This document shows, one piece after another, positions 1-64,000 of a stretch of 64,000 bases of DNA; position 1 is the stretch's first letter; the number at the start of each line of letters is the position of its first letter. The DNA is taken from the NCBI RefSeq assembly GCF_026427355.1, contig NZ_CP102665.1:742501-806500 (forward strand), written 5' to 3'. This DNA comes from Sphingobium sp. JS3065. Its GTDB lineage: Bacteria; Pseudomonadota; Alphaproteobacteria; Sphingomonadales; Sphingomonadaceae. The notes beneath the pieces are model-generated. The model made no database searches. It saw only the letters and a list, made by a program, of their open reading frames with translations, and was not told the origin of the DNA. A program made the translations under genes and the position numbers.

Positions 1-2498
1 GACATCAGGGGAATCGACCCCAGCAGCCCGATCCCCAGCGTCAGCACCGCCCCCGCGCCCAGGGTCGACAACACCAGCAGCCAGTCCGGCGCCCAGTGGA
101 AATCGAATATCCGCACGATCACGAACCAGGCCGCCGCCAGCCCCAGCCCCAGCGCCACCAGCGCCAGCACCCCCGCCAGCAGCGCATATTCGATAGCCTG
201 CGCGCCCAATATCTGCCCCCGCGTCGCGCCCAGCGTTTTCAGGATCACACTGTCATAGGCCCGCGCCTGCCGGGACGCCGCGATCGCGCCGATCAGCACG
301 GCGATGCCCGCCAATATGGCGACCGATCCCGCCAGCACGATGGCGGTCGACATCTGCCCCAGCAGCACGGTGACCTGCGCCACCACCTCGCCCACCGCGA
401 TGATGGAGACGGAGGGGAAAGCGGCCAGCAGCGCGCGCGTCATCGCCCCTTCCGACCCGCCTTTCGTCGTGCCGCCTTTCGTCGTGATCGTCGCGGACAG
501 GCTGTGCGGCGCGCTGCGCAACGTGTCGGGTGAGAAGACCATGATGTAGTTGAAGCCCATCGTCTCCCAATTGACCTGCCGCAGGGATGCGATGCGCGCC
601 TCTATCTCCCGCCCCAGCACCGACACGGTCAGCGTGTCGCCAACATCGACGCCCATCACCTCCGCCGCCTCCCGGTCGAGCGAGATCAGCGGCGGCCCGG
701 CATAGTCGCGGGGCCACCACTGGCCCTTCACCAGTTCCGATCCTTCGGGCAGCGCATCGCTATAGGTGACGCCCCGCTCCCCGCGCAGGAACCATGCGCC
801 TTCGGGCAATTGCTTCAGGTCCGCCACCCGCTGCCCGCCATAGGCGACGATGGTTCCCCGCAGGGTCGGCACCATATTGACGCTGGCCCCCGGCGCTTCC
901 TTCGCGACCAGGGCGAGGAAGCGGTCCTTTCCGGCGATGGGGATGTCCAGCACGAACTGGTCGGGCGCGGTGCGCGGCACCGTGTTGCGGATTTCGGCGC
1001 TGAGGCTGGACTGGATCGCCGCCAGCGTCACGAACAAAGTCAGCCCCAGCCCCAGCGCCACCACCAGCGCCGAAGTCTGCGCACCCGGCCGGTGAAGATT
1101 GGCCACCGCCAGCCGGGCCAGCGGACGGCGCGGCGCGGGCGCGCGGCGCGCCCCATGCCGGACCAACAGCCCCATGCCGGTCAGCAGCGCCAGCATGGCC
1201 GCGACCGCGCCCAGCATCGCCGCCGCGAACCACGGCTCCCGCGCCGTGCCCAGCGCCAGCGCAACGGCTGCGGCCCCGGCCGCGCCCACCGCGATCATGC
1301 TCGCCCGGTCGACGCCGCGCCGCCGGTCCACCGTTTCGCGGAACAGGGCGGCGGCGGGCAGGGTCCGCGCATGGGCCAACGGCGGCATGGTGAAGATGAA
1401 GGCGATCAGCAGGCCGTAAAGCGCGCTGGTGACCAGCGGCCAGGGCGCGACGGCGAAACCCGGCTGCACCGGCAATATGTCCCGCATCGCCGTCACCAGC
1501 CCCAGCGGCAGCACGACCCCCGCCGCCAGCCCGCAGCCGATGGCCAGCATGGCGACCGCGCCGATCTGCATCAGGTAGATGCGGGCGATGTCGGCGGATG
1601 AAGCGCCCAAAATCTTCAACGTCGCGATGCCGTTGCGCTTGATCGCCAGATAGGATGCGACCCCGTTGCTGACCCCGATGCCCGCAATGGCCAGCGCGGC
1701 GAGGCCGATCAGCGACAGAAACTGCCCCATCCGCTCCAGGAAACGGCTGGTCCCCGGCGCCGCGCCGTCGCGATCCTTGATCTCGAATCCGGCGGAGGGG
1801 AAGGCGCGGTTCAGCCTTTCCCCCGCCGCCCCGGCATCCGCGCCGGCCGCCAGACGAATCCGGTATTTGCTCTCATAAAGGCTGCCCGGCTGGATCAGGC
1901 CCGTGCGCCTTATGCCCTCCATGGAGGTGAGCGCCACCGGCCCCAGGGTGAAGCCCTCCCCCACCCGATCCGGCTCCTCCGCGATGATGCCCCGGATGCG
2001 GAAGGTCGCCGCGCCATAGCGCAATCCATCGCCCGGCTTCACGTCCAGCCTGTCCGCCAGCGCCTGCCCGATGACCAGTTCGTCGGCGCGCATCGGCCCG
2101 GCGCGCCCGCCCTTCAGCGTCAGCGCACCGTAGAGCGGATAGGCCTCGTCCACACCCTTCAATTCCGTCAGAACGGCGGAGGGGCCATCGCCCTCCCCAA
2201 CCCGCTGGGCCATGGCCCGCAGGCGGACCGTCTCGCTCAACGCGCCCTCGCGCCGGAAGGCCGCCTTCTCCGCCGCGCTCGCCTCGCGCTGCGACATCGC
2301 CACTTCGACGTCGCCGCCCAGCAGCACCTGCCCCTTGGTCGCGATCTCGCCGGTGATCGCGGCGGTCAGGCCGCCGATGGTCGCCAGCGTCGCCACGCCC
2401 AGGAACAGGCAGATGAACAGCAGCCGCAACCCCCGGAAACCGCGATGCAGGTCGCGCCGGGCGATCCGCCAGCAGCCCCGCCAACCCAGCCCCGTCAC
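1..2498 (-). CDS. FtsX-family ABC transporter permease (YbbP-like), partial at window edge
   Basis: This is an inner-membrane permease of the FtsX/MacB type. It probably works with the ATPase encoded just upstream to move lipophilic or envelope substrates. I read it directly on the complement: a GTG start at 2498 gives VTGLGWRGCWRIARRDLHRG followed by a hydrophobic segment, and the frame continues to the window edge (about 832 codons seen). YbbP homologues are about 800-850 residues, so only a short C-terminal tail should be missing. The GTG start overlaps the TGA of the ATPase gene by four bases, showing translational coupling. The neighbourhood (ATPase, permease, divergent TesA-like esterase) matches the tesA/ybbA/ybbP arrangement of E. 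coli. The substrate is unknown. Confidence 0.85.
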   Translation of the reverse strand, partial: MTGLGWRGCWRIARRDLHRGFRGLRLLFICLFLGVATLATIGGLTAAITGEIATKGQVLLGGDVEVAMSQREASAAEKAAFRREGALSETVRLRAMAQRVGEGDGPSAVLTELKGVDEAYPLYGALTLKGGRAGPMRADELVIGQALADRLDVKPGDGLRYGAATFRIRGIIAEEPDRVGEGFTLGPVALTSMEGIRRTGLIQPGSLYESKYRIRLAAGADAGAAGERLNRAFPSAGFEIKDRDGAAPGTSRFLERMGQFLSLIGLAALAIAGIGVSNGVASYLAIKRNGIATLKILGASSADIARIYLMQIGAVAMLAIGCGLAAGVVLPLGLVTAMRDILPVQPGFAVAPWPLVTSALYGLLIAFIFTMPPLAHARTLPAAALFRETVDRRRGVDRASMIAVGAAGAAAVALALGTAREPWFAAAMLGAVAAMLALLTGMGLLVRHGARRAPAPRRPLARLAVANLHRPGAQTSALVVALGLGLTLFVTLAAIQSSLSAEIRNTVPRTAPDQFVLDIPIAGKDRFLALVAKEAPGASVNMVPTLRGTIVAYGGQRVADLKQLPEGAWFLRGERGVTYSDALPEGSELVKGQWWPRDYAGPPLISLDREAAEVMGVDVGDTLTVSVLGREIEARIASLRQVNWETMGFNYIMVFSPDTLRSAPHSLSATITTKGGTTKGGSEGAMTRALLAAFPSVSIIAVGEVVAQVTVLLGQMSTAIVLAGSVAILAGIAVLIGAIAASRQARAYDSVILKTLGATRGQILGAQAIEYALLAGVLALVALGLGLAAAWFVIVRIFDFHWAPDWLLVLSTLGAGAVLTLGIGLLGSIPLM

Positions 2499-3196
2499 GG
2501 CCTGCGATCCGCGACGATCAACCCGTCGCGCATCTCGACGATGCGGTCGCACCGCTCAGCCAGTCCGGGATCATGGGTGATGATCACCAGCGTCGCGCCG
2601 TTCGCCGCCCGCCGGGCGAAGATCAGTTCGACGATGGCCCCGCTGGTCGCCCCGTCCAGATTGCCCGTCGGTTCATCAGCGAAGAGGATGTCCGGCCCCG
2701 GCGCGACGGCGCGGGCGATGGCCACGCGCTGCTGCTCGCCCCCCGAAAGCTGCGCCGGATAATGGTGCAGCCGATGCCCCAGCCCCACCGCCGCCAGTTC
2801 GTCCGCAGCGCGGGCGAAGGCATCCCCGAACCCCGCCAGTTCCAGCGGCACGGCGACATTTTCCACCGCCGTCATGGTCGGCAGCAGGTGGAAGCTCTGC
2901 AATATGATGCCCACGCGCCCGCGCCGCGCCCGCGCCAGCGCATCCTCGTCCAGCGGCCCGTAATCGATCCCCGCGACCCGCACGTCGCCGCCGCTGGCGC
3001 GCTCCAGCCCCGACAGGATCGCCATCAGCGACGACTTGCCCGATCCGGACGGGCCAAGGATCGCCAGGCTCTCGCCCTTCGGGATGGAAAGGTCGATGCC
3101 CTTCAATATCTGCGTCGGCGCTTCGCGAGTCCCCAGCGAAAGGGTGACATTGCGCGCTTCAATCGCGATATGGGCGAGGGAGGACGAACCGTGCAT
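2495..3196 (-). CDS. ABC transporter ATP-binding protein (YbbA/LolD-like)
   Basis: This cytoplasmic ATPase energises the downstream FtsX-type permease. With the start at 3196 (MHGSSSLAHIAIEARN) the protein has 233 residues. Walker A is GPSGSGKS near residues 48-55, the signature is LSGGEQQRVAIARA, Walker B is ILFADEPT, and the switch His lies in VIITHD. An upstream in-frame ATG at 3214 is possible but would overlap the divergent esterase start. Neither start has a good Shine-Dalgarno, so leaderless translation is possible. It is closest to the LolD/MacB/YbbA class. Its pairing with a long single permease rather than LolC plus LolE favours YbbA over LolD. Confidence 0.92.
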   Translation of the reverse strand: MHGSSSLAHIAIEARNVTLSLGTREAPTQILKGIDLSIPKGESLAILGPSGSGKSSLMAILSGLERASGGDVRVAGIDYGPLDEDALARARRGRVGIILQSFHLLPTMTAVENVAVPLELAGFGDAFARAADELAAVGLGHRLHHYPAQLSGGEQQRVAIARAVAPGPDILFADEPTGNLDGATSGAIVELIFARRAANGATLVIITHDPGLAERCDRIVEMRDGLIVADRRP

Positions 3197-3212
3197 CGGC
3201 GAAAGGAACCCC

Positions 3213-3914
3213 ATGAAGGCGGGAAGACGGTCAATATATGTGGGCGCGGCAGCGATTGTGCAATTGCTCACCGCCTGTTCCGGCGAACCGGCCGCCAACA
3301 ACAGCGCCGCGCCGTCCGCTGAGGCGCGGAACGCAGCCGCCCCGGTCGCGGACGGCCAGCTCGTCCTCGTCTTCGGCGACAGCCTCTATGCGGGCTATGG
3401 CGTGGCCCAGAATGAAAGCTTTCCCTTCCGCCTGGAACAGGCGCTGAAGGCGCGGGGTCTGGCGGCCCAGGTCCGCAATGCCGGGGTTTCGGGCGAAACC
3501 TCTTTGGGCGGGATGCAACGGCTGGCCTTCACGCTGGACGGCCTGCCGCGCAAGCCCGACCTGCTGCTGCTCGACCTGGGCGGCAACGACATGCTGCGCG
3601 GCCTGGCGCCGGAGGATAGCGAGAAAAATCTGCGCGCCATATTGGACGAACTGAAACGGCGGCAGATAGCCGTGCTGCTGACCGGCATGCTGGCCGCGCC
3701 CAATATGGGGGCGGACTATGGCGCGAAGTTCAACGCCATCTATCCCCGCCTGGCGAAAGATTACGGCCTGCCGCTCTACCCCTTCTTCCTGGACGGCGTG
3801 ATCGGCGATCCCCGGCTGATGCAGGCGGATTCCATCCACCCCAATGCCGCCGGCGTGAACGTGATCGTGGGCAGGATCGCGCCCGTCGTCGCAGGGTTGC
3901 TGAAATCCGCCTGA
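3213..3914 (+). CDS. tesA: Arylesterase / TesA-like SGNH-family lipoprotein hydrolase
   Basis: This 233-residue secreted esterase of the GDSL/SGNH family hydrolyses short acyl or aryl esters and acyl thioesters. The start at 3213 follows GAAAGGAACC and gives a lipoprotein signal with lipobox LLTAC (Cys22), so the enzyme should be anchored in a membrane facing the periplasm. Block I is VFGDSLYAGYG with the nucleophile Ser near residue 57. GGND supplies the oxyanion-hole Asn, and DSIHPN near the C-terminus supplies the Asp-His pair. It diverges from the YbbA/YbbP-like genes with only 16 bases between start codons, so the promoters must overlap. This arrangement is conserved with E. coli tesA. 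Confidence 0.92.
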   Translation: MKAGRRSIYVGAAAIVQLLTACSGEPAANNSAAPSAEARNAAAPVADGQLVLVFGDSLYAGYGVAQNESFPFRLEQALKARGLAAQVRNAGVSGETSLGGMQRLAFTLDGLPRKPDLLLLDLGGNDMLRGLAPEDSEKNLRAILDELKRRQIAVLLTGMLAAPNMGADYGAKFNAIYPRLAKDYGLPLYPFFLDGVIGDPRLMQADSIHPNAAGVNVIVGRIAPVVAGLLKSA

Positions 3915-3952
3915 AACGGACGCCTACCGATTGGTTGGAAGCGATCGTTCTT

Positions 3953-3983
3953 AATCCTCCTTACGCGAAGCGTAGGGAGGATT
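3953..3983. repeat. Hairpin repeat with AATCCTCC / GGAGGATT arms (copy 1)
   Basis: The left arm (3953-3966) and right arm (3970-3983) pair over 14 bases with one mismatch around a GAA loop. It lies downstream of the esterase gene. Related hairpins occur at 8279 and 13044. It could act as a bidirectional terminator or be a dispersed REP-like element. Confidence 0.7.
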
Positions 3984-3986
3984 TTA

Positions 3987-4093
3987 CTAGAGCGGTTCTC
4001 GATCTGATTGAATCAGATCGACCGCTCTATTCCTTTGTTTTACCGCGATTTCTTAAACGTCAGATGATGCCATCTGACTGGAAATCGCTCTAG
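3987..4093. repeat. Bipartite palindromic REP-like element bounded by CTAGAGCG / CGCTCTAG
   Basis: Two consecutive long hairpins share inverted 8-base termini. The first runs 3989-4028 (arms AGAGCGGT and CGATCTGATT with their complements). The second has outer arms GCGATTTC (4045-4052) and GAAATCGC (4081-4088) around inner arms GTCAGATG (4059-4066) and CATCTGAC (4071-4078). It fills the space between the convergent esterase and ccoS genes. No coding frame is evident. Confidence 0.7.
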
Positions 4094-4099
4094 CCCCCA

Positions 4100-4240
4100 T
4101 CACTCCTCATCGATCAAAATACGCACCGCCGCCCCGTCCGTATCCTCGAACTGGCCATTGCCCAGCGCCCAGAAAAAGGCCGCCAGCCCCAGCAGGCCAA
4201 GGCCAAGCGCAATCGGGATCAGCAGGCTCAGCCCAATCAT
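4100..4240 (-). CDS. ccoS: cbb3-type cytochrome oxidase assembly protein CcoS
   Basis: This is a 46-residue single-span membrane protein, recognised from MIGLSLLIPIALGLGLLGLA followed by AFFWALGNGQFEDTDG, the typical CcoS pattern of one N-terminal helix then FxWAxxxGQFED. CcoS is needed for cofactor (haem and copper) insertion into the cbb3 oxidase. Its ATG (4240-4238) overlaps the ccoI stop codon in an ATGA, so it is the last, translationally coupled gene of the ccoGHIS set. The length is normal for the family. Confidence 0.93.
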   Translation of the reverse strand: MIGLSLLIPIALGLGLLGLAAFFWALGNGQFEDTDGAAVRILIDEE

Positions 4241-6369
4241 TTCACGGCTCCTTTCAAACGCAACGCATTGGCGACGACGATCAGCGAGGATGTCGACATG
4301 GCGACCGCCGCCACCAGCGGCGTCACCTTCCCCGCTATGGCCAGCGGCACCGCCAGCGCATTATAGCCGATGGCCAGCGCGAAATTCTGCTTCACCACCG
4401 CCACCGTCCGCCGCGCCGCATGCACGGTCAGCGCCACGGGGGCCAGCCTGTCGCCCAGGAACACGGCGTCGGCGGCAAGCTGGCTCGCGTCGCTGGCGGA
4501 TGCGGGCGCCATGCTGGCATGCCCCGCCGCCAGAGCCGGGCCGTCGTTCAGACCGTCCCCGACCATCAGCACCTTCTCGCCCCCGGCCTTCAGCCGCCCG
4601 ATCAGCGCCAGCTTGTCCGCCGGGCGCAGACGGCCGATGGCGGTGACGCCGGTCGTCCGGGCGATCTCCTCCAGCGCGTCGGGGCGGTCGCCGCTGGCGA
4701 TCAGCACCTTCACCCCCATGCCGCGCAGGACGTCCAGCGTCTCCGCCGCATCGGGCCGCAGCGCGTCGGTGAAGCCCAGCAACATGGCCTGATCGCCCCG
4801 CCGATATTCCGCCGCCAGCCCGAACAGGTTGATCAGGCTGCGCGGCCGCGCCAGCGACACGGCCACGCCTTCATAGTCCCCGAACACCCCCTCCCCCGCC
4901 ACTTCGCGCACATTGTCGAGCATGGCAGGCGTCACCCCCCGCGCCTCCAGCGCCTGCCGCAAGGCGACGCTCAGCGGATGGCGCGAGGCCCGCGACAGCG
5001 ACAGCAGGATCGACCGGTCGTCCCGCCACAAACGGCGCAGCCCCATCGGCACGGGACGGCCCAGCGTCAGCGTGCCGGTCTTGTCGAACACCGCTTCGCT
5101 GACCTCCGCCAGCCGCTCCAGCGCCGACCCGTCCTTCACCAGCACGCCCCGCCGCATCAGCGCGCCGCAAGCGACGATCTGCGCCGCCGGCACCGCCAGC
5201 CCCAGAGCGCAGGGACAGGTGATCAGCAGCACCGCCACCGCGATCAGCAACGCCTGATGCACGCCCGCCCCCGCGATCATCCACCCCGCGAAGGACAGCG
5301 CCGCCAGCAGATGGACGCAGGGCGCATAGAGCCGCGCCGCCCGGTCGGCCAGGCGGACATAGCGCGACTTGCCCTGCGCAGCCTCCTCCATCAGCCGGGC
5401 GATGTCGGCGATGACGGTATCGGCCCCCGCCGCCGTCACCTCTACCCGGATCGGTCCCTCGACATTGAGCGCTCCCGCCTGCACGCCATCGCCGGGGTGG
5501 ACCCGCACCGGCGCGCTCTCCCCTGTCAGGAAGGCGATGTCGATCCCGCTTTCGCCCTCCACCACGCGCCCGTCGGCGGCCAGCCTTTCGCCAGCCGCGA
5601 CCAATATCGTCATGCCCGGCCGCAGCGCATCGGCCCGCATCCACCGGCTGCTCCCGTCCTTCTCCAGCACCAGCGCGCCCGGCGCGGTCTGCTTCAGCAG
5701 CGCCGCCACCCCCGCCCGCGCCCGCCCGCGCATCATGCTGTCCAGCGCCCGCCCCGCCAGCAGGAAGAAGAGCAGCATCACCGCCCCGTCGAACCAGGCA
5801 TGCGCGCCGCCGATGACGGTCTCATACAGGCTCATGCCGGTCGTCAGCAGCACGCCGATGCTGATCGGCACGTCCATGTTCGTCCGCCCCTGCCGCAGCG
5901 CCGCGAAGGCCGACCGGAAGAAAGGCTGACCCGCATAGGCCACCGTCGGCAGGGCGATCAGCGCGGAGAGCCAGTGGAACATCCCCCGCGTCGCGCCCGC
6001 CGCCCCGGACCAGACCGACACCGACAGCAGCATGATGTTCATCGCCGCGAAGCCAGCCACCACCAGCGCCCGCGTCAGGCGGCGACTTTCCGCCGCCGCG
6101 ACGTCCAGCCCCGCGTCGGCCAGCGGTTCCGCCTCGAACCCCAGGGCGGCGATGGCGGCGCGCAGCTCCGGCGGGGTCAGCGCGGGGTCGTGGCGGATGG
6201 CGACCCGCTTCGCCCCCATATTGACCCGTGCGGACAGGATGCCGGGCTGGCGGGGCAACCCCTCCTCGATCTTGGCGATGCAGCCCGCGCAATGGATGCC
6301 GGGGACGGCGAACAGGCTTTCGGCCGTCTCCTCCGTGACGGGATCGGGGATCGGCGCTTTCGTGGCCAT
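4237..6369 (-). CDS. ccoI: Copper-translocating P1B-type ATPase CcoI (FixI)
   Basis: This 710-residue inner-membrane copper pump exports copper for the CuB centre of cbb3 oxidase. In order it shows an N-terminal metal-binding domain with GIHCAGC (Cys27 and Cys30), membrane helices, the actuator loop TGES near 282, the transmembrane CPC metal site near 385-387, the phosphorylation motif DKTGT with Asp about 429, and the hinge GDGLNDGPAL. I chose the ATG at 6369, preceded by GAGG, over an upstream alternative because it sits in a TGATG overlap with ccoH and matches the usual MATK-like start. All catalytic residues are present. Confidence 0.95.
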   Translation of the reverse strand: MATKAPIPDPVTEETAESLFAVPGIHCAGCIAKIEEGLPRQPGILSARVNMGAKRVAIRHDPALTPPELRAAIAALGFEAEPLADAGLDVAAAESRRLTRALVVAGFAAMNIMLLSVSVWSGAAGATRGMFHWLSALIALPTVAYAGQPFFRSAFAALRQGRTNMDVPISIGVLLTTGMSLYETVIGGAHAWFDGAVMLLFFLLAGRALDSMMRGRARAGVAALLKQTAPGALVLEKDGSSRWMRADALRPGMTILVAAGERLAADGRVVEGESGIDIAFLTGESAPVRVHPGDGVQAGALNVEGPIRVEVTAAGADTVIADIARLMEEAAQGKSRYVRLADRAARLYAPCVHLLAALSFAGWMIAGAGVHQALLIAVAVLLITCPCALGLAVPAAQIVACGALMRRGVLVKDGSALERLAEVSEAVFDKTGTLTLGRPVPMGLRRLWRDDRSILLSLSRASRHPLSVALRQALEARGVTPAMLDNVREVAGEGVFGDYEGVAVSLARPRSLINLFGLAAEYRRGDQAMLLGFTDALRPDAAETLDVLRGMGVKVLIASGDRPDALEEIARTTGVTAIGRLRPADKLALIGRLKAGGEKVLMVGDGLNDGPALAAGHASMAPASASDASQLAADAVFLGDRLAPVALTVHAARRTVAVVKQNFALAIGYNALAVPLAIAGKVTPLVAAVAMSTSSLIVVANALRLKGAVK

Positions 6370-6845
6370 CAGTCGACCTCCCTCAACAAATGCTCCTCGC
6401 GCCCGGCGCGGCGCAGGTCGAAACGGATCTGCCAACGCCCCTCCGGCAAGGCCCGGTCGCTGGCATAGATGCCCGGCGTGGTCTCGCGGAAAGCCAGCGG
6501 CAGATCAGCCGCCCGCCCCAGCGGATGCTGCGCCACCGCCGTCACCTTGCCGCCCGCCAACGGCGTGCCCTTCGCGTCATTCAGCGTCAGCCCGACATGC
6601 CGCGCCGCATCCAGCGTCACCGCGTCCCGCCATCCCAGCCGCTTCTGCGCCCGCGCCTCCGCCAGCCAGCCGTTGAATTTCTGGCTGGCGACATAGGAGT
6701 TTTCGACCACCACGCCGCCGAAGGATCGTACCGCGACGGTCGCCATCAGCAGGTTGACCGCGATCGCCACGGCAAAGAAGGCCACCAGTATCGCCGTCAT
6801 GTGCCAGCCGGTGAAGCGGCGGACGGGGGATGGTGCAGGGGTCAT
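6369..6845 (-). CDS. ccoH: CcoH/FixH cbb3 oxidase assembly protein
   Basis: This protein of about 158 residues has one N-terminal transmembrane helix (HMTAILVAFFAVAIAVNLL) and a periplasmic FixH domain with the conserved stretch VVENSYVASQKFNGWL. FixH/CcoH is a stable interaction partner that assists cbb3 assembly. The ATG at 6845 lies two bases after the ccoG stop. A TTG six bases further upstream is the only alternative. The gene ends in a one-base overlap with the ccoI start. Confidence 0.93.
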   Translation of the reverse strand: MTPAPSPVRRFTGWHMTAILVAFFAVAIAVNLLMATVAVRSFGGVVVENSYVASQKFNGWLAEARAQKRLGWRDAVTLDAARHVGLTLNDAKGTPLAGGKVTAVAQHPLGRAADLPLAFRETTPGIYASDRALPEGRWQIRFDLRRAGREEHLLREVD

Positions 6846-6847
6846 GT

Positions 6848-8266
6848 TCAAGGCCTTTCAAATCGTGCGGGTTCGCTGGCGCTGCCGCCCTCGCGATCCA
6901 GGGCGCGGGCGGTGAAACGGAAATCCTGCCGCGCCGGGCCGCCGGACGGCAGCGTCAGGAAGATGCGCAGCTTCGCCACGCTGTCGGCGGGCACCGTCGT
7001 CCGCACCGTGGAGGAAGCGGCCTCCCGCGATCCCGCATCGGTCCAGATCCTGCCGCCGGGCAGGCCGGCCAGGCCCACCTCCATTGGGCGGGGCCGCGCC
7101 TCCATATTGCGCAGCTTGACCGTATAGGCGTTGCGGATCGCGCCATCGGACAGGCGCACGAAAATCGGATTGCGGTCCTGCTGCGCGCTGATCTCCAGCC
7201 GATCCCGCGCCCCCAGCGCGAACAGCATGGCCGCGCCGATCCCCGCCCAGACCGCGAAATAGGCGATGATGCGCGGCCGCAGCAGCGTCCTCAGCACCGG
7301 GCGCGCCGCCGCGCCCTTCTGCTCCGCCTCCGCATCGTCCTGCGTGCAATAGTCGATCAGCCCACGCGGCCGCCCGACCTGCGCCATCACCTTGTCGCAG
7401 GCGTCGATGCACAGCGCACAGGTGATGCAGCCGATCTGCGGCCCTTCGCGAATGTCGATGCCGGTCGGGCAGACGGCGACACACTGGTTGCAGTCGATGC
7501 AGTCGCCATAGTCCCCCGGATGCGCTTGCGCCTTCTTCAGGCTCCCGCGCTTCTCCCCGCGCCAATGCCTGTAGGTGACGATCAGCGACTTTTCGTCCAG
7601 CATCGCCGTCTGGATGCGCGGCCAGGGGCACATATAGATGCACACCTGCTCCCGCATGAAGCCGCCCAGCACGAATGTCGTCGCGGTCAGCACAAAAGTC
7701 GTCGCATAGGCTTGCCACGCGGCGGTCCCGCTCCAGAATTCCCGTTGCAGCGTCGGGGCATCGGCGAAATAGAATATCCACGCGCCCCCGGTGACAAAGG
7801 CGATCCCCAGCCAGACCAACCATTTGAAGAGCCGCCGCGTGATCTTGGCCGCACCCCATGGCGCCTTGGCCAGCCGCAACTGCGCATTGCGGTCGCCGTC
7901 CACGAACCGCTCGACATGCTGGTAGAGGTCGGTCCACACCGTCTGCGGGCAGGCATAGCCGCACCAGGCCCGCCCCACCGCCGACGTGACCAGGAACAGC
8001 CCGATCCCCGCCATGATCAGCAGGCCCGCGACATAATAGAATTCCTGCGGCCATATCTCTATGGCGAACATGTAGAAGCGCCGATGGGCCAGGTCGACCA
8101 GCACCGCCTGGTCGGGCGCATAAGGCCCCCGGTCCCAGCGCAGCCAGGGCGTGCCCCAGTAGACAAGCAGCGTCACCGCCATGATCGCCCATTTCAGGCG
8201 GCGGTAGAAGCCGTCGACAGCCTTGGGATAGACCCCCTTGCGCTTCTCGTAGAGCGGTGCGGACAT
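6848..8266 (-). CDS. ccoG: CcoG (FixG/RdxA) polyferredoxin-like cupric reductase
   Basis: This is a membrane protein of about 472 residues with several helices in its N-terminal half and two 4Fe-4S ferredoxin motifs: CIDCNQCVAVCP and CITCALCIDACDK. It ends in an Ig-like FixG C-terminal domain. CcoG is thought to reduce Cu(II) to Cu(I) for cbb3 assembly. Two starts are possible, ATG at 8266 (MSAPLYEKRKGVYPKA) or 8272. I favour 8266 by family similarity. A perfect hairpin at 8279-8308 separates it from ccoP, which suggests partial termination or RNA processing between structural and assembly genes. Confidence 0.94.
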   Translation of the reverse strand: MSAPLYEKRKGVYPKAVDGFYRRLKWAIMAVTLLVYWGTPWLRWDRGPYAPDQAVLVDLAHRRFYMFAIEIWPQEFYYVAGLLIMAGIGLFLVTSAVGRAWCGYACPQTVWTDLYQHVERFVDGDRNAQLRLAKAPWGAAKITRRLFKWLVWLGIAFVTGGAWIFYFADAPTLQREFWSGTAAWQAYATTFVLTATTFVLGGFMREQVCIYMCPWPRIQTAMLDEKSLIVTYRHWRGEKRGSLKKAQAHPGDYGDCIDCNQCVAVCPTGIDIREGPQIGCITCALCIDACDKVMAQVGRPRGLIDYCTQDDAEAEQKGAAARPVLRTLLRPRIIAYFAVWAGIGAAMLFALGARDRLEISAQQDRNPIFVRLSDGAIRNAYTVKLRNMEARPRPMEVGLAGLPGGRIWTDAGSREAASSTVRTTVPADSVAKLRIFLTLPSGGPARQDFRFTARALDREGGSASEPARFERP

Positions 8267-8278
8267 CAGCATCCCGCT

Positions 8279-8308
8279 ATTCCTCCCCATGCAAGCATGG
8301 GGAGGATC
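8279..8308. repeat. Perfect hairpin repeat (copy 2), between ccoP and ccoG
   Basis: TCCTCCCCATGC (8281-8292) pairs perfectly with GCATGGGGAGGA (8295-8306) around a two-base loop, a 12-bp stem. It lies about ten bases after the ccoP stop and before the ccoG start. It resembles the hairpins at 3953 and 13044 in its CCTCC/GGAGG outer arms. Confidence 0.75.
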
Positions 8309-8317
8309 AGGAAAGCC

Positions 8318-9205
8318 TCACCGCCCCCCATTGCCCTCACCCCCGCCCAGGCTATGCACATAGGCCGCCAGCATGCGGATGGTCGCCTTGTCCAGCTTGT
8401 CGTCCCAGCGCGGCATCACCCCATGGCGGCTGTTCCACACGGTCTCGCGAATGCTCCCCGCGTCGCCGCCATAGAGCCAGATCGCATCGGTCAGATCGGG
8501 CGCGCCCACCTCCCGGCTCCCCTTGCCCGCAGGCCCATGGCAAACCGCGCAATTGTCTGCAAAGACCTGCCCACCCCGCCGCGCCGCCGCGCTCGCCCCG
8601 TCCTGCCCGCTGATCGCCCGGACATGCGCCACCACGTCATCGACCTGCGCGGCCGTCAGCAATTGATCCTTGCCGAAAGCAGGCATCAGCGACTGGCGCG
8701 TGGCATCATGGTTCGGGTTGCGGATGCCGTCCGTGACGGTCTTCTCGATCCCCGCCAGATCGCCGCCCCACAACCAGTCGTCGTCATTCAGGTTCGGATA
8801 ACCCTTCGACCCCGCCGCCCCCGACCCATGGCACTGGACGCAATGCACCCGGAAAGCGGCGCGCCCGCCCTCGACCGCCTGCTGCATCAGTTCGGGCCGC
8901 CCCGGCAGCGCCGTGATCGGCGTCTCCGCAATCGCCTTCCGGATCGGCGCGATCTGCCTTTCCCGCGCCGCCAGTTCCTTGTCCAGCGCCCCCCGGCTCG
9001 ACCAGCCCAGCATGCCGCCGGTCGCCCGGTCGATCATCGGGATGGCCGGATAGGCGATCACATAACCGATGGAAAACAGGATCGTCGCATAGAAGGTCCA
9101 CAGCCACCAGCGCGGCAGCGGCGTGTCCAGTTCCTGGATGCCGTCCCATTCATGATGCTTGATCTCCGTCCCTGTGGCGGCGTCGATGCGCTTGTCGTCA
9201 GCCAT
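8318..9205 (-). CDS. ccoP: cbb3-type cytochrome c oxidase subunit III, CcoP (dihaem)
   Basis: This 295-residue subunit carries two c-type haems that pass electrons to CcoO/CcoN. It has an N-terminal region with HHEWDGIQELDTPLPRWW, the typical CcoP opening, then one membrane helix and two CxxCH haem sites, CVQCH and CAVCH, in a tandem cytochrome c region. The start at 9205 (MADDKRID) overlaps the ccoQ 3' end by eight bases. An extended upstream reading is unlikely because it would run into ccoQ. Confidence 0.96.
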   Translation of the reverse strand: MADDKRIDAATGTEIKHHEWDGIQELDTPLPRWWLWTFYATILFSIGYVIAYPAIPMIDRATGGMLGWSSRGALDKELAARERQIAPIRKAIAETPITALPGRPELMQQAVEGGRAAFRVHCVQCHGSGAAGSKGYPNLNDDDWLWGGDLAGIEKTVTDGIRNPNHDATRQSLMPAFGKDQLLTAAQVDDVVAHVRAISGQDGASAAARRGGQVFADNCAVCHGPAGKGSREVGAPDLTDAIWLYGGDAGSIRETVWNSRHGVMPRWDDKLDKATIRMLAAYVHSLGGGEGNGGR

Positions 9206-9362
9206 GATCGGCTTCCTCTTGTTCGAAAATGGCGAGCGCCGCTTCCGCGCTGCGCTGCCGCCCATGGGGCAGGAAGTGCCAGCCGATGAGGGTCACATAG
9301 ACCACCCCCATGAACACCAGCCCCCAGCTATCGGCGAAATGCCGCAAGGCGTCGTAGCTCAT
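9198..9362 (-). CDS. ccoQ: cbb3 oxidase small subunit CcoQ
   Basis: This 54-residue membrane protein was read on the complement: [20 protein letters not shown], a hydrophobic span, then [20 protein letters not shown]. The single helix followed by FxPGxR-like and charged residues is the CcoQ/FixQ pattern. CcoQ stabilises the oxidase complex. The ATG overlaps the ccoO stop (ATGA), and its stop lies inside the start of ccoP, so the three genes are tightly coupled. Confidence 0.93.
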
Positions 9363-10105
9363 CTGTCGACCTCTTGCGGCTTGGCGCTGTCCACATCGAC
9401 CAGCGTGCCCAGCATCTGGAGATAGGCGACCAGCGCGTCCATCTCCGTCAGCTTGCCCGGATCGCCGTCGAAGTCCCGCGCCTGCGCCTTGGGATAGCGT
9501 TTCAGAAGGCCGCTGCTGTCCGCATCCGGATCGGCCTGCGCCTTCAGGTCGTCATTGGCCTTGGCGATATCCTCCTTCGCATAAGGCACGCCGACATCGT
9601 TCAGCGCCGCCAGATCCCGGCGCATGTCGCCCGCCTTCAACTCGCGCTCCGCCAGGAAGGCATAGCCGGGCATGATCGATTCCGGCACCACGGCGCGGGG
9701 GTCTTTCAGATGCTGGACATGCCACTCATCCGAATATCGCCCGCCCACCCGCGCCAGGTCCGGCCCGGTCCGCTTCGATCCCCACTGGAAGGGATGGTCG
9801 TACATGCTCTCGGCGGCCAGGCTGTAATGGCCATAACGTTCGGTCTCGTCCCGGAAGGGCCGGATCATCTGGCTGTGGCAATTATAGCAGCCCTCGCGAA
9901 CATAGATATTCCGTCCCGCCAGCTCCAGCGGCGTATAGGGGCGCACGCCCTCCACCTTCTCGATCGTGTTGTCGATCCAGAAGAGCGGCGCGATCTCCAC
10001 GATGCCGCCGATGGCGACGACGATCAGCGACGCGATGCCCAGCAGGGAAACATTCCGCTCCAGCCTGCCATGGTCGAAGAACTTGCCCTTGGTCTTGGTT
10101 GCCAT
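9359..10105 (-). CDS. ccoO: cbb3-type cytochrome c oxidase subunit II, CcoO (monohaem)
   Basis: This 248-residue subunit has an N-terminal membrane anchor ([21 protein letters not shown]) and one c-type haem site, [15 protein letters not shown], a signature of CcoO. It transfers electrons from CcoP to CcoN. It starts 14 bases after the ccoN stop and ends in an ATGA overlap with ccoQ. Length and motif order are normal. Confidence 0.97.
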
Positions 10106-10119
10106 GTCCGGATACTCCT

Positions 10120-11778
10120 TCAGGCAGGCTGGGTGACGAGCGGCCGGTCGGCTTCGGCGTCATAGGCCGCATCGTTCATCGGCTTCTCCACGCGCAGCGG
10201 ACTGCCCGCGATCGTCCTGCCGATGTTCCAGGCCATGACGATGGCGCCGCTCAGGTACAGCAGGCCCCCCGCCGCCCGGATCAGGTACATGGGGAACATG
10301 GCGCTCACCACTTCGGAAAAGGCGTAGACGAGGTAGCCGTCGCTGCCATATTCGCGCCACATCAGCCCCTGCATGATGCCCGCGACCCACATCGACGCGG
10401 CGTAGAGGACGATCCCCACCGTCGCCAGCCAGAAGTGCCAGTTCACCAGGCGAAGACTGTACAGCCGCTCCCGCTTCCACAGTCGCGGCGTCAGATAATA
10501 GAGGCAGGCGAAAGTGATGAGGCCATTCCAGCCCAGCGCACCGCTATGCACATGGCCGATGGTCCAGTCGGTATAGTGGGAAAGACTGTTGACCGCCTTC
10601 ACCGACATCATCGGACCTTCGAAGGTCGACATGCCATAGAAGGCCAGCGCCATCACCATCATGCGGATGATCGGATCGGTGCGGATGCGGTCCCATGCGC
10701 CGTTCAGCGTCATCAGCCCGTTGATCATCCCGCCCCAGCTAGGCATCCACAGCATGACCGAAAAGACCATGCCCAACGTCTGCGCCCAGTCGGGCAGCGC
10801 GGTATAGTGAAGATGGTGCGGACCCGCCCAGATATAGAGGAAGATCAGCGACCAGAAGTGGATGATGGAAAGCCTGTAACTATAGACCGGCCGCTCCGCC
10901 TGCTTGGGCACGAAATAATACATCATGGCCAGGAAGCCGGCGGTCAGGAAGAAACCGACCGCATTATGCCCGTACCACCACTGCGTCAGCGCATCCTGCA
11001 CCCCCGCGAAGGCGCTGTAGCTCTTGGAACCGAGCAGGCTGACCGGCATGGAAAGATTGTTGACGATATGCAGCATCGCGATCGTCAGGATGAAGCTCAG
11101 GTAAAACCAGTTCGCCACATAGATATGCGGCTCGCTGCGGCGCAGGATGGTGCCGCCGAAGACGACCAGATAGGCGACCCAGACGATGGTCAGCCACAGG
11201 TCGACATACCATTCCGGCTCGGCATATTCCTTGCCTTCGGTAATGCCCAGCAGATAGCCGGTCGCCGCCAGCAGGATGAAAAGCTGATACCCCCAGAAGA
11301 CGAACCGCGCCAACGCCGGAAAGGCCAGCCGCGCCCGGCAGGTCCGCTGCACCACGTAAAAGCTGGTGGCGATCAGCGCATTGCCCCCGAAGGCGAAGAT
11401 GACGGCGGAGGTATGCAACGGCCGCAGCCGCCCGAAGCTGGTATATTCGATCCCCAGGTTGAGCGCCGGAAAGGCCAGTTGCAGCGCGATGTACAGCCCG
11501 GCCAGAAAGCCCGCCAGGCCCCAGAAGACGGTCGCGATCACGCCCCAGCGGACCGGATCGTCGTCATATTTCCCCTGGGACGCGGGCATCTTCAGCAACC
11601 CGCGGGTGATCGCCTCATAATCGGCATGCCGCATCGTCAGCACCGCCACGGCCAGCGCGGCGGCGCAGACGATGCCCATATGCACGGCAAAGCCGAAGTC
11701 CGCCGCCGCCAGCGCCGCCAGAAAGGCCAGCGTCGCGAGCGCGAACCAGCCGCCCGTCTTCCACACCAGTTGCTCCAT
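10120..11778 (-). CDS. ccoN: cbb3-type cytochrome c oxidase subunit I, CcoN
   Basis: This 552-residue catalytic subunit of the high-affinity terminal oxidase carries haem b and the haem b3-CuB site. About 12-14 membrane helices are visible, and the conserved segments [34 protein letters not shown] and [19 protein letters not shown] contain the haem and copper ligand histidines. It is the first gene of ccoNOQP. An FNR-like palindrome lies 58 bases upstream of the ATG, pointing to induction at low oxygen. The start at 11778 is preceded by GGGGAAATCCT. Confidence 0.97.
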
Positions 11779-11835
11779 AGGATTTCCCCGTCAAAGGCTA
11801 TGCGGCGTCCTTCGTCCGGGAGCCGCCCTTATGCA

Positions 11836-11849
11836 TTGACCTCTGTCAA
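11836..11849. promoter_or_regulatory. FNR/FixK-type box upstream of ccoN
   Basis: TTGACCTCTGTCAA is a perfect 5-4-5 palindrome of the FNR/FixK class (consensus TTGAT-N4-ATCAA, here with symmetrical C/G at position five). It sits 58 bases before the ccoN start, a suitable distance for activation. The probable ligand is the FNR-family protein encoded at 12204-12980. Confidence 0.82.
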
Positions 11850-11911
11850 AGCCGGAGGCGCGGGTATGTAGGGGAATGTCCTTATGGGGGTGGGAAGCGG
11901 ACATTCCAAAT

Positions 11912-12175
11912 CCCTCTCACTTGAGGGTCGGCCAGAGGCACGTGACTCTGGCCGAGGTTGCGCAGACTGGCAGCTTGCTGCCTTAGTCGTAGCTGGGTGA
12001 GGGGAGCGAACAGGTCGATCATGCCCCCGGCATGATCTAAGGGCTGCGGGGCAGCCCTTACCTGTTCGCTCGATCCAACGGATCGCGCGGGCCGCAGGCC
12101 CGCTCCCCCTCATCCAACTCCGCCTAGGCTCCTTCGTCGCCAAGGCTCCATATCCTTCTCCCTCAAGGGAGAAGG
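11912..12175. repeat. Dense array of nested inverted repeats between fnr and ccoN
   Basis: No gene is seen in this stretch. It holds at least eight consecutive hairpins: CCCTC/GAGGG at 11912-11927, GGCCAGAG/CTCTGGCC at 11930-11953, GACTGGCAGC with its partner at 11965-11988, and a branched structure at 11998-12112. In the branched part, outer arms TGAGGGG..CCCCTCA enclose AGCGAACAGGT/ACCTGTTCGCT (itself holding two hairpins, 12017-12037 and 12039-12059), CGATCC/GGATCG and GCGGGCC/GGCCCGC. A perfect 10-bp stem at 12154-12175 ends the series. It may terminate fnr transcription, but its complexity resembles a mosaic of mobile palindromic repeats. Confidence 0.7.
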
Positions 12176-12203
12176 AATGTCCTGGATTGTCCAAAAACCG
12201 CCC

Positions 12204-12980
12204 TCATTCCCCGTCGGCCATCCCCTCCAGCCGCTCGACATCGACAACACGCACCCCGCGCCGCCCGGCCAGCGCGATCACGCCCATCCGCTTCAAATCG
12301 CCGATCTGGCGCGACACCGTCTCTATGGTCAGCCCCAGCACATCGGCGATCTGCTGCCGCGACAAAGGCAATTCGATCACCCCGTCCCGGTCCGCCCGAA
12401 GCCGCCTGCGCATGTCGAGCAGCAAGGTCGCCACCTTCTCCCGCGCATTCTTCCGCCCCAGCAGCAGCATCCACGCCCGCGTCCGGTCCAGATCGTCCAG
12501 CGTCCGCTGCAACAAGCGATGCTCCAATGCCGCATGCTCCCGCGCAAAGCCGTCAAAGGCCCCGCGCGGATAAAGGCACAGCCGCGCATCGGTCAGCGCC
12601 GTGACGCTGTGCGGCGTCCGCGCTCCAAAGGGCCGGCCGATGAAATCCGATGCATAGACGACGCCGACGATCTGCTCGCGCCCGTCGCCGGTGGAGGTGG
12701 ACAGCTTCAACGTCCCCTCGATCACATTGGCGACCAGCGTCGAACTGTCGCCTTCCCACATCACGGTCTGCCCGGCCTGCAACGACACCCGCCGCCCGAT
12801 CCGGTTCAGCGCCGCGCGCTCCTGTTCGCCCAGGTCTGCGCAGATCGCCTGATCGCGCACCTCGCACCGGTCGCAATATTGGCTGCTACAGCCCGTGGAC
12901 GGCGCCGCCGCCAGGACGAAATCCACGTCCCGCGGCGGCCTTTGCGCCAGATCAAATCGCATATCCATGCGCCGATCCAT
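12204..12980 (-). CDS. fnr: Crp/FNR-family oxygen-responsive transcriptional regulator
   Basis: This is a 258-residue FNR-type regulator. The N-terminus has CSSQYCDRCEVRDQAIC, giving Cys36-x2-Cys39-x7-Cys47, and a fourth Cys (about 135, in ARLCLYP) lies where E. coli FNR has Cys122. An oxygen-labile 4Fe-4S cluster is therefore likely. A cyclic-nucleotide-like beta roll follows, then a helix-turn-helix with LSRQQIADVLGLTIETVSRQ, whose ExxSR recognition pattern fits TTGAT-type half-sites. It is likely to control ccoNOQP, ompW and hemN through the boxes listed here. An alternative start six codons in (MRFDLAQRP) is possible. No FNR box was seen before the gene itself. Confidence 0.93.
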   Translation of the reverse strand: MDRRMDMRFDLAQRPPRDVDFVLAAAPSTGCSSQYCDRCEVRDQAICADLGEQERAALNRIGRRVSLQAGQTVMWEGDSSTLVANVIEGTLKLSTSTGDGREQIVGVVYASDFIGRPFGARTPHSVTALTDARLCLYPRGAFDGFAREHAALEHRLLQRTLDDLDRTRAWMLLLGRKNAREKVATLLLDMRRRLRADRDGVIELPLSRQQIADVLGLTIETVSRQIGDLKRMGVIALAGRRGVRVVDVERLEGMADGE

Positions 12981-13043
12981 GCCGCCCCGGCACGACTCAA
13001 CCTATCCGTAATTTTCCCTAGGCCGCGTGGGCGAACCTATCCT

Positions 13044-13074
13044 AATCCTCCCCACGCTGCGCGCAGGGAGGATT
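13044..13074. repeat. Hairpin repeat with AATCCTCC / GGAGGATT arms (copy 3)
   Basis: AATCCTCC (13044-13051) pairs with GGAGGATT (13067-13074), enclosing a palindromic CTGCGCGCAG. It lies between the fnr promoter region and the ompW 3' end, and has the same outer arms as the 3953 copy. Confidence 0.65.
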
Positions 13075-13083
13075 TTCGCCCCG

Positions 13084-13746
13084 TCAGAACTTCATCCCCA
13101 CGCCCACGCCGAAGACGAAGGGGTCAAGCTCCAGCTTCACCCTCTGCACGCCCGCACCGGCGGTCGACAGCCGCGCCGTGGTATCGATGTCGATATATTT
13201 GACGTCGAAATTCAAAAACATCCGCTCATTGAGGTCGATGTCGACCCCGACCTGCCCCGCCCAGCCGAAGCTGTCGGACATATGCACCCTGGTCGCGCCC
13301 ACCGCGCCTTCCAGCGCGCCCGAAGCCTTCTCATTATAGAAGAGCGTATAATTCACTCCCGCCCCGACATAGGGCCTGATCTTCCCCTCCGGCAGGAAAT
13401 GATATTGCGCCGTCAGCGTCGGCGGCAACACCCAGATGGAGGCCAGCCTGCCGATGCCTCCGGTCGCGCCGCTCCGCCCGCTCGCGCTATGCTTGGTGGT
13501 CGCGGCGATCAGTTCGAAGCCGATATGGTCGGTCGCCATATAGGTGATGTCGACTTCCGGCATCACGCTGTTATCCACCTTCACCTTCTCGCCCGGAAAG
13601 GCGGGCAGCACGCTCCCGCTCTTCTCGTTGGGCGCGACCATGATGCCGCGCAGCCGCACCAGCACGTCGCCCTGCGCCGCCTGTGCAGGCCCGGCCAGAG
13701 CCACGCAACCGGCGGCCGCGCCCAGCAGGATCGTCTTGATGCTCAT
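13084..13746 (-). CDS. ompW: OmpW-family outer-membrane protein
   Basis: This outer-membrane eight-stranded barrel of 220 residues forms a hydrophobic channel for small molecules. It has a signal peptide (MSIKTILLGAAAGCVALAGP then AQA) and OmpW landmarks: DVLVRLRGIMVAPN, PEVDITYMATDHIGFELIAA, PPTLTAQYHFLP, RPYVGAGVNYTLFYNE, and a C-terminal aromatic Phe. The frame is open much further upstream, but the ATG at 13746 preceded by CAGGGAC gives the proper signal sequence. An FNR-like box lies 86 bases upstream. ompW is oxygen-regulated in enteric bacteria, which fits. Confidence 0.93.
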   Translation of the reverse strand: MSIKTILLGAAAGCVALAGPAQAAQGDVLVRLRGIMVAPNEKSGSVLPAFPGEKVKVDNSVMPEVDITYMATDHIGFELIAATTKHSASGRSGATGGIGRLASIWVLPPTLTAQYHFLPEGKIRPYVGAGVNYTLFYNEKASGALEGAVGATRVHMSDSFGWAGQVGVDIDLNERMFLNFDVKYIDIDTTARLSTAGAGVQRVKLELDPFVFGVGVGMKF

Positions 13747-13831
13747 GTCCCTGATCTCCATCCCTGTTTGTCGATGGCGCCCTTTTGCCGCGCCGCGCCG
13801 CGCCCGGCATTGATCCCGCGCAACCGGCAAT

Positions 13832-13845
13832 TTGACCTGCCTCAA
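13832..13845. promoter_or_regulatory. FNR-like box between ompW and the autotransporter gene
   Basis: TTGACCTGCCTCAA matches the FNR half-sites imperfectly (TTGAC then CTCAA). It lies 86 bases before ompW (minus strand) and about 210 before the autotransporter gene (plus strand), so it could serve ompW or both. It is weaker than the ccoN box. The remainder of 13747-14056 has no gene. Confidence 0.55.
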
Positions 13846-14056
13846 CCCGGCGGGCCTTCCAGGGATGGAGAGGTTCGGGAAAAAGGAGACCGGCCGGAAA
13901 GCTATCCACCGGACAGGCGCGAAGATCGATGCGCAAGGCCGGTCCGTCCGCGACACAATATTTCGGCGAGGGATCCAATATACCCCAAACGGGGGATGCG
14001 GACCGACGCGCGGCTGAACTAGATCGCCTCGATATATTCGTCTTGAGGGGGTTTCC

Positions 14057-17000
14057 ATGATCGGCCGGAATTCTATGCGTTCGCCCATTCGTCTGGGGCT
14101 CGCCATGGGCGTCAGCCTGTTCGCGCTGGGAACGGGCAGCGCCTTCGCGCAATTTTCGCCCACTTGCCCCGATGGCAGCGCGGGTCCGCTCTGCCTGATC
14201 GGCAACACGGATTCGATCGGCCCGATCGGCGGGACGCTGGGCACCGCCATCGTGGTGAACAACAGCGGCACGATTTCGGGCGACCCCGCCATCACCGCGG
14301 GCCAGGCGGTCGTGCTGTCGGTGACCAACGCGACCGGCGGCGTGATCGGCGGGGGCGTCAACGCCATCGTCTCGCCCGCCCGGACCGGCATTCCCCTGCT
14401 CAGCTTCAACATAAGCAACGCGGGCACGATCAACGGCAACGTCTCCTATGTGGAGCCGACCCCCGTCTCACCCCAAAATCCTCTGCCGGGCGCGCTTTAT
14501 TATTATATCTCCGACGGCGGCACGCTGAACGGCAACCTGCAACTCGGAACGGGTTTCAGCAGCGCCAACTTCATCCAGCGCGGCGCGGACGACGGCGTGA
14601 CGGGAACCATCTCCGCTGGCGGCGGCATCGATATCTACACGCGCAGCTATTCCCAGACGCAATCGCTGGAGCTTGGCGCGCGCACCCTGCCGACCAGCTT
14701 CGAGATTGAGGGGTTCGAGGTTCGCGGCGGTGCCACCACGGTGACGCTGACCGGCCAGGGGACGACGATCAGCCTGATGGGCGACGGCCATGTCGTGAAC
14801 AATGGCACGATCAACCTGCTCGACACCGCGGGCCTTTACCCGCAGGGCGTGACCGTCGTGCCCGCCGCGATCAACTATTATCAACAGCGGTTCGCGACAT
14901 TCCAGCGCGCCTTCGTGCCACCCGGCACCGTTCCGCTATACACGCCCGCCTATGGCGACGCCCTGGCCAGCTTCGTCAACGAAGGCACGGTCAACGGAGA
15001 TATCCGGATCGCGACCGCGTCCTTCGCCAACAATGACGAGATCAACCTGAGCACGGGCGGCATCGGTTCGGTCATCACCACCTCGGCTGGCGAAGATTTC
15101 GCCTTCGCGAACGCCGGAACGATCGAAATGACGTTCAACGGCCAGCGTTCCCCCACGACCAATATCGAACGCGAGTTCGATGAGGGCGTGAACGCCGCCG
15201 TCCGCATCCGCCAGGCGCTGGAGACCACGACGCTGGCGGGCGCGACCATCGGCAACAGCGGCAGCATCGTCGGCGGCCTGGACGCCAATGTCGCGGCCGA
15301 CATCTTCTCCTTCACCAACAGCGGCCTGATCGCCGGCATCGACGCCAGCGGATATTTCCAACGCGGCCTGACGCTGGCACTGGGCGAGCTGGACCTCGTC
15401 CTGCCCGACGCCAATGACGAGTTCAACGCGGACAGCGCGACGATCGTCAACACCGTCGACGGCGAGATTCGCGACGGCTTCTACGCGGGCGCCGCGACGC
15501 AGAATCTGCGGTTCGAAAATCATGGCAGGATCGCGGCCTCGGCGCGGGAGGGCGGCACGGCGCTCCTGATCGAGACCGGCCTGCTGCAGGATGACGGACC
15601 GGGCGACGACGATGTCATCGACATCCCGGCCGAAAGCTTCGCCTTCACGAACAGCGGCACCATCGACGGCGCGGTGGAGATCGAGATCGGCAACCGGGTG
15701 GCGACCTTCGACAATAGCGGCGTCGTGACCCGCACGGAACTGGCCATCGACCAGGATAATCGTCCGCTGTTCGGCGGCGTCGCCGCCTTCGACGTGGAAT
15801 CGGAAACGGACGTCGGCCACAGCATCGCCTTCAACAACAGCGGCAGCATCGTCGGGCAGGATCGCGGCGGATCGGGCCTGTTCATCGAAACCGAAGCGGG
15901 CGACGGTGACGAGCCGGGCGTCCCGACGGCGGATTCGACAATCACCCTGGTCAACAGCGGCACGATCAAGGCGACCGGCGGCGCGACCGTGGCGGTCCTC
16001 AACCCCAACACCCAGCAGCTTGTCGTCAACCAGATCGCGGCGGTCGGCATCGACCAGGAAAGCAGCGGCGCGGGCGTGGTCACCATCGAAAACCGCGAAG
16101 GCGGACTGATAGAGGTGTCGGGCACGCCGACCCTCCTCGTCCCGACGCCGCCGGTGGGCGACTTTGTCTACAGCCCCGTGCCCAACGGCGTGAACGGCGC
16201 GATGGCGACCGCCATCGGCGTGGCGGGCAAGACCGTGAACATCGTCAATGCGGGCATCATCCGGGGCGGCGCGGGCAGCGACTATTCGGCGGGCGGCGAC
16301 TTCATCATCGACAATGCGCTGGGCCAGCCCAACCGCTATCTGGCGGGCGCGATCCACACCAGCGGCGACCAGCTTGACGACGACAGCGGCTTCCTGCCCT
16401 CGACCGACCATGTGACGAACGCCGCGACCGGCGTCATCATCGGCTCCATCGACCTCAACGCAGGCGACGACCGCATCGACAATGCCGGGCAGATCAGCGG
16501 CGACATCTATATGCGCGAGGGCGACGACACCATCGTCAACGCAGGCGTCATCGCCGGAACGGTGCGGATGGGCGACGGCAACGACAGCTTCATCCACCTG
16601 CTCGCGTCAGCCGTGCAGAACGGAACGGTCGACGGCGGCGCGGGAGAGGACACGCTGTCCTTCGACATCACCGGCACGACCTATACCGGCTCGATAGACC
16701 CGGCGCTGCGCAATCTGTTCACCGGCTTCGAGGTCGATAAGATCATCGGCACCGGCCAGGTCGTCGTCCAGCAGACGGTGGAGGTCGCCAGCGGCGGTCC
16801 GCTCAACCTGACCGAGGGGTCCAGCATCGTCGTCGCCCCCGGCGAAACGGCGATCAGCGGCGGCGCGACCAGCGTCAGCGTGTCGAACAGCGGCGAAGTG
16901 GTCGGCAATGTCGATCTGGGCGGCGGCGACAATGTGCTGACCAACATGGCGGGCGGCTCCATCACCGGCAACATCGTCACCGGCGACGGCGCGAACATGA

Positions 17001-18832
17001 TCAGCAACCAGGGCGGCACGATCACCGGCAACGTCACGGCGGGCAGCGGCGCCGACAGCCTGGTCAACAGCGGCGCCATATCCGGCGACGTCGACCTGGG
17101 CGCGGGCGCGGACATGCTGACCATCGGCACCGGCGGCAGCTTCGGCGGCACGGTCGCCGCGGGCGGCGGAACCGACGTGCTGGCGTTCAACACCGGCAGC
17201 AGCTATGCCGAACAGACGACCATCGACGGTTCCAGCTTCACCGGTTTCGAACAGCTCAACAACAGCGCCGGCGTGAACGGCTTCACCGGCAATCTGGATG
17301 TGGAGACGGTGAACGTCACCGGCGGCCGCCTGATCGGCCAGGCCGGATCGACCCTGACCGGGACCGTCGAGGTCGCCAGCGGCGGCACGTTCGGCACGGC
17401 AGGCGCCGTCAACGGCGACGTCACCATCGGAACGGGCGCCACCCTTTCGCCGGGCGCATCGCCGGGCATCATGACGATCAACGGCAATCTGACCATCGCC
17501 AACGGCACGACGACGACCTTCGAATTCGTGCCCGTGGGCCAGAGCGACCAGATCGTGGTCAATGGCGGTTCGGTGTCCATCGGCGACAATACGACCGTCA
17601 ACCTGACAGGATCGCTGACGCCGGGGGCCTCGCGCGATCTGATCGTCGTCAATGGCGGCGGCACGATCAGCGGCGAATTCGACATCGTCAACCGCGATCC
17701 CGGCATCGTCGGCGTGCTGCGCAACAACGGCGCGACGCTGCAACTGCTGGGCACCTTCGTCGCGCCGACCGGCGTCACCAGCCAGACGGACGCGGCGATC
17801 GACTATGTCAACGATCTGCTGATCGCCGGCACCGCCAGCGCCTCGCTGATCGATGCCGTTCCCCTGCTGCTCAGCGGCGGCACCGCCAATGCGGCGGCAT
17901 TCGGTCAGTTGACGCCTGAAGCCTATGCCAGCGCATCGCAGCTTGGCGTGGAACAGGGGCTGGCGCTGGCCAGGGCCGGGCGCGCGGGCCTGGCGGCGAC
18001 GACCCGCGAGACGGCGGGCCCCTTCACCTTCGCGCAGGGCCTGGGCGGCTGGCGCACGCTGAAGGGCGACGGGGCGACCGGCACCGCCACGGCGAAGAGC
18101 CACAGCTACGGCGTCGTGGGCGGCATCGGCTTCGGCAACGCCAACGGCTCCATCGGCGCCTTCGTCGGCTATGTCGACAGCCGCCAGACCCTCCTCGGCC
18201 GGGGAGCGCGCACCAATTCCGACGGCGTGGTCGCGGGCCTGACGGGCCATTTCCAGAGCGGCGGTTTCGAGGGGACCGCGACCGTCGCCTATGACTGGAG
18301 CGAAGCCAGCACGCGCCGCGCCGTACCCGGCGCCGCGACCGCCCTGTCGGGCGACTATCGCCTGCGCAGCCTGGTTCTGGACGGCACGCTGGGCTACAGC
18401 TTCCCCATGGGCGGCTGGGCCGTCCGGCCTGAAGTCGGCGTGACGCATGTCGCCACGCGCCGGGGCGCGACGACGGAAACCGGCAGCGCCGCCTTCGCGC
18501 TGGCGGTCGACCGGGCCAAGACCAGCGCGACCTTCATCGACGGCGGCATCAGGCTGAAGGACTCCGGCGATGGCGCTGGCTTCCACCCCTGGGCGGCGCT
18601 GGGCGTGCGCCATCAGTTGGAGGGCGAACGCTCCACCGCGCGCGCAGGCTTTGTCGGCAACGCGGCGCGGTTCACGGCGCTGGGCGCAGGCCGCAAGGAA
18701 ACGATGGCCACCGCCGGGGCCGGGGTCAGCTACGACCTTGGCACGGGCCTCAGCCTCTATGGCGCCTATCAGGGCGAATTTGGCGGCGGCCGCAGCCATA
18801 ACGTCAATGTGGGCGTCCGCTTCGCCTTCTGA
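14057..18832 (+). CDS. Large autotransporter (type Va) with repetitive beta-helix passenger
   Basis: This 1591-residue surface or secreted protein starts after GAGGGGG with a signal peptide (GLAMGVSLFALGTGSAFAQ). The passenger, about residues 35-1280, is built from degenerate short repeats rich in Gly, Asn, Thr and Asp, such as NSGTI.G, NNGTINL and GDDTIVNAG, typical of parallel beta-helix adhesins. The last 290 or so residues form an autotransporter barrel (GPFTFAQGLGGWRTLKGDG onwards) that ends in VGVRFAF with the terminal Phe needed for barrel assembly. Only three Cys are visible, near the N-terminus. It lies between the FNR-linked ompW and hemN genes. The adhesive role is inferred. Confidence 0.9.
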   Translation: MIGRNSMRSPIRLGLAMGVSLFALGTGSAFAQFSPTCPDGSAGPLCLIGNTDSIGPIGGTLGTAIVVNNSGTISGDPAITAGQAVVLSVTNATGGVIGGGVNAIVSPARTGIPLLSFNISNAGTINGNVSYVEPTPVSPQNPLPGALYYYISDGGTLNGNLQLGTGFSSANFIQRGADDGVTGTISAGGGIDIYTRSYSQTQSLELGARTLPTSFEIEGFEVRGGATTVTLTGQGTTISLMGDGHVVNNGTINLLDTAGLYPQGVTVVPAAINYYQQRFATFQRAFVPPGTVPLYTPAYGDALASFVNEGTVNGDIRIATASFANNDEINLSTGGIGSVITTSAGEDFAFANAGTIEMTFNGQRSPTTNIEREFDEGVNAAVRIRQALETTTLAGATIGNSGSIVGGLDANVAADIFSFTNSGLIAGIDASGYFQRGLTLALGELDLVLPDANDEFNADSATIVNTVDGEIRDGFYAGAATQNLRFENHGRIAASAREGGTALLIETGLLQDDGPGDDDVIDIPAESFAFTNSGTIDGAVEIEIGNRVATFDNSGVVTRTELAIDQDNRPLFGGVAAFDVESETDVGHSIAFNNSGSIVGQDRGGSGLFIETEAGDGDEPGVPTADSTITLVNSGTIKATGGATVAVLNPNTQQLVVNQIAAVGIDQESSGAGVVTIENREGGLIEVSGTPTLLVPTPPVGDFVYSPVPNGVNGAMATAIGVAGKTVNIVNAGIIRGGAGSDYSAGGDFIIDNALGQPNRYLAGAIHTSGDQLDDDSGFLPSTDHVTNAATGVIIGSIDLNAGDDRIDNAGQISGDIYMREGDDTIVNAGVIAGTVRMGDGNDSFIHLLASAVQNGTVDGGAGEDTLSFDITGTTYTGSIDPALRNLFTGFEVDKIIGTGQVVVQQTVEVASGGPLNLTEGSSIVVAPGETAISGGATSVSVSNSGEVVGNVDLGGGDNVLTNMAGGSITGNIVTGDGANMISNQGGTITGNVTAGSGADSLVNSGAISGDVDLGAGADMLTIGTGGSFGGTVAAGGGTDVLAFNTGSSYAEQTTIDGSSFTGFEQLNNSAGVNGFTGNLDVETVNVTGGRLIGQAGSTLTGTVEVASGGTFGTAGAVNGDVTIGTGATLSPGASPGIMTINGNLTIANGTTTTFEFVPVGQSDQIVVNGGSVSIGDNTTVNLTGSLTPGASRDLIVVNGGGTISGEFDIVNRDPGIVGVLRNNGATLQLLGTFVAPTGVTSQTDAAIDYVNDLLIAGTASASLIDAVPLLLSGGTANAAAFGQLTPEAYASASQLGVEQGLALARAGRAGLAATTRETAGPFTFAQGLGGWRTLKGDGATGTATAKSHSYGVVGGIGFGNANGSIGAFVGYVDSRQTLLGRGARTNSDGVVAGLTGHFQSGGFEGTATVAYDWSEASTRRAVPGAATALSGDYRLRSLVLDGTLGYSFPMGGWAVRPEVGVTHVATRRGATTETGSAAFALAVDRAKTSATFIDGGIRLKDSGDGAGFHPWAALGVRHQLEGERSTARAGFVGNAARFTALGAGRKETMATAGAGVSYDLGTGLSLYGAYQGEFGGGRSHNVNVGVRFAF

Positions 18833-18917
18833 TCCGGGGGGGGGCGCACATGCGCTCCCCATTCATCACTCCATTTTCAGGACGCGATTCTGACGGGCTG
18901 AAATTCCGCCCGGTTGA

Positions 18918-18931
18918 TTGAGATAGATCAA
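18918..18931. promoter_or_regulatory. FNR-like box upstream of hemN
   Basis: TTGAGATAGATCAA has one exact half-site (ATCAA) and one near match (TTGAG). It lies about 145 bases before the hemN start. hemN is a classical FNR/FixK target, so this is likely to be functional. The autotransporter 3' end carries a GC-rich imperfect hairpin at about 18835-18860 that may terminate transcription. Confidence 0.7.
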
Positions 18932-19074
18932 GGCGCAGGTGAACCCGGCATCCTACATCCCTCTCGACGCCGATGGCCGATCCCGGCTCCGGCGGCAGCG
19001 GGTCCAGGCCGGAGCAAGCCATCATGTTCATCGCAATTCCCCCCGAACCGGCGAATCCGGCCTGAGTCAGGACG

Positions 19075-20382
19075 ATGTGGACCTATCATCCCGACCTGCT
19101 CGACCGGCCCGTGCCGCGCTACACCAGCTATCCCACCGCCGCGCAGTTCGGCGGCGGCGTCGGCGCGGCTGACCTGGCCGCCCGGCTGGACCGGGTGGAA
19201 AGGGACGACGCGCTCTCCCTTTATGTCCACATCCCCTATTGCCACGACATCTGCTGGTATTGCGGTTGCAACACGGGCGCGGCGAACCGCGTCCAGCGCC
19301 TCACCGCCTATGTGGAGGCGCTGGAGCGGGAGATCGCGACGGTCGCCGGGCGGCTGAACGGCAGGGGACGGGTACAGCGCATCGCCTTTGGCGGCGGCAG
19401 CCCCAACAGCCTGCCGCTGGTCGATTTCGTCCGTCTGCTCCAGCAATTGCTGCTCTGCTGCGACGCGCATCATGCCGAATTGTCGGTGGAACTCGACCCC
19501 CGCCGCCTGGACGGGCAATGGATATCGACCATGGCCGCCATGGGCGTCGACCGGGTCAATCTGGGCGTGCAGAGCTTCACCCCCCATGTCCAGGCGCGCA
19601 TCGGCCGCATCCAGCCGCTCGACATGGTGGAGCGCGCCGTGGACCAGCTTCGCACCGCCGGGATCGCGACGGGTTTCGACCTGATGTACGGCCTGCCCGG
19701 CCAGACGGCGGACGACCTCGCCGCCACGCTGGACGCCGCCATCGCGATGCGGCCCGCCCGCATCGCCCTGTTCGGCTATGCCCATATGCCCCGGCTGCTG
19801 CCCCGCCAGCGTCGCATCGACGCGGGCGGCCTGCCCGATCTTTCCACCCGCTTCGCCATGGCGGCGCAGGGCTATGAAATGCTGACCGGCGCGGGCTATG
19901 ATGCGATCGGCTTCGACCATTTCGCCCTGCCCCATGACGGCATGGCCGCCGCCGCCCGCGAAGGCCGCCTGCGCCGCAATTTCCAGGGCTTCACCGATGA
20001 TCCGGCGGAGATTTTGCTGGGCCTGGGCGCCAGCGCGATCAGCCAGTTTCCCGACCTGATCGTTCAGAATGAGAAACAGGCCGGTCCCTGGCGCGCCCTG
20101 GCCGACGCCGGACAATTGACCGCCACCCGCGGCACGCTCCGCACGCCGGAGGACCGCCGCCGCGGCCGCATCATCGAAACCCTGCTCTGCCAGGGCGAGG
20201 CGCATGTCGGCACGGCGCACCCGCTGCCCGACCTCAGCCGCTTCGAACAGCTCGGCCTCGTCCGCCTGAGCGAAGGCCGGGTCGCGCTGACGCGGGACGC
20301 CCTGCCCTATGCGCGCAGCATCGCGGCCTGCTTCGACGCCTATCTGCAACCGGCGGAACAGCGGTTCAGCCATGCGGTCTAG
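19075..20382 (+). CDS. hemN: Oxygen-independent coproporphyrinogen III oxidase HemN
   Basis: This radical SAM enzyme converts coproporphyrinogen III to protoporphyrinogen IX without oxygen, for haem synthesis at low oxygen. It has 435 residues, a normal length. The N-terminus has PRYTSYPTA, then YVHIPYCHDICWYCGCNT with the CxxxCxxC cluster Cys, followed by GGGSPNSL and the HemN C-terminal domain. It acts in the cytoplasm. The upstream FNR-like box and the nearby cbb3 operon fit microaerobic haem supply. A small secreted-protein gene overlaps its stop codon. Confidence 0.96.
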   Translation: MWTYHPDLLDRPVPRYTSYPTAAQFGGGVGAADLAARLDRVERDDALSLYVHIPYCHDICWYCGCNTGAANRVQRLTAYVEALEREIATVAGRLNGRGRVQRIAFGGGSPNSLPLVDFVRLLQQLLLCCDAHHAELSVELDPRRLDGQWISTMAAMGVDRVNLGVQSFTPHVQARIGRIQPLDMVERAVDQLRTAGIATGFDLMYGLPGQTADDLAATLDAAIAMRPARIALFGYAHMPRLLPRQRRIDAGGLPDLSTRFAMAAQGYEMLTGAGYDAIGFDHFALPHDGMAAAAREGRLRRNFQGFTDDPAEILLGLGASAISQFPDLIVQNEKQAGPWRALADAGQLTATRGTLRTPEDRRRGRIIETLLCQGEAHVGTAHPLPDLSRFEQLGLVRLSEGRVALTRDALPYARSIAACFDAYLQPAEQRFSHAV

Positions 20383-20593
20383 CGCGTTGGCGTTCCTTGC
20401 CATCATCCCGTTGACGGCGGTCCACGCGCCCGCCGCCGCCACGCAAAGCCCCTGGTATTGCGGCTCCGCGCCGCCGGGCTGGACGCCGCCCTGGCAGCGC
20501 AAGCCCGCCGCGCCGGACGACAAGAGCGCGCCCTGCCATTTCATCCCCTGCGACCGGAAGAAGATGCGCACCATTCCCGCCGCCACGGATTGA
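20372..20593 (+). CDS. Small predicted exported protein, Cys-containing, unknown function
   Basis: This is a 73-residue reading frame whose ATG overlaps the hemN stop by eleven bases in another frame. It has a credible signal peptide (MRSSALAFLAIIPLTAVHAP then AAA) and a short mature part with three Cys (WYCGS, APCHF, IPCDR), many Pro and a basic tail. It could be a small periplasmic protein co-expressed with hemN. I do not recognise a family. The overlap and signal sequence are the only support for its being real. Confidence 0.5.
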   Translation: MRSSALAFLAIIPLTAVHAPAAATQSPWYCGSAPPGWTPPWQRKPAAPDDKSAPCHFIPCDRKKMRTIPAATD

Positions 20594-20607
20594 ACGGCTG
20601 CCCCCGT

Positions 20608-21696
20608 TCAGGCCAACGCCAGCACGCTCGTCAAAATGTTGCGCACCAGGTCCGCCTGCCCCCGCGCCCCGGTCTTGGCGTAGATTTTCTTCGAATAGTT
20701 GCGCGCCGTCTCCACCGTCAGCCCCAGATCGTCGGCCGCCTCGCCAATCGACATGCCCTGCGCGATGGCCCAGGCCAGCCGCGCCTCGCTGGGCAGCAGG
20801 CCGAACAGGTCGACCAACTGGTCGCACCGGTCCGCCTGCGACCATCGGTCTCCGCTGATATAGGCGATGGCGACCGGCGGCGACTGGACCGACAGGGACC
20901 GGTCCTGGATCGGACGCACCAGCATGTCGATCATCGGATCGCGGCTGAGGTTGATCGCCCTGGGCCGCCCGTCCGCATCCTCCGCAAAGCCCTTGACCAG
21001 CGCGGTCAATTCCCGGTCCACCGCCGGGGAAGCGGGTATCAGCCGGTCGTAACGCCCCCGCCGCAGCACGCTCGACCGCTGGAAAAGCTGCTCCAGATGC
21101 GGCGTCATGTCCACGATGCGGCACCGCGCATCCAGCGTCAGCCAGCCCGCATTGAGCCGCCCGAACGCCTCCGACGTCACTGACGACCGGAATTTCTCCC
21201 GCTCGAACGCGACGAAGCTGCGCAGCGCGATGCGCAGATGCGGCACCAGCGCGGTCAGCAGCGCGCCGACCGCCGGACCCACCTCCCGCCCGCCCGCGCA
21301 GCTCAGCCAGGCGTCCATCCCGCTCGGCTCGGTGACGCGGACGGATCGCATGTTGCTGATACCCAACGGCTCCAGAAACTCGGCGCGATAGCCCTGATGC
21401 ACCGCGTCGCCGGGATCGAGCAGTTCGTCCAGCGTATAGACCCGCGCCTCCCGCATCTGCCGGCACGGCAGGGGGTCGCGCCCATATTTTTCGTTGAACA
21501 ACCGGCCCAGATGCAGCGGCGGCGGCGGCCCGGCATAGAGTTCGACGATCCGTTCCTCATCCACCGGACGGAACGCCAGGCTGGCATAGGCCGCCCCCGT
21601 CCGCGCCCGCAGCTTTTCCAGGAATCCATGCCAAAGGGGTTGCTCGAACATACCCTCATGGAGGGCCGCCAATAATCCGCCATCGTCCAGTCGCAT
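20608..21696 (-). CDS. LuxR-type helix-turn-helix transcriptional regulator
   Basis: This 362-residue regulator has a C-terminal LuxR/GerE-type DNA-binding domain (LLPSEARLAWAIAQGMSIGE followed by GLTVETARNYSKKIYAKTGA) and a long N-terminal region of unknown, possibly PAS-like, sensing function. It diverges from cysDNC across about 85 bases holding a 16-bp palindrome, so it may control sulfate activation genes or itself. No phosphoacceptor domain is seen. The ligand is unknown. Confidence 0.85.
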   Translation of the reverse strand: MRLDDGGLLAALHEGMFEQPLWHGFLEKLRARTGAAYASLAFRPVDEERIVELYAGPPPPLHLGRLFNEKYGRDPLPCRQMREARVYTLDELLDPGDAVHQGYRAEFLEPLGISNMRSVRVTEPSGMDAWLSCAGGREVGPAVGALLTALVPHLRIALRSFVAFEREKFRSSVTSEAFGRLNAGWLTLDARCRIVDMTPHLEQLFQRSSVLRRGRYDRLIPASPAVDRELTALVKGFAEDADGRPRAINLSRDPMIDMLVRPIQDRSLSVQSPPVAIAYISGDRWSQADRCDQLVDLFGLLPSEARLAWAIAQGMSIGEAADDLGLTVETARNYSKKIYAKTGARGQADLVRNILTSVLALA

Positions 21697-21711
21697 GGCT
21701 AATATGTATAT

Positions 21712-21727
21712 CCTCCCATATGGGAGG
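21712..21727. promoter_or_regulatory. 16-bp perfect palindrome between the LuxR-type gene and cysD
   Basis: CCTCCCATATGGGAGG is a perfect palindrome 16 bases before the regulator start (21696) and 55 bases before cysD (21782). Its location between divergent genes suggests an operator, perhaps for the LuxR-type protein. This is inference from position and symmetry only. Confidence 0.55.
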
Positions 21728-21781
21728 TACAGCCTTTTCCCTCTTCTGCCATCAGACGGTCACGAAACAAGGCGGTGAACG

Positions 21782-22693
21782 ATGATCGATTCGAAAAGGC
21801 TGACGCATCTGGAGCGTCTGGAGGCGGAGAGCATCCATATCCTGCGGGAGGTGGTGGCGGAGGCCGAGAAGCCGGTGATGCTGTACAGCGTGGGCAAGGA
21901 TTCTGCCGTGATGCTGCATCTGGCGCGCAAGGCCTTCTATCCCTCGCCCCCGCCCTTTCCACTGCTGCATGTCGACACCACCTGGAAATTCAGGGCGATG
22001 TACGACCTGCGCGACCGCATGGCGCGGGAAAGCGGCATGGAATTGCTGGTCTATCACAATCCCGAAGCGCAGGAACGCGGCATCAACCCGTTCGACCACG
22101 GCCCGCTGCACACCGACATGTGGAAGACGGAGGGGCTGAAACAGGCGCTGGGCCTCTACGGCTTCGACGCGGCCTTCGGCGGCGCCCGCCGCGACGAGGA
22201 GAAGAGCCGGGCGAAGGAGCGCATCTTCTCCTTCCGCACCGCCTCCCACGGCTGGGACCCCAAGAACCAGCGGCCGGAACTGTGGAACCTCTACAACGCC
22301 CGCAAGAACAAGGGGGAGAGCATCCGCATCTTCCCGATCAGCAACTGGACCGAACTCGACATCTGGCAATATATCCACCTGAACGACGTGCCCATCGTGC
22401 CGCTCTATTTCGCGGAGGAGCGCCCGACCGTGGAGCGCGACGGCATGCTGCTGATGGTCGACGATGAACGCTTCCCCCTGAAACCGGGCGAGGAGCCGGT
22501 GATGCGCTCCATCCGCTTCCGCACACTGGGCTGCTATCCGCTGACCGGCGCGGTGGAGAGCGCGGCGAAAACGCTGCCGGAGGTGATCCAGGAAACGCTG
22601 CTCACCACCACGTCCGAACGCCAGGGCCGCGCCATCGACAAGGATGCGAGCGGCGCGGGCATGGAGAAGAAGAAGCAGGAAGGCTACTTCTGA
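21782..22693 (+). CDS. cysD: Sulfate adenylyltransferase small subunit CysD
   Basis: This cytoplasmic subunit of ATP sulfurylase has 303 residues and forms adenosine 5'-phosphosulfate with the CysN GTPase. The PP-loop-like motif is [19 protein letters not shown] near residues 35-53. Also seen are [36 protein letters not shown] and the C-terminal [14 protein letters not shown] typical of CysD. It is the first gene of a sulfate-activation operon with cysNC and cysQ. A palindromic repeat separates it from cysNC. Confidence 0.97.
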
Positions 22694-22710
22694 CGAGCCG
22701 TCGCCCCCAG

Positions 22711-22816
22711 CCGTCATCCCAGCGACGGCTGGGATCTCAGGCCTCGTGGCAGACCCTCTCCCAGACCGCCCCTTCGACCCAGACCAACCAGATCCCGGCC
22801 TTCGCCGGGATGACGG
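22711..22816. repeat. Dispersed inverted repeat (CGTCATCCC / GGGATGACG type) between cysD and cysNC
   Basis: The left part CCGTCATCCCAGCGACGGCT is itself hairpin-forming. The right part ends CCGGGATGACGG (to 22816). The two halves are mutually complementary, with ATCT/AGAT extensions, and bracket about 50 bases. This type of sequence is dispersed in many proteobacterial genomes. The right edge lies only ten bases before the cysNC start, so it may affect expression of the second gene. Confidence 0.7.
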
Positions 22817-22826
22817 GACAGATGAT

Positions 22827-24740
22827 ATGACCGACACGCTCGACGACCCCATCTACAAGACCGACGCCCTCATCGCGGAGGATATCGACCAGTATCTGGA
22901 GGTGCACCAGCACAAGACGATGCTGCGCTTCATCACCTGCGGGTCGGTGGACGACGGCAAGTCGACGCTGATCGGCCGCCTGCTCTACGACAGCAAGATG
23001 ATCTTCGAGGATCAGCTTGAGGCGCTCCAGGCGGATTCGAAGAAGGTCGGCACCCAGGGGCAGCAGATCGACTTCGCCCTGCTGGTCGACGGCCTCGCCG
23101 CGGAGCGCGAACAGGGCATCACCATTGACGTCGCCTATCGCTTCTTCGCGACGGAAAAGCGCAAGTTCATCGTCGCCGACACGCCCGGCCACGAACAATA
23201 TACCCGCAACATGGTGACGGGCGCGTCCACCGCCGACCTGGCCGTCATCCTGATCGACGCGCGCAAGGGCGTGCTGACGCAGACCCGCCGCCACAGCTAT
23301 CTGGCGCACCTCATCGGCATCCGCAACATCGTGCTGGCGGTGAACAAGATGGACCTGGTCGACTATGATCAGGCGGTCTATGACGGCATCGTCAAGGATT
23401 ATGCCGAATTCGCGAACAGCATCGGCATCAGGGCCTTCACGGCCATGCCCATTTCCGGATTCAAGGGCGACAATATCACCGGCCCGTCGGAAAACACCCC
23501 CTGGTACAAGGGTCCGGCGCTGATCGAACATCTGGAGACGGTGGAGGTCGACCAGGTTTCCGACCAGGAAAAGCCGTTCCGCATGGCGGTGCAGTGGGTC
23601 AACCGCCCCAATCTCGACTTTCGCGGCTTTTCCGGCCAGATCGCGACCGGCACGGTCAAGGTGGGCGATGCGATCCGCGTCCTGCCTTCGGGCAAGACCA
23701 GCAGCATCAGCCGCATCGTCACGCTGGATGCGGACCTCGACATCGCGGTCGCCGGCCAGTCGGTGACGCTCTGTTTCGCGGACGAGGTCGACTGCTCGCG
23801 CGGCGACGTGATCGCGGCGTCGGACAATCCCCCCCAGACCGCCGACCAGTTCGAAGCGACCATCATCTGGATGGCGGATGAGGAAATGCTGCCCGGCCGC
23901 CCCTATTGGCTAAAGATCGGCACCCAGACCGTCACCACCACGATCCAGCAGCCCAAATATCAGGTCAACGTCAACACGATGGAGCATCTGGCGGCCAGGA
24001 CGCTGGAACTCAACGCCATCGGCGTCGCCAACCTGTCGACCGACAAGCAGGTGGTGTTCGAACCCTATGAGGCGAACCGGACATTGGGCGGCTTCATCCT
24101 GATCGACAAGATCACCAACGCCACCGTGGCGGCGGGGATGCTGCATTTCAGCCTGCGCCGCGCCCAGAATGTCCATTGGCAGGCGACCGACGTCAGCCGC
24201 GACTTCCACGCGGGCCTCAAGAACCAGAAGCCCGCCGTGCTGTGGTTCACCGGCCTTTCCGGCGCGGGCAAGTCGACCATCGCCAATCTGGTCGAAAAGA
24301 AGCTGGCCCGCATGAACCGCCACACCTTCCTGCTGGACGGCGACAATGTGCGCCATGGCCTGAACAAGGATCTGGGCTTCACCGACGCCGACCGGGTGGA
24401 GAATATCCGCCGCGTGGGCGAAGTGGCGAAGCTGATGACCGATGCGGGCCTGATCGTGATCACCGCCTTCATCTCGCCTTTCCGGGCGGAACGCGAAATG
24501 GTGCGGCAGATGATGCAGCCCGGCGAGTTCATAGAGGTGCATATCGACACCCCACTCGCCGATGCGGAGGCCCGCGACGTCAAGGGCCTCTACAAGAAGG
24601 CGCGCTCCGGCGAACTCAAGAACTTCACCGGCATCGACAGCCCCTATGAAGCGCCGGAGGATCCGGAAATCCACATCGACACCACCGGCATGACCGCCGA
24701 GCAGGCGGCAGAGGCGATCGTCGCCAGGATCATTCCATGA
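22827..24740 (+). CDS. cysNC: Bifunctional sulfate adenylyltransferase subunit 1 / APS kinase CysNC
   Basis: This is a 637-residue fusion. Residues about 30-450 are the CysN GTPase of ATP sulfurylase ([38 protein letters not shown]). Residues about 460-637 are APS kinase ([36 protein letters not shown]). It drives APS formation and then phosphorylates it to PAPS. The start at 22827 ([20 protein letters not shown]) is chosen because the open frame upstream only translates the repeat. The stop overlaps the cysQ start (ATGA). Confidence 0.97.
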
Positions 24741-25486
24741 CCGACGCCGAACTGGCGGCCCATCTGGCCGAAGTCGCGGGACGCATACTGATCGACGTGC
24801 GGACCAGCGGGTTGTTCAGCCCGAAGGCGCTGGGCAAGGCGGGCGACCAGACCGCCAACCAGTTCCTCTGCCACGCCCTGCGCGAGGTGCGGCCCGAAGA
24901 CGGCCTGCTGTCGGAGGAGGAGAAGGACAATGCCGACCGCCTGGCCAAAAGCCGGGTGTGGATAGTCGACCCGGTCGACGGCACCCGCGAATATGGCGAG
25001 GCGCGCGCCGACTGGGCGGTGCATGTCGGGCTGGCCATTGACGGGCGTCCGGCCGTGGGCGCGGTCGCGCTGCCCGGCCTGGACGGCGGCACGCTGCTGC
25101 GTTCCGACCGGCCCGTCGCCTTGCCGCCCGCGCCGGAAAAGCCGCGCATGGTCGTGTCGCGCACGCGCCCGGCCAAGGAAGCGGTCGCCGTGGCGGAAAG
25201 ACTGGGCGCCGAACTGGTGCCCATGGGATCGGCGGGGGCCAAGGCGATGGCGTTGATCCTGGGCCAGGCCGACATCTACCTCCACAGCGGGGGCCAATAT
25301 GAATGGGACAGCATGGCGCCGGTCGCCGTCGCGCAGGCCCACGGCCTCCACTGCTCGCGCATCGACGGCTCACCGCTCGTCTACAACCGGAGCGACGTCT
25401 ACCTTCCCGACCTGCTGATCTGCCGGCAGGAACAGGCAGACCAATTGCTGACCCTGATCGCGGACGTAGCCCGAACAGGCGGTTGA
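24737..25486 (+). CDS. cysQ: 3'(2'),5'-bisphosphate nucleotidase CysQ
   Basis: This 249-residue enzyme of the inositol-monophosphatase fold removes 3'-phosphoadenosine 5'-phosphate made during sulfate assimilation. The metal-binding motifs are [12 protein letters not shown] and [12 protein letters not shown], with LSEEEKDN as the upstream acidic site. It is coupled to cysNC by a four-base overlap, which supports its role in PAPS/PAP turnover. Confidence 0.94.
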
Positions 25487-25565
25487 AGCTCAGGCGGCGG
25501 GGACGAATTCGGGGCTTGCCACACTGACCGATTGGGTGGGAAGCGGACTTTCCGCTTTCATTCTT

Positions 25566-25700
25566 CCGTTCGCCCTGAGTAGGGACTGAGCGAAGTCGAA
25601 GGCCCGTATCGAAGGGTCTGCGCGACATCCTTCGATACGCCATTTCGACAAGCCTGTCCTGAGCCTGTCGAAGGGCTCAATGGCTACTCAGGACGAACGG
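25566..25700. repeat. 135-bp palindromic repeat with CCGTTCG / CGAACGG ends
   Basis: The outer arms are 17 bases (25566-25582 and 25684-25700, one mismatch). Inner arms GTATCGAAGG (25606-25615) and CCTTCGATAC (25629-25638) form a further hairpin, and the remainder holds GTCGAAGG / CCTGTCGAAGGG motifs. This family of dispersed repeats is common in alpha- and gammaproteobacteria. It lies between convergent cysQ and the methyltransferase gene. No coding potential is seen in 25487-25751. Confidence 0.7.
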
Positions 25701-25751
25701 AGAGTGGCAGCAATTGGCCATTCCCCCACATTCCCAACCATCCAAACCGCC

Positions 25752-26408
25752 TCACCGCGTCCGCGAAGCCCAATAAAGATGGCAGGGCGGCACGTTGCGC
25801 CATTCGAACCCCGTCCCGACCTTCGCGAAGCGCCGTTCCAGCAGCGGCTGGACCGCCTTGCGCATCTGATAGGCCATGAACAGCCCGTCAGGGGCCAGGG
25901 CGCGGGCGCTCGCCTCCATCAACCGTTCCGCCCGCTCCGGCGCCAATGTCGAAAAGGGCAGGCCGGACAGGATGCAGTCCGCCTTGTCCCACCCCTGCCC
26001 GGCCATGATGTCCAGCACCGCGTCCGCCGAGCCGGTCACGGCGATCAGCCGCCTGTCCCGGTTCGCCCCGCGCAGATGATCGATGAAGGCCGCGCTGGTG
26101 TCGATGGCCAGCAGCCGCGCATGACCCGGCAGCCGGTCCAGCAAGGCGCGGGTGAAGATGCCCGTGCCCGGCCCATATTCGATGACGCGCCGCATCCGGC
26201 TCCAGTCCACGGGCGCGAGCATGGCTTCGACCAGGAAATGCGACGCCGGAAAGGCGGACCCGACGGCCAGCGGATGCCTGAAAAACTCCCGCGCCGCCAG
26301 CGCCAGCAATCCCGACCCGCGCTCCCGCGCCAGCACGCCTCGCGCCGCCCTGTTTTCGAACGTCTTGTCTTCGAAAGATGCCGCCACGATTGCTCCCTCT
26401 CCGAACAT
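25752..26408 (-). CDS. Class I SAM-dependent methyltransferase, phospholipid N-methyltransferase-like
   Basis: This protein of about 218 residues has a Rossmann methyltransferase fold. Motif I is VIEYGPGTGIFTRALL, the acidic end of strand 2 is LLAIDTS, and ILSGLPFSTL is a variant of the motif IV region. The opening FFRHPLAVGSAFPASHFLVE resembles PmtA-type phosphatidylethanolamine N-methyltransferases and related rRNA-like methylases. The start at 26408 is the first ATG in frame; an upstream TTG is less likely. The substrate is not proven by sequence. Confidence 0.8.
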   Translation of the reverse strand: MFGEGAIVAASFEDKTFENRAARGVLARERGSGLLALAAREFFRHPLAVGSAFPASHFLVEAMLAPVDWSRMRRVIEYGPGTGIFTRALLDRLPGHARLLAIDTSAAFIDHLRGANRDRRLIAVTGSADAVLDIMAGQGWDKADCILSGLPFSTLAPERAERLMEASARALAPDGLFMAYQMRKAVQPLLERRFAKVGTGFEWRNVPPCHLYWASRTR

Positions 26409-26499
26409 TCCGGCGGCCGATCCGCGCCGGGCTTGCAAAGCAAACCCTCAGGATCAGGCCGAGGTTCCTGGAAAAAGCCTCAGCCGGCCCCACGCCCGC

Positions 26500-27384
26500 C
26501 TATAACCGCTCCCGCACCCCCCGCGTCACCTCTTCCAGAAAATCCGCCGCCGCCCGAACCCTCGGCAGCCTCTGCAGATCCGCATGCATGACCAGCCAAT
26601 AGCTGCGCCACACCTCCATCGACTCGGGGAATAGCTGGACCAGCCGCTCATCCTCCGCCGCCGCGAAGACGTGCAGCACCCCCAGCCCCATGCCCGCCGC
26701 CACCGCCGCATGCTGCGCCGCGCTGGAACTGGCGCGGAAGACGATGGCCGCGCCCGGCAGCAACTGGTCCAGCGCGATCATCTCGGCAAATCCGGCCAGT
26801 TCCTCGATATAGGAAACGAAGACATGACGGCTGAGGTCGGCGCGGGTCGCCGGTTCGCCCTGCCGCTCCAGATAGGCTTTCGACGCATAGAGACCCAGGC
26901 GATAATCGGTCAGCTTGCGCGTCACGAACCGGCCCTTGGGCGGCGGTTTCAGCATCACGGCGATCTCCGCCTCCCGCCGGGACAGGCTGGCCGCCTTGCT
27001 TTCGGACGCGATTTCCAGCGTCAGCCGCGGATGCCGTTCGCGCAAATCCGCGGCGCGGGGCGCGATCAGATGGCTGGCGAAGGCCTCCGGCGTGGCGATG
27101 CGCACCGTCCCCTCCACCTCCCGGTCGCGCCCGGCGACGCTGCTCAGCGCGGCCAGCAATTCGCTCTCGATCCGCTCGGCATGGGGGACCAGCGCGAAGG
27201 CGGCGGGCGTGGGCGTCACCCCGCGCGGGCTGCGGTCGAACAGCCGCGCGCCCAGCGTCGCTTCCATATTGGTCAGGCGGCGGGCGACCGTGCTATGATC
27301 CACGCCGACCCGGCGGGCGGCGGCCAGCATGTTCCCCTCCCGCATCACGGCCAGGAACAGGCGCAGTTCGTCAGAATTCAGCAT
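26500..27384 (-). CDS. LysR-family transcriptional regulator
   Basis: This 294-residue LysR-type regulator has an N-terminal winged HTH (LRLFLAVMREGNMLAAARRV followed by GVDHSTVARRLTNMEATLGA) and a LysR substrate-binding domain. It diverges from mmsA with 100 bases between starts, so it probably regulates that gene in response to a pathway intermediate. The ATG at 27384 is used; two codons upstream is a TTG alternative. Confidence 0.9.
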   Translation of the reverse strand: MLNSDELRLFLAVMREGNMLAAARRVGVDHSTVARRLTNMEATLGARLFDRSPRGVTPTPAAFALVPHAERIESELLAALSSVAGRDREVEGTVRIATPEAFASHLIAPRAADLRERHPRLTLEIASESKAASLSRREAEIAVMLKPPPKGRFVTRKLTDYRLGLYASKAYLERQGEPATRADLSRHVFVSYIEELAGFAEMIALDQLLPGAAIVFRASSSAAQHAAVAAGMGLGVLHVFAAAEDERLVQLFPESMEVWRSYWLVMHADLQRLPRVRAAADFLEEVTRGVRERL

Positions 27385-27484
27385 GGGCAAACCTGCACAA
27401 CCAATGTGTCCCGATACCTGTATATCTGCAAAGCCCAGGCGTCTATATCAAAGCGATTCCACCGTCAGGAGAGGAACCGGAAAA

Positions 27485-28984
27485 ATGCGTTCAATTACCC
27501 ACTTCATTCATGGACAATCCGCCCCGCTGGCCGGCGCCCGCCTTTCCGACGTGCTGAATCCCGCCACCGGCGCGGTCCAGGCGCAGGTCGAACTGGCCAC
27601 CGCCGCCCATCTCCAGAAGGCGATCGATTCCGCGCTTTCCGCCCAGCCCGATTGGGCCGCGACCAACCCCCAGCGCCGCGCCCGCGTGATGTTCCGCTTC
27701 AAGGAACTGATCGAACAGAATATGGACGAACTCGCCGTCCTGCTCTCCTCCGAACATGGCAAGGTGGTGGCCGACGCCCGGGGCGACATCCAGCGCGGTC
27801 TGGAAGTCGTCGAATTCGCCTGCGGTATCCCCCATCTGCTGAAGGGCGAATATACCCAGGGCGCCGGTCCGGGCATCGACGTCTATTCGATGCGCCAGCC
27901 GCTGGGCATCGCGGCGGGCATCACCCCGTTCAACTTCCCGGCGATGATCCCGCTCTGGATGAGCGCCATGGCGATCGCCTGCGGCAACGCCTTCATCCTG
28001 AAGCCCTCTGAACGCGACCCCTCCGTGCCAGTGCGTCTGGCCGAACTCGCCATCGAAGCGGGCATGCCGGCGGGCATCCTGAACGTCGTCCATGGCGACA
28101 AGGAAATGGTCGACGCCATTCTCGACCATCCGGACATCAAGGCGGTCAGCTTCGTCGGATCGTCCGACATCGCCAATTATGTCTATGCCCGCGGTGCCCA
28201 GAACGGCAAGCGCGTGCAGGCGATGGGCGGCGCGAAGAATCACGGCATCATCCTGCCCGACGCCGACATGGACCAGGCAGTGGCCGACATCGTCGGCGCG
28301 GCCTATGGCTCGGCGGGCGAACGCTGCATGGCGCTGCCCGTGGTGGTGCCGGTGGGCGAGGCGACGGCGGAGGCCTTCCGCGCCAAGCTGATAAACGCCA
28401 TCGAGACGCTGCGCCCCGGCATCCCGACCGATCCCGACGCGCAATATGGTCCGCTGGTCACCGGCGTGCACAAGGCGCGGGTGGAAAGCTATATCCAGAT
28501 GGCCGCCGACGAAGGCGCGGAAATCGTGGTCGACGGGCGCGGCTTCTCGCTCCAGGGCTATGAGGAGGGCTTCTACCTCGCCCCGACGCTGATCGACCGG
28601 GTCACGCCGGACATGAAGAGCTATCAGGACGAGATTTTCGGGCCGGTGCTCCAGATCCTGCGCGCCCAGACCTTCGAGGAGGCGCTGAGCTATCCGTCGA
28701 AGCATCAGTACGGGAACGGCGTCGCCATCTTCACCCGCAACGGCGACTATGCCCGCAAGTTCGCCGCCGATGTCGAAGTCGGGATGGTCGGCATCAACGT
28801 GCCGATCCCGGTGCCGGTCGCCTATCACAGCTTCGGCGGCTGGAAGCGTTCGGGCTTCGGCGATCTCGATCAATATGGCATTGACGGCATGCGCTTCTAC
28901 ACCCGCACCAAGAAGATCACGCAGCGCTGGCCCGACGGCGGCGCGGTGATCGACCAGAGCTTCGTCATCCCGACGATGAAATAA
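27485..28984 (+). CDS. mmsA: CoA-acylating methylmalonate-semialdehyde dehydrogenase MmsA
   Basis: This 499-residue aldehyde dehydrogenase converts (methyl)malonate semialdehyde to propionyl-CoA or acetyl-CoA in valine, inositol or beta-alanine catabolism. It shows the family pattern MRSITHFIHGQ, GITPFNFPAMIPLWM, FVGSSDIANYVYARG and the catalytic Cys in GSAGERCMALPV, where MMSDH proteins have this Arg-Cys-Met in place of the usual GQxC. The start follows CAGGAGAGG. It diverges from a LysR regulator. Confidence 0.95.
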   Translation: MRSITHFIHGQSAPLAGARLSDVLNPATGAVQAQVELATAAHLQKAIDSALSAQPDWAATNPQRRARVMFRFKELIEQNMDELAVLLSSEHGKVVADARGDIQRGLEVVEFACGIPHLLKGEYTQGAGPGIDVYSMRQPLGIAAGITPFNFPAMIPLWMSAMAIACGNAFILKPSERDPSVPVRLAELAIEAGMPAGILNVVHGDKEMVDAILDHPDIKAVSFVGSSDIANYVYARGAQNGKRVQAMGGAKNHGIILPDADMDQAVADIVGAAYGSAGERCMALPVVVPVGEATAEAFRAKLINAIETLRPGIPTDPDAQYGPLVTGVHKARVESYIQMAADEGAEIVVDGRGFSLQGYEEGFYLAPTLIDRVTPDMKSYQDEIFGPVLQILRAQTFEEALSYPSKHQYGNGVAIFTRNGDYARKFAADVEVGMVGINVPIPVPVAYHSFGGWKRSGFGDLDQYGIDGMRFYTRTKKITQRWPDGGAVIDQSFVIPTMK

Positions 28985-28987
28985 GCC

Positions 28988-30076
28988 TCAGGAAACCGCC
29001 GGTCGCCCCCTGAGGCGACCGGCGGGCCTGCGAGTGGGACGCCTGAACCAGAAAGTCCACACCGCCAGTGTGCCAAGCAGCGTCATCGCCAGGCCCGACA
29101 GGGTCATGACCAGCTTGAACGCCAGCCCCCCGACCTTCGCGGCGTGCAGCGGGTAGAGCAGATTATATCCCTTCACCGCCGTCGGCAGCGCGGCCGCATC
29201 GCGCGCGCCGACCAGCGCCCCGCTGTCCGCCGCGAACCAGAGGGTGGTGCGGCCATTGGGCAGCCATTCCTGCGGCCGCCGCATGCGGATGGTGATCAGC
29301 CCGCTCTTCTTGCGCGGCAGGGTCAGGCTGCGCAGTTCCGCATCGGGAAAGCGCGCCTTCGCCGTCATGACCATCCCCGCCCAATCCAGTTGCGCGGCGA
29401 CCTTGGCTTCACGCGGCGGCGGCGGGGCCAGCGCCTTGTCGATCTGGGCAGGCGCCCCCGGTCCGAACAGCAGTGCCGCCATCGGGCGGAACACCAGCAC
29501 GGCCCCCGTCACCAGTGACAGCAGCAACAGCGGCGCGACGATCACGCCCAGATCGCGATGATGCCGCACGATCGCCGGTCGGCTCATCCGCGCGGGCCAT
29601 AGCCGCCATTCGAAGGTCCGGCGGGTGCGCCACCACAGGATCAGGCCGGTCACGACGAAGAACAGTCCGCAAAGCGCGGCGACCCCTATCACCCATTCGC
29701 CCGCGTCGGCGGCGAAGAGATGATGATGCAGGTCGAACAGCCACAATTCGGGCCGTTCCCATTGGCTGTTCCATTGGGCCACCAAGGCGCCGCGCTGATC
29801 GGCATAGGCCCCGCCACCGTCCCGGAACAGCAGCTTCAACAGCCCGAAATCATCCGATGCATAGCTGATCGACTGAGGCCGCGCCGCCGGATCGGCCATG
29901 ATGCGCTGCGTCACATCGGCCAGTTGGCGGACATCCTCCACCCTGGGATCGCCGGCATGGGGCGCCAGCGTCCAGGCATTCTTATGCACGAGCAGCGCAC
30001 CGCTGAGACCCAGCAAGGCCAGCAGCAGCCCGATCAGTCCGCCGGTCCAGCGATGCAGGGTGTCGATCAGCCTCAC
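28988..30076 (-). CDS. PepSY-domain membrane protein (PiuB/FpvG-like, iron-uptake associated)
   Basis: This 362-residue inner-membrane protein has four helices and PepSY regions: LHRWTGGLIGLLLALLGLSG, LWLFDLHHHLFAADAGEWVI, then GLILWWRTRR and C-terminal LVMTLSGLAMTLLGTLAVW. Such proteins act in ferric-siderophore reduction or iron release in the periplasm. The start is GTG at 30076, which overlaps the TAG stop of the TonB receptor by one base, so the two genes form an operon. Confidence 0.9.
   Translation of the reverse strand: MRLIDTLHRWTGGLIGLLLALLGLSGALLVHKNAWTLAPHAGDPRVEDVRQLADVTQRIMADPAARPQSISYASDDFGLLKLLFRDGGGAYADQRGALVAQWNSQWERPELWLFDLHHHLFAADAGEWVIGVAALCGLFFVVTGLILWWRTRRTFEWRLWPARMSRPAIVRHHRDLGVIVAPLLLLSLVTGAVLVFRPMAALLFGPGAPAQIDKALAPPPPREAKVAAQLDWAGMVMTAKARFPDAELRSLTLPRKKSGLITIRMRRPQEWLPNGRTTLWFAADSGALVGARDAAALPTAVKGYNLLYPLHAAKVGGLAFKLVMTLSGLAMTLLGTLAVWTFWFRRPTRRPAGRLRGRPAVS
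28996..29025. terminator. Strong hairpin at the convergent mmsA / PepSY gene ends
   Basis: CCGCCGGTCGCC (28996-29007) pairs perfectly over 12 bases with 29014-29025 around a six-base loop. It begins 12 bases after the mmsA stop, inside the last codons of the convergent PepSY gene. It is a plausible terminator for mmsA. No long T-run follows. Confidence 0.6.
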
Positions 30077-32253
30077 TAGAAGCGATAATCCCAGGACAGG
30101 GTGAAATTGCGTCCGCGCCCTGAGAAATAATGAACCTTGTCTGTAGGCCTGACGGTCTGCGTGTAATAATCGATGTAGAATTTGTCGAAAATATTCTGAG
30201 CCGCCAGCGTCAGCGCTCCGAAGCGGGTCTGATAGCGCAGCGACAGGTCGGTCACATTATAGCCGCCGAAGCTGAAGTCGCGGTTGAAAATGGCATTGGC
30301 CTGGCTGATGCGCGGACGGACCTCGAACTGGCGCGAGAGGAAGAATTGCGTCTGGATACGCGCCGACAGCGGGCCTGCAACATAGCTGGCCGCGACATTC
30401 AGGCGGTCGGGCGAAATGTTAGCGCCGTCCAGGTCGCGATCGACCTTATCGATGCCGTCGCTATTGTTGCCGTCCGTCCGGCCGAGCAGGTGCGCATAGC
30501 CGGTGGACAGGGTCAACCCCGGCAGCGGCGTCTTGACCGACAGGTTCAGTTCCAGGCCCTGTATCTCCACGCGCTGGCGTTGAATCTCGAACGGCGCGCC
30601 GAGCGACGGCTGCACCAGCAGCGACCCGTTCTTGCTGGTCGACCAGAAATAGGCCGCGCTGGCGTCTACGGGGCCACGCTTCACTTCAACGCCGATCTCG
30701 CGATTGTTCGACACGATAGGACTGATGTTCACATAATTGTCGATATCGACCCCAGCCCGGTCAACGGCGCGCGCGATGCGTCCGACATCTGGGACGGTGT
30801 AGCCCTCGGCATAGCTGACATAGGCGCGGATGCCGTCCCACGGCTCCAATATGGCGCCGCCGTTGAACAACGTGTCATGAAAGGTCGGCGTGCCCCCCGC
30901 CACGTCGAAGCCGCCGCGATAGGAGGCCAGCGTATGGTAGTCGTCGATATGGATGCGCACATCCTCATATCGGATTCCGCCCGCCAGGCGCAACTTCTTG
31001 TCGAACAGCGCCAGGTTGAGTTGGGCGAACGGCGCCAGGCTCCGATAATCGGTCGGCGGTACCCAGGTCCGGCCGGTGGCGATCAGGCGCTGTTCCGTCA
31101 GATCGTAAAGCGCATCGAAACCCAGAACGGCTGTCAGCGCCTCGAAACCCGGCACCGCGCGTTCGTAGCTGATCTTGCCGCCATATTTGCGGCTGCGGTT
31201 CTGCGACTGGTCGAACAGCGTGTTGGCTGGCGCGATGGCTGTATCCTGGAACGTGGCGATGGGCGCAACCTCTCCGCCATAAGTGTCCCGCGAGCGGTTG
31301 AAGAAGAGCTGAGCGATGAGATTGCCGCCCCACAAATTGCTGTCCGTCAGCGTCAGCGCCGCGCTTTCGGTGCGGTTGGTGGCGGGAACGCCCGGCGGCG
31401 TGCCGCGCACGGCTGTCGTCGGCAGGCCGATAGCGGGATTGCCGTCCAGCGTGACATAATCGCCCTCCCCCTTCAACTGGAAGCGGCTGAGGGTCAGGTC
31501 CAGCCGCGCGCTGTCGCTGAGCGCATAGCCGAAGCGGCCGAACAGCGACCAGCTTCGGCTGTCCTGCGTTTCGCCCTGGGTCAGGTCCGTGCCGACGCGA
31601 TTCCCGTGGCCATCGTAAAAGGCGCCGCGCTTCTCATAGGCCGCGCCCACCGTCGCGTCCCACCGCCCGGAACGCCAGCCGATCAGCCCCGCCACCTTGC
31701 CGCCGATGCCGTCGCCGCGAAAGCCGGTGTCGGCATTGCCCTGCACCAGCACCCGGCCCGTCACGCCATCGGCCTTGGGCGGCGCGACCGTCACCTGGTT
31801 GACGATGCCGCCCGTGCCGCCAATCCCCTGCAAGGCGTTGGAGCCGTAGATCAATTCCACCCGGTCGATGAAGAAGGGATCGATGCTGAAGCCGTCGCGC
31901 GCACCGTCGCGCAAGGGCGCGGTCTGCGGGATGCCGTTGATCGCATAGAGCGGCGAACGGCCGCGCAGAGTCTCGCCCGCGCCCGACAGCTTCTGCCGCG
32001 TGGGGGAGAAGGACGGGGTCAGCGCCGACACCGCATCCACGATGGAGCCGCCAATCGCCACCTGCTGGGTCAGCGTTTCCTGATCGATGACGTCGATGGT
32101 CAGCGGCAGGGCGTTGGCGGGCAGGATCGTGCGCGCCGCGGTCACGACAATCGGGCCGGCATCCTCGGCGGCGGGCGCCGATTCGGCCAGGGCAGGCTGG
32201 CCCAGAAGCACGAGCGCGGTGGTGGCGAGCAGGACAGACGAGCGGATATGCAT
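30076..32253 (-). CDS. TonB-dependent outer-membrane receptor (siderophore-type)
   Basis: This protein of about 725 residues is an outer-membrane active transporter, probably for a ferric siderophore. It has a signal peptide (MHIRSSVLLATTALVLLGQP then ALA), a TonB-box-like start (GPIVVTAAR), a plug domain with SPLYAINGIPQTAPLRDG and IYGSNALQGIGGTGGIVNQV, and a 22-strand barrel ending NFTLSWDYRF. I chose the ATG at 32253 because upstream in-frame sequence is non-coding promoter region. It is followed directly by the PepSY gene, and a Fur-like site lies upstream. Confidence 0.93.
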   Translation of the reverse strand: MHIRSSVLLATTALVLLGQPALAESAPAAEDAGPIVVTAARTILPANALPLTIDVIDQETLTQQVAIGGSIVDAVSALTPSFSPTRQKLSGAGETLRGRSPLYAINGIPQTAPLRDGARDGFSIDPFFIDRVELIYGSNALQGIGGTGGIVNQVTVAPPKADGVTGRVLVQGNADTGFRGDGIGGKVAGLIGWRSGRWDATVGAAYEKRGAFYDGHGNRVGTDLTQGETQDSRSWSLFGRFGYALSDSARLDLTLSRFQLKGEGDYVTLDGNPAIGLPTTAVRGTPPGVPATNRTESAALTLTDSNLWGGNLIAQLFFNRSRDTYGGEVAPIATFQDTAIAPANTLFDQSQNRSRKYGGKISYERAVPGFEALTAVLGFDALYDLTEQRLIATGRTWVPPTDYRSLAPFAQLNLALFDKKLRLAGGIRYEDVRIHIDDYHTLASYRGGFDVAGGTPTFHDTLFNGGAILEPWDGIRAYVSYAEGYTVPDVGRIARAVDRAGVDIDNYVNISPIVSNNREIGVEVKRGPVDASAAYFWSTSKNGSLLVQPSLGAPFEIQRQRVEIQGLELNLSVKTPLPGLTLSTGYAHLLGRTDGNNSDGIDKVDRDLDGANISPDRLNVAASYVAGPLSARIQTQFFLSRQFEVRPRISQANAIFNRDFSFGGYNVTDLSLRYQTRFGALTLAAQNIFDKFYIDYYTQTVRPTDKVHYFSGRGRNFTLSWDYRF

Positions 32254-32302
32254 GCATTCCCCCAAATTGGCTGTCCTCCCGCTAGCCAAATGAATGGGAT
32301 GC

Positions 32303-32321
32303 TGCAAGTCATTAGCATTAT
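32303..32321. promoter_or_regulatory. Candidate Fur box upstream of the TonB receptor
   Basis: On the minus strand this region reads ATAATGCTAATGACTTGCA, and with one flanking base it matches about 13 of 19 positions of the GATAATGATAATCATTATC consensus. It is 50 bases before the receptor start, the expected position for iron repression. Confidence 0.6.
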
Positions 32322-32357
32322 AATCCGAAGCCCCCGCAGAGTGCGGCTGCGCCCGGT

Positions 32358-32777
32358 TTATCGCTCGATCAAATTCTTCAATGCCTTGAGGTCGCGGTTG
32401 ATCCACCGGATATCGGCGGCGAAACGTTCATCGTCCATGCCCGGCTGGCGGAAAAGCGTCAGCATGACCTCCGCCCCGTCGCCGTTCGCGACGATGCGGA
32501 GCGGCACATGAACCTCCCCGCTTTCTCCCAGATCGACATGATGATCCATCACGCCATAGGGATTGTGCGGCGTGAAACGGATGCGGATCGGGCCTTCAGG
32601 GCCATCGGCCAGCCAATGCTCCCCTTCCCTGCGCAAATCCGACTCCGCAAGACCCGAGGCCCATTTGGGGAAGAATTCCGGCTGCCAGATGGCTTCGTAG
32701 AGAGACTGCCAGTCACGGCGGATGGTGATGCTGAAGGTACGGGCGGGCAGCATTTCATTCTCCAATAGGATCGTCAT
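32358..32777 (-). CDS. SRPBCC/START-like (polyketide cyclase-type) protein
   Basis: This 139-residue cytoplasmic protein has the helix-grip pattern: TFSITIRRDWQSLYEAIWQP, EFFPKWASGL, GVMDHHVDLG, VHVPLRIVANGDGAEVMLTL and a C-terminal helix NRDLKALKNLIER. These proteins bind hydrophobic ligands, and the exact function is not predictable. A later ATG at 32753 is an alternative start. The reading frame stays open far upstream, but that part is antisense to the EF-G-like gene. Confidence 0.82.
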   Translation of the reverse strand: MTILLENEMLPARTFSITIRRDWQSLYEAIWQPEFFPKWASGLAESDLRREGEHWLADGPEGPIRIRFTPHNPYGVMDHHVDLGESGEVHVPLRIVANGDGAEVMLTLFRQPGMDDERFAADIRWINRDLKALKNLIER

Positions 32778-32900
32778 GGGTCGCCCATAGCATGGGATGG
32801 GCGATCTCTCCCTTGCGTTCCGAACGATATGGGGCGAACATCGCCGCTTCCAAGCGACCGGCTTCGCCCAGAAAGACGGATGGATTGGAGGAGAGCCAGG

Positions 32901-34925
32901 ATGAGCGGCTGTTGTACACGGGCCATCGCGCTCGTCGGCCCCGCCGGAGGGGGCAAGACCAGCCTTGCGGAAGCAATGCTGTTCATCAGCGGCGCCGTTC
33001 CGCGCCAGGGATCGGTGCAGGCGGGCAGCAGCGTGGGCGACGCCAGTCCGGAGGCGCGGGAGCGCGGCAGTTCGACCGAACTCAACCTGATGCATTTCGA
33101 ATGGATGGGCGACAGTTTCGCATTGATCGACGTGCCGGGCGCGCCGGGCTTCGCGACGGACGGGGCGATCGCGCTCGACATGGCCGACCTTGCCGTCGTG
33201 GTGATCGATCCCGATCCGGAACGGGCCGCGCTGGCCCAGCCGGTGCTGCGCAGGCTGGAGCGGGCGGGCATTCCGCACGCGCTGTTCGTCAACAAGATCG
33301 ATCAGGCGCGGGGCAGCATAGAGGATCTGCTCACCGCGCTCGCGCCGATGAGCGCCGCCGCGCTGGTGGCGCGCCAGATTCCGATTCGCGCCGGGGAGCG
33401 AGTCGCGGGCTTCGTCGACCTCGCGTTGGAGCGGGCCTATCATTATGAGGCGGGGAAAAAATCGCAGCAGGTCGCGATCGCCCCGCATGTGAAGGACGAT
33501 GAAAGCGCGGCGCGCTTCCATATGCTGGAGCAACTGGCCGACCATGACGACCTGTTGCTGGAACAATTGCTGTCCGACGAACAGCCGAGTCTGGATACCG
33601 TCTTCGCCGATCTGGCGCGGGAGACCGCGAGCGGGCTGATCGTGCCGGTGCTGTTCGGTTCCGCGTCGAACGGCTTCGGCATCCGGCGGCTGTTGAAGAT
33701 GCTGCGCCACGACACGCCGATGGCGGCCCAGACGGCGGAACGGCTCGCGATCCGGGGGGAGGCGGCGCAGATCTTCAAGATTTCCCATGCCGCGACGGTC
33801 GGTCGGCTGGCGCTGGCCCGCATCTTCGGCGGTCCGCTGGCCGACGGGGCGGAGATGGTCGATGGCGACGGGCGGCCGTTGCGACCGGGCGGGCTGTTCG
33901 CTGTCCAGGGCGCGGCCACGACCAAAATCCCCTTGGCGGAGTCGGGCGCGATCGTCGGCCTCGCGAAGATCGAGGGTGTCCAGGCAGGCGATGTGATCGG
34001 CATGGCGGGCACGGTCCCGACGACCGGCCTGGAGGTGGAGAAAATGGCGGCCAATTGCGCGCTGGCGATTGCCGCCAGGGACCATAAGGACGAGGTGCGG
34101 CTTTCCACCGCGCTCAACCGGCTGGCCGAAGAGGATGCCGGGCTGCACTGGGATCAGGATGAAGGGTCTCGCGAAACCCTGCTCCACGGCATGAGCGAGG
34201 ATCATCTGGCGGTCGCGCTGGACCGGCTGAAACGCCGCTATGGCGTCGCCGTGTCGGTCCACGCGCCGACGATCGCCTATCGGGAATCGATCCGCAAGGC
34301 AGTGACGCAACGCGGGCGGCACAGGAAACAGTCCGGCGGCCATGGCCAATTCGGGGATGTGGTGCTGGAAGTCCGCCCTCTGGAACGGGGCGGGGGCGTG
34401 AGGTTCGAGGAACGGATCACCGGCGGCGCGGTGCCCAGGCAATATATTCCGGCGGTCGAAAAGGGCGTGATGGACGCCGTGGCGAAGGGTCCGTTCGGCT
34501 TTGCGGTCGTGGATGTCGCCGCCGCGCTGGTGGACGGGTCTTTCCACAGCGTCGACAGTTCGGAACTGGCCTTCCGCACCGCCGGGCGCATGGCCATGTC
34601 CGACGCTTTGGCGGCGGCGTCGCCCTATCTGCTGGAACCCATCGCCCATGTGACGATCATGAGTCCCAGCGCCGCGACGTCCCGCATCACATCCGCCGTG
34701 GCGAGCCGGCGGGGCCAGATGCTGCGGATGACGACTCTGGACGGCTGGTTCCACTGGGATGTGGTGGAGGTTTTGCTGCCCGAAGCAGGGTTGCAGGGGC
34801 TGGAAGCGGAAATCCGGTCGATGAGCCAGGGCATGGCCCATTACACGGCGCGCTTCGATCATCTGGCGGAGGTCAGCGCGAAGCTGGCGGACGGCATCAT
34901 CCAGCGGGCGCGGGAATTGGCTTAG
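32901..34925 (+). CDS. Elongation factor G-like GTPase (divergent paralogue)
   Basis: This is a 674-residue protein with EF-G architecture (GTPase, domain II, III, IV with GRHRKQSGGHGQFGDVVLEV, and V). The GTPase motifs are altered: the P-loop is GPAGGGKT, G3 is DVPGAPGF in place of DTPGH, and NKID is kept. The conserved His after DxPG is missing, and the switch I RGITI motif is not recognisable. Such FusA2/TM1651-like factors are not the essential EF-G, and their role is unclear. The start at 32901 follows GGAGGAGAGCC. Confidence 0.88.
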   Translation: MSGCCTRAIALVGPAGGGKTSLAEAMLFISGAVPRQGSVQAGSSVGDASPEARERGSSTELNLMHFEWMGDSFALIDVPGAPGFATDGAIALDMADLAVVVIDPDPERAALAQPVLRRLERAGIPHALFVNKIDQARGSIEDLLTALAPMSAAALVARQIPIRAGERVAGFVDLALERAYHYEAGKKSQQVAIAPHVKDDESAARFHMLEQLADHDDLLLEQLLSDEQPSLDTVFADLARETASGLIVPVLFGSASNGFGIRRLLKMLRHDTPMAAQTAERLAIRGEAAQIFKISHAATVGRLALARIFGGPLADGAEMVDGDGRPLRPGGLFAVQGAATTKIPLAESGAIVGLAKIEGVQAGDVIGMAGTVPTTGLEVEKMAANCALAIAARDHKDEVRLSTALNRLAEEDAGLHWDQDEGSRETLLHGMSEDHLAVALDRLKRRYGVAVSVHAPTIAYRESIRKAVTQRGRHRKQSGGHGQFGDVVLEVRPLERGGGVRFEERITGGAVPRQYIPAVEKGVMDAVAKGPFGFAVVDVAAALVDGSFHSVDSSELAFRTAGRMAMSDALAAASPYLLEPIAHVTIMSPSAATSRITSAVASRRGQMLRMTTLDGWFHWDVVEVLLPEAGLQGLEAEIRSMSQGMAHYTARFDHLAEVSAKLADGIIQRARELA

Positions 34926-35268
34926 TGTTTGGATAGGCTGCGTGGACGGCCGGAATTTCGAAAAATGGCGGTTTTGCGTCGAAGTTCACAGTGTATGCGC
35001 GCGCGTGCCTGGGCGCGCGTAGGCGTGAAGGGGGGTGCGGGACGTTTCAAAGACGGGGGCGAGATAGCGCGGTGGGGGTGGAATAGGACAGGCTGAAATG
35101 CCGCCTGTCGGAGAAATAGGATGTTTTGCGGGGAAGGCTGTTGCTGCTGGGCTACCTATTGGGGTTGGGAGGGGCCGATGGCGGGGCATAGTCAGCCATC
35201 ACCATATTCCTCACCCTGAACTTGTTTAGCATGACGAGTAGGCAAGGGCGGGAAACCACCCGAATCCA
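34926..35268. other. Intergenic region without a supportable gene
   Basis: This stretch contains GC-rich alternations (TGCGCGCGCGTGCCTGGGCG), one TTTTGCGT half-site at 34972-34979, and G-rich low-complexity sequence. A 67-codon minus-strand frame exists, but its composition (Pro, Arg, Thr rich) looks like non-coding shadow. No terminator with a T-run was found. Confidence 0.5.
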
Positions 35269-35631
35269 TCAAGCCGGGCTAAGCCCCTTCACCACGAAGG
35301 GCAGGCATTCCCCATCCGGATCGGTCAGCGTCAGATAGGCCCCCGGCTGGATGGCATGCGCGTCCAGCCGGTAGATTTTCTCGTCGTCCGCATCCCCCGG
35401 TTCATAGGACAGCGCCCAACCGTGCCTTGTGTGCAGCAACGTGCCGTGCCGGTCCGGCTCATTGGGCCAGAAACGGCGGGCGGTCGCCAGTTCGGGGTGA
35501 ACCCGATATTCCTTCTCATCGATCAGGCCGCCGCTGCTGAGCGGCAGGCGCAGCACATAGCTTCGCGCCGCCGATCCGTTGGGAAAGGCAGGCGTCCGGG
35601 CAAGTTCGAGGCGTATGGTCGTCCAACTCAT
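35269..35631 (-). CDS. Conserved hypothetical protein, 120 residues
   Basis: This protein begins MSWTTIRLELARTPAFPNGS and contains SYVLRLPLSSGGLIDEKEYR, ARRFWPNEPDRHGTLLHTRH and a C-terminal YLTLTDPDGECLPFVVKGLS. The residue composition is that of a real soluble protein with no signal or membrane segments. I do not recognise a function. It lies divergently from the universal stress gene with 113 bases between starts, so the two may share regulation. Confidence 0.72.
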   Translation of the reverse strand: MSWTTIRLELARTPAFPNGSAARSYVLRLPLSSGGLIDEKEYRVHPELATARRFWPNEPDRHGTLLHTRHGWALSYEPGDADDEKIYRLDAHAIQPGAYLTLTDPDGECLPFVVKGLSPA

Positions 35632-35744
35632 ATGCAATGCAATCGGATTCCACGGCGAAAAGGGATATAAGGATTATTCCTGATGGCGACCGCGCCGGGA
35701 CGGTCCTAGCCAGATGGGGAAAGCCGCTTGCCGGGAGACAGACG

Positions 35745-36560
35745 ATGAAATCGATCCTGTTGCACATTCATGAAGATCATGGCGCGGAAAGCCGCTTGCA
35801 GGCGGCCTGCGATCTGGCCCGCGCATCGGGTGCGCATATCCATTGCGCGCAGGTGACGGCCATGCCCGATTTCGTCGCGGCGGACATGTATGGTGGCGCT
35901 TCCATGGCCCCGGCGATGATGGCCGAGCTTTACGACATCGACGAAAAGGCCCGGGTGCGGGTGGAGGACCGGCTGCGCCGGGAGGATGTGAGCTGGGACT
36001 GGCGCCATGTGGAGGGCGATGTCGTCCATGCTCTGCTGTCCGCCGCGACGCTGACCGACGGCATGATCGTCACCCTGCCGTCCGGCCCGCGCAAGGATTT
36101 TGCCGATCCGCTGCACCTGGCCGCCGATCTGGCGCTGGCCGGGCGGGTTCCCGTGATCGCCGTGCCGCAGGAGGCCAAGTCCTTCCCGGTGACGGGCCGC
36201 GCATTGGTGGCGTGGGATGGTTCGCAGGAAGCCTCCGCCGCGCTGCGCCTGTCCGTGCCGCTGCTGAAACTGGCGGAGGAGGTGCATGTCGTCACGGTCG
36301 AGGAAGCGGGCAAATATCCCTTCCCGGCGACCGACGCGCCGGAATATCTGGCCCGCCACGGCATCAAATGCCAGTTCCACACCTGGCCGCAGGACGGCCG
36401 CACTGTCGAAGCGGCGCTGAAGGCCGCCGTCAGCGTGCTGAAGCCGGACTGGATGGTGATGGGCGCCTTCGGCCATAGCCGCCTGAGGGAGATGGTGTTC
36501 GGCGGCGTAACCCGCACCCTGCTGCGCGAAGTGCAAGTGCCGCTCTTGCTGGCGCACTGA
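35745..36560 (+). CDS. Tandem universal stress protein (UspA family)
   Basis: This 271-residue protein has two Usp-like halves. The first half starts [20 protein letters not shown]. The second has [20 protein letters not shown] and ends with the nucleotide-binding pattern [20 protein letters not shown] (G-x2-G-x9-G-S/T). The start at 35745 follows CGGGAGACA. It is 20 bases from fixL, in the same orientation. Tandem Usp proteins often belong to oxygen-limitation regulons, which fits the FixLJ neighbours. Confidence 0.9.
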
Positions 36561-36580
36561 AGCCACGGCATGGTGGGGGC

Positions 36581-37726
36581 ATGGCGGTAGCGGACGACGA
36601 AACGGATGGCTTGACGCAGCGCGAGCATAGTCTGGAACAGGCTCTGCTCGGCTCCATTCTGGCGACCGTGCCGGACGCGCTGATCGTCATCGACATGCGC
36701 GGGCAGATCGTGTCGTTCAGCGCCGCGGCGCAGCGCATGTTCCAATATGCCGAAAGCGACGTGCTGGGCGAAAATATCTCGATGCTGATGCCCTCCCCCG
36801 ACCGGGAAAGGCATGACGGCTATATCCACCACTATCTGTCGACCGGGGAAAAGCGGATCATCGGCATCGGCCGCCTGACCAGCGCGCGGCGGCGGGACGG
36901 GTCGACATTCCCCATCGAACTGTCGGTGGGCGAGGTGCAGGATGAGGGGCGGCGGCTGTTCACCGGCTTCATCCGCGACCTGACCGAACGCCAGCAGGCC
37001 GAGCGGCGCGTGGCCGATTTGCAGGCGGAACTGGCCCATGTCGGGCGCGTGACGGCGATGGGGACGCTGGCGTCGGCGCTGGCGCATGAACTGAACCAGC
37101 CGCTGACCGCCATCGCCAATTATCTGGAGGCGGGGCGCGACATGCTCAATGCCGAAGGGCCGGTGGACCGCGAATTGCTGCGCGAGGCGATGGCGGAAAG
37201 CGCGAACCAGGCATTGCGCGCGGGCGAGATCATCCGGTCCCTGCGCGAATTCATCAAGCGGGGCGAGACGCTGCGCCAGCCCGAACCGCTGCGCGGCTTG
37301 CTGGCGGAGGGGGCGGCGCTGGCCTTTATCGGCGTGGACAGCCGGGGGCTGGACATGGACATCAGCGTCGACCCCCGCGTCGACAAGGTGCTGGTCAACC
37401 GGGTGCAGTTGCAGCAGGTCATCATCAACCTGACCAAGAACGCGGTGGAGGCGATGGCCGACAGCCCGGCGCGCATCCTGCGCCTGTCCGCCGTTCCGGG
37501 GGAAAATGGCCGGGTGGAGGTGATCATCGCGGACAGCGGGCCGGGCCTGGCGCCGGACATGTCGCGCACGCTCTTCACCCCCTTCACCACCACCAAGGCG
37601 TCCGGCATGGGCGTCGGCCTGTCGATCAGCCAGACCATCATCGAAGGGCATGGCGGGCGCATCTGGGCTGCGCCGTCGCAATGGGGCGGCACGGCCTTTC
37701 ACTTCACCCTTGATGCAGTGGACTAA
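36581..37726 (+). CDS. fixL: FixL-type haem-PAS oxygen-sensing histidine kinase
   Basis: This 381-residue soluble kinase has no membrane helix. The PAS domain (about 20-140) carries the FixL haem signature [20 protein letters not shown], with His78 aligning to the proximal haem ligand (His200 of Bradyrhizobium FixL) and Arg98 in IGIGR aligning to Arg220 that links oxygen binding to signalling. The positions of Arg206 and His214 are His84 and Arg92 here. The H-box [10 protein letters not shown] gives phospho-His169. The ATPase domain has [17 protein letters not shown] and GMGVGLSIS. It should phosphorylate FixJ when oxygen is low. Confidence 0.92.
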
Positions 37727-37729
37727 CGC

Positions 37730-38377
37730 ATGAGCGAAGCTTTCCCCATCTATGTCGTGGACGATGATGAGGCGATCCGGCGGTCGCTGTCCTTCATGCT
37801 GAGGACCAGCGGGTTCGCCGTGAAGCTGTTCGAGGGCGGCCTGCCCTTCCTGAAGGAGGCCGCCGACCTGGAGCCGGGCTGCGTTCTGCTGGACGTGCGG
37901 ATGCCCGATATGGACGGGCTGGCGGTGCAGCGCGAGTTGCGGGCGCGGGGCGTCATGCTGCCGGTGGTGATCATGACCGGCCATGGCGACATCGACATGG
38001 CGGTGACTGCGATGAAGGCCGGGGCGAGCGACTTCATCGAGAAGCCGTTCGAAAAGGCGGCGCTGCTGGGCTGCGTCGAGGCGGCGCGGCGGGTGGCGGT
38101 GGCGGATCGCGGCGCGAATGCGCGGGCGGACGATGCGCGGGCGCGACTCAACATCCTGACCGACCGGGAACGGGAGGTTCTGGACGGACTGGTGGAGGGC
38201 CTGCCCAACAAGACCATCGCCTATGACCTGGGCATCAGCCCGCGCACGGTGGAGATACACCGCGCCAACCTGATGCAGAAGCTGGAGGTGAAGAGCCTGG
38301 CCGAGGCGCTGAGGATCGCATTCCATGCCGGAGTGGAGAAGGACGAGGGAGGAGGGTTATGCCATGCTGAATCGTAG
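37730..38377 (+). CDS. fixJ: FixJ-type response regulator
   Basis: This 215-residue regulator has a receiver domain with VVDDDEA, phospho-acceptor Asp55 (LLDVRMPDMDG), MTGHGDIDMAVTAMKAGASD and the switch Lys in FIEKPF. A LuxR-type HTH follows (LTDREREVLDGLVEGLPNKT then ISPRTVEIHRANLMQKL). It starts three bases after the fixL stop. It probably activates low-oxygen genes, possibly the FNR-family regulator or the Usp gene. No clear FixJ box was identified. Confidence 0.93.
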   Translation: MSEAFPIYVVDDDEAIRRSLSFMLRTSGFAVKLFEGGLPFLKEAADLEPGCVLLDVRMPDMDGLAVQRELRARGVMLPVVIMTGHGDIDMAVTAMKAGASDFIEKPFEKAALLGCVEAARRVAVADRGANARADDARARLNILTDREREVLDGLVEGLPNKTIAYDLGISPRTVEIHRANLMQKLEVKSLAEALRIAFHAGVEKDEGGGLCHAES

Positions 38378-38483
38378 GACATTTTCGTCACGGATTTACC
38401 GTAAAACCTGATCAATATCGTAATTCATCTTGCGAATCCGTCTCCATAATGTGGGACAGTAATCAGGGGGACAGGAGCCGATG

Positions 38484-38640
38484 ATGATGAAACGGAGCAG
38501 CCATGGCAGCGCCCTGGCCGAACAGCTTAAGTCGTTCATGGCCGAACATATCTACCCCAATGAGCGTCGCTATTATCAGGAGGCCGAACGGCTTGGCCCC
38601 TGGTCCGTCTATCCGGTGGTGGAGGAATTGAAGCCCATCA
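38484..38640 (+). pseudogene. Truncated 5' end of an acyl-CoA dehydrogenase gene
   Basis: Behind a good ribosome site (AGGAG at 38473-38477) the frame reads LAEQLKSFMAEHIYPNERRY then QEAERLGPWSVYPVVEELK. This matches the N-terminus of ACAD10/11-type acyl-CoA dehydrogenases, which continue with KAEARxxGLWNLF. Homology stops at about 38633 where the stop of the oppositely oriented DUF2182 gene begins. The remaining 350 or so residues are absent. The fragment is probably the relic of a deletion or insertion that brought in the DUF2182/DUF1326 pair. Confidence 0.72.
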
Positions 38641-39453
38641 GCCCACCAAAATCGTCCAGCCCCAGAGGATGCAGCCCAGACCGGCGGCGATGGAAACCGC
38701 CCTGCCCCATGGCATCAGCTTTTCCAGCGCGACCAGCAGGGTCAGCAGCGCGATCCAGGCAAGGTTCATGATCCCGCCCGCGAACAGCAGCGCCATCAGC
38801 ATCCAGCAGCAGCCCACGCACCAGGCGCCGTGGATCATCCCCATGCGCAGCGCGCCGGTCCAGCCCGGCCGGTAATGGCGGCTGAGGAACTGCGCGGGGT
38901 TGCGGCACTGGTGCAGGCAGGCGTCCTTCCAGGAACTGATCTGATAGACGCCCGCCGCGATCAACAGCCCCGCCGCCAGCCAGCGGCTGGAGGCGGCCAT
39001 CGCCATGGGGGAGAGCATGGCGATGGCATCGAGCCGCCATTGCGCGGTCGCGGCGATCAGCGAGAACAGGCCCCAGACCAGCAGATAGCCGAGCAGGAAG
39101 CCCTCCGTCGGCGGGCGGACGGCTCCGTCCCGATGGCTGACGGCGCGGGCATGGAGCAGGATCACCGGCGCGGCGGAGGGCAGCATCATCGCGACCATCA
39201 TCACCCACCACATGGCGAGGGTGAGGGCGAACTGCGCCGCCGTCCAGGGCGCGACGGCGGGCATCGGCATCGCCATCATGGGGGACATGGCCGCTGGCGC
39301 TTCCAGGCCGGAGGGCGCGAGCGAGGCCATGGGCGCCATGCCCATGCCCGCGCCCGTCAGCAGCCAGCCCCAGGCCAGCAGGATCAGCACGGTCAACGCG
39401 ATCGCGCACCACAGGCGATGCCGGGCCAGTATCGCTTCGATGGCGGTCTTCAT
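38638..39453 (-). CDS. DUF2182 predicted metal-binding integral membrane protein
   Basis: This 271-residue protein has about seven membrane helices. It is rich in Met and has the DUF2182 motifs WWVMMVAMMLPSAAP, VYQISSWKDACLHQCRNP and GMIHGAWCVGCCWMLMALLF. The Cys and Met clusters suggest metal handling. It is coupled to the upstream DUF1326 gene by an ATGA overlap. The function of this pair is not established. Confidence 0.9.
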   Translation of the reverse strand: MKTAIEAILARHRLWCAIALTVLILLAWGWLLTGAGMGMAPMASLAPSGLEAPAAMSPMMAMPMPAVAPWTAAQFALTLAMWWVMMVAMMLPSAAPVILLHARAVSHRDGAVRPPTEGFLLGYLLVWGLFSLIAATAQWRLDAIAMLSPMAMAASSRWLAAGLLIAAGVYQISSWKDACLHQCRNPAQFLSRHYRPGWTGALRMGMIHGAWCVGCCWMLMALLFAGGIMNLAWIALLTLLVALEKLMPWGRAVSIAAGLGCILWGWTILVG

Positions 39454-40085
39454 CCGGCCCTGACGACGCCGTGGCTGTCGAGGTGGAGATAGGCGAACTG
39501 GCCATAGCTGGACGCATGGTCGAGCCGCATCGGCGCGATGGCGCGGCTGGCGCCGGAACCGATTTCCGCCACTTCATATTCGAAGCCGTCGGGCAGGCGG
39601 ATCTGGGCGCGGATTTCGGAGCCGTCCACCGGGCTGCGAATCGGTTCGCCGTCCATTTCCAGATGGCCGGGGATGCGCAGGCGGCCCCTGCGGCCCTCCA
39701 CGTCGACCTCGAAATCGACGGGCACGAAATGCGGTTCGTGCATGGTGACGATGGTGGAGGCGAAGACCGCGAAGACGGTCGCGAGGGGCGCGGTGTCGCC
39801 GCCGGTCATGATCGTCAGCAGGGATTGGCGCTGCGCCTCTGTCGCGCGTTCGTCGACGAAGGCGACGCATTCCCCCTGCCCTTCATGAATCGGGCCGGGC
39901 CAGCGGAAGACGGCGGCGATGTTGAGGCCCGCAAGGTCGGTGTCGCCATGGCGGCCTTCATCGATGGCGAAGCCGAAGGCGGCCTGGCAATGGCCCTTGT
40001 CGGGCAGGCCGCCAAACTGGCAGTTGCAGCCATATTCGCAATTGCAATTGGCGAATTCCCGGCCCTTGAGCATCCAGTAAGCCAT
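39450..40085 (-). CDS. DUF1326 domain protein with N-terminal Cys cluster
   Basis: This 211-residue soluble protein has an N-terminal cluster of four closely spaced Cys (NCNCEYGCNCQFG, Cys14, 16, 20, 22) and a fifth at Cys33, then a beta-rich DUF1326 domain with FVPVDFEVDVEGRRGRLRIP and DHASSYGQFAYLHLD. The cluster looks able to bind a metal ion. It is paired with the DUF2182 membrane protein (overlap ATGA), a combination seen in many proteobacteria. The start follows a short CCCGCG hairpin at 40094-40111. Confidence 0.9.
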   Translation of the reverse strand: MAYWMLKGREFANCNCEYGCNCQFGGLPDKGHCQAAFGFAIDEGRHGDTDLAGLNIAAVFRWPGPIHEGQGECVAFVDERATEAQRQSLLTIMTGGDTAPLATVFAVFASTIVTMHEPHFVPVDFEVDVEGRRGRLRIPGHLEMDGEPIRSPVDGSEIRAQIRLPDGFEYEVAEIGSGASRAIAPMRLDHASSYGQFAYLHLDSHGVVRAG

Positions 40086-40481
40086 GATGCGACTCCCGCG
40101 CGGTCGCGGGAATATAGCAGAGATCGGGGACGATAGCCATTTCGAGCGGGTCGAGAGAGACCGGCGATCAGGAGTGGAAATGGACGGCCAGCGCGTAGCG
40201 GTCGCCGGGTAGAGCAGGCGGGCGTCGGTGATCGTCGCGGATGGAACCGGGGCGGCGGCGAAACGCTTGGAACGGGTGTGGTGGAACGCTCCGGCGACCG
40301 GTTTGATGCGGCATATGACATAGCGCTGGATTGCGCGGGATAAGGGTTGGACCTGCCGGGGATGTTGGGGATGAATTTGTTTCAGTATTCCGGTTAATGT
40401 GATGATCCTGTTTCATATGAAGAGGGGATGAGCAGGAAATTGAAACCCGTTTTCCCTTTTGGCGTGCGATAAGGCTTTCCT
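40086..40481. other. Intergenic region, probable promoters of DUF1326 and phhA
   Basis: The region contains a small hairpin TCCCGCG/CGCGGGA at 40094-40111 near the DUF1326 start and an AT-richer stretch at about 40370-40425 that may hold the phhA promoter. An 82-codon minus-strand frame here looks spurious (Pro/His/Arg rich, no homology recognised). Confidence 0.5.
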
Positions 40482-41345
40482 ATGGCACATGCGGAACTGG
40501 CACTCCCTGAAGGCGCGGCTGCGGACTGGACGGTTCCGCAGCACTGGGCGGCTTATACATCCGGCGAACATGCGATGTGGGACCGGCTGTTCGAGCGGCA
40601 GGCGGCGATGCTGCCGGGGCGGGTGGTGCCGGAATTTCTGGAAGGGCTGGATATACTGCGGATGACGCGGCCGGGGATTCCCGACTTTGCCGAATTGTCG
40701 GAGCGGCTGATGCGGCGGACCGGCTGGCAAGTGGTGGCGGTGCCGGGGCTGGTGCCGGACCGGGTGTTTTTCGAGCATCTCGCCAATCGGCGGTTCGTCG
40801 CTGGGCGGTTCATCCGCAAGCCGGAGCAGATCGATTATCTGCAGGAGCCGGACGTGTTTCACGACGTGTTCGGCCATGTGCCGCTGCTGACCCATCCGGC
40901 CTTCGCCGATTATATGCAGGCCTATGGCGAGGGCGGGTTGCGCGCCGATCATATGGGGGCGATCGACCATCTGGCGCGGCTTTACTGGTATACGGTGGAG
41001 TTCGGGCTGATGCGGCGGGGCGGCGACCTGCGGCTTTATGGGGCGGGGATCGTGTCGTCCTTCGGCGAGTCGGTGTTCGCGCTGGACGATGCTTCGCCCA
41101 ACCGGATCGGGTTCGACCTGAAGCGGTTGATGCGGACCGAATATCGCATCGACGACTATCAGCAGAGCTATTTCGTGATCGACAGTTTCGAGGATCTGCT
41201 GGCCAGGACATCGGACGTGGATTTCGGCCCCATCTATCGCGAGCTGGAGAGCGAGAGCGATCTGCCGCCCGATGCGGTGTTGCCGGAGGACCGCGTCCTT
41301 CATCGCGGGACGCAGGATTATGCGCGGGCGAAAACGGCATGCTGA
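40482..41345 (+). CDS. phhA: Phenylalanine-4-hydroxylase
   Basis: This 287-residue pterin-dependent non-haem iron monooxygenase converts phenylalanine to tyrosine. The iron ligands are His127 and His132 in FHDVFGHVPLL and Glu173 in WYTVEFGL. Other family stretches are WDRLFERQAAMLPGRVVPEF, GWQVVAVPGLVPD and YGAGIVSSFGES. It is followed after 27 bases by hppD, giving a phenylalanine to homogentisate pathway. It carries no N-terminal regulatory ACT domain, normal for bacteria. Confidence 0.96.
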   Translation: MAHAELALPEGAAADWTVPQHWAAYTSGEHAMWDRLFERQAAMLPGRVVPEFLEGLDILRMTRPGIPDFAELSERLMRRTGWQVVAVPGLVPDRVFFEHLANRRFVAGRFIRKPEQIDYLQEPDVFHDVFGHVPLLTHPAFADYMQAYGEGGLRADHMGAIDHLARLYWYTVEFGLMRRGGDLRLYGAGIVSSFGESVFALDDASPNRIGFDLKRLMRTEYRIDDYQQSYFVIDSFEDLLARTSDVDFGPIYRELESESDLPPDAVLPEDRVLHRGTQDYARAKTAC

Positions 41346-41372
41346 TTTTTCAGAAAGGAGAGGAGCGCCTTC

Positions 41373-42413
41373 ATGGCTGACACCGTCAATCCGCTGGGCC
41401 TGAACGGGTTCGAGTTCGTCGAATTCACATCGCCCGATCCCGAAGCCATGGGGCGGCAGTTCGAACAACTGGGTTTCGTGCCGTCGCACCGGCACCCGAC
41501 CAAGAACATCACCCGGTACAAGCAGGGGCGCATCAACCTGATGCTGAACCGCGACGATGCCGGGCGGGTGGCGGCTTTCCGGGGCGAACATGGGCCGTCG
41601 GCGAGCGCCATGGCGTTCCGCGTGGCCGATCCGGAAGCGGCGATGGCCTGGGCGCTGGAGCATGGCGCCAAGCCGACCGAGGAGGACGATACCGTCATCC
41701 AGGGGATTGGCGGTTCCTATCTCTATTTCATCAGGGATGGGGAAGATCTGTACGCCGATTGGGCAGAGTTTGCGGGTTGGCGGGAAGCTGAGGCCGCGAA
41801 CAGCGTCGGCCTGGATCTGCTCGATCATCTGACGCACAATGTCCGGCGCGGGCAGATGCGGGTGTGGAGCCAGTTCTACCGGACGCTCTTCGGGTTCGAG
41901 GAGCAGAAATATTTCGACATCAAGGGGCAGGCGACCGGGCTGTTCAGCCAGGCGATGATCGCGCCGGATCGGGCCATCCGCATTCCGCTGAACGAAAGCC
42001 AGGACGACAAGAGCCAGATCGAGGAATTCATCCGCCAATATCATGGCGAGGGTATCCAGCATCTGGCGCTGACCACCGCCAATATCTACGAGACGGTGGA
42101 GAAATTGCGCGCGCGCGGCGTGCGGTTGCAGGATACGATCGAGACCTATTATGAACTGGTCGACAAGCGCGTGCCGGGGCATGGCGAGGATCTGGAGCGG
42201 TTGCGGAAGAACCGCATCCTGATCGACGGGTCGGTGGAGAATGGCGAGGGGATCTTGCTCCAGATCTTCACCGAAAACATGTTCGGGCCGATCTTTTTCG
42301 AAATCATCCAGCGCAAGGGGAATGAAGGCTTCGGAAATGGGAATTTCCAGGCGCTGTTCGAAAGCATCGAACTGGACCAGATACGGCGCGGGGTGATTTC
42401 GGTGGATGCCTGA
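41373..42413 (+). CDS. hppD: 4-hydroxyphenylpyruvate dioxygenase
   Basis: This 346-residue Fe(II) dioxygenase turns 4-hydroxyphenylpyruvate into homogentisate. The ligands are His in LLDHLTHNV, His in GIQHLALTT and Glu in GPIFFEIIQRKGNEGFG. The N-terminus NPLGLNGFEFVEFTSPDPEA is typical. A clear ribosome site (GAAAGGAGAGG) precedes it. It is co-directional with phhA. No homogentisate dioxygenase is in the window. Confidence 0.97.
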   Translation: MADTVNPLGLNGFEFVEFTSPDPEAMGRQFEQLGFVPSHRHPTKNITRYKQGRINLMLNRDDAGRVAAFRGEHGPSASAMAFRVADPEAAMAWALEHGAKPTEEDDTVIQGIGGSYLYFIRDGEDLYADWAEFAGWREAEAANSVGLDLLDHLTHNVRRGQMRVWSQFYRTLFGFEEQKYFDIKGQATGLFSQAMIAPDRAIRIPLNESQDDKSQIEEFIRQYHGEGIQHLALTTANIYETVEKLRARGVRLQDTIETYYELVDKRVPGHGEDLERLRKNRILIDGSVENGEGILLQIFTENMFGPIFFEIIQRKGNEGFGNGNFQALFESIELDQIRRGVISVDA

Positions 42414-42461
42414 GGGACAATCTGGACCATTTTGGAGCGATCTGGGCCGCTTTGGATGGGG

Positions 42462-42508
42462 TTTTGCGTGATCGGGATCGGGGGAAACCCTGACGGCCAT
42501 ACGCAAAA
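42462..42508. promoter_or_regulatory. Inverted TTTTGCGT ... ACGCAAAA half-sites upstream of cpaB
   Basis: TTTTGCGT (42462-42469) and ACGCAAAA (42501-42508) are exact inverted halves of the palindrome found at 49122-49139, separated here by 31 bases. They lie about 105-150 bases before cpaB, the first gene of the pilus cluster. The rest of 42414-42613 has no gene. Confidence 0.5.
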
Positions 42509-42613
42509 CCGCTTTTGTGACAGCCCAGGACTTTACGCCGTTACGGTTTCTTCTTTCATGCCCTGACAATGGCCCGAAAGCTATGACCTCCTCCAGCTTT
42601 TGGGGGTTCGTTC

Positions 42614-43510
42614 ATGCGTCTGGGTTTGAAGGCCAAGCTGACCATCGCCGTCGGGCTGACGGCCGCTTGCGCCTTTCTGGCCATGGGCGTCAGGGAATTG
42701 CGGAGCGCTTCCGCCGCCACCGGAGAGGGTCGCACCGCCGCGCCCGCGAAGAAGGATGCGCCAACCGCGCTGCTGGTGCAGGCGGCGCGGGCGATCCGCA
42801 CCGGGGAGACGATCACCGCCGCCATGATCCGCAACGCGGCGGGCGATCCGGCGCGCTATCCCTATGCGGCGACATCCGCCGAAGTGGTGGGGAAAGTGGC
42901 GACGCGGGACATTCCCCTGCGCGCCCTGATCGCCCGCGAAGCGGTGGGGATGGAGAGCAATCTGGCCATTCGCGTGCCCATGGGGATGCGCGCCGTCAGC
43001 ATCGACACGACGGCGGAGATCGCCGTGGCCGGGCTGGTCCGGCCGGGCGACCGGGTGGACGTGCAGGTCGTCTATCCGGGCGCCGACGCGATCAGCGGGG
43101 CGCGGGGGTCCGGGCGCAGCCGGGCGCAGCCCTTGTTGCAGATGGTGCAGGTGCTGGCGGTGGGCGAGGTCGTCGTCGGGGCGCAGCAGGCGTCGGGGGT
43201 GGACAGGGCGCTCGCCTCCCCTCCCCCGCCTGCGCGGACGGTGACGCTGGCCTTGACGCCGGAGCAGGTGTCGGCGCTGTCGCTGGCGAAGAATATCGGG
43301 GCGTTGACGCTGTCGCTGCGCAATCCGGCGGACAGCGCGCAGGTGGCGGTGGCGGTCGCCGCTTCGGCGGGGGTCGAGCCGGCGGCGGCGGCAAGGGTGG
43401 CGGTTCCCGCGCCCGCGCCCCGCGCCGTTCCCCGCCGGACGCCTCATGCCATTGAGCTGGTCGTGGGAGACCGGCGCGAGACCATCTATTCGGGGAGCGG
43501 CGGGCGTTGA
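42614..43510 (+). CDS. cpaB: Flp pilus assembly protein CpaB
   Basis: This protein of 298 residues has an N-terminal membrane segment (LTIAVGLTAACAFLAMGV), a SAF domain (AARAIRTGETITAAMIRNA) and an RcpC/CpaB core (MGMRAVSIDTTAEIAVAGLV, RPGDRVDVQVVY). CpaB acts in the periplasm with the CpaC secretin of the Flp (Tad) pilus machine. It overlaps cpaC by four bases. The C-terminal tail is Ala/Pro rich. Confidence 0.93.
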   Translation: MRLGLKAKLTIAVGLTAACAFLAMGVRELRSASAATGEGRTAAPAKKDAPTALLVQAARAIRTGETITAAMIRNAAGDPARYPYAATSAEVVGKVATRDIPLRALIAREAVGMESNLAIRVPMGMRAVSIDTTAEIAVAGLVRPGDRVDVQVVYPGADAISGARGSGRSRAQPLLQMVQVLAVGEVVVGAQQASGVDRALASPPPPARTVTLALTPEQVSALSLAKNIGALTLSLRNPADSAQVAVAVAASAGVEPAAAARVAVPAPAPRAVPRRTPHAIELVVGDRRETIYSGSGGR

Positions 43511-44676
43511 GGCATTTTGTGACCCTGATCGCGCTTGCCCTGCCCATGACGGCGGCGGCGGAGACGGCGCTGCATGTGAAGCAGCAGCGCACCCTTTCCT
43601 ACCCCCGCGCCATCGGGCGGGTCGAGGTGGACCGGGAGGGCGTGCTGTCCATCGCCGCGCCGTCCGCCCGGTCGTTGCGGCTGACGGCGATTGGCGAAGG
43701 GGAAGCGACCGTCAGCGTCTTTGGCGGCGATGGCGGTTTGATCGCGCGGGAGCCGGTGCGGGTGGCGGCGGATGCGGCTGCAAGCGCGCCGGTCGTCCGG
43801 GCGGGCGAGCAGGTGGTGGCGGTCGACGTGCAGTTCGCCGCCGTGTCCACGACGACGCTGAAGGCGCTGGGGTTCAATTTTTCCAAGCTGTCCGGCGACA
43901 TTCAGGGGGCCATCGTTTCGCCCAGCAGCCTGGGCAGCGCGTCCTTCAATCCCGACGGCCTGTCGCTGGAGGCGAGCGCGCCGATCCAGAACGCCTTCAA
44001 CCTGTTCCTTTCCGCGCCCAACAGGGGGATCGGGGCGGTGCTGAGCGCGCTGTCGTCCAACGGGCTTTCGCAACTATTGGCGCAGCCGACCCTGCTGGTG
44101 CGGTCCGGCGAGCAGGCGAGTTTCCTGGCCGGGGGCGAGTTCCCAGTGCCGGTGCCGCAGGTTTCGGGATCCGGCAATACATTGTCCATCCAGTATAAGG
44201 AATTCGGGGTGCGCTTGTCGGTCACGCCCTTCGTGTTGTCGAAGGACCATATCGTGCTGAAGATCGCGCCGGAGGTCAGCGAACTCGACTATAATAATGG
44301 CGTGCAGTTGCAGGGCTATGTCGTGCCGGGGCTGCGGCGGCGGTCGGCGGAGACAACGGTCGAACTGGGCAGCGGGCAGAGTTTCGTCATCGCGGGCCTC
44401 AGCTATTCCAGCCAGACGGTGACGAAGGAAAAGGCCCCCCTGCTGGGTGACATTCCGGTGCTGGGCGCCTTCTTCAAGCGGCAGCAGAACCAGAAGGAGA
44501 AGCAGGAGCTGATCATCGTCGCCACGCCCCGGCTGGTGGGACCGGTGAAGGCGGAGGAGATGCCGCCCCTGCCCGGCGCGGCGACGGCTGGGGTCGACCC
44601 CGGCATTGGCGACATGATTTTGGGCACGGACGGGCTGGACCAGTCGAGCGCGCCCCTTGGCGTGGTGAGGCGCTGA
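43507..44676 (+). CDS. cpaC: Flp pilus secretin CpaC (RcpA)
   Basis: This 389-residue outer-membrane secretin starts with TTG at 43507 inside the cpaB stop (TTGA) and has a signal peptide (MRHFVTLIALALPMTAAAET). A GTG at 43519 is an alternative start. The pilus-secretin N-terminal domain precedes the secretin core: AQPTLLVRSGEQASFLAGGE, FPVPVPQ, and GLSYSSQTVTKEKAPLLGDI. It is the outer-membrane exit of the pilus. Confidence 0.94.
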   Translation: MRHFVTLIALALPMTAAAETALHVKQQRTLSYPRAIGRVEVDREGVLSIAAPSARSLRLTAIGEGEATVSVFGGDGGLIAREPVRVAADAAASAPVVRAGEQVVAVDVQFAAVSTTTLKALGFNFSKLSGDIQGAIVSPSSLGSASFNPDGLSLEASAPIQNAFNLFLSAPNRGIGAVLSALSSNGLSQLLAQPTLLVRSGEQASFLAGGEFPVPVPQVSGSGNTLSIQYKEFGVRLSVTPFVLSKDHIVLKIAPEVSELDYNNGVQLQGYVVPGLRRRSAETTVELGSGQSFVIAGLSYSSQTVTKEKAPLLGDIPVLGAFFKRQQNQKEKQELIIVATPRLVGPVKAEEMPPLPGAATAGVDPGIGDMILGTDGLDQSSAPLGVVRR

Positions 44677-44677
44677 C

Positions 44678-46075
44678 ATGGCGGCGATATATCTGCTGTC
44701 GGTCGACCGGATGCTGGCACGGCGGATCGGCGAGGCCATGAGCGAACGCGCGACTGTCGAACTGGTGCAGTCGATAGAGCGGGAGGCGCTGGCCGGGCCG
44801 TGCCTGATCGTCATCGACCGGGCGGCGATCCCGCCGGATCGGGCCTTGTCCGCCGCGATTGCGACCGTGGTGGAGAATGCCGGCGGGCGGGCCGTGGTGC
44901 TGGCGACCGGGGAGATGGAGGCGGAGCCGTTGCTGCGCGCCATCCGGGCGGGGGCGGACGATGTCATTCCCCGCGACGGCGAGGGGGCGGAGATCGCCGC
45001 CGTGCTGGCGCGGCTGCTGAACGATGCGGTGGGGGACCGGGGCCATCGGGGGCGGTTGACGCTGCTTCTGGGGGCGGACCGGGACGCCTGCGCGATGGTG
45101 GCGACCGACATGGCGATTGCGGCGGGACGCGGTTCGACCCTGCTGGTCGATTGCACTTTGCCGACCAGCGCGGCGGCGACCTATCTCGATTTGAGGGTCG
45201 ATTATGGGCTGGCTTCGGCGGTGGGCGACAGGGACCGGCTGGACGCCAGCCTGCTGGCCAGCGCGGTGGCGCGGCATGGGCCGAGCGGGCTGATGCTGCT
45301 GACCTTCGACGGCGGGACCGGGGTGGAGCCGGCGGGGCTGACGCCCGGCGATCTGGCGGCGCTGATCCGGCTGTTGCGCGGCTGTTGCGACCATGTGGTG
45401 CTGAATGCCGGGAGCCTGCGCCATGGCGGGTTGCTGCGCGAGGTGGTGGCGGATGCCAACCAGGTGGAGCTGCTTTGCGGCCAGTCGATTCGGGAGATAG
45501 AGGCTTGCCGCCGGTTGCTGGACCGGATCGGGGCGGAGCGCGGCCAGGTGGAGGCGATGCGGCTGCTGGTCTGGGATCATCTGCCCGGCGTGCTGCTGGA
45601 CGGGCGGCGGATGGCGGATGCATTGGGCGTCGGGTCGGTGATGGCGTTGCCGGTGGATCGGGCGCGGATGCGCAACGGGTTGAACGCCGGGCGGCCGCTG
45701 GCGGTGGGGCTGCCGGGCGGGGCGGATGATGGCGGCGTCAGCGCGGTGCGCGGGCATTTGCTGGCGGCGCGGGGGCGCTGGGCGGAGGCGGCGGATTTTT
45801 ATGAACGGGCGGAGCGCGCAAGGCCTGCGGATGCGTTGCTGCGCAATGCATGGGGCTATGCGCTGCTGCGCGCCGGGCGGGCGGAGGCGGCGATAGAGGC
45901 GTTGCGCGGGGCAAGCGACCTGGCGCCGCAAAGCGCGGTCATCCGCAACAATCTGCTGCTGGCGCTGATGGTCGGCGGGCGGGGCGCGGAGGCTGAGGCG
46001 GGGTTGCGGCGCATCGATGGGACGTTGCGGCGGAAGCTGGCGGCCGAGGCTGTCCGGATCGGAAAGGGAGGCTGA
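44678..46075 (+). CDS. cpaE: TadZ/CpaE-like pilus localisation protein with C-terminal TPRs and no Walker A
   Basis: This 465-residue protein corresponds in position to cpaE/tadZ. The N-terminus is receiver-like (IYLLSVDRMLARRIGEAMSE). The ParA-like middle keeps LLVDCTLPTSAAATYLDLRV, but the usual GxKGGxGxS/T loop reads LLLGADRDACAMVATDMAIA, so ATP binding looks lost. The last 120 or so residues hold TPR-like helices (LLAARGRWAEAADFYERAER, ALLRAGRAEAAIEALRGASD). It starts two bases after cpaC. The likely role is polar or complex localisation of the pilus. Confidence 0.85.
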   Translation: MAAIYLLSVDRMLARRIGEAMSERATVELVQSIEREALAGPCLIVIDRAAIPPDRALSAAIATVVENAGGRAVVLATGEMEAEPLLRAIRAGADDVIPRDGEGAEIAAVLARLLNDAVGDRGHRGRLTLLLGADRDACAMVATDMAIAAGRGSTLLVDCTLPTSAAATYLDLRVDYGLASAVGDRDRLDASLLASAVARHGPSGLMLLTFDGGTGVEPAGLTPGDLAALIRLLRGCCDHVVLNAGSLRHGGLLREVVADANQVELLCGQSIREIEACRRLLDRIGAERGQVEAMRLLVWDHLPGVLLDGRRMADALGVGSVMALPVDRARMRNGLNAGRPLAVGLPGGADDGGVSAVRGHLLAARGRWAEAADFYERAERARPADALLRNAWGYALLRAGRAEAAIEALRGASDLAPQSAVIRNNLLLALMVGGRGAEAEAGLRRIDGTLRRKLAAEAVRIGKGG

Positions 46076-46078
46076 TCG

Positions 46079-46279
46079 ATGATGATGCTGTTGGTGATGC
46101 TGGCTTCCCCTGCCCCCGCGCCGGTGGAGAGCGAGGCGCGCCGGGTGGTCGAGTGGCAGTTGAAGGCGGCGGCCCGGACTGAGGCTGAATTGTCGGCGGA
46201 AGAGGCTGCGCGGATTCGGGGGCTTTATCTGGAGTCCATCGGGCGGCGGGTCGAAAAAGCGCCGGATGCGGGGCGATGA
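46079..46279 (+). CDS. Small predicted exported protein of the Tad cluster, unknown
   Basis: This 66-residue protein lies between cpaE and the tadG-like gene, with a hydrophobic start (MMMLLVMLASPAPAP) and a charged helical rest (EARRVVEWQLKAAARTEAEL). A ribosome site (GAAAGGGAGG) precedes it and its stop overlaps the next start (ATGA), so it is likely to be translated. No family is recognised. It may be a periplasmic pilus accessory protein. Confidence 0.68.
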   Translation: MMMLLVMLASPAPAPVESEARRVVEWQLKAAARTEAELSAEEAARIRGLYLESIGRRVEKAPDAGR

Positions 46280-48072
46280 GGGTGTGGAGGCGCCGCCAGT
46301 TCCTGCGCAGGGGCAGTCGGGCGAGGATCGGGTCGCTCTGGCGCGATCGGTCGGCGGCTGTGGCGGCGTTGGGGGCGGTGTTGATCGGGGCGGCGGGATT
46401 CGCGCTGGATGCCGGGCTTTATTATGTGGGCGAACGCGATTTGCGGGCGGCGACCGACGCCGCCGCGCTGGCCGCCGCCATGAATCCGGCGCAGGCGGCG
46501 GCGCGGGCGCGGGACAGCCTCAGCCGCAACGGCTATGACCCGGCTATTCTCCGCTCGGTCGAATGGGGGCGTTATTGCGCCGACGCCGGGTTGAGCGCGG
46601 CGCAGCGTTTCGACGCCAGCATGACGCTTTGCCCCGGCAATGGGCGGGTGAATGCGGTGCGCATCCGCACGGGGAAGCCCGCACGGCAGTTTCTGATGCG
46701 CGTGCTGGGACCGGCCAATCCGCTGCCCGATCTTTCCGCCGGGGCCACCGCGGCGCGCATCGATGAGGCGGGGGTCGGCATCACGTCCGGCGTGCTGACC
46801 GTCACCAACGCCTTGGTGAACGGCGTCAACGACCTGCTGGGCGCTTTGCTGGGCATCACGCTGCGGCTTTCCACCGCCGATGTCGAGGCGTTGATGGCCA
46901 GCAATGTCGATGCGGGGCTGTTCTTCGACGCGCTGGCGCAGCGGGTGGGGGAAAGCGGAACCTATGCCGACCTCACCGACCGGACCGTGGGCTTGCGGGA
47001 TCTGCTCCATGCCGCCGCCAGCGCCGCCGACAATGCATCGACCGCCGCCACGCTGAACCTGGTCGCGGGGCAGGTCGGCAATGGCTATGCCGTGCCGCTG
47101 AAGGGGCTGTTTGGCCTGGGCGTATGGAAGAATATGCCGGTGGGCGGCGCGGACGGGAAACCCGCCTTGCGCGCCGGGATCAACGCCTATCAGCTTTTTT
47201 CCTTCGCGGTGCAGGCGGGCAATGGCCGGGTCGACCTGTCGAACGCCGTCGGCACCGTCGCGCCGGGCAGCAGCGTGTTGCTGGCGGCCATGGCGACCGG
47301 TCCGATGGACAGGCCGCGATTTTCCTTCGGCCCGGCGGGGGAGACCAGCGTCGCGACGTCGGCTGTGCGGCTGCAACTGGATGTCGGCATCAGGAACGTC
47401 ACATTGCTGGGCGTCCCGCTGGTGTCGGTCAACCTGCCGGTGACGATCGATATCGCGGCGGCGCAGGGCCAGGTGAGCGCCATCGACTGCCCTGATACAG
47501 CCGAGCAGGCGCGGGACATGCGCGTCACGGTTCAGGCCAGCAGCGGCCTGGTCAACGCCTATGTGGGCGCCCTGCCAGCCGGTGCGATGACGCGGCCCAT
47601 GCCCGCTCTGTCCGCCGCCGATGTGCAGCCCGTCCAGATCGTCAACGCCCTGGGCGTCCTGACCGTGGACAGCCGCGCCGTGGCGCAGCCGGTGATGGGC
47701 AATAGCGGCGCGCTGGTCTTCGGCCCCGGCGGGCAGGGCATGATCGGCCGTCCGGGATCGCCCGGCACGCCTGCCAGCATCGGCAATGGATCGCAGGTCG
47801 GGCCGTTGCTGACGTCGCTGGTCGGCAGCCTTGCCGCGTCGGATGGATTGCAGGTGCAGTTGCTGGGTCTATGCCTTCCGACCGTTTGCGAGACGACCAG
47901 GGCGCTCGCCCGGTCGCAACTGCTGAGCAGCGTCGTCAATCCCATCGCCGCGCTGGTCGGCACCACCATCGATCCGCTGGTGACAAATCTGCTCGCGGCG
48001 CTGGGCATCCAGCTTGGCCATGCGACCGTCTGGGTCACGGGCGCGCGCTGCGGGGTGCCGGTGCTCGTGTGA
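46276..48072 (+). CDS. tadG: TadG-like pilus assembly protein
   Basis: This 598-residue protein has a cytoplasmic basic start, one membrane segment (VAALGAVLIGAAGFALDAGL) and the TadG N-terminal pattern YYVGERDLRAATDAAALAAA. It is followed by a long periplasmic region without a recognisable von Willebrand A MIDAS motif. In Tad systems TadG helps anchor or regulate the pilus. The ATG overlaps the stop of the small upstream gene. Confidence 0.85.
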   Translation: MRVWRRRQFLRRGSRARIGSLWRDRSAAVAALGAVLIGAAGFALDAGLYYVGERDLRAATDAAALAAAMNPAQAAARARDSLSRNGYDPAILRSVEWGRYCADAGLSAAQRFDASMTLCPGNGRVNAVRIRTGKPARQFLMRVLGPANPLPDLSAGATAARIDEAGVGITSGVLTVTNALVNGVNDLLGALLGITLRLSTADVEALMASNVDAGLFFDALAQRVGESGTYADLTDRTVGLRDLLHAAASAADNASTAATLNLVAGQVGNGYAVPLKGLFGLGVWKNMPVGGADGKPALRAGINAYQLFSFAVQAGNGRVDLSNAVGTVAPGSSVLLAAMATGPMDRPRFSFGPAGETSVATSAVRLQLDVGIRNVTLLGVPLVSVNLPVTIDIAAAQGQVSAIDCPDTAEQARDMRVTVQASSGLVNAYVGALPAGAMTRPMPALSAADVQPVQIVNALGVLTVDSRAVAQPVMGNSGALVFGPGGQGMIGRPGSPGTPASIGNGSQVGPLLTSLVGSLAASDGLQVQLLGLCLPTVCETTRALARSQLLSSVVNPIAALVGTTIDPLVTNLLAALGIQLGHATVWVTGARCGVPVLV

Positions 48073-48145
48073 AAATCAGGCGGCGGGCGCATCCCCTCCC
48101 CGCCCGCCGCCATTCGCCATCCGGAGGGGGTAGAGGAGAATGATC

Positions 48146-48325
48146 ATGAAGAAACTGGGACGGTTGATCGCCAGGCTGAAGCGCGACCAAAGCGGCCTGA
48201 CCGCCGTGGAATATGCCGTGCTGGGCGCGGTGGTGGTGGCCGCCATCGTCGCGGTGGGCGCCAATTTTCAGACGCAACTGGGCGCGGCCTTCACGGCCAT
48301 GTTCAACAGCATCCCGCAGGGCTGA
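48146..48325 (+). CDS. flp: Flp-family type IVb pilin
   Basis: This 59-residue prepilin has a basic leader (MKKLGRLIARLKRDQSG), the Flp processing site G17 followed by LTAVEY with Glu at +5 and Tyr at +6, then a hydrophobic helix AVLGAVVVAAIVAVGANFQT. It should be cleaved by a TadV/CpaA peptidase to make the pilus subunit. The ATG at 48146 is favoured over 48140 because AGAGGAG is then seven bases away. Confidence 0.94.
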   Translation: MKKLGRLIARLKRDQSGLTAVEYAVLGAVVVAAIVAVGANFQTQLGAAFTAMFNSIPQG

Positions 48326-48331
48326 TACGCC

Positions 48332-48760
48332 ATGCCGGGGCGGGTGCGCCGCCTGGCGGCATGCAACAGGGGGCTGGCGGCGCTGGAATTCGCGCTGCTG
48401 GCGCCCGCGCTGCTGATGCTGGTCTTCGCGATCGTGCTCTATTCATTCTATTTCGCCGCGCTGATGGGCGTGCGCCAAGCCGCCGTCGAGGGCGCCCGCG
48501 CCGCCGTGGCGGGTCTTTCCGCCGCCGAGCGCGAGGCGCTGGCGCGCAGCCGGGCGCAGGCGGTGATCGACGGCTATGGCACGCTGCTGGCGGCGGGCGG
48601 CGGGCCGGTCATCGCCGCCGCGCCCGACGCGACCGGCACATTCCGGGTGCGGGTGAGCTATAATATGAGCGGCAGTCCGATGATGCGCTACGCCGCCTTC
48701 GTTCCCATGCCGTCGCCCACGGTCAGCGCCAGCATCATCGTCACCAATGGGAGCTATTGA
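48332..48760 (+). CDS. tadE: TadE-like pseudopilin
   Basis: This 142-residue protein has a TadE-like N-terminus (CNRGLAALEFALLAPALLML) with the conserved Glu of type IV-like prepilins, one membrane helix, and a C-terminal region expected in the periplasm. It starts seven bases after flp and ends directly before the peptidase-like gene. TadE proteins are minor pseudopilins needed for Flp pilus assembly. Confidence 0.88.
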   Translation: MPGRVRRLAACNRGLAALEFALLAPALLMLVFAIVLYSFYFAALMGVRQAAVEGARAAVAGLSAAEREALARSRAQAVIDGYGTLLAAGGGPVIAAAPDATGTFRVRVSYNMSGSPMMRYAAFVPMPSPTVSASIIVTNGSY

Positions 48761-49210
48761 ATGAATGGAGCGTCCTTCATCGGCAGCGCGCTGATGATCC
48801 TGCTGTTGTTGCCGGTGCTGGTCCTGCATTGGGAGGGGCGCGCGGTGGCGGATCGGCTGTACGGGCTGATCGCGCTTGGCGGCGTTGGTTTCGCGGCGAT
48901 TTTGCACGGGGTTGCGGGGATGATGCTGGCGGCGGGGATCGGCCTTGCCTGCCTGTCGCTGCTGTCGTCGGCTGTCGCCGGGATCAGCCTGCTCTGGCGG
49001 CTGAGGCTGCTGACGGGCGGGCATATCAAGCTGATCGCGGCGGGCGCGACATGGTTGAGCGCAAGCGGGGCGGTGCTGATGCTGGGGTTGGCGGCGGCGT
49101 TGTTCGTGCTGGCCGCCATGATTTTGCGTATACGCAAAACGGCCGATCCCCGGCCCGACATGGCGGGAATCGCCGCCATCGCCCTGCTGTCGGCGCAGCT
49201 TATGACATGA
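48761..49210 (+). CDS. Prepilin peptidase (TadV/CpaA, A24) homologue lacking both catalytic Asp
   Basis: This 149-residue membrane protein has four to five helices and a TadV-like layout. The place of the first catalytic Asp in the usual DLRTRRIPN motif reads LHWEGRAVADRLY (His23). The GxGDxK motif reads TGGHIKLIAAGATWLS (His88), which keeps Lys and the LIAA context but not Asp. It therefore looks like an inactive or altered family member. The assignment rests on position, topology and this motif, so an unrelated small membrane protein cannot be fully excluded. It overlaps the convergent parB-like gene by 11 bases. Confidence 0.65.
   Translation: MNGASFIGSALMILLLLPVLVLHWEGRAVADRLYGLIALGGVGFAAILHGVAGMMLAAGIGLACLSLLSSAVAGISLLWRLRLLTGGHIKLIAAGATWLSASGAVLMLGLAAALFVLAAMILRIRKTADPRPDMAGIAAIALLSAQLMT
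49122..49139. promoter_or_regulatory. Perfect 18-bp palindrome TTTTGCGTATACGCAAAA
   Basis: The site lies inside the last part of the peptidase-like gene, about 60 bases from the 3' end of the parB-like gene. It is the most symmetrical copy of a motif that recurs at 51540, at 53986 and, as half-sites, at 42462-42508 and 50211. It may bind a protein such as the ParB-family product nearby. Confidence 0.55.
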
Positions 49211-50198
49211 GCGGCGTGGCGCGCACCGCGACGATGGTTTCGCGCAGCCGCGCCAGCAATTCGTCCAGATCGGCGTCCTCCGCGATGCTGAGGTCGACCG
49301 TCAGGCCGCCGCCGCGGCTGGGTTTGGCGCGGCCGATGCGCGCGCCGCCCGCCATGATCGCGATGTCGCGGGCCTCCTCCTGCGATTGGGGCATGGCGGC
49401 TTCGCGCAGCCGGGCCAATACCGTGGCGGGCGGGATCAGGCGGTCGCCTTCGCGGGCGAGCGCCTGCTGCTGCTCCCCGATCAATTGCGCTTCGGCGATC
49501 ATCCGCCCGCGCTGTCCGGCCTGCCGCAGCAGCGGAGTCAGCAATTCGGAATAGCGCACCCGCAATTCATCCCTGGTGGCGAAGGCGTTGATCACCTCCT
49601 CCGGCAATTGCGCCAGGGCGATCAGGCGGCTCAACTGGCTGTTCGACAGGTTCAAGGCTTCGGCCATGCGCGATTGCACGCCGCCATAGAAGCGGTCGAC
49701 CGCATGCTGGTAACTGCGCGCCCGGTCCAGTTCGCTGATGTCCGCCCGCTCGCGATTTTCGATGTCGGCGAGGCGGAAGGCTTCCTCGTCCGACAGGTCC
49801 ACCACAAGGGCCGTCAGCCGCAGGTCGGTCCGCCCATTATGGTTGAGCCAGCCCACCGCGAAACGGCGGCGGCTGCCGACCAGAAGCTGATAGGGCCGGT
49901 CCGAACCGGGCGGATTGAGGCGCACCAGCACGGGGATGCGGTTGCCGCCTTCGCTGGCGATGGACTCGATCAGCGAGCGGCAGGAGTCGGCGGTCAGGCC
50001 CGGCTGGTCGCGGGGATTGCCGTCCCAGACGGAACATTCGTCCGGCTGGATCGCAATCGCCCCGCCCGGTCCCGCATCCCTGCCCGCGAAATGGGCCAGC
50101 CGTTGGTCGAGACGGCTGAGTTCATCCCGATCGGCGGGGGCTTTGGCGGCGGGTTCATAGGACAGGGTCGCCAATATGTCGCGGATGAAGCGGGCCAT
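49200..50198 (-). CDS. ParB/RepB/Spo0J-family DNA-binding protein (orphan, plasmid type)
   Basis: This protein of 332 residues has a ParB N-terminal domain (NPRDQPGLTADSCRSLIESI, then IPVLVRLN, VGSRRRFAVGWLNHNGRTDL) and the family ENRERADISELDRARSYQHA. A helix-turn-helix follows (RMAEALNLSNSQLSRLIALA). No parA lies next to it, so it is an orphan. Orphan ParB-like proteins such as VirB of Shigella can act as transcription regulators. Half-sites of the local TTTTGCG motif lie just before its start. Confidence 0.9.
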   Translation of the reverse strand: MARFIRDILATLSYEPAAKAPADRDELSRLDQRLAHFAGRDAGPGGAIAIQPDECSVWDGNPRDQPGLTADSCRSLIESIASEGGNRIPVLVRLNPPGSDRPYQLLVGSRRRFAVGWLNHNGRTDLRLTALVVDLSDEEAFRLADIENRERADISELDRARSYQHAVDRFYGGVQSRMAEALNLSNSQLSRLIALAQLPEEVINAFATRDELRVRYSELLTPLLRQAGQRGRMIAEAQLIGEQQQALAREGDRLIPPATVLARLREAAMPQSQEEARDIAIMAGGARIGRAKPSRGGGLTVDLSIAEDADLDELLARLRETIVAVRATPLMS

Positions 50199-50210
50199 GG
50201 ATCACTCCCT

Positions 50211-50233
50211 TTTTGCGTAACATGCGTGCGCAA
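50211..50233. promoter_or_regulatory. TTTTGCGTA ... TGCGCAA half-sites at the parB-like start
   Basis: TTTTGCGTA (50211-50219) and TGCGCAA (50227-50233) are inverted halves with an eight-base spacer. They lie 13-35 bases before the parB-like ATG, a position expected for autoregulation. This copy is imperfect compared with the one at 49122. Confidence 0.45.
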
Positions 50234-50295
50234 TAGCCCGATCGGCGCGGTTGTGGCGGGGAATCCGGTTCGTTTTGGAGCAATCGATTCTCCGC

Positions 50296-51480
50296 CTAGA
50301 AGCGCCGTCCGATCGTCAGCGTCGCGGCGTGGACGTGGCGGTCGGAACTATATTCGCCCGCATAGCCCAGGCGGACGGTCGTGCGGCTGTTCCACGTCGC
50401 GCTGAGGGCGGCGTTCACCAGCCCGGCGTCCCGCGCCAGCCGCGTGGGGCGCAGGGTGAAGATCGGCAGGTCGCGGGTGGCGAAGCGGGCCTCTATCCGG
50501 CTGTCGGGTCGGGCGCGCAATTCCCGCTGCCATTGCGCTTCCACCGAGGGGCGCAGGGTCCAGCCGCCTTGCGCGACATTGGCGGAGAGGCGCGCGCCCA
50601 GCGCGCCGCGCAGGGATTTGACGCGGAAGGGGGCGACTTGCAGCGCGGCAGGGCCGCCATTTTCGGTGAAGCCGCTGACATCGGCATAGCGATAATGCAG
50701 GCCGGCAAAGGGCTGGAGCCGGAACGCGCCTGCGCGCAGCATCGCGCCCGCTTCGCCGGAGGCCGCCCAGCCGTCGCCGTCGACCGGGGCCACCATCCGG
50801 CCGGTGAAGCCGGGCCAGCCGATCTGGCGGCGCAGCTTATATTCCGACAGGGTGTAGGATGCCGTCGCGTCGGCGTAGAAGCGGCCGTCGCTATAGCTGA
50901 GATAGGGGCCGATCTGGCTGTTGAACTGGCTGATGCGCGGGCGCTGCGCCGGGTCGAGCCGGGCGTCGATGCCGTCGATGCCCAGCGTCGCGCCGACGAT
51001 CAGTCCGCGCACGGGCTTCACGTCGATGGCGAAGCGGAGCGAGCGGCTGTCGCTCTCCGCTTCGGGGCGGTCGATGCGGCCCTTGTAGGTCGCCTGTTTG
51101 ACGCCGCCGGTCAGCATCATGGTGATGGTGCGGTCGCCGCTCACCGGAACATCGGCGGGGGCGTCCAGGGCGATACTGCGCCGTTCAGCGAGCCAGGAGC
51201 GGATTTCCCGGTCGGCGGCGTCCATCGACTGGATCGACAGGCGAGGCAGCAGGGAATAGCTGCGCGGCGAAAGCTGGCCCAGCGCGTCGGCGCGGGCCGC
51301 CGCCATGGGCAGGGCGTCGATGGACGCCAGCATCGCGGCGCGGTCGCTGGAGGGGGCGGTGGGGATCGCGTCCAGCATCGCGCCGACGGCGGCCTCGCCC
51401 GGCGTCGCGGCATAGGGGGCGTAGGGACCGGCGAGGGCAGGCTGGGCAGTGAGCAGCAGCAGGGCAGCAGCGCGCTTCAT
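50296..51480 (-). CDS. Outer-membrane autotransporter-type beta-barrel protein
   Basis: This protein of 394 residues has a signal peptide (MKRAAALLLLTAQPALAGPY), a short N-terminal segment and a barrel domain of about 280 residues resembling the autotransporter barrel (GDRTITMMLTGGVKQATYKG, AGAFRLQPFAGLHYRYADVS, GWTLRPSVEAQWQRELRARP), ending in TIGRRF with terminal Phe. No long passenger is present, so it may act as a stand-alone barrel. The start at 51480 is chosen for the signal peptide. It lies between the parB-like and collagen-like genes. Confidence 0.82.
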   Translation of the reverse strand: MKRAAALLLLTAQPALAGPYAPYAATPGEAAVGAMLDAIPTAPSSDRAAMLASIDALPMAAARADALGQLSPRSYSLLPRLSIQSMDAADREIRSWLAERRSIALDAPADVPVSGDRTITMMLTGGVKQATYKGRIDRPEAESDSRSLRFAIDVKPVRGLIVGATLGIDGIDARLDPAQRPRISQFNSQIGPYLSYSDGRFYADATASYTLSEYKLRRQIGWPGFTGRMVAPVDGDGWAASGEAGAMLRAGAFRLQPFAGLHYRYADVSGFTENGGPAALQVAPFRVKSLRGALGARLSANVAQGGWTLRPSVEAQWQRELRARPDSRIEARFATRDLPIFTLRPTRLARDAGLVNAALSATWNSRTTVRLGYAGEYSSDRHVHAATLTIGRRF

Positions 51481-51539
51481 CAGGCGGCGGATCGGGAGAA
51501 GACGGTTCGACAAGATGGGATTCCCCTTTGGTGGAATTT

Positions 51540-51557
51540 TTTTGCGTATGCGCAAGT
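51540..51557. promoter_or_regulatory. Palindrome copy TTTTGCGTATGCGCAAGT upstream of the barrel gene
   Basis: The core TTGCGTATGCGCAA is symmetrical except for the central pair. It lies 60 bases before the barrel-gene start and shares TTTTGCGTAT with the 49122 copy. The location is typical of an operator. Confidence 0.55.
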
Positions 51558-51682
51558 TTGAGGAGGCAGTGGGTCCACTGCCTCCTCGCCCCCGCCCTAC
51601 CCCCGGGGGCTATTTGGGGGAGAGCTTCGTCGGCGCGCGGCCCCGCCATGCATGAGGGTCATGGCGGGGCAGCGCTCCAGCG

Positions 51683-53097
51683 TCAGTTGCCGCCGATCAG
51701 CCCGCCGAGCAGGCCGGTCACGGGAGCGGTCGTCTGGCCCGATCCGGTCGCCGGTGCGAGCACGCCGTTCACAGGCCCGTGACGGGGGCAAGGGCGTTGC
51801 CGGTCCCCTCCCCCGCGCCCAGCAGGTTGTTGACCACGCCCGTGACCGGCGCGAGCGGCGATCCATTTTCCGCTCCGGGCAATGCGGGCGTCAGGCTGTT
51901 GACGGTGTCGAGCAAGGGCGCGGTGACGCTGCCGACCGCGCTGGTGACGGCGGCGACCACGGGCGCGACGGCGCTCGTCACCTGGTTGACGGCGGTTTCG
52001 GCCTGAGGCCCCAGCAGGCCGCCTGCCAGATTGCCGACAGGTTGCAGACCGGCCTCCACCCCGGCGGCCGTCGTCGGCACGGTCAGGTCGACCAGATTGC
52101 CTTGCGACAGGACGCCGACCGTCGCCAACTGTCCGGTCACCGCGCCGCCGTCCGACGGCAGCAGGTTGACGCCGACCAGCGTGGCCGCCGTGGACGGGCC
52201 GGTCAGCGCATTGCCGCCGACATTGGCGCCCACCAGCGGGCCGCCCAGCGCGGCGGAGGGATCGCCGCCGACGCCGCCCAGCACGCCCGTCAGGCCGCCG
52301 ACCGCATTTTCAACCAGCCCCGTCACGGGGGCGAGCACGCCATTCTCACCGACCAGCGGGTCGGTGACGGGCGACAGCGCGCCATTGACCGTGCCGAGCA
52401 ATGGCGCGGTGAGCTGACCGACCGTAGAGGTGACCGCCGCCACCGTGGGCGACAGGCCGTCGGTAAGCTGCGTCACCGCCTGCCCCGCCGGAGCGCCGAG
52501 CAACGTCCCGGCGAGCGTGCCTACCGGGGCCAGTCCCTGCTGAACCTGCTGGGCGGTAGTCGGCAGGTCGACCTGCGCGACCGTGCCGTCCCCCGTCAGC
52601 AGGTCGACCGTCGCCACGCTGCCGGTCGCGGGCGTTTCGCCCGGCAGCAGATTGACGCCGATCAGCGAACCGGGGCCGGTGGGACCGACCAGCGGCTGGT
52701 TGCCCACCGATGCCCCGATGATCGACCCGCCGGTCGTGGGGCTGGTGGGGCCACCGGGACCGGTAGGACCGCCAGGACCGGTGGGGCCGGATGGACCTCC
52801 TGGACCGGTGGGACCGGCAGGCCCGGTCGGACCGCTCGGACTGGTGGGACCGGTTGGGCCGCCTGGCCCCGAAGGTCCGGTGGGGCCAGTCGGGCCACCC
52901 GGACCCGTCGGGCCGGAAGGGCTGGTCGGGCCGCTGGGACCGCTTGGTCCGGAGGGACCGGACGGAGACTGGCCGCCGCCGCCCGCGCCTATGTCGAACC
53001 CGACTCCATCGGCGCAGGCGCTGAGCAAAAGAAGAGGTATCGCCGTGGCGCACAGCAGATAGCGCCTTCCCGATCGAACCGGTCCGTGACGTGGCAT
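51683..53097 (-). pseudogene. Collagen-like lipoprotein gene with a -1 frameshift near its 3' end
   Basis: The start at 53097 gives a lipoprotein signal ([16 protein letters not shown], lipobox LSAC, Cys28). Residues about 47-121 are roughly 25 Gly-Pro-Ser/Thr/Gly triplets with three Gly-to-Ser interruptions, a collagen-like stalk of the BclA type. Two tandem repeats of about 150 residues follow ([20 protein letters not shown] and [20 protein letters not shown]). Translation stops at 51769-51771 after ALAPVTGL, but the next frame continues [20 protein letters not shown] and ends at 51683. One missing base near 51772 explains this. The product may still be functional (442 residues). Confidence 0.8.
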
Positions 53098-53400
53098 TGC
53101 AAGACTCCCTGTTTCCCTGCGATCAGATCGCAACAGGTGCAAATTAAGCCGGGCAATCCCTATCGCCTCGTCAAGAAGAAACCGGTCTGGTTGAAACATA
53201 TGGCGGACGGCCAATCCGCCTTGCCGGGGCACGCAACCGGCTGTCCCGGCATGCGCAAAGCCGGTCGGAAGATCCGGAATTGCCCGATGACGCGCCGTTT
53301 TCGGGGCTTTTCAGGGGCGTCCTATCTGCAAAATACGGCGCGGGGCAAGCAAATCGCGCCGGTCGTCCATTCCACCGAAACGGTTCATTTTAAGCGGGCA
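53098..53400. other. Leader region of the collagen-like gene, with a 15-bp palindrome
   Basis: TGCGATCAGATCGCA (53118-53132) is a perfect palindrome 21-35 bases before the collagen-like start. It may be an operator or 5' leader hairpin. The remainder up to the oxygenase stop at 53401 shows no credible gene. Confidence 0.45.
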
Positions 53401-53961
53401 TCACCGCCATCTCGGCCCTTCGATCCAGCTCACCAGGCTGCGCCGCACGCCCTTCGTCACGGGCAGGACGCGATGCTGGAGGAAGGAGGGAAAGATCAGC
53501 ATGCTGCCGCGTGGCGCGAAATTCGCGCCCGGTTGCTGAAGGCCGAAAAATTCGAAGGCGCCGCCCTCATAATCTTCCGGATCGGACAGTTGCACCACCA
53601 CCGACAATTTCCGGTCATAGGGGCGGGACGATTCCAGCCAGACATCCTGGTGCCAGTCATATTTGCCCTGCGCCCGGCCATGATATTCGGTATATTGCAG
53701 GTCATAGGGTCCGGCGATGTCGATGCCGAAATTGGTGCGGTTCGACGAATGGACGAACTGCATCAGCCGGTCGGCTATATCCTTGTCGCGATGGACGTCC
53801 AGCCAACTGACGGTGGACGAGCGATAGCCATGATCCGGGCGCGCGCCCTGGGCGAAGCCGACGGTGGCGCTTTGCGGCGCATAGAGCGCGGCGCGCTTGA
53901 CGATGGCGTCGCATTCGGCCCCGGTCAGCGCCGACGGCCATACCTCCCACACATTGTTCAT
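53401..53961 (-). CDS. 2-oxoglutarate/Fe(II)-dependent oxygenase, prolyl 4-hydroxylase-like (PKHD family)
   Basis: This 186-residue cytoplasmic dioxygenase has the double-stranded beta-helix facial triad HxD...H: His104 and Asp106 in YDWHQDVW, and His163 in FLQHRVLPVTKG, with Arg173 in GVRRSLVSW for 2-oxoglutarate. The sequence RPDHGYRSSTVSWLDVHRDK is also typical of the P4H-like class. It sits between a collagen-like lipoprotein gene and a TpsB transporter gene, all minus strand. Hydroxylation of Pro in the Gly-Pro-Ser/Thr repeats is an attractive but unproven role. Confidence 0.88.
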   Translation of the reverse strand: MNNVWEVWPSALTGAECDAIVKRAALYAPQSATVGFAQGARPDHGYRSSTVSWLDVHRDKDIADRLMQFVHSSNRTNFGIDIAGPYDLQYTEYHGRAQGKYDWHQDVWLESSRPYDRKLSVVVQLSDPEDYEGGAFEFFGLQQPGANFAPRGSMLIFPSFLQHRVLPVTKGVRRSLVSWIEGPRWR

Positions 53962-53985
53962 CGTCTCAAATTCCTGCGCATCTGT

Positions 53986-54003
53986 TTTTGCGTGTTCGCA
54001 AAA
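53986..54003. promoter_or_regulatory. Palindrome copy TTTTGCGTGTTCGCAAAA upstream of the oxygenase gene
   Basis: The seven-base arms TTTTGCG and CGCAAAA are perfect around a four-base centre. The site fills the 49-base gap between the tpsB-like stop and the oxygenase start. It is the same motif as at 49122 and 51540. Confidence 0.6.
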
Positions 54004-54010
54004 GGACGGA

Positions 54011-55693
54011 TCAGAATGTCCGCCCCAGCCCGAAGAAAAAGCGCGCCTTGCGGCCATAGGCCGGGCCGGGGCGCTTGACCGGCACGGCGACTTCGGCGCT
54101 GGCCCGCCATTTCGGCCCCAGGCCGATCCGCACCCCTCCCCCCGCCGACGCAAGGCTGTAATCCTGCGCGGCGAGCCTGTAGAAGGGCCGGGCGGTCGTG
54201 TGCGCCCATGCGCCGTCGGCGGCGACGAACAGGGCGGTCCCCTTCGGCAAGGGCGATTTCGCGGCCAGCGACCATGTGAGTTCCGCGCTGGCCGCGACCC
54301 CTTGCTCCGCCGTCAGCGCGCCGGTGCGGAAGGCCATGCCCGCGCCCCGGCCGCCCAGCGGGAAGCGCTCTGTCACCGGCAGCTGGTCCTTCGAATATTG
54401 CCCCTTGATCGAAGTTCTGAGGCTGATTTTGTCGCCGATCCCCTTCACCGCGACGGCCTGAACATTGATCTTGGCGAAGCCGGTTTCGGAAAAGCCGGTA
54501 AAGGGCCTGGCGCCCAGCACATTCAAGCCCCGGCTGACCACCGCCGACAGGGCGTAACCATCCTTTGCGTCGGCGCGCGACCAGGATGCGCCCAGGCGCA
54601 GCGCCCTGGACCGGTAATCGCCGAAGCGGATGTCCAGGAAATAATTGTCGCTGTCGATGCCGTCGACCGCCGCCGTGACCGACATGTTGGTTCTGGCGGA
54701 CCGCAGGACCGGATAGCTGAGCGCAATCCCGGCCAGCGTCGCCTCCCCTTCCGTCCTGCTGTCCCGCGAGCGGCTCTGCACATGGGCGGCCTGCGCGCTC
54801 AGGGTCAGGCCGTCGCTGCCGATGGGCGTGCCGTGGCTGAGCGCATAATATTGATAGCGGTCGGGATAGAAGGGTAGATAGCCGGATATCCGCGTGCTGT
54901 CCCCTTCCCGCGCCAGGCCGTTGACCGTGACCGACATCTGCGCCTGTACGCCGTCCACGACATTGCTGACGCCGCTATTGTCGATGGTAAGGCCGATCTG
55001 CACCTGCTTGCGCTTGACGATCAGGTCGATCCGCAGGTCGCCGGGCGCCCCCGATTGCGCCATCCGGGCGTCCACCGTCTGCCCCGGAATGTCGCGCAGC
55101 AGGGACAGGGTCCGTTCCAGCGTGCTCTTGCGCAGCGGCGCATCGCGCATCAGGCGGCGCATATGCGCGGCGATCAGGCCCGTCGGCATGCTGGGCGACA
55201 TGCCCGCCAGGCGATAATCCCTCACCCGTCCCTCGACCAGCCGCACGGTCAGGACGCCGCCAGACGCCGCCTGCGGAGGGATGGACACGGAATAGTAGGC
55301 GATGTCGCTGCCCGCATAGACAGCGGCGATCGCATTTGCGACGGCTTGCAGCGTCTCGCCGGTCAGGGGGCGGCCGATCTGGGATGCGGTGGCGGCGTCC
55401 AGCCGCGCGGCGGACAGCGTCGTCCCGTCATAATGCAGCCGCGTCAGCAGAAGCCGAGTGGCGGACACCGGCGCGGGCGCGACCTGGACCAAGGGCGCGG
55501 GGCGGGCGGGCGCGGCGGACGGGGCCGAGATCCGCGGCTCCAGCCGGTCGGTGCGGTCGCGGTCGATGATCGGCTGGTTCGACACGCCTTCCTGCGCGCC
55601 CGCCGGAACCGCCAGCATCAGACCAAGGCCGATGAAGACTCCCCATGCGGCGCGTCCGCACCGCGCCGCCCCCGCCTTGCACTTCTTCCACAT
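54011..55693 (-). CDS. TpsB/ShlB/FhaC-family outer-membrane transporter (two-partner secretion)
   Basis: This protein of 560 residues has a signal peptide (GVFIGLGLMLAVPAGAQEG), a Pro/Ala-rich linker, a POTRA-type domain (LTRLHYDGTTLSAARLDAAT, GGVLTVRLVEGRVRDYRLAG), a ShlB domain (LRIDLIVKRKQVQIGLTIDN) and a 16-strand barrel that ends FFFGLGRTF. Such proteins export large TpsA proteins. No TpsA gene is visible in the window, so the nearby collagen-like protein or a distant gene may be the partner. Confidence 0.9.
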   Translation of the reverse strand: MWKKCKAGAARCGRAAWGVFIGLGLMLAVPAGAQEGVSNQPIIDRDRTDRLEPRISAPSAAPARPAPLVQVAPAPVSATRLLLTRLHYDGTTLSAARLDAATASQIGRPLTGETLQAVANAIAAVYAGSDIAYYSVSIPPQAASGGVLTVRLVEGRVRDYRLAGMSPSMPTGLIAAHMRRLMRDAPLRKSTLERTLSLLRDIPGQTVDARMAQSGAPGDLRIDLIVKRKQVQIGLTIDNSGVSNVVDGVQAQMSVTVNGLAREGDSTRISGYLPFYPDRYQYYALSHGTPIGSDGLTLSAQAAHVQSRSRDSRTEGEATLAGIALSYPVLRSARTNMSVTAAVDGIDSDNYFLDIRFGDYRSRALRLGASWSRADAKDGYALSAVVSRGLNVLGARPFTGFSETGFAKINVQAVAVKGIGDKISLRTSIKGQYSKDQLPVTERFPLGGRGAGMAFRTGALTAEQGVAASAELTWSLAAKSPLPKGTALFVAADGAWAHTTARPFYRLAAQDYSLASAGGGVRIGLGPKWRASAEVAVPVKRPGPAYGRKARFFFGLGRTF

Positions 55694-56144
55694 CGTCCCA
55701 CGCCACCCTGAGGCGCCAAAAGGGCCGCCCCGGTGGACAGGATGGGAGAAAATGGCGCGGCCTTCATCCGCAACCGGGACCGGATCGGTTCTATCGGCAA
55801 GCTTTCGTAAAGTTCGGCCCGGACGAAAGCGGGCTGTTACCGGTCGCCGGGCGAGAGAGCTTGCGCAGGCCGTCCCGACAATTGCGACCGTTTTGGCGAG
55901 ACCCGCTCGACGCCCTTCAGCCGCCGTTTCGCAGAGGCCAAAACCCCCTCCTCCTCTTACCGGATCATGGAGTCGCGACAGGGCGGGAAAGCCGCCGGAC
56001 GAAGGGGAAGCAGGCGCGATTTGGCCCCAAAAAGCCGTAATGACGCGATTTTAACGCTGATTTTCGCCGATAACCGGTCGCAAAGGGACTAGTTGAGCGC
56101 GAAGAGACAGGTTAAGACCATCCGTCCACGAAAGGGAGATCATC
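55694..56144. other. Intergenic region before the HU gene, no gene supported
   Basis: The 450 bases between the divergent tpsB-like and HU genes have no credible frame. An AT-richer segment at about 56035-56100 (with GATTTTAACGCTGATTTTCG) is the likely HU promoter area. GAAAGGGAG at 56133-56141 is the HU ribosome site. Confidence 0.5.
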
Positions 56145-56420
56145 ATGAATAATACCGAACTCGCCGAAGCACTGGCAGCCGATCATGGCCTGACCAAGGC
56201 CGATGCGCGCAAATATGTCGACGGCGTCTTCTCCGCGATCGCCGGCGCCGCCGCGAAGGGCGATGAGGTTTCGCTGAACGGATTCGGCAAGTTCAAGGTC
56301 AAGGATCAGCCCGCTCGCGAAGGCCGCAACCCTTCGACCGGCGCCGTGATCCAGATCGCCGCTTCGAAGAAACTGACCTTCACCCCGGCGAAGGCCGTGA
56401 AGGACCAGTTGAACGGTTGA
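56145..56420 (+). CDS. hupB: HU-family nucleoid protein
   Basis: This 91-residue histone-like protein (MNNTELAEALAADHGLTKAD) has the HU core GDEVSLNGFGKFKVKDQPAR, EGRNPSTGAVIQI and the C-terminal AASKKLTFTPAKAVKDQL. It binds and bends DNA. The GRNPxTG tip is present, and length is normal. It is a single gene followed by a strong terminator. Confidence 0.95.
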   Translation: MNNTELAEALAADHGLTKADARKYVDGVFSAIAGAAAKGDEVSLNGFGKFKVKDQPAREGRNPSTGAVIQIAASKKLTFTPAKAVKDQLNG

Positions 56421-56500
56421 ACCGACCTTTAGGAAGATCGCGGCCGAAAGATCGGAACGGTCCATCCGAACGACCGGACGAGATCATATTCCCGAACGAA

Positions 56501-56532
56501 TGGCGCGCTCCTGTTTCATCAGGGGCGCGCCA
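56501..56532 (+). terminator. Intrinsic-type terminator downstream of HU
   Basis: TGGCGCGCTCCTG (56501-56513) pairs with CAGGGGCGCGCCA (56520-56532) over 13 bases with one mismatch and a six-base loop, followed by TCGTCTTT. It is about 80 bases after the HU stop. Confidence 0.7.
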
Positions 56533-56898
56533 TCGTCTTTGCGGCGGGACGGAGGCCTGCCTCCTTTCCGCCCGGCAGGAATAGATTTCACGCCATCGGA
56601 ATATTGGCGAGGTGCGCGCAAACACTGTCCCGCGACGGACGAATATAGATTGGCAAGGCAATTTCCTTCCACGCAAGCTGTCATGCGCTCGGCCCGAAAC
56701 TGTCCGCTGCCGGCGCAAAGCCGGACGCCGGCCGGGAGCGGAATTGGCGCGCATCATCTGTACCATCCCGGAACATTGTGATGGTTTATTCCGTGCAAAA
56801 GCAGTCGGTCGACGCAGTTCAATTGTTTCGGATTTACATTTCACGCAAAACCGCGCAAAAGACTGTCTCTATTGATCAGAAAATGGGAAGCGGGGCCA
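56533..56898. other. Leader of the mucR-like gene with tandem GCAAAA elements
   Basis: GTGCAAAA near 56793, ACGCAAAA at 56843-56850 and GCGCAAAA at 56853-56860 are direct repeats related to the half-site ACGCAAAA seen around the parB-like gene. They lie 39-106 bases before the mucR-like start. No gene is supported in the rest of the region. Confidence 0.45.
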
Positions 56899-57669
56899 AT
56901 GTCTGAAAACAACCAGCCTGATATCACGACGCTCACTGTTCAACTGGTGAGCGCCTTCGTATCCAACAATAATGTTGCAAGCGAAAGTCTTGCCGATCTC
57001 ATTCGTACCACGCGCCTGGCCTTGACTGATGATCTGGCGGCTAAGCCCGCCGAGGCGGCGGCGCCGACTTACACGCCCGCCGTGTCCGTCCGCAAAAGCC
57101 TGTCTTCCCCCGAACATATATTGAGCATGATCGACGGCAAGCCGTACAAGACATTGAAGCGCCATCTCGCCAGCCATGGCCTGACGCCCAATGATTATCG
57201 CGAACGTTATGGCCTGCCGAAATCCTATCCGCTGGTCGCGCCCAACTATTCGGAAGCGCGGCGCGCAGTCGCCACGAAACTGGGTCTGGGCCGCAAGCCG
57301 GTGGTGAGCGCCAAGAAGGCGCCCGAAACGGCCGCAACTCCAGCCGCGCCAAAGCCCGCCGTCGCGAAGACTGCTCCTGCCAAGCCCGCCGCGGCGAAGG
57401 CACCCGTCGTCAAGGCGCCGGCAGCCAAGCCGGCCGAGGGGAAGGCCCCCGCACCGAAAGCCGCAGAGGGCAAGAAGCCCGTCGAGGCCAAGGCGCCCGC
57501 TCCCAAAGCTCCGCCGACAAAAGCGGCGGCTTCGCGCAAGCGGCTGTCCATCGCCACGCCGGCAGCACCGAAGAAAGACGCGGCTGGCGCCAAGCCTACC
57601 GACAAGGCAACCGCCAAGCCCGCCAAGAAAAAGCAGGCCGCCAAGGCGCCCGCGCCCGAAACAGCCTGA
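56899..57669 (+). CDS. MucR/Ros-family regulator with a long histone H1-like tail
   Basis: This protein of 256 residues has a MucR domain (about 10-130): the core ILSMIDGKPYKTLKRHLASH followed by LTPNDYRERYGLPKSYPLVA. The two Cys that usually bind zinc (CxxC) are Ser76 and Asp79 here, so no structural zinc is expected, although His89 and His93 are kept. Residues about 135-256 are a disordered tail of Ala, Pro and Lys repeats (AKAPVVKAPAAKPAEGKAPA and similar), like histone H1. It should bind AT-rich DNA and may act as a nucleoid protein. A terminator follows. Confidence 0.88.
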   Translation: MSENNQPDITTLTVQLVSAFVSNNNVASESLADLIRTTRLALTDDLAAKPAEAAAPTYTPAVSVRKSLSSPEHILSMIDGKPYKTLKRHLASHGLTPNDYRERYGLPKSYPLVAPNYSEARRAVATKLGLGRKPVVSAKKAPETAATPAAPKPAVAKTAPAKPAAAKAPVVKAPAAKPAEGKAPAPKAAEGKKPVEAKAPAPKAPPTKAAASRKRLSIATPAAPKKDAAGAKPTDKATAKPAKKKQAAKAPAPETA

Positions 57670-57705
57670 TCGTCCGGCTTATCCGCGCCACCTGATCGAG
57701 ATCGT

Positions 57706-57733
57706 CCCGACCGTATAGCCGGTCGGGGCTTTT
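57706..57733 (+). terminator. Rho-independent terminator after the mucR-like gene
   Basis: CCCGACCG (57706-57713) pairs with CGGTCGGG (57720-57727) around a six-base loop, followed by GCTTTT. It starts 36 bases after the stop codon. Confidence 0.8.
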
Positions 57734-57963
57734 CCCTGTTTTGGGATAAAGGCGGCGCAATATTGGGTTCAGCGCATCCGGCTTTCATTTTTCATCTCGG
57801 ATCGGCATTTTGTCGAAACGGGTTGTTGTCGGCTAGGGGTTGTGGGGATTTAGGATTGAACGAACTCGCTGACGCTCGACTGGTGCCTGGGGGCTGGCGA
57901 GAATGACCCCCTGGTGGGAGGATTTGGTTGCTGAAGACCAACCCCTCACCAGGAGTTCATCCC

Positions 57964-58836
57964 ATGACAGACGTCACAGTAACGGTCAGCCCGCTGCGCC
58001 GTCGTATGATCGACGACATGAGCTTGCGCAACCTGTCCCCCGCCACGCAACGCTCCTATCTGCACGCGGTGACGAAGTTCAGTCGCTATTTCGGGCGATC
58101 ACCGGATCGGCTGGGGCCTGAAGATGTCCGCGCATTTCAGGTCTATCTGGTGTCGCAGGGCATTTCCTGGGGCTCTTTGAACCAGATCGTATGCGCGCTT
58201 CGCTTTTTCTACGGCGTCACGCTGGATCGGGCGGAGATCCCGGAGCGGATCGTCTATGCGCGCATGCCGCGCAAGCTGCCAACGATCCTGAGCGCCGACG
58301 AGGTCGTGCGCTTCCTGGAGGCGGTGCCATCATTGAAGGCGCGCGCCGCACTGACCACCGCCTATGCCGCAGGATTGCGCGCCTCTGAAGCTGCAAGTCT
58401 GAAGGTTACGGACATCGACAGCGACCGGATGGTGATCCAGGTTCGCCACGGCAAGGGCGCCAAGGATCGTACGGTCATGCTCTCGGCGCAGTTGCTTGGG
58501 ATCCTGCGGACTTATTGGCGGCTCGCCCACCCGCAGGATTTTCTGTTCCCCGGACGCAGCGCCGATACGCCGATCACCACGACCTGTCTTCACGCCGCCT
58601 GCCGGTCAGCCACCAAGGCGGCAGGATTGACCAAGCGGGTCAGCGTTCACACGCTGCGGCATAGTTTCGCGACGCACCTGCTCGAGAACGGGGTCGATAT
58701 CCGGATCATCCAGGTTTTGCTCGGGCACAGCCAGCTATCGACGACGGCGCGCTACACCCATGTCGCGACGACCACGATCGCCACGACTCAAAGCCCGCTC
58801 GACCGTCTCAGCCTGGACGTGGTGCCGCCCAGCTGA
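57964..58836 (+). CDS. Tyrosine recombinase/integrase of an IS91-type unit
   Basis: This 290-residue site-specific recombinase has a SAM-like core-binding N-domain (LSPATQRSYLHAVTKFSRYF) and a catalytic domain with Arg in AAGLRASEAASL, HxxR in HTLRHSFATHLLENG, His in LLGHSQLSTTARYTHV and the nucleophile Tyr in the same stretch. The start at 57964 (MTDVTVTVSPLRRRMIDDMS) follows the ribosome site CAGGAG. It is followed within ten bases by an IS91-type transposase. Such integrase-transposase pairs are typical of a subset of IS91-family elements. Confidence 0.92.
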   Translation: MTDVTVTVSPLRRRMIDDMSLRNLSPATQRSYLHAVTKFSRYFGRSPDRLGPEDVRAFQVYLVSQGISWGSLNQIVCALRFFYGVTLDRAEIPERIVYARMPRKLPTILSADEVVRFLEAVPSLKARAALTTAYAAGLRASEAASLKVTDIDSDRMVIQVRHGKGAKDRTVMLSAQLLGILRTYWRLAHPQDFLFPGRSADTPITTTCLHAACRSATKAAGLTKRVSVHTLRHSFATHLLENGVDIRIIQVLLGHSQLSTTARYTHVATTTIATTQSPLDRLSLDVVPPS

Positions 58837-58846
58837 GGCCGCCGCT

Positions 58847-60034
58847 GTGCGTCCGGAGCTGGAGGTGGCGGATATATTCCGCCGCCATGGCCCTCCTTAC
58901 CGCATTGCCCATGACGGCCACCTTGGCCGCGTTGAACGGCGCGTCATGGCGGCGATCGAGCTGTGCCGGACCCCAGCGCTCGGCGGCCATGTCGAGGCCT
59001 GCGACAACTGCGGCCATAGCCGGGTCTCGTACAATAGTTGCCGCAATCGGCACTGCCCAAAGTGTCAGGGGATCGCGCGCGAACGATGGCTGGCCGCGCG
59101 CGAAGCCGACCTTCTGCCGGTGCCCTATTTCCACGTCGTATTCACCGTGCCCGCCGAGGTTGCGGCGATCGCCTATCAAAACAAAGTTCTGGTCTACGCC
59201 ATCTTGTTCGACGCGGTGGCCGAGACGCTCAAGACGCTCGGCGCTGATCCCAAGCATCTCGGCGGCGAGCTCGGCTTTATCGCCATTCTTCATACCTGGG
59301 GGCAGACGCTCACGCACCATCCGCATATCCACTGCCTCGTTCCGGGCGGCGCACTGTCGGCCGACGGCTCCCGTTGGATCACCTGTAAACCGCGCTTCTT
59401 TCTACCGATCCCCGTGCTCTCGCGCCTTTTCCGCCGACTGTTCCTGGCGCGGCTACAGGCAGCGGATGAGGCCGGACGCCTGCAGTTCTTCGGGGCACTT
59501 GGCGGTCTCAGCGACAGCCGCGCCTTTGTCGCCACGCTCAGGTCGCTGCGCAAGATGTCCTGGGTGGTCTACGCCAAGCCGCCCTTTGGCTCACCGGCGC
59601 ATGTTCTCGCCTATCTGGGCCGCTACACCCACCGCGTCGCTATCTCCAACAGTCGTCTCGTCAGCATGGCCGATGCAACCGTCACCTTCCGTTGGCGCGA
59701 CTATCGGCATGGCAATGCCCAAAAGCATATGGCTTTGGCTGCCGACGAGTTTATTCGCCGGTTCCTGCTCCATACTCTGCCCGACCGCTTCCATCGCATC
59801 CGCCACTACGGTTTTCTCGCCAACGGGTGCCGTCGTGCCCGGCTTGCGACGATCCGCTCCCTGCTGGTGATTACGCGGCCGGTGACGTCCGACCACGACA
59901 TCGCCTTGCCACATCCCAAGTGCGCCGATTTCGATCCCACCGTCTGCCCATGTTGCGGCGGGACGTTACGGATCGTTGCGACAATGCCGCGCGATACGGC
60001 GTGGCGAGCGCGCGGACCGCCGGCAAAGCCATGA
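58847..60034 (+). CDS. IS91-family (HUH) transposase
   Basis: This protein of 395 residues starts with GTG at 58847, ten bases after the integrase stop. It has a zinc-finger N-terminus (CDNCGHSRVSYNSCRNRHCP then KCQ), the HUH motif HPHIHCLVPGG, and the catalytic Tyr region YLGRYTHRVAISN. It nicks DNA and transposes by rolling-circle replication. It appears intact. Confidence 0.92.
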   Translation: MRPELEVADIFRRHGPPYRIAHDGHLGRVERRVMAAIELCRTPALGGHVEACDNCGHSRVSYNSCRNRHCPKCQGIARERWLAAREADLLPVPYFHVVFTVPAEVAAIAYQNKVLVYAILFDAVAETLKTLGADPKHLGGELGFIAILHTWGQTLTHHPHIHCLVPGGALSADGSRWITCKPRFFLPIPVLSRLFRRLFLARLQAADEAGRLQFFGALGGLSDSRAFVATLRSLRKMSWVVYAKPPFGSPAHVLAYLGRYTHRVAISNSRLVSMADATVTFRWRDYRHGNAQKHMALAADEFIRRFLLHTLPDRFHRIRHYGFLANGCRRARLATIRSLLVITRPVTSDHDIALPHPKCADFDPTVCPCCGGTLRIVATMPRDTAWRARGPPAKP

Positions 60035-60387
60035 ACCAGCGTTATTTCCTCCCTGATCATGACGGCACCACGGCGACGCAGCCAACTGGCGCACGGAGGG
60101 CCGCAGTCATCCTCCGCCTAGACCGACATTACGGTACTTGCCGCTCACCCTTGCCCTCGCGCAACCATTGCCCACTTCGGCCTTCATACCGTCCCGGACG
60201 CCTCCGTCTCCGGTCAGCCCCCTCTCACGACCGCCTGTTCCTCGACAAGGACCGGGACAGAAGCCACTAACCCCATAGCGTCTGCCCAGCCAGCGAGTGC
60301 GCTCAATCCGGCTTCAATGAGGTCGCGCACCGCGCCATGACGCACAACCAACCCCGCGCGACCTCACAGAACCCTCTGGATTCATGT
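60035..60387. other. 3' end of the IS91-type unit, no gene supported
   Basis: The stretch between the IS91 transposase and the IS110-type element holds the expected right end of the IS91-type unit. I could not locate its terminal oriIS/terIS sequences with certainty. Small frames here are not convincing. Confidence 0.45.
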
Positions 60388-60400
60388 GTGGACGACCCCC

Positions 60401-60638
60401 GGTGGGCAAGGGCGATTTTCGGCAGATGATGCTTTTCCTGGTCAGGTTCATTCATGTGTCCGGCCTATTCGCGCGGCGCGAGAGGCCGCTGGCCATGATG
60501 GTGTCAGTGGATCGGATCCTCATCACTGTGTCGCGCTCGCGGCGCGGTGGATCACGCAGGTTGTTCCGATCCCCGGCTTGACCGAGTTGGCATCATTCGT
60601 TTCGTTCTCTCCTGCCCAGACTTTGTTCCGTGCGTGCT
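60401..60638 (-). ncRNA. Candidate bridge-RNA-encoding non-coding end of the IS1111-like element
   Basis: This is the long non-coding segment between the transposase stop and the subterminal repeat. In IS1111-group elements the bridge RNA that selects target and donor DNA is encoded downstream of the transposase. Here only its position and length support the call. I did not derive the loops. Confidence 0.4.
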
Positions 60639-61661
60639 TCAGGCGATGGCCGGAGCCGCGCGGTAATCCTCCTCTCGCGTCATGACCGCCCAGGCGATCC
60701 TCGCCGTCTTGTTAGCGACAGCGACGCTCACCAGTCTCGCCGGCTTGCGCTCCAGCAGCCGGTCCGCCCAGATGCTGACGGCCGTCGTCTTGCGGCGGGT
60801 GTAGCGTAGGACAGCAGTGGCGCCGACAACGAGGAGATGGCGCAGATAGCGATCGCCCATCTTCGATATCCCACCCATGCGCTCCTTGCCGCCCGAGGAG
60901 TGTTGTTTGGGTACGAGCCCGAGCCATGCGGCGAACTGGCGACCCGAGCGGAAGACGCGGGCGTCGCCGACGGTTGCCGCGAGCGCGGTGGCGGTGATGA
61001 ACCCGATCCCGGGGATCGTCTCCAGCCTACGGGAAGCAATGGTGGCGCGATGCCATCTCATCAGCTCGATCTCAATCGCGCGGATCTGCCCGCTCAGCCC
61101 CTCGATCATGTCAGCGATCAGCAGCAGGGTCTGGCGTGCGAGCTCCGGTACCAGCGCCGTGCCACTGGCAAGCGCTTCGACCAGCTCGCGAACATGCGCG
61201 CGACCCTTGGGCGCGATGACCCCAGACTCCGCCAGGTGCGCCCGCATCGCGCTGACTTGTGCGGTCCGCTGCCGGACCAGCAGATGGCGGGCACGATGCA
61301 ATATCAACACGCTCTGAGCGTCGGCGGATTTGATCGGTACGAACCGCATCGTCGGCCGCCGCACCGCCTCGCAGATCGCCTCGGCGTCGGCTGCGTCATT
61401 CTTGTTCCGCTTCACATACGCCTTCACATAGGCTGGCGGCATCAGCCTTACCTCGTGACCAAGTGCCTGGAGCTGACGCGCCCAATGATGCGCCGTCGCG
61501 CACGCCTCGATGCCGATCAGGCATGGCTGCAGCTCGCCGAGCAGCGTGAGCAGCTGGTTCCGCTTGACCTTGCGCCGTAGCACCACCTTACCTTCGCAAT
61601 CTACGCCATGGACCTGGAAAACGTTTTTCGCGATATCCAGTCCGATCGTGGTAATCTCCAT
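60639..61661 (-). CDS. IS110-family transposase (IS1111-like)
   Basis: This 340-residue DEDD recombinase starts with MEITTIGLDIAKNVFQVHGV (first Asp), then IGIEACATAHHWARQL (Glu), KRNKNDAADAEAICEA (Asp pair), and has the C-terminal Tnp region with catalytic Ser in PKQHSSGGKERMGGISKMGD. It is full length. The subterminal repeats place it in the IS1111 subgroup. Confidence 0.93.
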   Translation of the reverse strand: MEITTIGLDIAKNVFQVHGVDCEGKVVLRRKVKRNQLLTLLGELQPCLIGIEACATAHHWARQLQALGHEVRLMPPAYVKAYVKRNKNDAADAEAICEAVRRPTMRFVPIKSADAQSVLILHRARHLLVRQRTAQVSAMRAHLAESGVIAPKGRAHVRELVEALASGTALVPELARQTLLLIADMIEGLSGQIRAIEIELMRWHRATIASRRLETIPGIGFITATALAATVGDARVFRSGRQFAAWLGLVPKQHSSGGKERMGGISKMGDRYLRHLLVVGATAVLRYTRRKTTAVSIWADRLLERKPARLVSVAVANKTARIAWAVMTREEDYRAAPAIA

Positions 61662-61753
61662 GTGGGCGGCTCCTTCCTACTGATGGTCGATGACAGCACC
61701 ATCATGGCGACTCGATGCCGTTTGGGTGGGGGCCGTCCACCTCATCACTTCAG

Positions 61754-62504
61754 ATGGAACGCTTCGTACTGACCGATGCCCAATGGGCAAAGATGGAACC
61801 GCACTGTCCGGGTAAGCCGACTGACCCGGGGCGCAGCGGCAGGAACAACCGGCTGTTTGTGGAGGCGGTGCTTTGGATTGTGCGGACGGGCAGTCCGTGG
61901 CGCGATCTTCCTGCGATGTTCGGCAACTGGAGCACGGCGTTCAGAAGGTTTCGCGACTGGCGCGAAGCCGATGTTTTCAAGCGGATTTTCGATGCCCTGT
62001 CGGACGAGCCCGACATGGAATACGCATGGTTGATGCCACCATCGTCAAGGTTCACCGGCACGGCCAGGGCGCAAAAGGGGGACTCAGAGCCAGGCCATTG
62101 GTCGTTCCAAAGGCGGCATGACGACCAAGATTCTGGTGCTGACCGATGCCTTGGGCAATCTTGTGCGCTTCGAACTCCTGCCAGGACATCGCTACAATAC
62201 GATCGGCGTTGCACCACTGATCGACGGCATCGACTTCGACGCACTGCTCGGCGACAAGGCCTTTGACTCCAACTGGATCATCGAGGAACTCGATCAGCGC
62301 GGAGCAAAGGTCGTCATCTCGCAGCATCCCGGCCGCGCCCAGAAGCTCAGGATCGACGCCGAAATGTACAAATGGCGCCACCTGATCGAGAACTTCTTCT
62401 GCAACCTCAAGGAGTTCAAGCGCATCGCCATGCGCGCCTGCAAAACCGACCAGAGCTTCTCTGCCATGATCTATCTTGCCGCAGCCGTCATCAACTCAAG
62501 ATGA
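61754..62504 (+). pseudogene. IS5-family (IS427-type) transposase with two frame changes
   Basis: The N-terminal part reads MERFVLTDAQWAKMEPHCPG and LWIVRTGSPWRDLPAMFGNW. At about 62025 the family sequence MEYAMVDATIVKVHRHGQGA needs one extra base (GC-ATGG). It then continues in the next frame to AAAAGGGGG (62073-62081), where a -1 slip is needed to enter TQSQAIGRSKGGMTTKILVL and the C-terminal LGDKAFDSNWIIEELDQRGA, YKWRHLIENFFCNLKEFKRI. The second shift is likely programmed slippage as in IS427 relatives. The first looks like a disabling deletion. Confidence 0.82.
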
Positions 62505-62552
62505 ATCCCCACAACCCCTAGTTGTGTCAGTGTAAGCTGACAGATCATGTGC

Positions 62553-63150
62553 GATGGCGGTAGACGAGAACTGGCGGATCGATTTGGAGCGATGGCTGGA
62601 TCCTTTTCTGGCGGGGCTATCGCATCCATCGCAGCGCCGGATCGCCCGCTTAATATTGCTGGTGTGATCGGTCCTGAAGGCCGCAAAGAGCGTGCAGCTG
62701 ATGGCAGTCCGCGCCGGCGAGGTCGGCTACGACCAACTCCATCATTTTGTTGCGGTGGCATTTAGCACAGCGCGCCATTGGAAGCGGCTCTGCTGGCAGA
62801 AGCCGACCGACTGGTCGGCAGTGTTGATGCCTTCCTGGCATCGATGACACAGCGCTGCCGAACAAAGGGCGTCATTCGGTCGACGTGGCGTCACAATATG
62901 CCTCCTCGATTGGCAAGACGTCGAACAGCCAGTCGCTGGTGTCCGTGACGCTGGCGTCGGGAGAAGTGCCGGTGATGGTAGGTCTCCGGCTGTTTTTACC
63001 AGAAAGCTGGACGAGCGATCAGGGTCACATCCAGCGCCCGGCGCTAAGGCTGGAAAAGCGCGTCGCCCGCGTCAGCATGGCAAGCGCCGACGGAAGCTTT
63101 CAATTACCCACAAGTGGTCCGACGCCAGATTCCACTGATCGCAGCGGCAT
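62553..63150 (+). pseudogene. Degenerate IS701-like transposase remnant
   Basis: Successive frames give MAVDENWRIDLERWLDPFLA, VIGPEGRKE, SVQLMAVRAGEVGYDQLHHF, ALLAEADRLVGSVDAFLA, ASQYASSIGKTSNSQSLVSV and VMVGLRLFLPESWTSD. Together these follow the N-terminal half of IS701-family transposases but require several frameshifts. The rest of the gene is missing or scrambled beyond about 63040, before the IS4-type gene. It is clearly non-functional. Confidence 0.75.
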
Positions 63151-63215
63151 TGCGGCCAGGGAATCGGTTATGATTCCTGTTCGCACACAGGATCGCCGTT
63201 GCGAGGTGCACGATT

Positions 63216-64000
63216 GTGGTCGGGGGCTCGGAATCTCAGGCCTGGATCGATGACGAACTTGCTGCTTCGCGTTTTAGCGATGTGCGTCTTGGGCGTCGTC
63301 TGCGCCAGTTGGTGACGCAGATGGCGGGTGCGGTGGGCGGTCCAATTCCACTCGCTTGTCAGGACTGGGCCAACACCAAAGCCGCCTATCGCTTTCTCTC
63401 CAACTCCGATGTTAGCGAAGGTAAAATTCTGCATGGCCATTTCCAATCTACGGCATTGCGTGTTGCAGCCGTCGAGGGGCCGATCCTGGTTCTGCAAGAT
63501 ACCACCGAATTTTCATATGAACGCAAAAAGCCGGAGCAGGTTGGGGCCATCGGCTATGCCCCAAGCAAGCGCGAGACTGTCGGGATTGTCAGGCGACACA
63601 CCATTTGCGGGCTGTTGATGCATAGCAGCCTGGTGGTGACGACCGAGGGACTGCCGCTCGGGTTGGCGGCGATCAAATTTTGGTCGCGCAGTAAATTCAA
63701 AGGCACCTCTGCGGTTAAGCGTCATATAAATCCGACGAGGGTACCGATCGAGGCCAAGGAGAGCATCCGCTGGCTGGAGAATATGCGCGCCTCCACAGCT
63801 CTGCTGGGCGAAGGCCAGCGCCTGATCCACATCGGAGATCGCGAAAACGACATTTATGAGTTCTTCTGTGCTGCGCGCGAAGCCGGAACCCATTTCCTGG
63901 TACGGACATGCGTTGATCGCCTGGCGGGCGATGGCAAACACACCATTACTGCTGAAATGGCGGACGCACCCATTGCAGGTCGCCACATGATTGAAATTGC
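63216..64000 (+). CDS. IS4-family (Tn5-like) transposase, partial at window end
   Basis: This open frame runs to the window end from a GTG at 63216 (no upstream start is possible because of a stop at 63171). It reads AWIDDELAASRFSDVRLGRR, DWANTKAAYRFLSNSDVSEG, the first catalytic Asp in LVLQDTTEFSYERKKP, and the second in HIGDRENDIYEFFCAAREAG. The expected C-terminal Glu region lies outside. It looks intact so far and on the same strand as the IS701 remnant. Confidence 0.85.
   Translation, partial: MVGGSESQAWIDDELAASRFSDVRLGRRLRQLVTQMAGAVGGPIPLACQDWANTKAAYRFLSNSDVSEGKILHGHFQSTALRVAAVEGPILVLQDTTEFSYERKKPEQVGAIGYAPSKRETVGIVRRHTICGLLMHSSLVVTTEGLPLGLAAIKFWSRSKFKGTSAVKRHINPTRVPIEAKESIRWLENMRASTALLGEGQRLIHIGDRENDIYEFFCAAREAGTHFLVRTCVDRLAGDGKHTITAEMADAPIAGRHMIEI

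Follow-up and report, generated by a model that had tools for sequence, protein, structure and literature searches.

The soil bacterium Sphingobium sp. JS3065 carries, on the minus strand of the window (the whole 64-kb stretch of DNA that was analysed), a cluster of genes encoding a TpsB transporter, a 2-oxoglutarate (2OG)-Fe(II) oxygenase, a collagen-like lipoprotein and an orphan autotransporter barrel. We wanted to know whether this oxygenase serves the collagen encoded beside it. In passages of a review, hydroxyproline is described as beyond the reach of most bacteria, and bacterial collagens as usually preferring Pro at the X and Thr at the Y position (PMC8968730); a passage of another paper says that bacteria lack a prolyl hydroxylase for their collagens (PMC4565658). 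The viral use of prolyl 4-hydroxylase is termed cryptic in a passage of one survey (PMC9301287). Our literature search did not find a paper describing an oxygenase-collagen-TpsB system.

Gene organization of the locus

The following features were identified.

54011..55693 (-), TpsB/FhaC-type outer-membrane transporter, 560 aa; Pfam domains ShlB (PF03865, 4.6e-24), Omp85 (1.5e-11) and POTRA_2 (2.3e-6)
53401..53961 (-), 2OG-Fe(II) oxygenase, prolyl-hydroxylase-like, 186 aa; PF13640 (4.3e-15)
51769..53097 (-), collagen-like lipoprotein, from its translation and from homologues sharing the N terminus and C-terminal domain
52735..52968 (-), collagen-like tract, made up of 22 Gly-Pro-X and 4 Ser-Pro-X triplets (26 X-Pro-X in all)
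51683..51772 (-), further C-terminal codons of the lipoprotein, out of frame: 29 codons, then a stop, read in the +1 frame
50296..51480 (-), beta-barrel of autotransporter type, its N-terminal region being short; PF03797 (1.8e-43)
49200..50198 (-), ParB/SopB-like DNA-binding protein, a conserved neighbour; SoPB_HTH (2e-12)

Coordinates and Pfam domains agree with an earlier reading of this DNA from its sequence only, according to which the four genes of the cluster lie on one strand. The gap between the TpsB and oxygenase genes is 49 bp, and that between the oxygenase and lipoprotein genes 303 bp. A scan for promoters and terminators gave signals that were no commoner than in shuffled sequences. 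The lipoprotein had been thought to extend to position 51683; the codons for this extension exist, but they are in another frame, and the lipoprotein frame itself stops at 51769. It therefore ends early relative to its homologues: a longer C terminus is present in 18 of the 19 examined, including a second copy in the same genome, and the nineteenth (L035) is located at the end of its locus. A structure model of the C-terminal domain was set aside (pLDDT 42).

The lipoprotein and its collagen-like tract

Judged from its translation, the product is a bacterial lipoprotein with a Gly-X-Y run that may form a triple helix. Read by eye, residues 22-28 are LLLLSAC, with the lipobox LSAC and Cys28 (codon 53014-53016), and the stretch is similar in the homologues. 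The 22 Gly-Pro-X triplets are 11 GPT, 5 GPS, 5 GPG and 1 GPA, and the four triplets with Ser for Gly are 3 SPS and 1 SPT. Because of these four, and because six others are GPG or GPA, the number of Gly-Pro-Ser/Thr triplets is 16 and not about 25 as first estimated. Gly is first in 22 of the 26 triplets, and the longest unbroken Gly-X-Y run is 10.

The tract is the only site within the window with a GXX run of at least eight triplets, and ten further sphingomonad stretches, 12-20 kb long, contained no such run; a collagen-like tract beside the oxygenase is thus more than chance. A Pfam search with the Sphingobium tract returned no family up to an E-value of 0.1, the Collagen family PF01391 included; PF01391 does match the collagens of loci L023, L024 and viral L143. 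The caution that Pro occupies the X and not the Y position is confirmed by the triplets. In the light of peptide work, Pro in X need not count against function. The Gly-X-Y stalk is shared with Scl1/2, BclA, Bucl and Lcl. The Sphingobium type differs from these in that Pro fills X in 98% of the triplets across the sphingomonad tracts, and in being a lipoprotein with its own C-terminal domain and with a linked oxygenase and TpsB.

Active site and predicted fold of the oxygenase

The intact HxD...H...R set noted in the earlier reading is confirmed: H104-x-D106, H163 and R173 are present, and they are invariant in 67 aligned sequences. The protein combines the iron triad, a basic residue for 2OG and a double-stranded beta-helix, as P4H-type enzymes do. 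In a profile alignment, its RxS...W stretch pairs with RTSTGTW of Cr-P4H (2jig), a stretch with a role in peptide binding; R47 is invariant, and S49 and W53 are kept in at least 90% of the aligned sequences. No signal peptide was seen by eye.

An AlphaFold2 model (pLDDT 93.9) had PPHD, vCPH, Cr-P4H and PHD2 as its top fold matches in the PDB; the oxygenase is thus predicted to fold like a prolyl hydroxylase, the type of enzyme by which animal collagen is hardened. The viral collagen prolyl hydroxylase vCPH (5c5t), from Paramecium bursaria chlorella virus 1, is 22% identical over the aligned part; its source is a virus of a eukaryote, and no bacterial collagen is known to be linked to it. The single best match, PPHD of Pseudomonas putida (4iw3; 19-20% identity), acts on EF-Tu, whereas the clade of the Sphingobium oxygenase follows collagen genes. 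EF-Tu is also given as the target in the PDB title of 5v7y, which, like 5hv0, is a prolyl 4-hydroxylase of Bacillus anthracis.

Co-inheritance in the genus and other sphingomonads

Among 94 genomes of the genus, orthologues of the oxygenase and of an intact TpsB (at least 58% identity) occur in exactly the same 15. The collagen lipoprotein is present in all 15 of these and in only 1 of the 79 genomes without the oxygenase, where the gene is located near a contig end. The distribution of the oxygenase tracks the collagen gene copy for copy, and the co-occurrence in relatives on which the sequence-only reading had made its proposal depend is therefore found. The orphan barrel (14 copies in 13 of the 94 genomes) is confined to the 15 oxygenase genomes.

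We then considered 26 sphingomonad loci. No gene lies closer to the oxygenase, or accompanies it more constantly, than TpsB, which is located 6-111 bp upstream (measured between BLAST ends) in 25 of them, and the ParB/SopB-like neighbour was matched at 23. Gene order and strand are rearranged between loci and the gene set is retained. An additional collagen search, made on 13 loci that lacked a near tract, reached a contig end or were of special interest, gave matches in 7. No collagen protein was found in 3 of the 26 oxygenase genomes (L040, L048 and L055); the L055 contig stops about 1.2 kb past the oxygenase. In many strains the cluster resides on plasmids or second replicons, and the linkage in sphingomonads is partly due to descent and plasmid carriage.

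Oxygenase-collagen pairs outside the TpsB setting

The oxygenase is also found beside unrelated collagens, as a second copy in genome G061 (apparently Caenibius) and in an Erythrobacter MAG; the fetched flanks of both gave no TpsB match. Viral relatives are 40-57% identical, and the best 80 of at least 347 were analysed after mostly-Gly and homopolymeric runs had been removed from the tracts. A GXX tract is located within 3 kb in 49 of these 80 loci versus 3 of 70 control loci, mostly upstream of the oxygenase relative and on the same strand; the control was a single gene outside the tail module, UvsW, and part of this enrichment could therefore reflect tail-module position. Ten S-CAM9-like loci, in which UvsW adjoins the oxygenase, were omitted from the control; they have a GXX tract in 0/10 cases at 3 kb and in 7/10 at 8 kb. 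No tract was detected within 3 kb in 31 of the 80 viral loci, 15 of which hold 3 kb upstream, and the relative in Pelagibacter phage HTVC033P (L122) has none except for a Gly-rich run of 6 triplets. None of 90 viral loci had a TpsB match. In a tree the collagen label changes 18 times, versus 44.5 times in shuffles, and is thus clustered, with long branches meeting; L058 (which duplicates the L024 locus) and L075 were omitted, and L067 and L071 were lost for length.

The genes, their co-inheritance and the recurrence of the pairing with other collagens are thus established. That relatives of the oxygenase lie beside differing collagen genes in bacteria and phages suggests that some microbes hydroxylate their own collagens.

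This does not extend to the family as a whole. Among more remote relatives, 20 of 47 fetched oxygenase loci have no collagen neighbour, 9 of these covering less than 3 kb on one side, and the more distant relatives in SAR116 and other Proteobacteria have no collagen nearby. Distant relatives were rejected as further collagen cases: a collagen was near in 0/10 of a phylum sample and in 0/4 of the plasmid relatives fetched, out of 11 listed below 60% identity. The collagen claim is therefore restricted to certain clades, and the wider oxygenase family has other substrates.

Alternative explanations

The oxygenase might serve the TpsB pathway by modifying TpsB or another protein exported by it, the collagen being only a linked cargo gene. 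The constancy of TpsB as nearest neighbour speaks for this. TpsB has the ShlB and POTRA_2 domains of two-partner secretion, and CdiB and FhaC are its sequence matches in the PDB; it shares these domains with the FhaC/CdiB plus TpsA systems, but the Sphingobium locus is without an adjoining TpsA. A TPS-domain search agreed with the earlier remark that no TpsA is nearby: none adjoins the gene, and none scores above the cut-off in the whole genome. The one weak match lies about 545 kb from TpsB and has its own ShlB/POTRA_2 gene alongside. TPS-domain proteins above the cut-off occur in 2 of the 15 TpsB genomes versus 19 of the 79 others. For weak matches (E up to 0.001) the counts are 7/15 versus 22/79, a difference that is not significant (p 0.22), and a TpsA partner was rejected on both counts. 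Since oxygenase-collagen pairs also exist without a TpsB match, in the fetched flanks of G061 and the Erythrobacter MAG and in the viral loci, we regard this explanation as unlikely.

The collagen could instead be the substrate, with another residue or purpose involved: Thr/Ser in the Y position, Lys in the relatives from phages, or later glycosylation of the hydroxyl. This is equally unlikely; Pro is the sole nearly constant residue of the sphingomonad tracts, the nearest folds are prolyl hydroxylases, and inspection by eye of the ORFs near the cluster revealed no glycosyltransferase gene.

Hitchhiking, that is, co-inheritance on plasmids or islands of genes that do not work together, is suggested by the replicons that carry the cluster. 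It seems somewhat less probable still, because the gene set persists despite reshuffled order and strand, and because separate lineages and phages show the pairing again, with collagens that are built differently.

Least probable is that an iron-uptake enzyme of the PiuC/YbiX type, or a prolyl hydroxylase of the EF-Tu type, is present here by chance: PiuC and Sbal_3634 (9ghl, 3dkq) are the best PDB sequence matches, stronger than P4H, PPHD is the top fold match, and TonB-dependent receptor genes occur in two fetched stretches, L022 (about 3 kb upstream of TpsB) and L024 (about 7 kb from the oxygenase), yet the genomic setting differs, no TonB receptor ORF was noticed by eye around the cluster within the window, the genus distribution follows the collagen, and PiuC/YbiX membership was rejected because the four NCBIfam PRK05467 models score far under their curated cut-offs (51.2/143, 31.4/180, 28.3/399 and 26.7/336).

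Proposed mechanism and significance

We conclude that the locus probably encodes a collagen-like lipoprotein, a prolyl hydroxylase dedicated to it and the machinery for its export, the X-position Pro being modified before export. The earlier proposal of a stalk modified by the oxygenase before export is thus supported in part: co-occurrence, recurrent pairing and a predicted prolyl-hydroxylase fold speak for it, and the hydroxylation itself, with its chemistry, substrate, residue, carbon and timing before export, is inferred, as is the surface location. In this scheme, the lipoprotein precursor would be synthesised in the cytoplasm, where the cytosolic 2OG/Fe(II) oxygenase would hydroxylate the X-position Pro of Gly-Pro-Thr/Ser triplets; the precursor would exit via Sec and be lipidated at Cys28, and the X-position hydroxylation would favour a stable triple helix after export. 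TpsB is the probable outer-membrane route for the lipoprotein: partnerless, and possibly with the orphan barrel, it would bring the stalk, a collagen trimer, to the cell surface or anchor it there, and the stalk may then act in adhesion or aggregation. These roles of TpsB and of the lipoprotein at the surface are putative.

More tentatively, the enzymes may form a Gram-negative and phage family of collagen prolyl hydroxylases maturing Gly-Pro-Thr/Ser collagens at X-Pro. Such a family was perhaps born in phages, hardening collagen tail fibres, and then acquired by sphingomonads and joined with TpsB for a hydroxylated surface collagen; we consider this possible, with the odds slightly against it.

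The oxygenase, small and soluble and paired in nature with a collagen, could be of use for recombinant collagen. If our reading is correct, part of the phage 2OG oxygenases would gain a function, the X-position chemistry of these collagens would be unlike the Y-position chemistry of animals, and a dedicated, co-inherited enzyme would revise, for a group of environmental bacteria, the view that bacteria have no hydroxylase for their collagens.

Organization of the cluster

The sequence-only reading had placed a collagen-like lipoprotein, an oxygenase, a TpsB transporter and a barrel protein together on one strand, and this arrangement holds with small corrections. In transcription order, the genes are:

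54011-55693, minus strand, TpsB/FhaC-type transporter
53401-53961, minus strand, 2OG-Fe(II) oxygenase of 186 residues
51769-53097, minus strand, collagen-like lipoprotein
50296-51480, minus strand, autotransporter-type barrel

Read by eye, the lipoprotein N terminus comprises a signal peptide and a lipobox (LSAC). An uninterrupted run of 26 X-Pro-X triplets comes next, of which 22 are Gly-Pro-X (11 GPT, 5 GPS, 5 GPG and 1 GPA) and four have Ser in place of Gly. No other Gly-X-X (GXX) run of at least eight triplets is present in the window. An antisense ORF over the tract is also collagen-like because GPX codons give GPX on the complementary strand too; the gene is the minus-strand frame, which encodes both the lipobox and a C-terminal domain that is conserved. 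That frame terminates at 51769, about 29 residues early (51683-51772). A longer C terminus is found in 18 of 19 homologues, including the second copy in this genome, and the remaining homologue is truncated by the end of its locus. The early end is either an assembly error or a real allele.

Tad pilus genes adjoin the cluster at 42614-49210 (TadE and TadG by Pfam, CpaB/C/E-like genes by eye), and they lie near it in many relatives too. Integrase-like and transposase-like ORFs, recognized by eye at 57928-60034, lie upstream at a distance of a few kb and would fit a mobile cluster.

The oxygenase, TpsB and lipoprotein genes are inherited together

Co-occurrence in relatives had been proposed as a test of the idea that the oxygenase acts on the lipoprotein, and it was observed: all three genes are present in 15 of the 15 oxygenase-containing genomes of the genus. 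Among the 94 genus genomes, the oxygenase is found in 15, an intact orthologous TpsB (at least 58% identity over nearly the full length) in the same 15 (17 copies). The C-terminal domain of the lipoprotein is encoded in 16; the extra genome is G129, where the gene lies less than 1 kb from the end of a 6.6-kb contig. Two genomes, that of Sphingobium sp. JS3065 and G173, contain two copies of each gene. Of the 15 genomes, 13 also have the barrel, which no other genus genome contains. Fisher's test for co-occurrence, which ignores shared descent, gave 1.7e-16. In the family sample of 119 genomes, four contain the oxygenase (one a 39% partial match) and two the C-terminal domain. In genome G187 (C6:75848-77101), a TpsB orthologue is broken by a stop, and oxygenase and collagen are absent; this interrupted gene is a relic of a lost cluster.

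Scanning genome contigs for oxygenase relatives yielded 47 loci, 26 of them sphingomonad (L029-L053 and L055; 63-94% identity). TpsB is immediately upstream of the oxygenase in 25 of these 26, and a GXX tract of at least eight triplets lies within 5 kb in 19. The lipoprotein is encoded somewhere in the genome for 23; it was not found in the genomes of L040, L048 and L055, and the L055 contig ends about 1.2 kb past the oxygenase. Gene order varies at sphingomonad loci: the collagen is sometimes past the barrel and ParB, on the opposite strand, and in genome G061 it is about 15 kb from the oxygenase. The annotated set on pSRL2 of Sphingobium indicum B90A comprises TpsB, 2OG oxygenase, a hypothetical protein, autotransporter and ParB. 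The second full cluster of Sphingobium sp. JS3065 (C3:30000-48000) is on a 308-kb contig; there, and in S. herbicidovorans, the collagen and barrel genes are separated by an EAL-domain gene, which hints at c-di-GMP control.

We found no association of TpsB with a TpsA. Because of this, and of its fixed place beside the oxygenase, the likeliest task of TpsB would be to export the lipoprotein or display it on the cell surface; that the barrel may assist it is a guess.

Collagen pairing outside the cluster and its limits

In settings whose flanks show no TpsB match, the oxygenase family is also paired with collagens of different architecture. A second oxygenase of G061 lies about 100 bp from a protein with a secreted-like start (by eye) and 33 triplets at its end, and a 100-triplet collagen adjoins the oxygenase (44-46% identity) of an Erythrobacter MAG. 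Among the best 80 of at least 347 viral relatives, a tract of at least 10 triplets lies within 3 kb in 49, 47 of these being upstream on the same strand, and in 39 of the 54 loci with at least 3 kb of upstream sequence. The corresponding count is 3 of 70 for the phage control gene UvsW, a set that leaves out 10 S-CAM9-like loci. Clustering at 80% identity gave tracts in 21 of 33 viral groups among the matches listed.

All 10 S-CAM9-type loci have a tract, which in phage S-CAM9 sits in an annotated tail fibre. This Lys-rich collagen is followed by a tandem pair of 2OG oxygenases (L121, 7393-8558), perhaps one for Pro and the other for Lys. At viral locus L143, the oxygenase (57% identical) directly follows a collagen protein that carries an S74 chaperone domain, typical of tail fibres. 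TpsB, the barrel and the lipoprotein C-terminal domain have no matches in 90 viral loci. No tract was found in 20 kb at the four other PF13640 genes of the JS3065 genome, or at seven phage loci with another 2OG gene.

Tracts are absent from 20 further loci of the 47 (SAR116-type, Allosphingosinicella, Myxococcota and others; 36-51% identity), nine of which have less than 3 kb of sequence on one side, from the surroundings of 10 oxygenase relatives in a phylum sample of 398 genomes, and from four plasmid relatives. Therefore, the association is restricted to certain clades of the wider family. In the oxygenase tree it is clustered, yet scattered over phage and sphingomonad branches. The SAR116-type clade (L057, L059-L073) shows neither a tract in its available flanks nor, as far as we noticed, a constant neighbour gene. 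At L054 and L056 (about 50% identity), asparagine-synthetase-like and nucleotidyltransferase-like genes (by eye) lie beside the oxygenase, perhaps a peptide natural-product cluster.

No description of the cluster or of collagen-linked phage oxygenases was found in the open-licence PMC literature. Published work states that bacteria are without prolyl hydroxylase (PMC4565658) and that a B. anthracis P4H is active on PPG peptides (PMC8968730). PMC9301287 reports P4H genes in marine viruses, mentions collagen in viral tail fibres and terms the viral use of P4H cryptic, so that the idea of a link to phages is not wholly new.

Predicted modification of the tract

That the oxygenase modifies the collagen-like lipoprotein is a well-supported hypothesis, in which the chemistry is putative. 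In 554 sphingomonad triplets, the X position is Pro in 98%, and the Y position is Thr (45%), Ser (24%), Gly (21%) or Ala (6%). GPT is again the most frequent triplet in phage tracts (1185 of 3419), where Pro occupies just 49% of X positions and Lys 17% of Y positions. Given these compositions, X-position Pro would most likely be the common target of the predicted hydroxylation. The sequence-only reading had treated Pro in this position as a caution. X-position hydroxyproline occurs in worm cuticle collagen, and in peptide work by Bachinger's group (Gly-Pro-Thr)10 reportedly forms no triple helix, while (Gly-4-hydroxyproline-Thr)10 forms one. If these results are right, hydroxylation in the X position would be what a GPT collagen requires.
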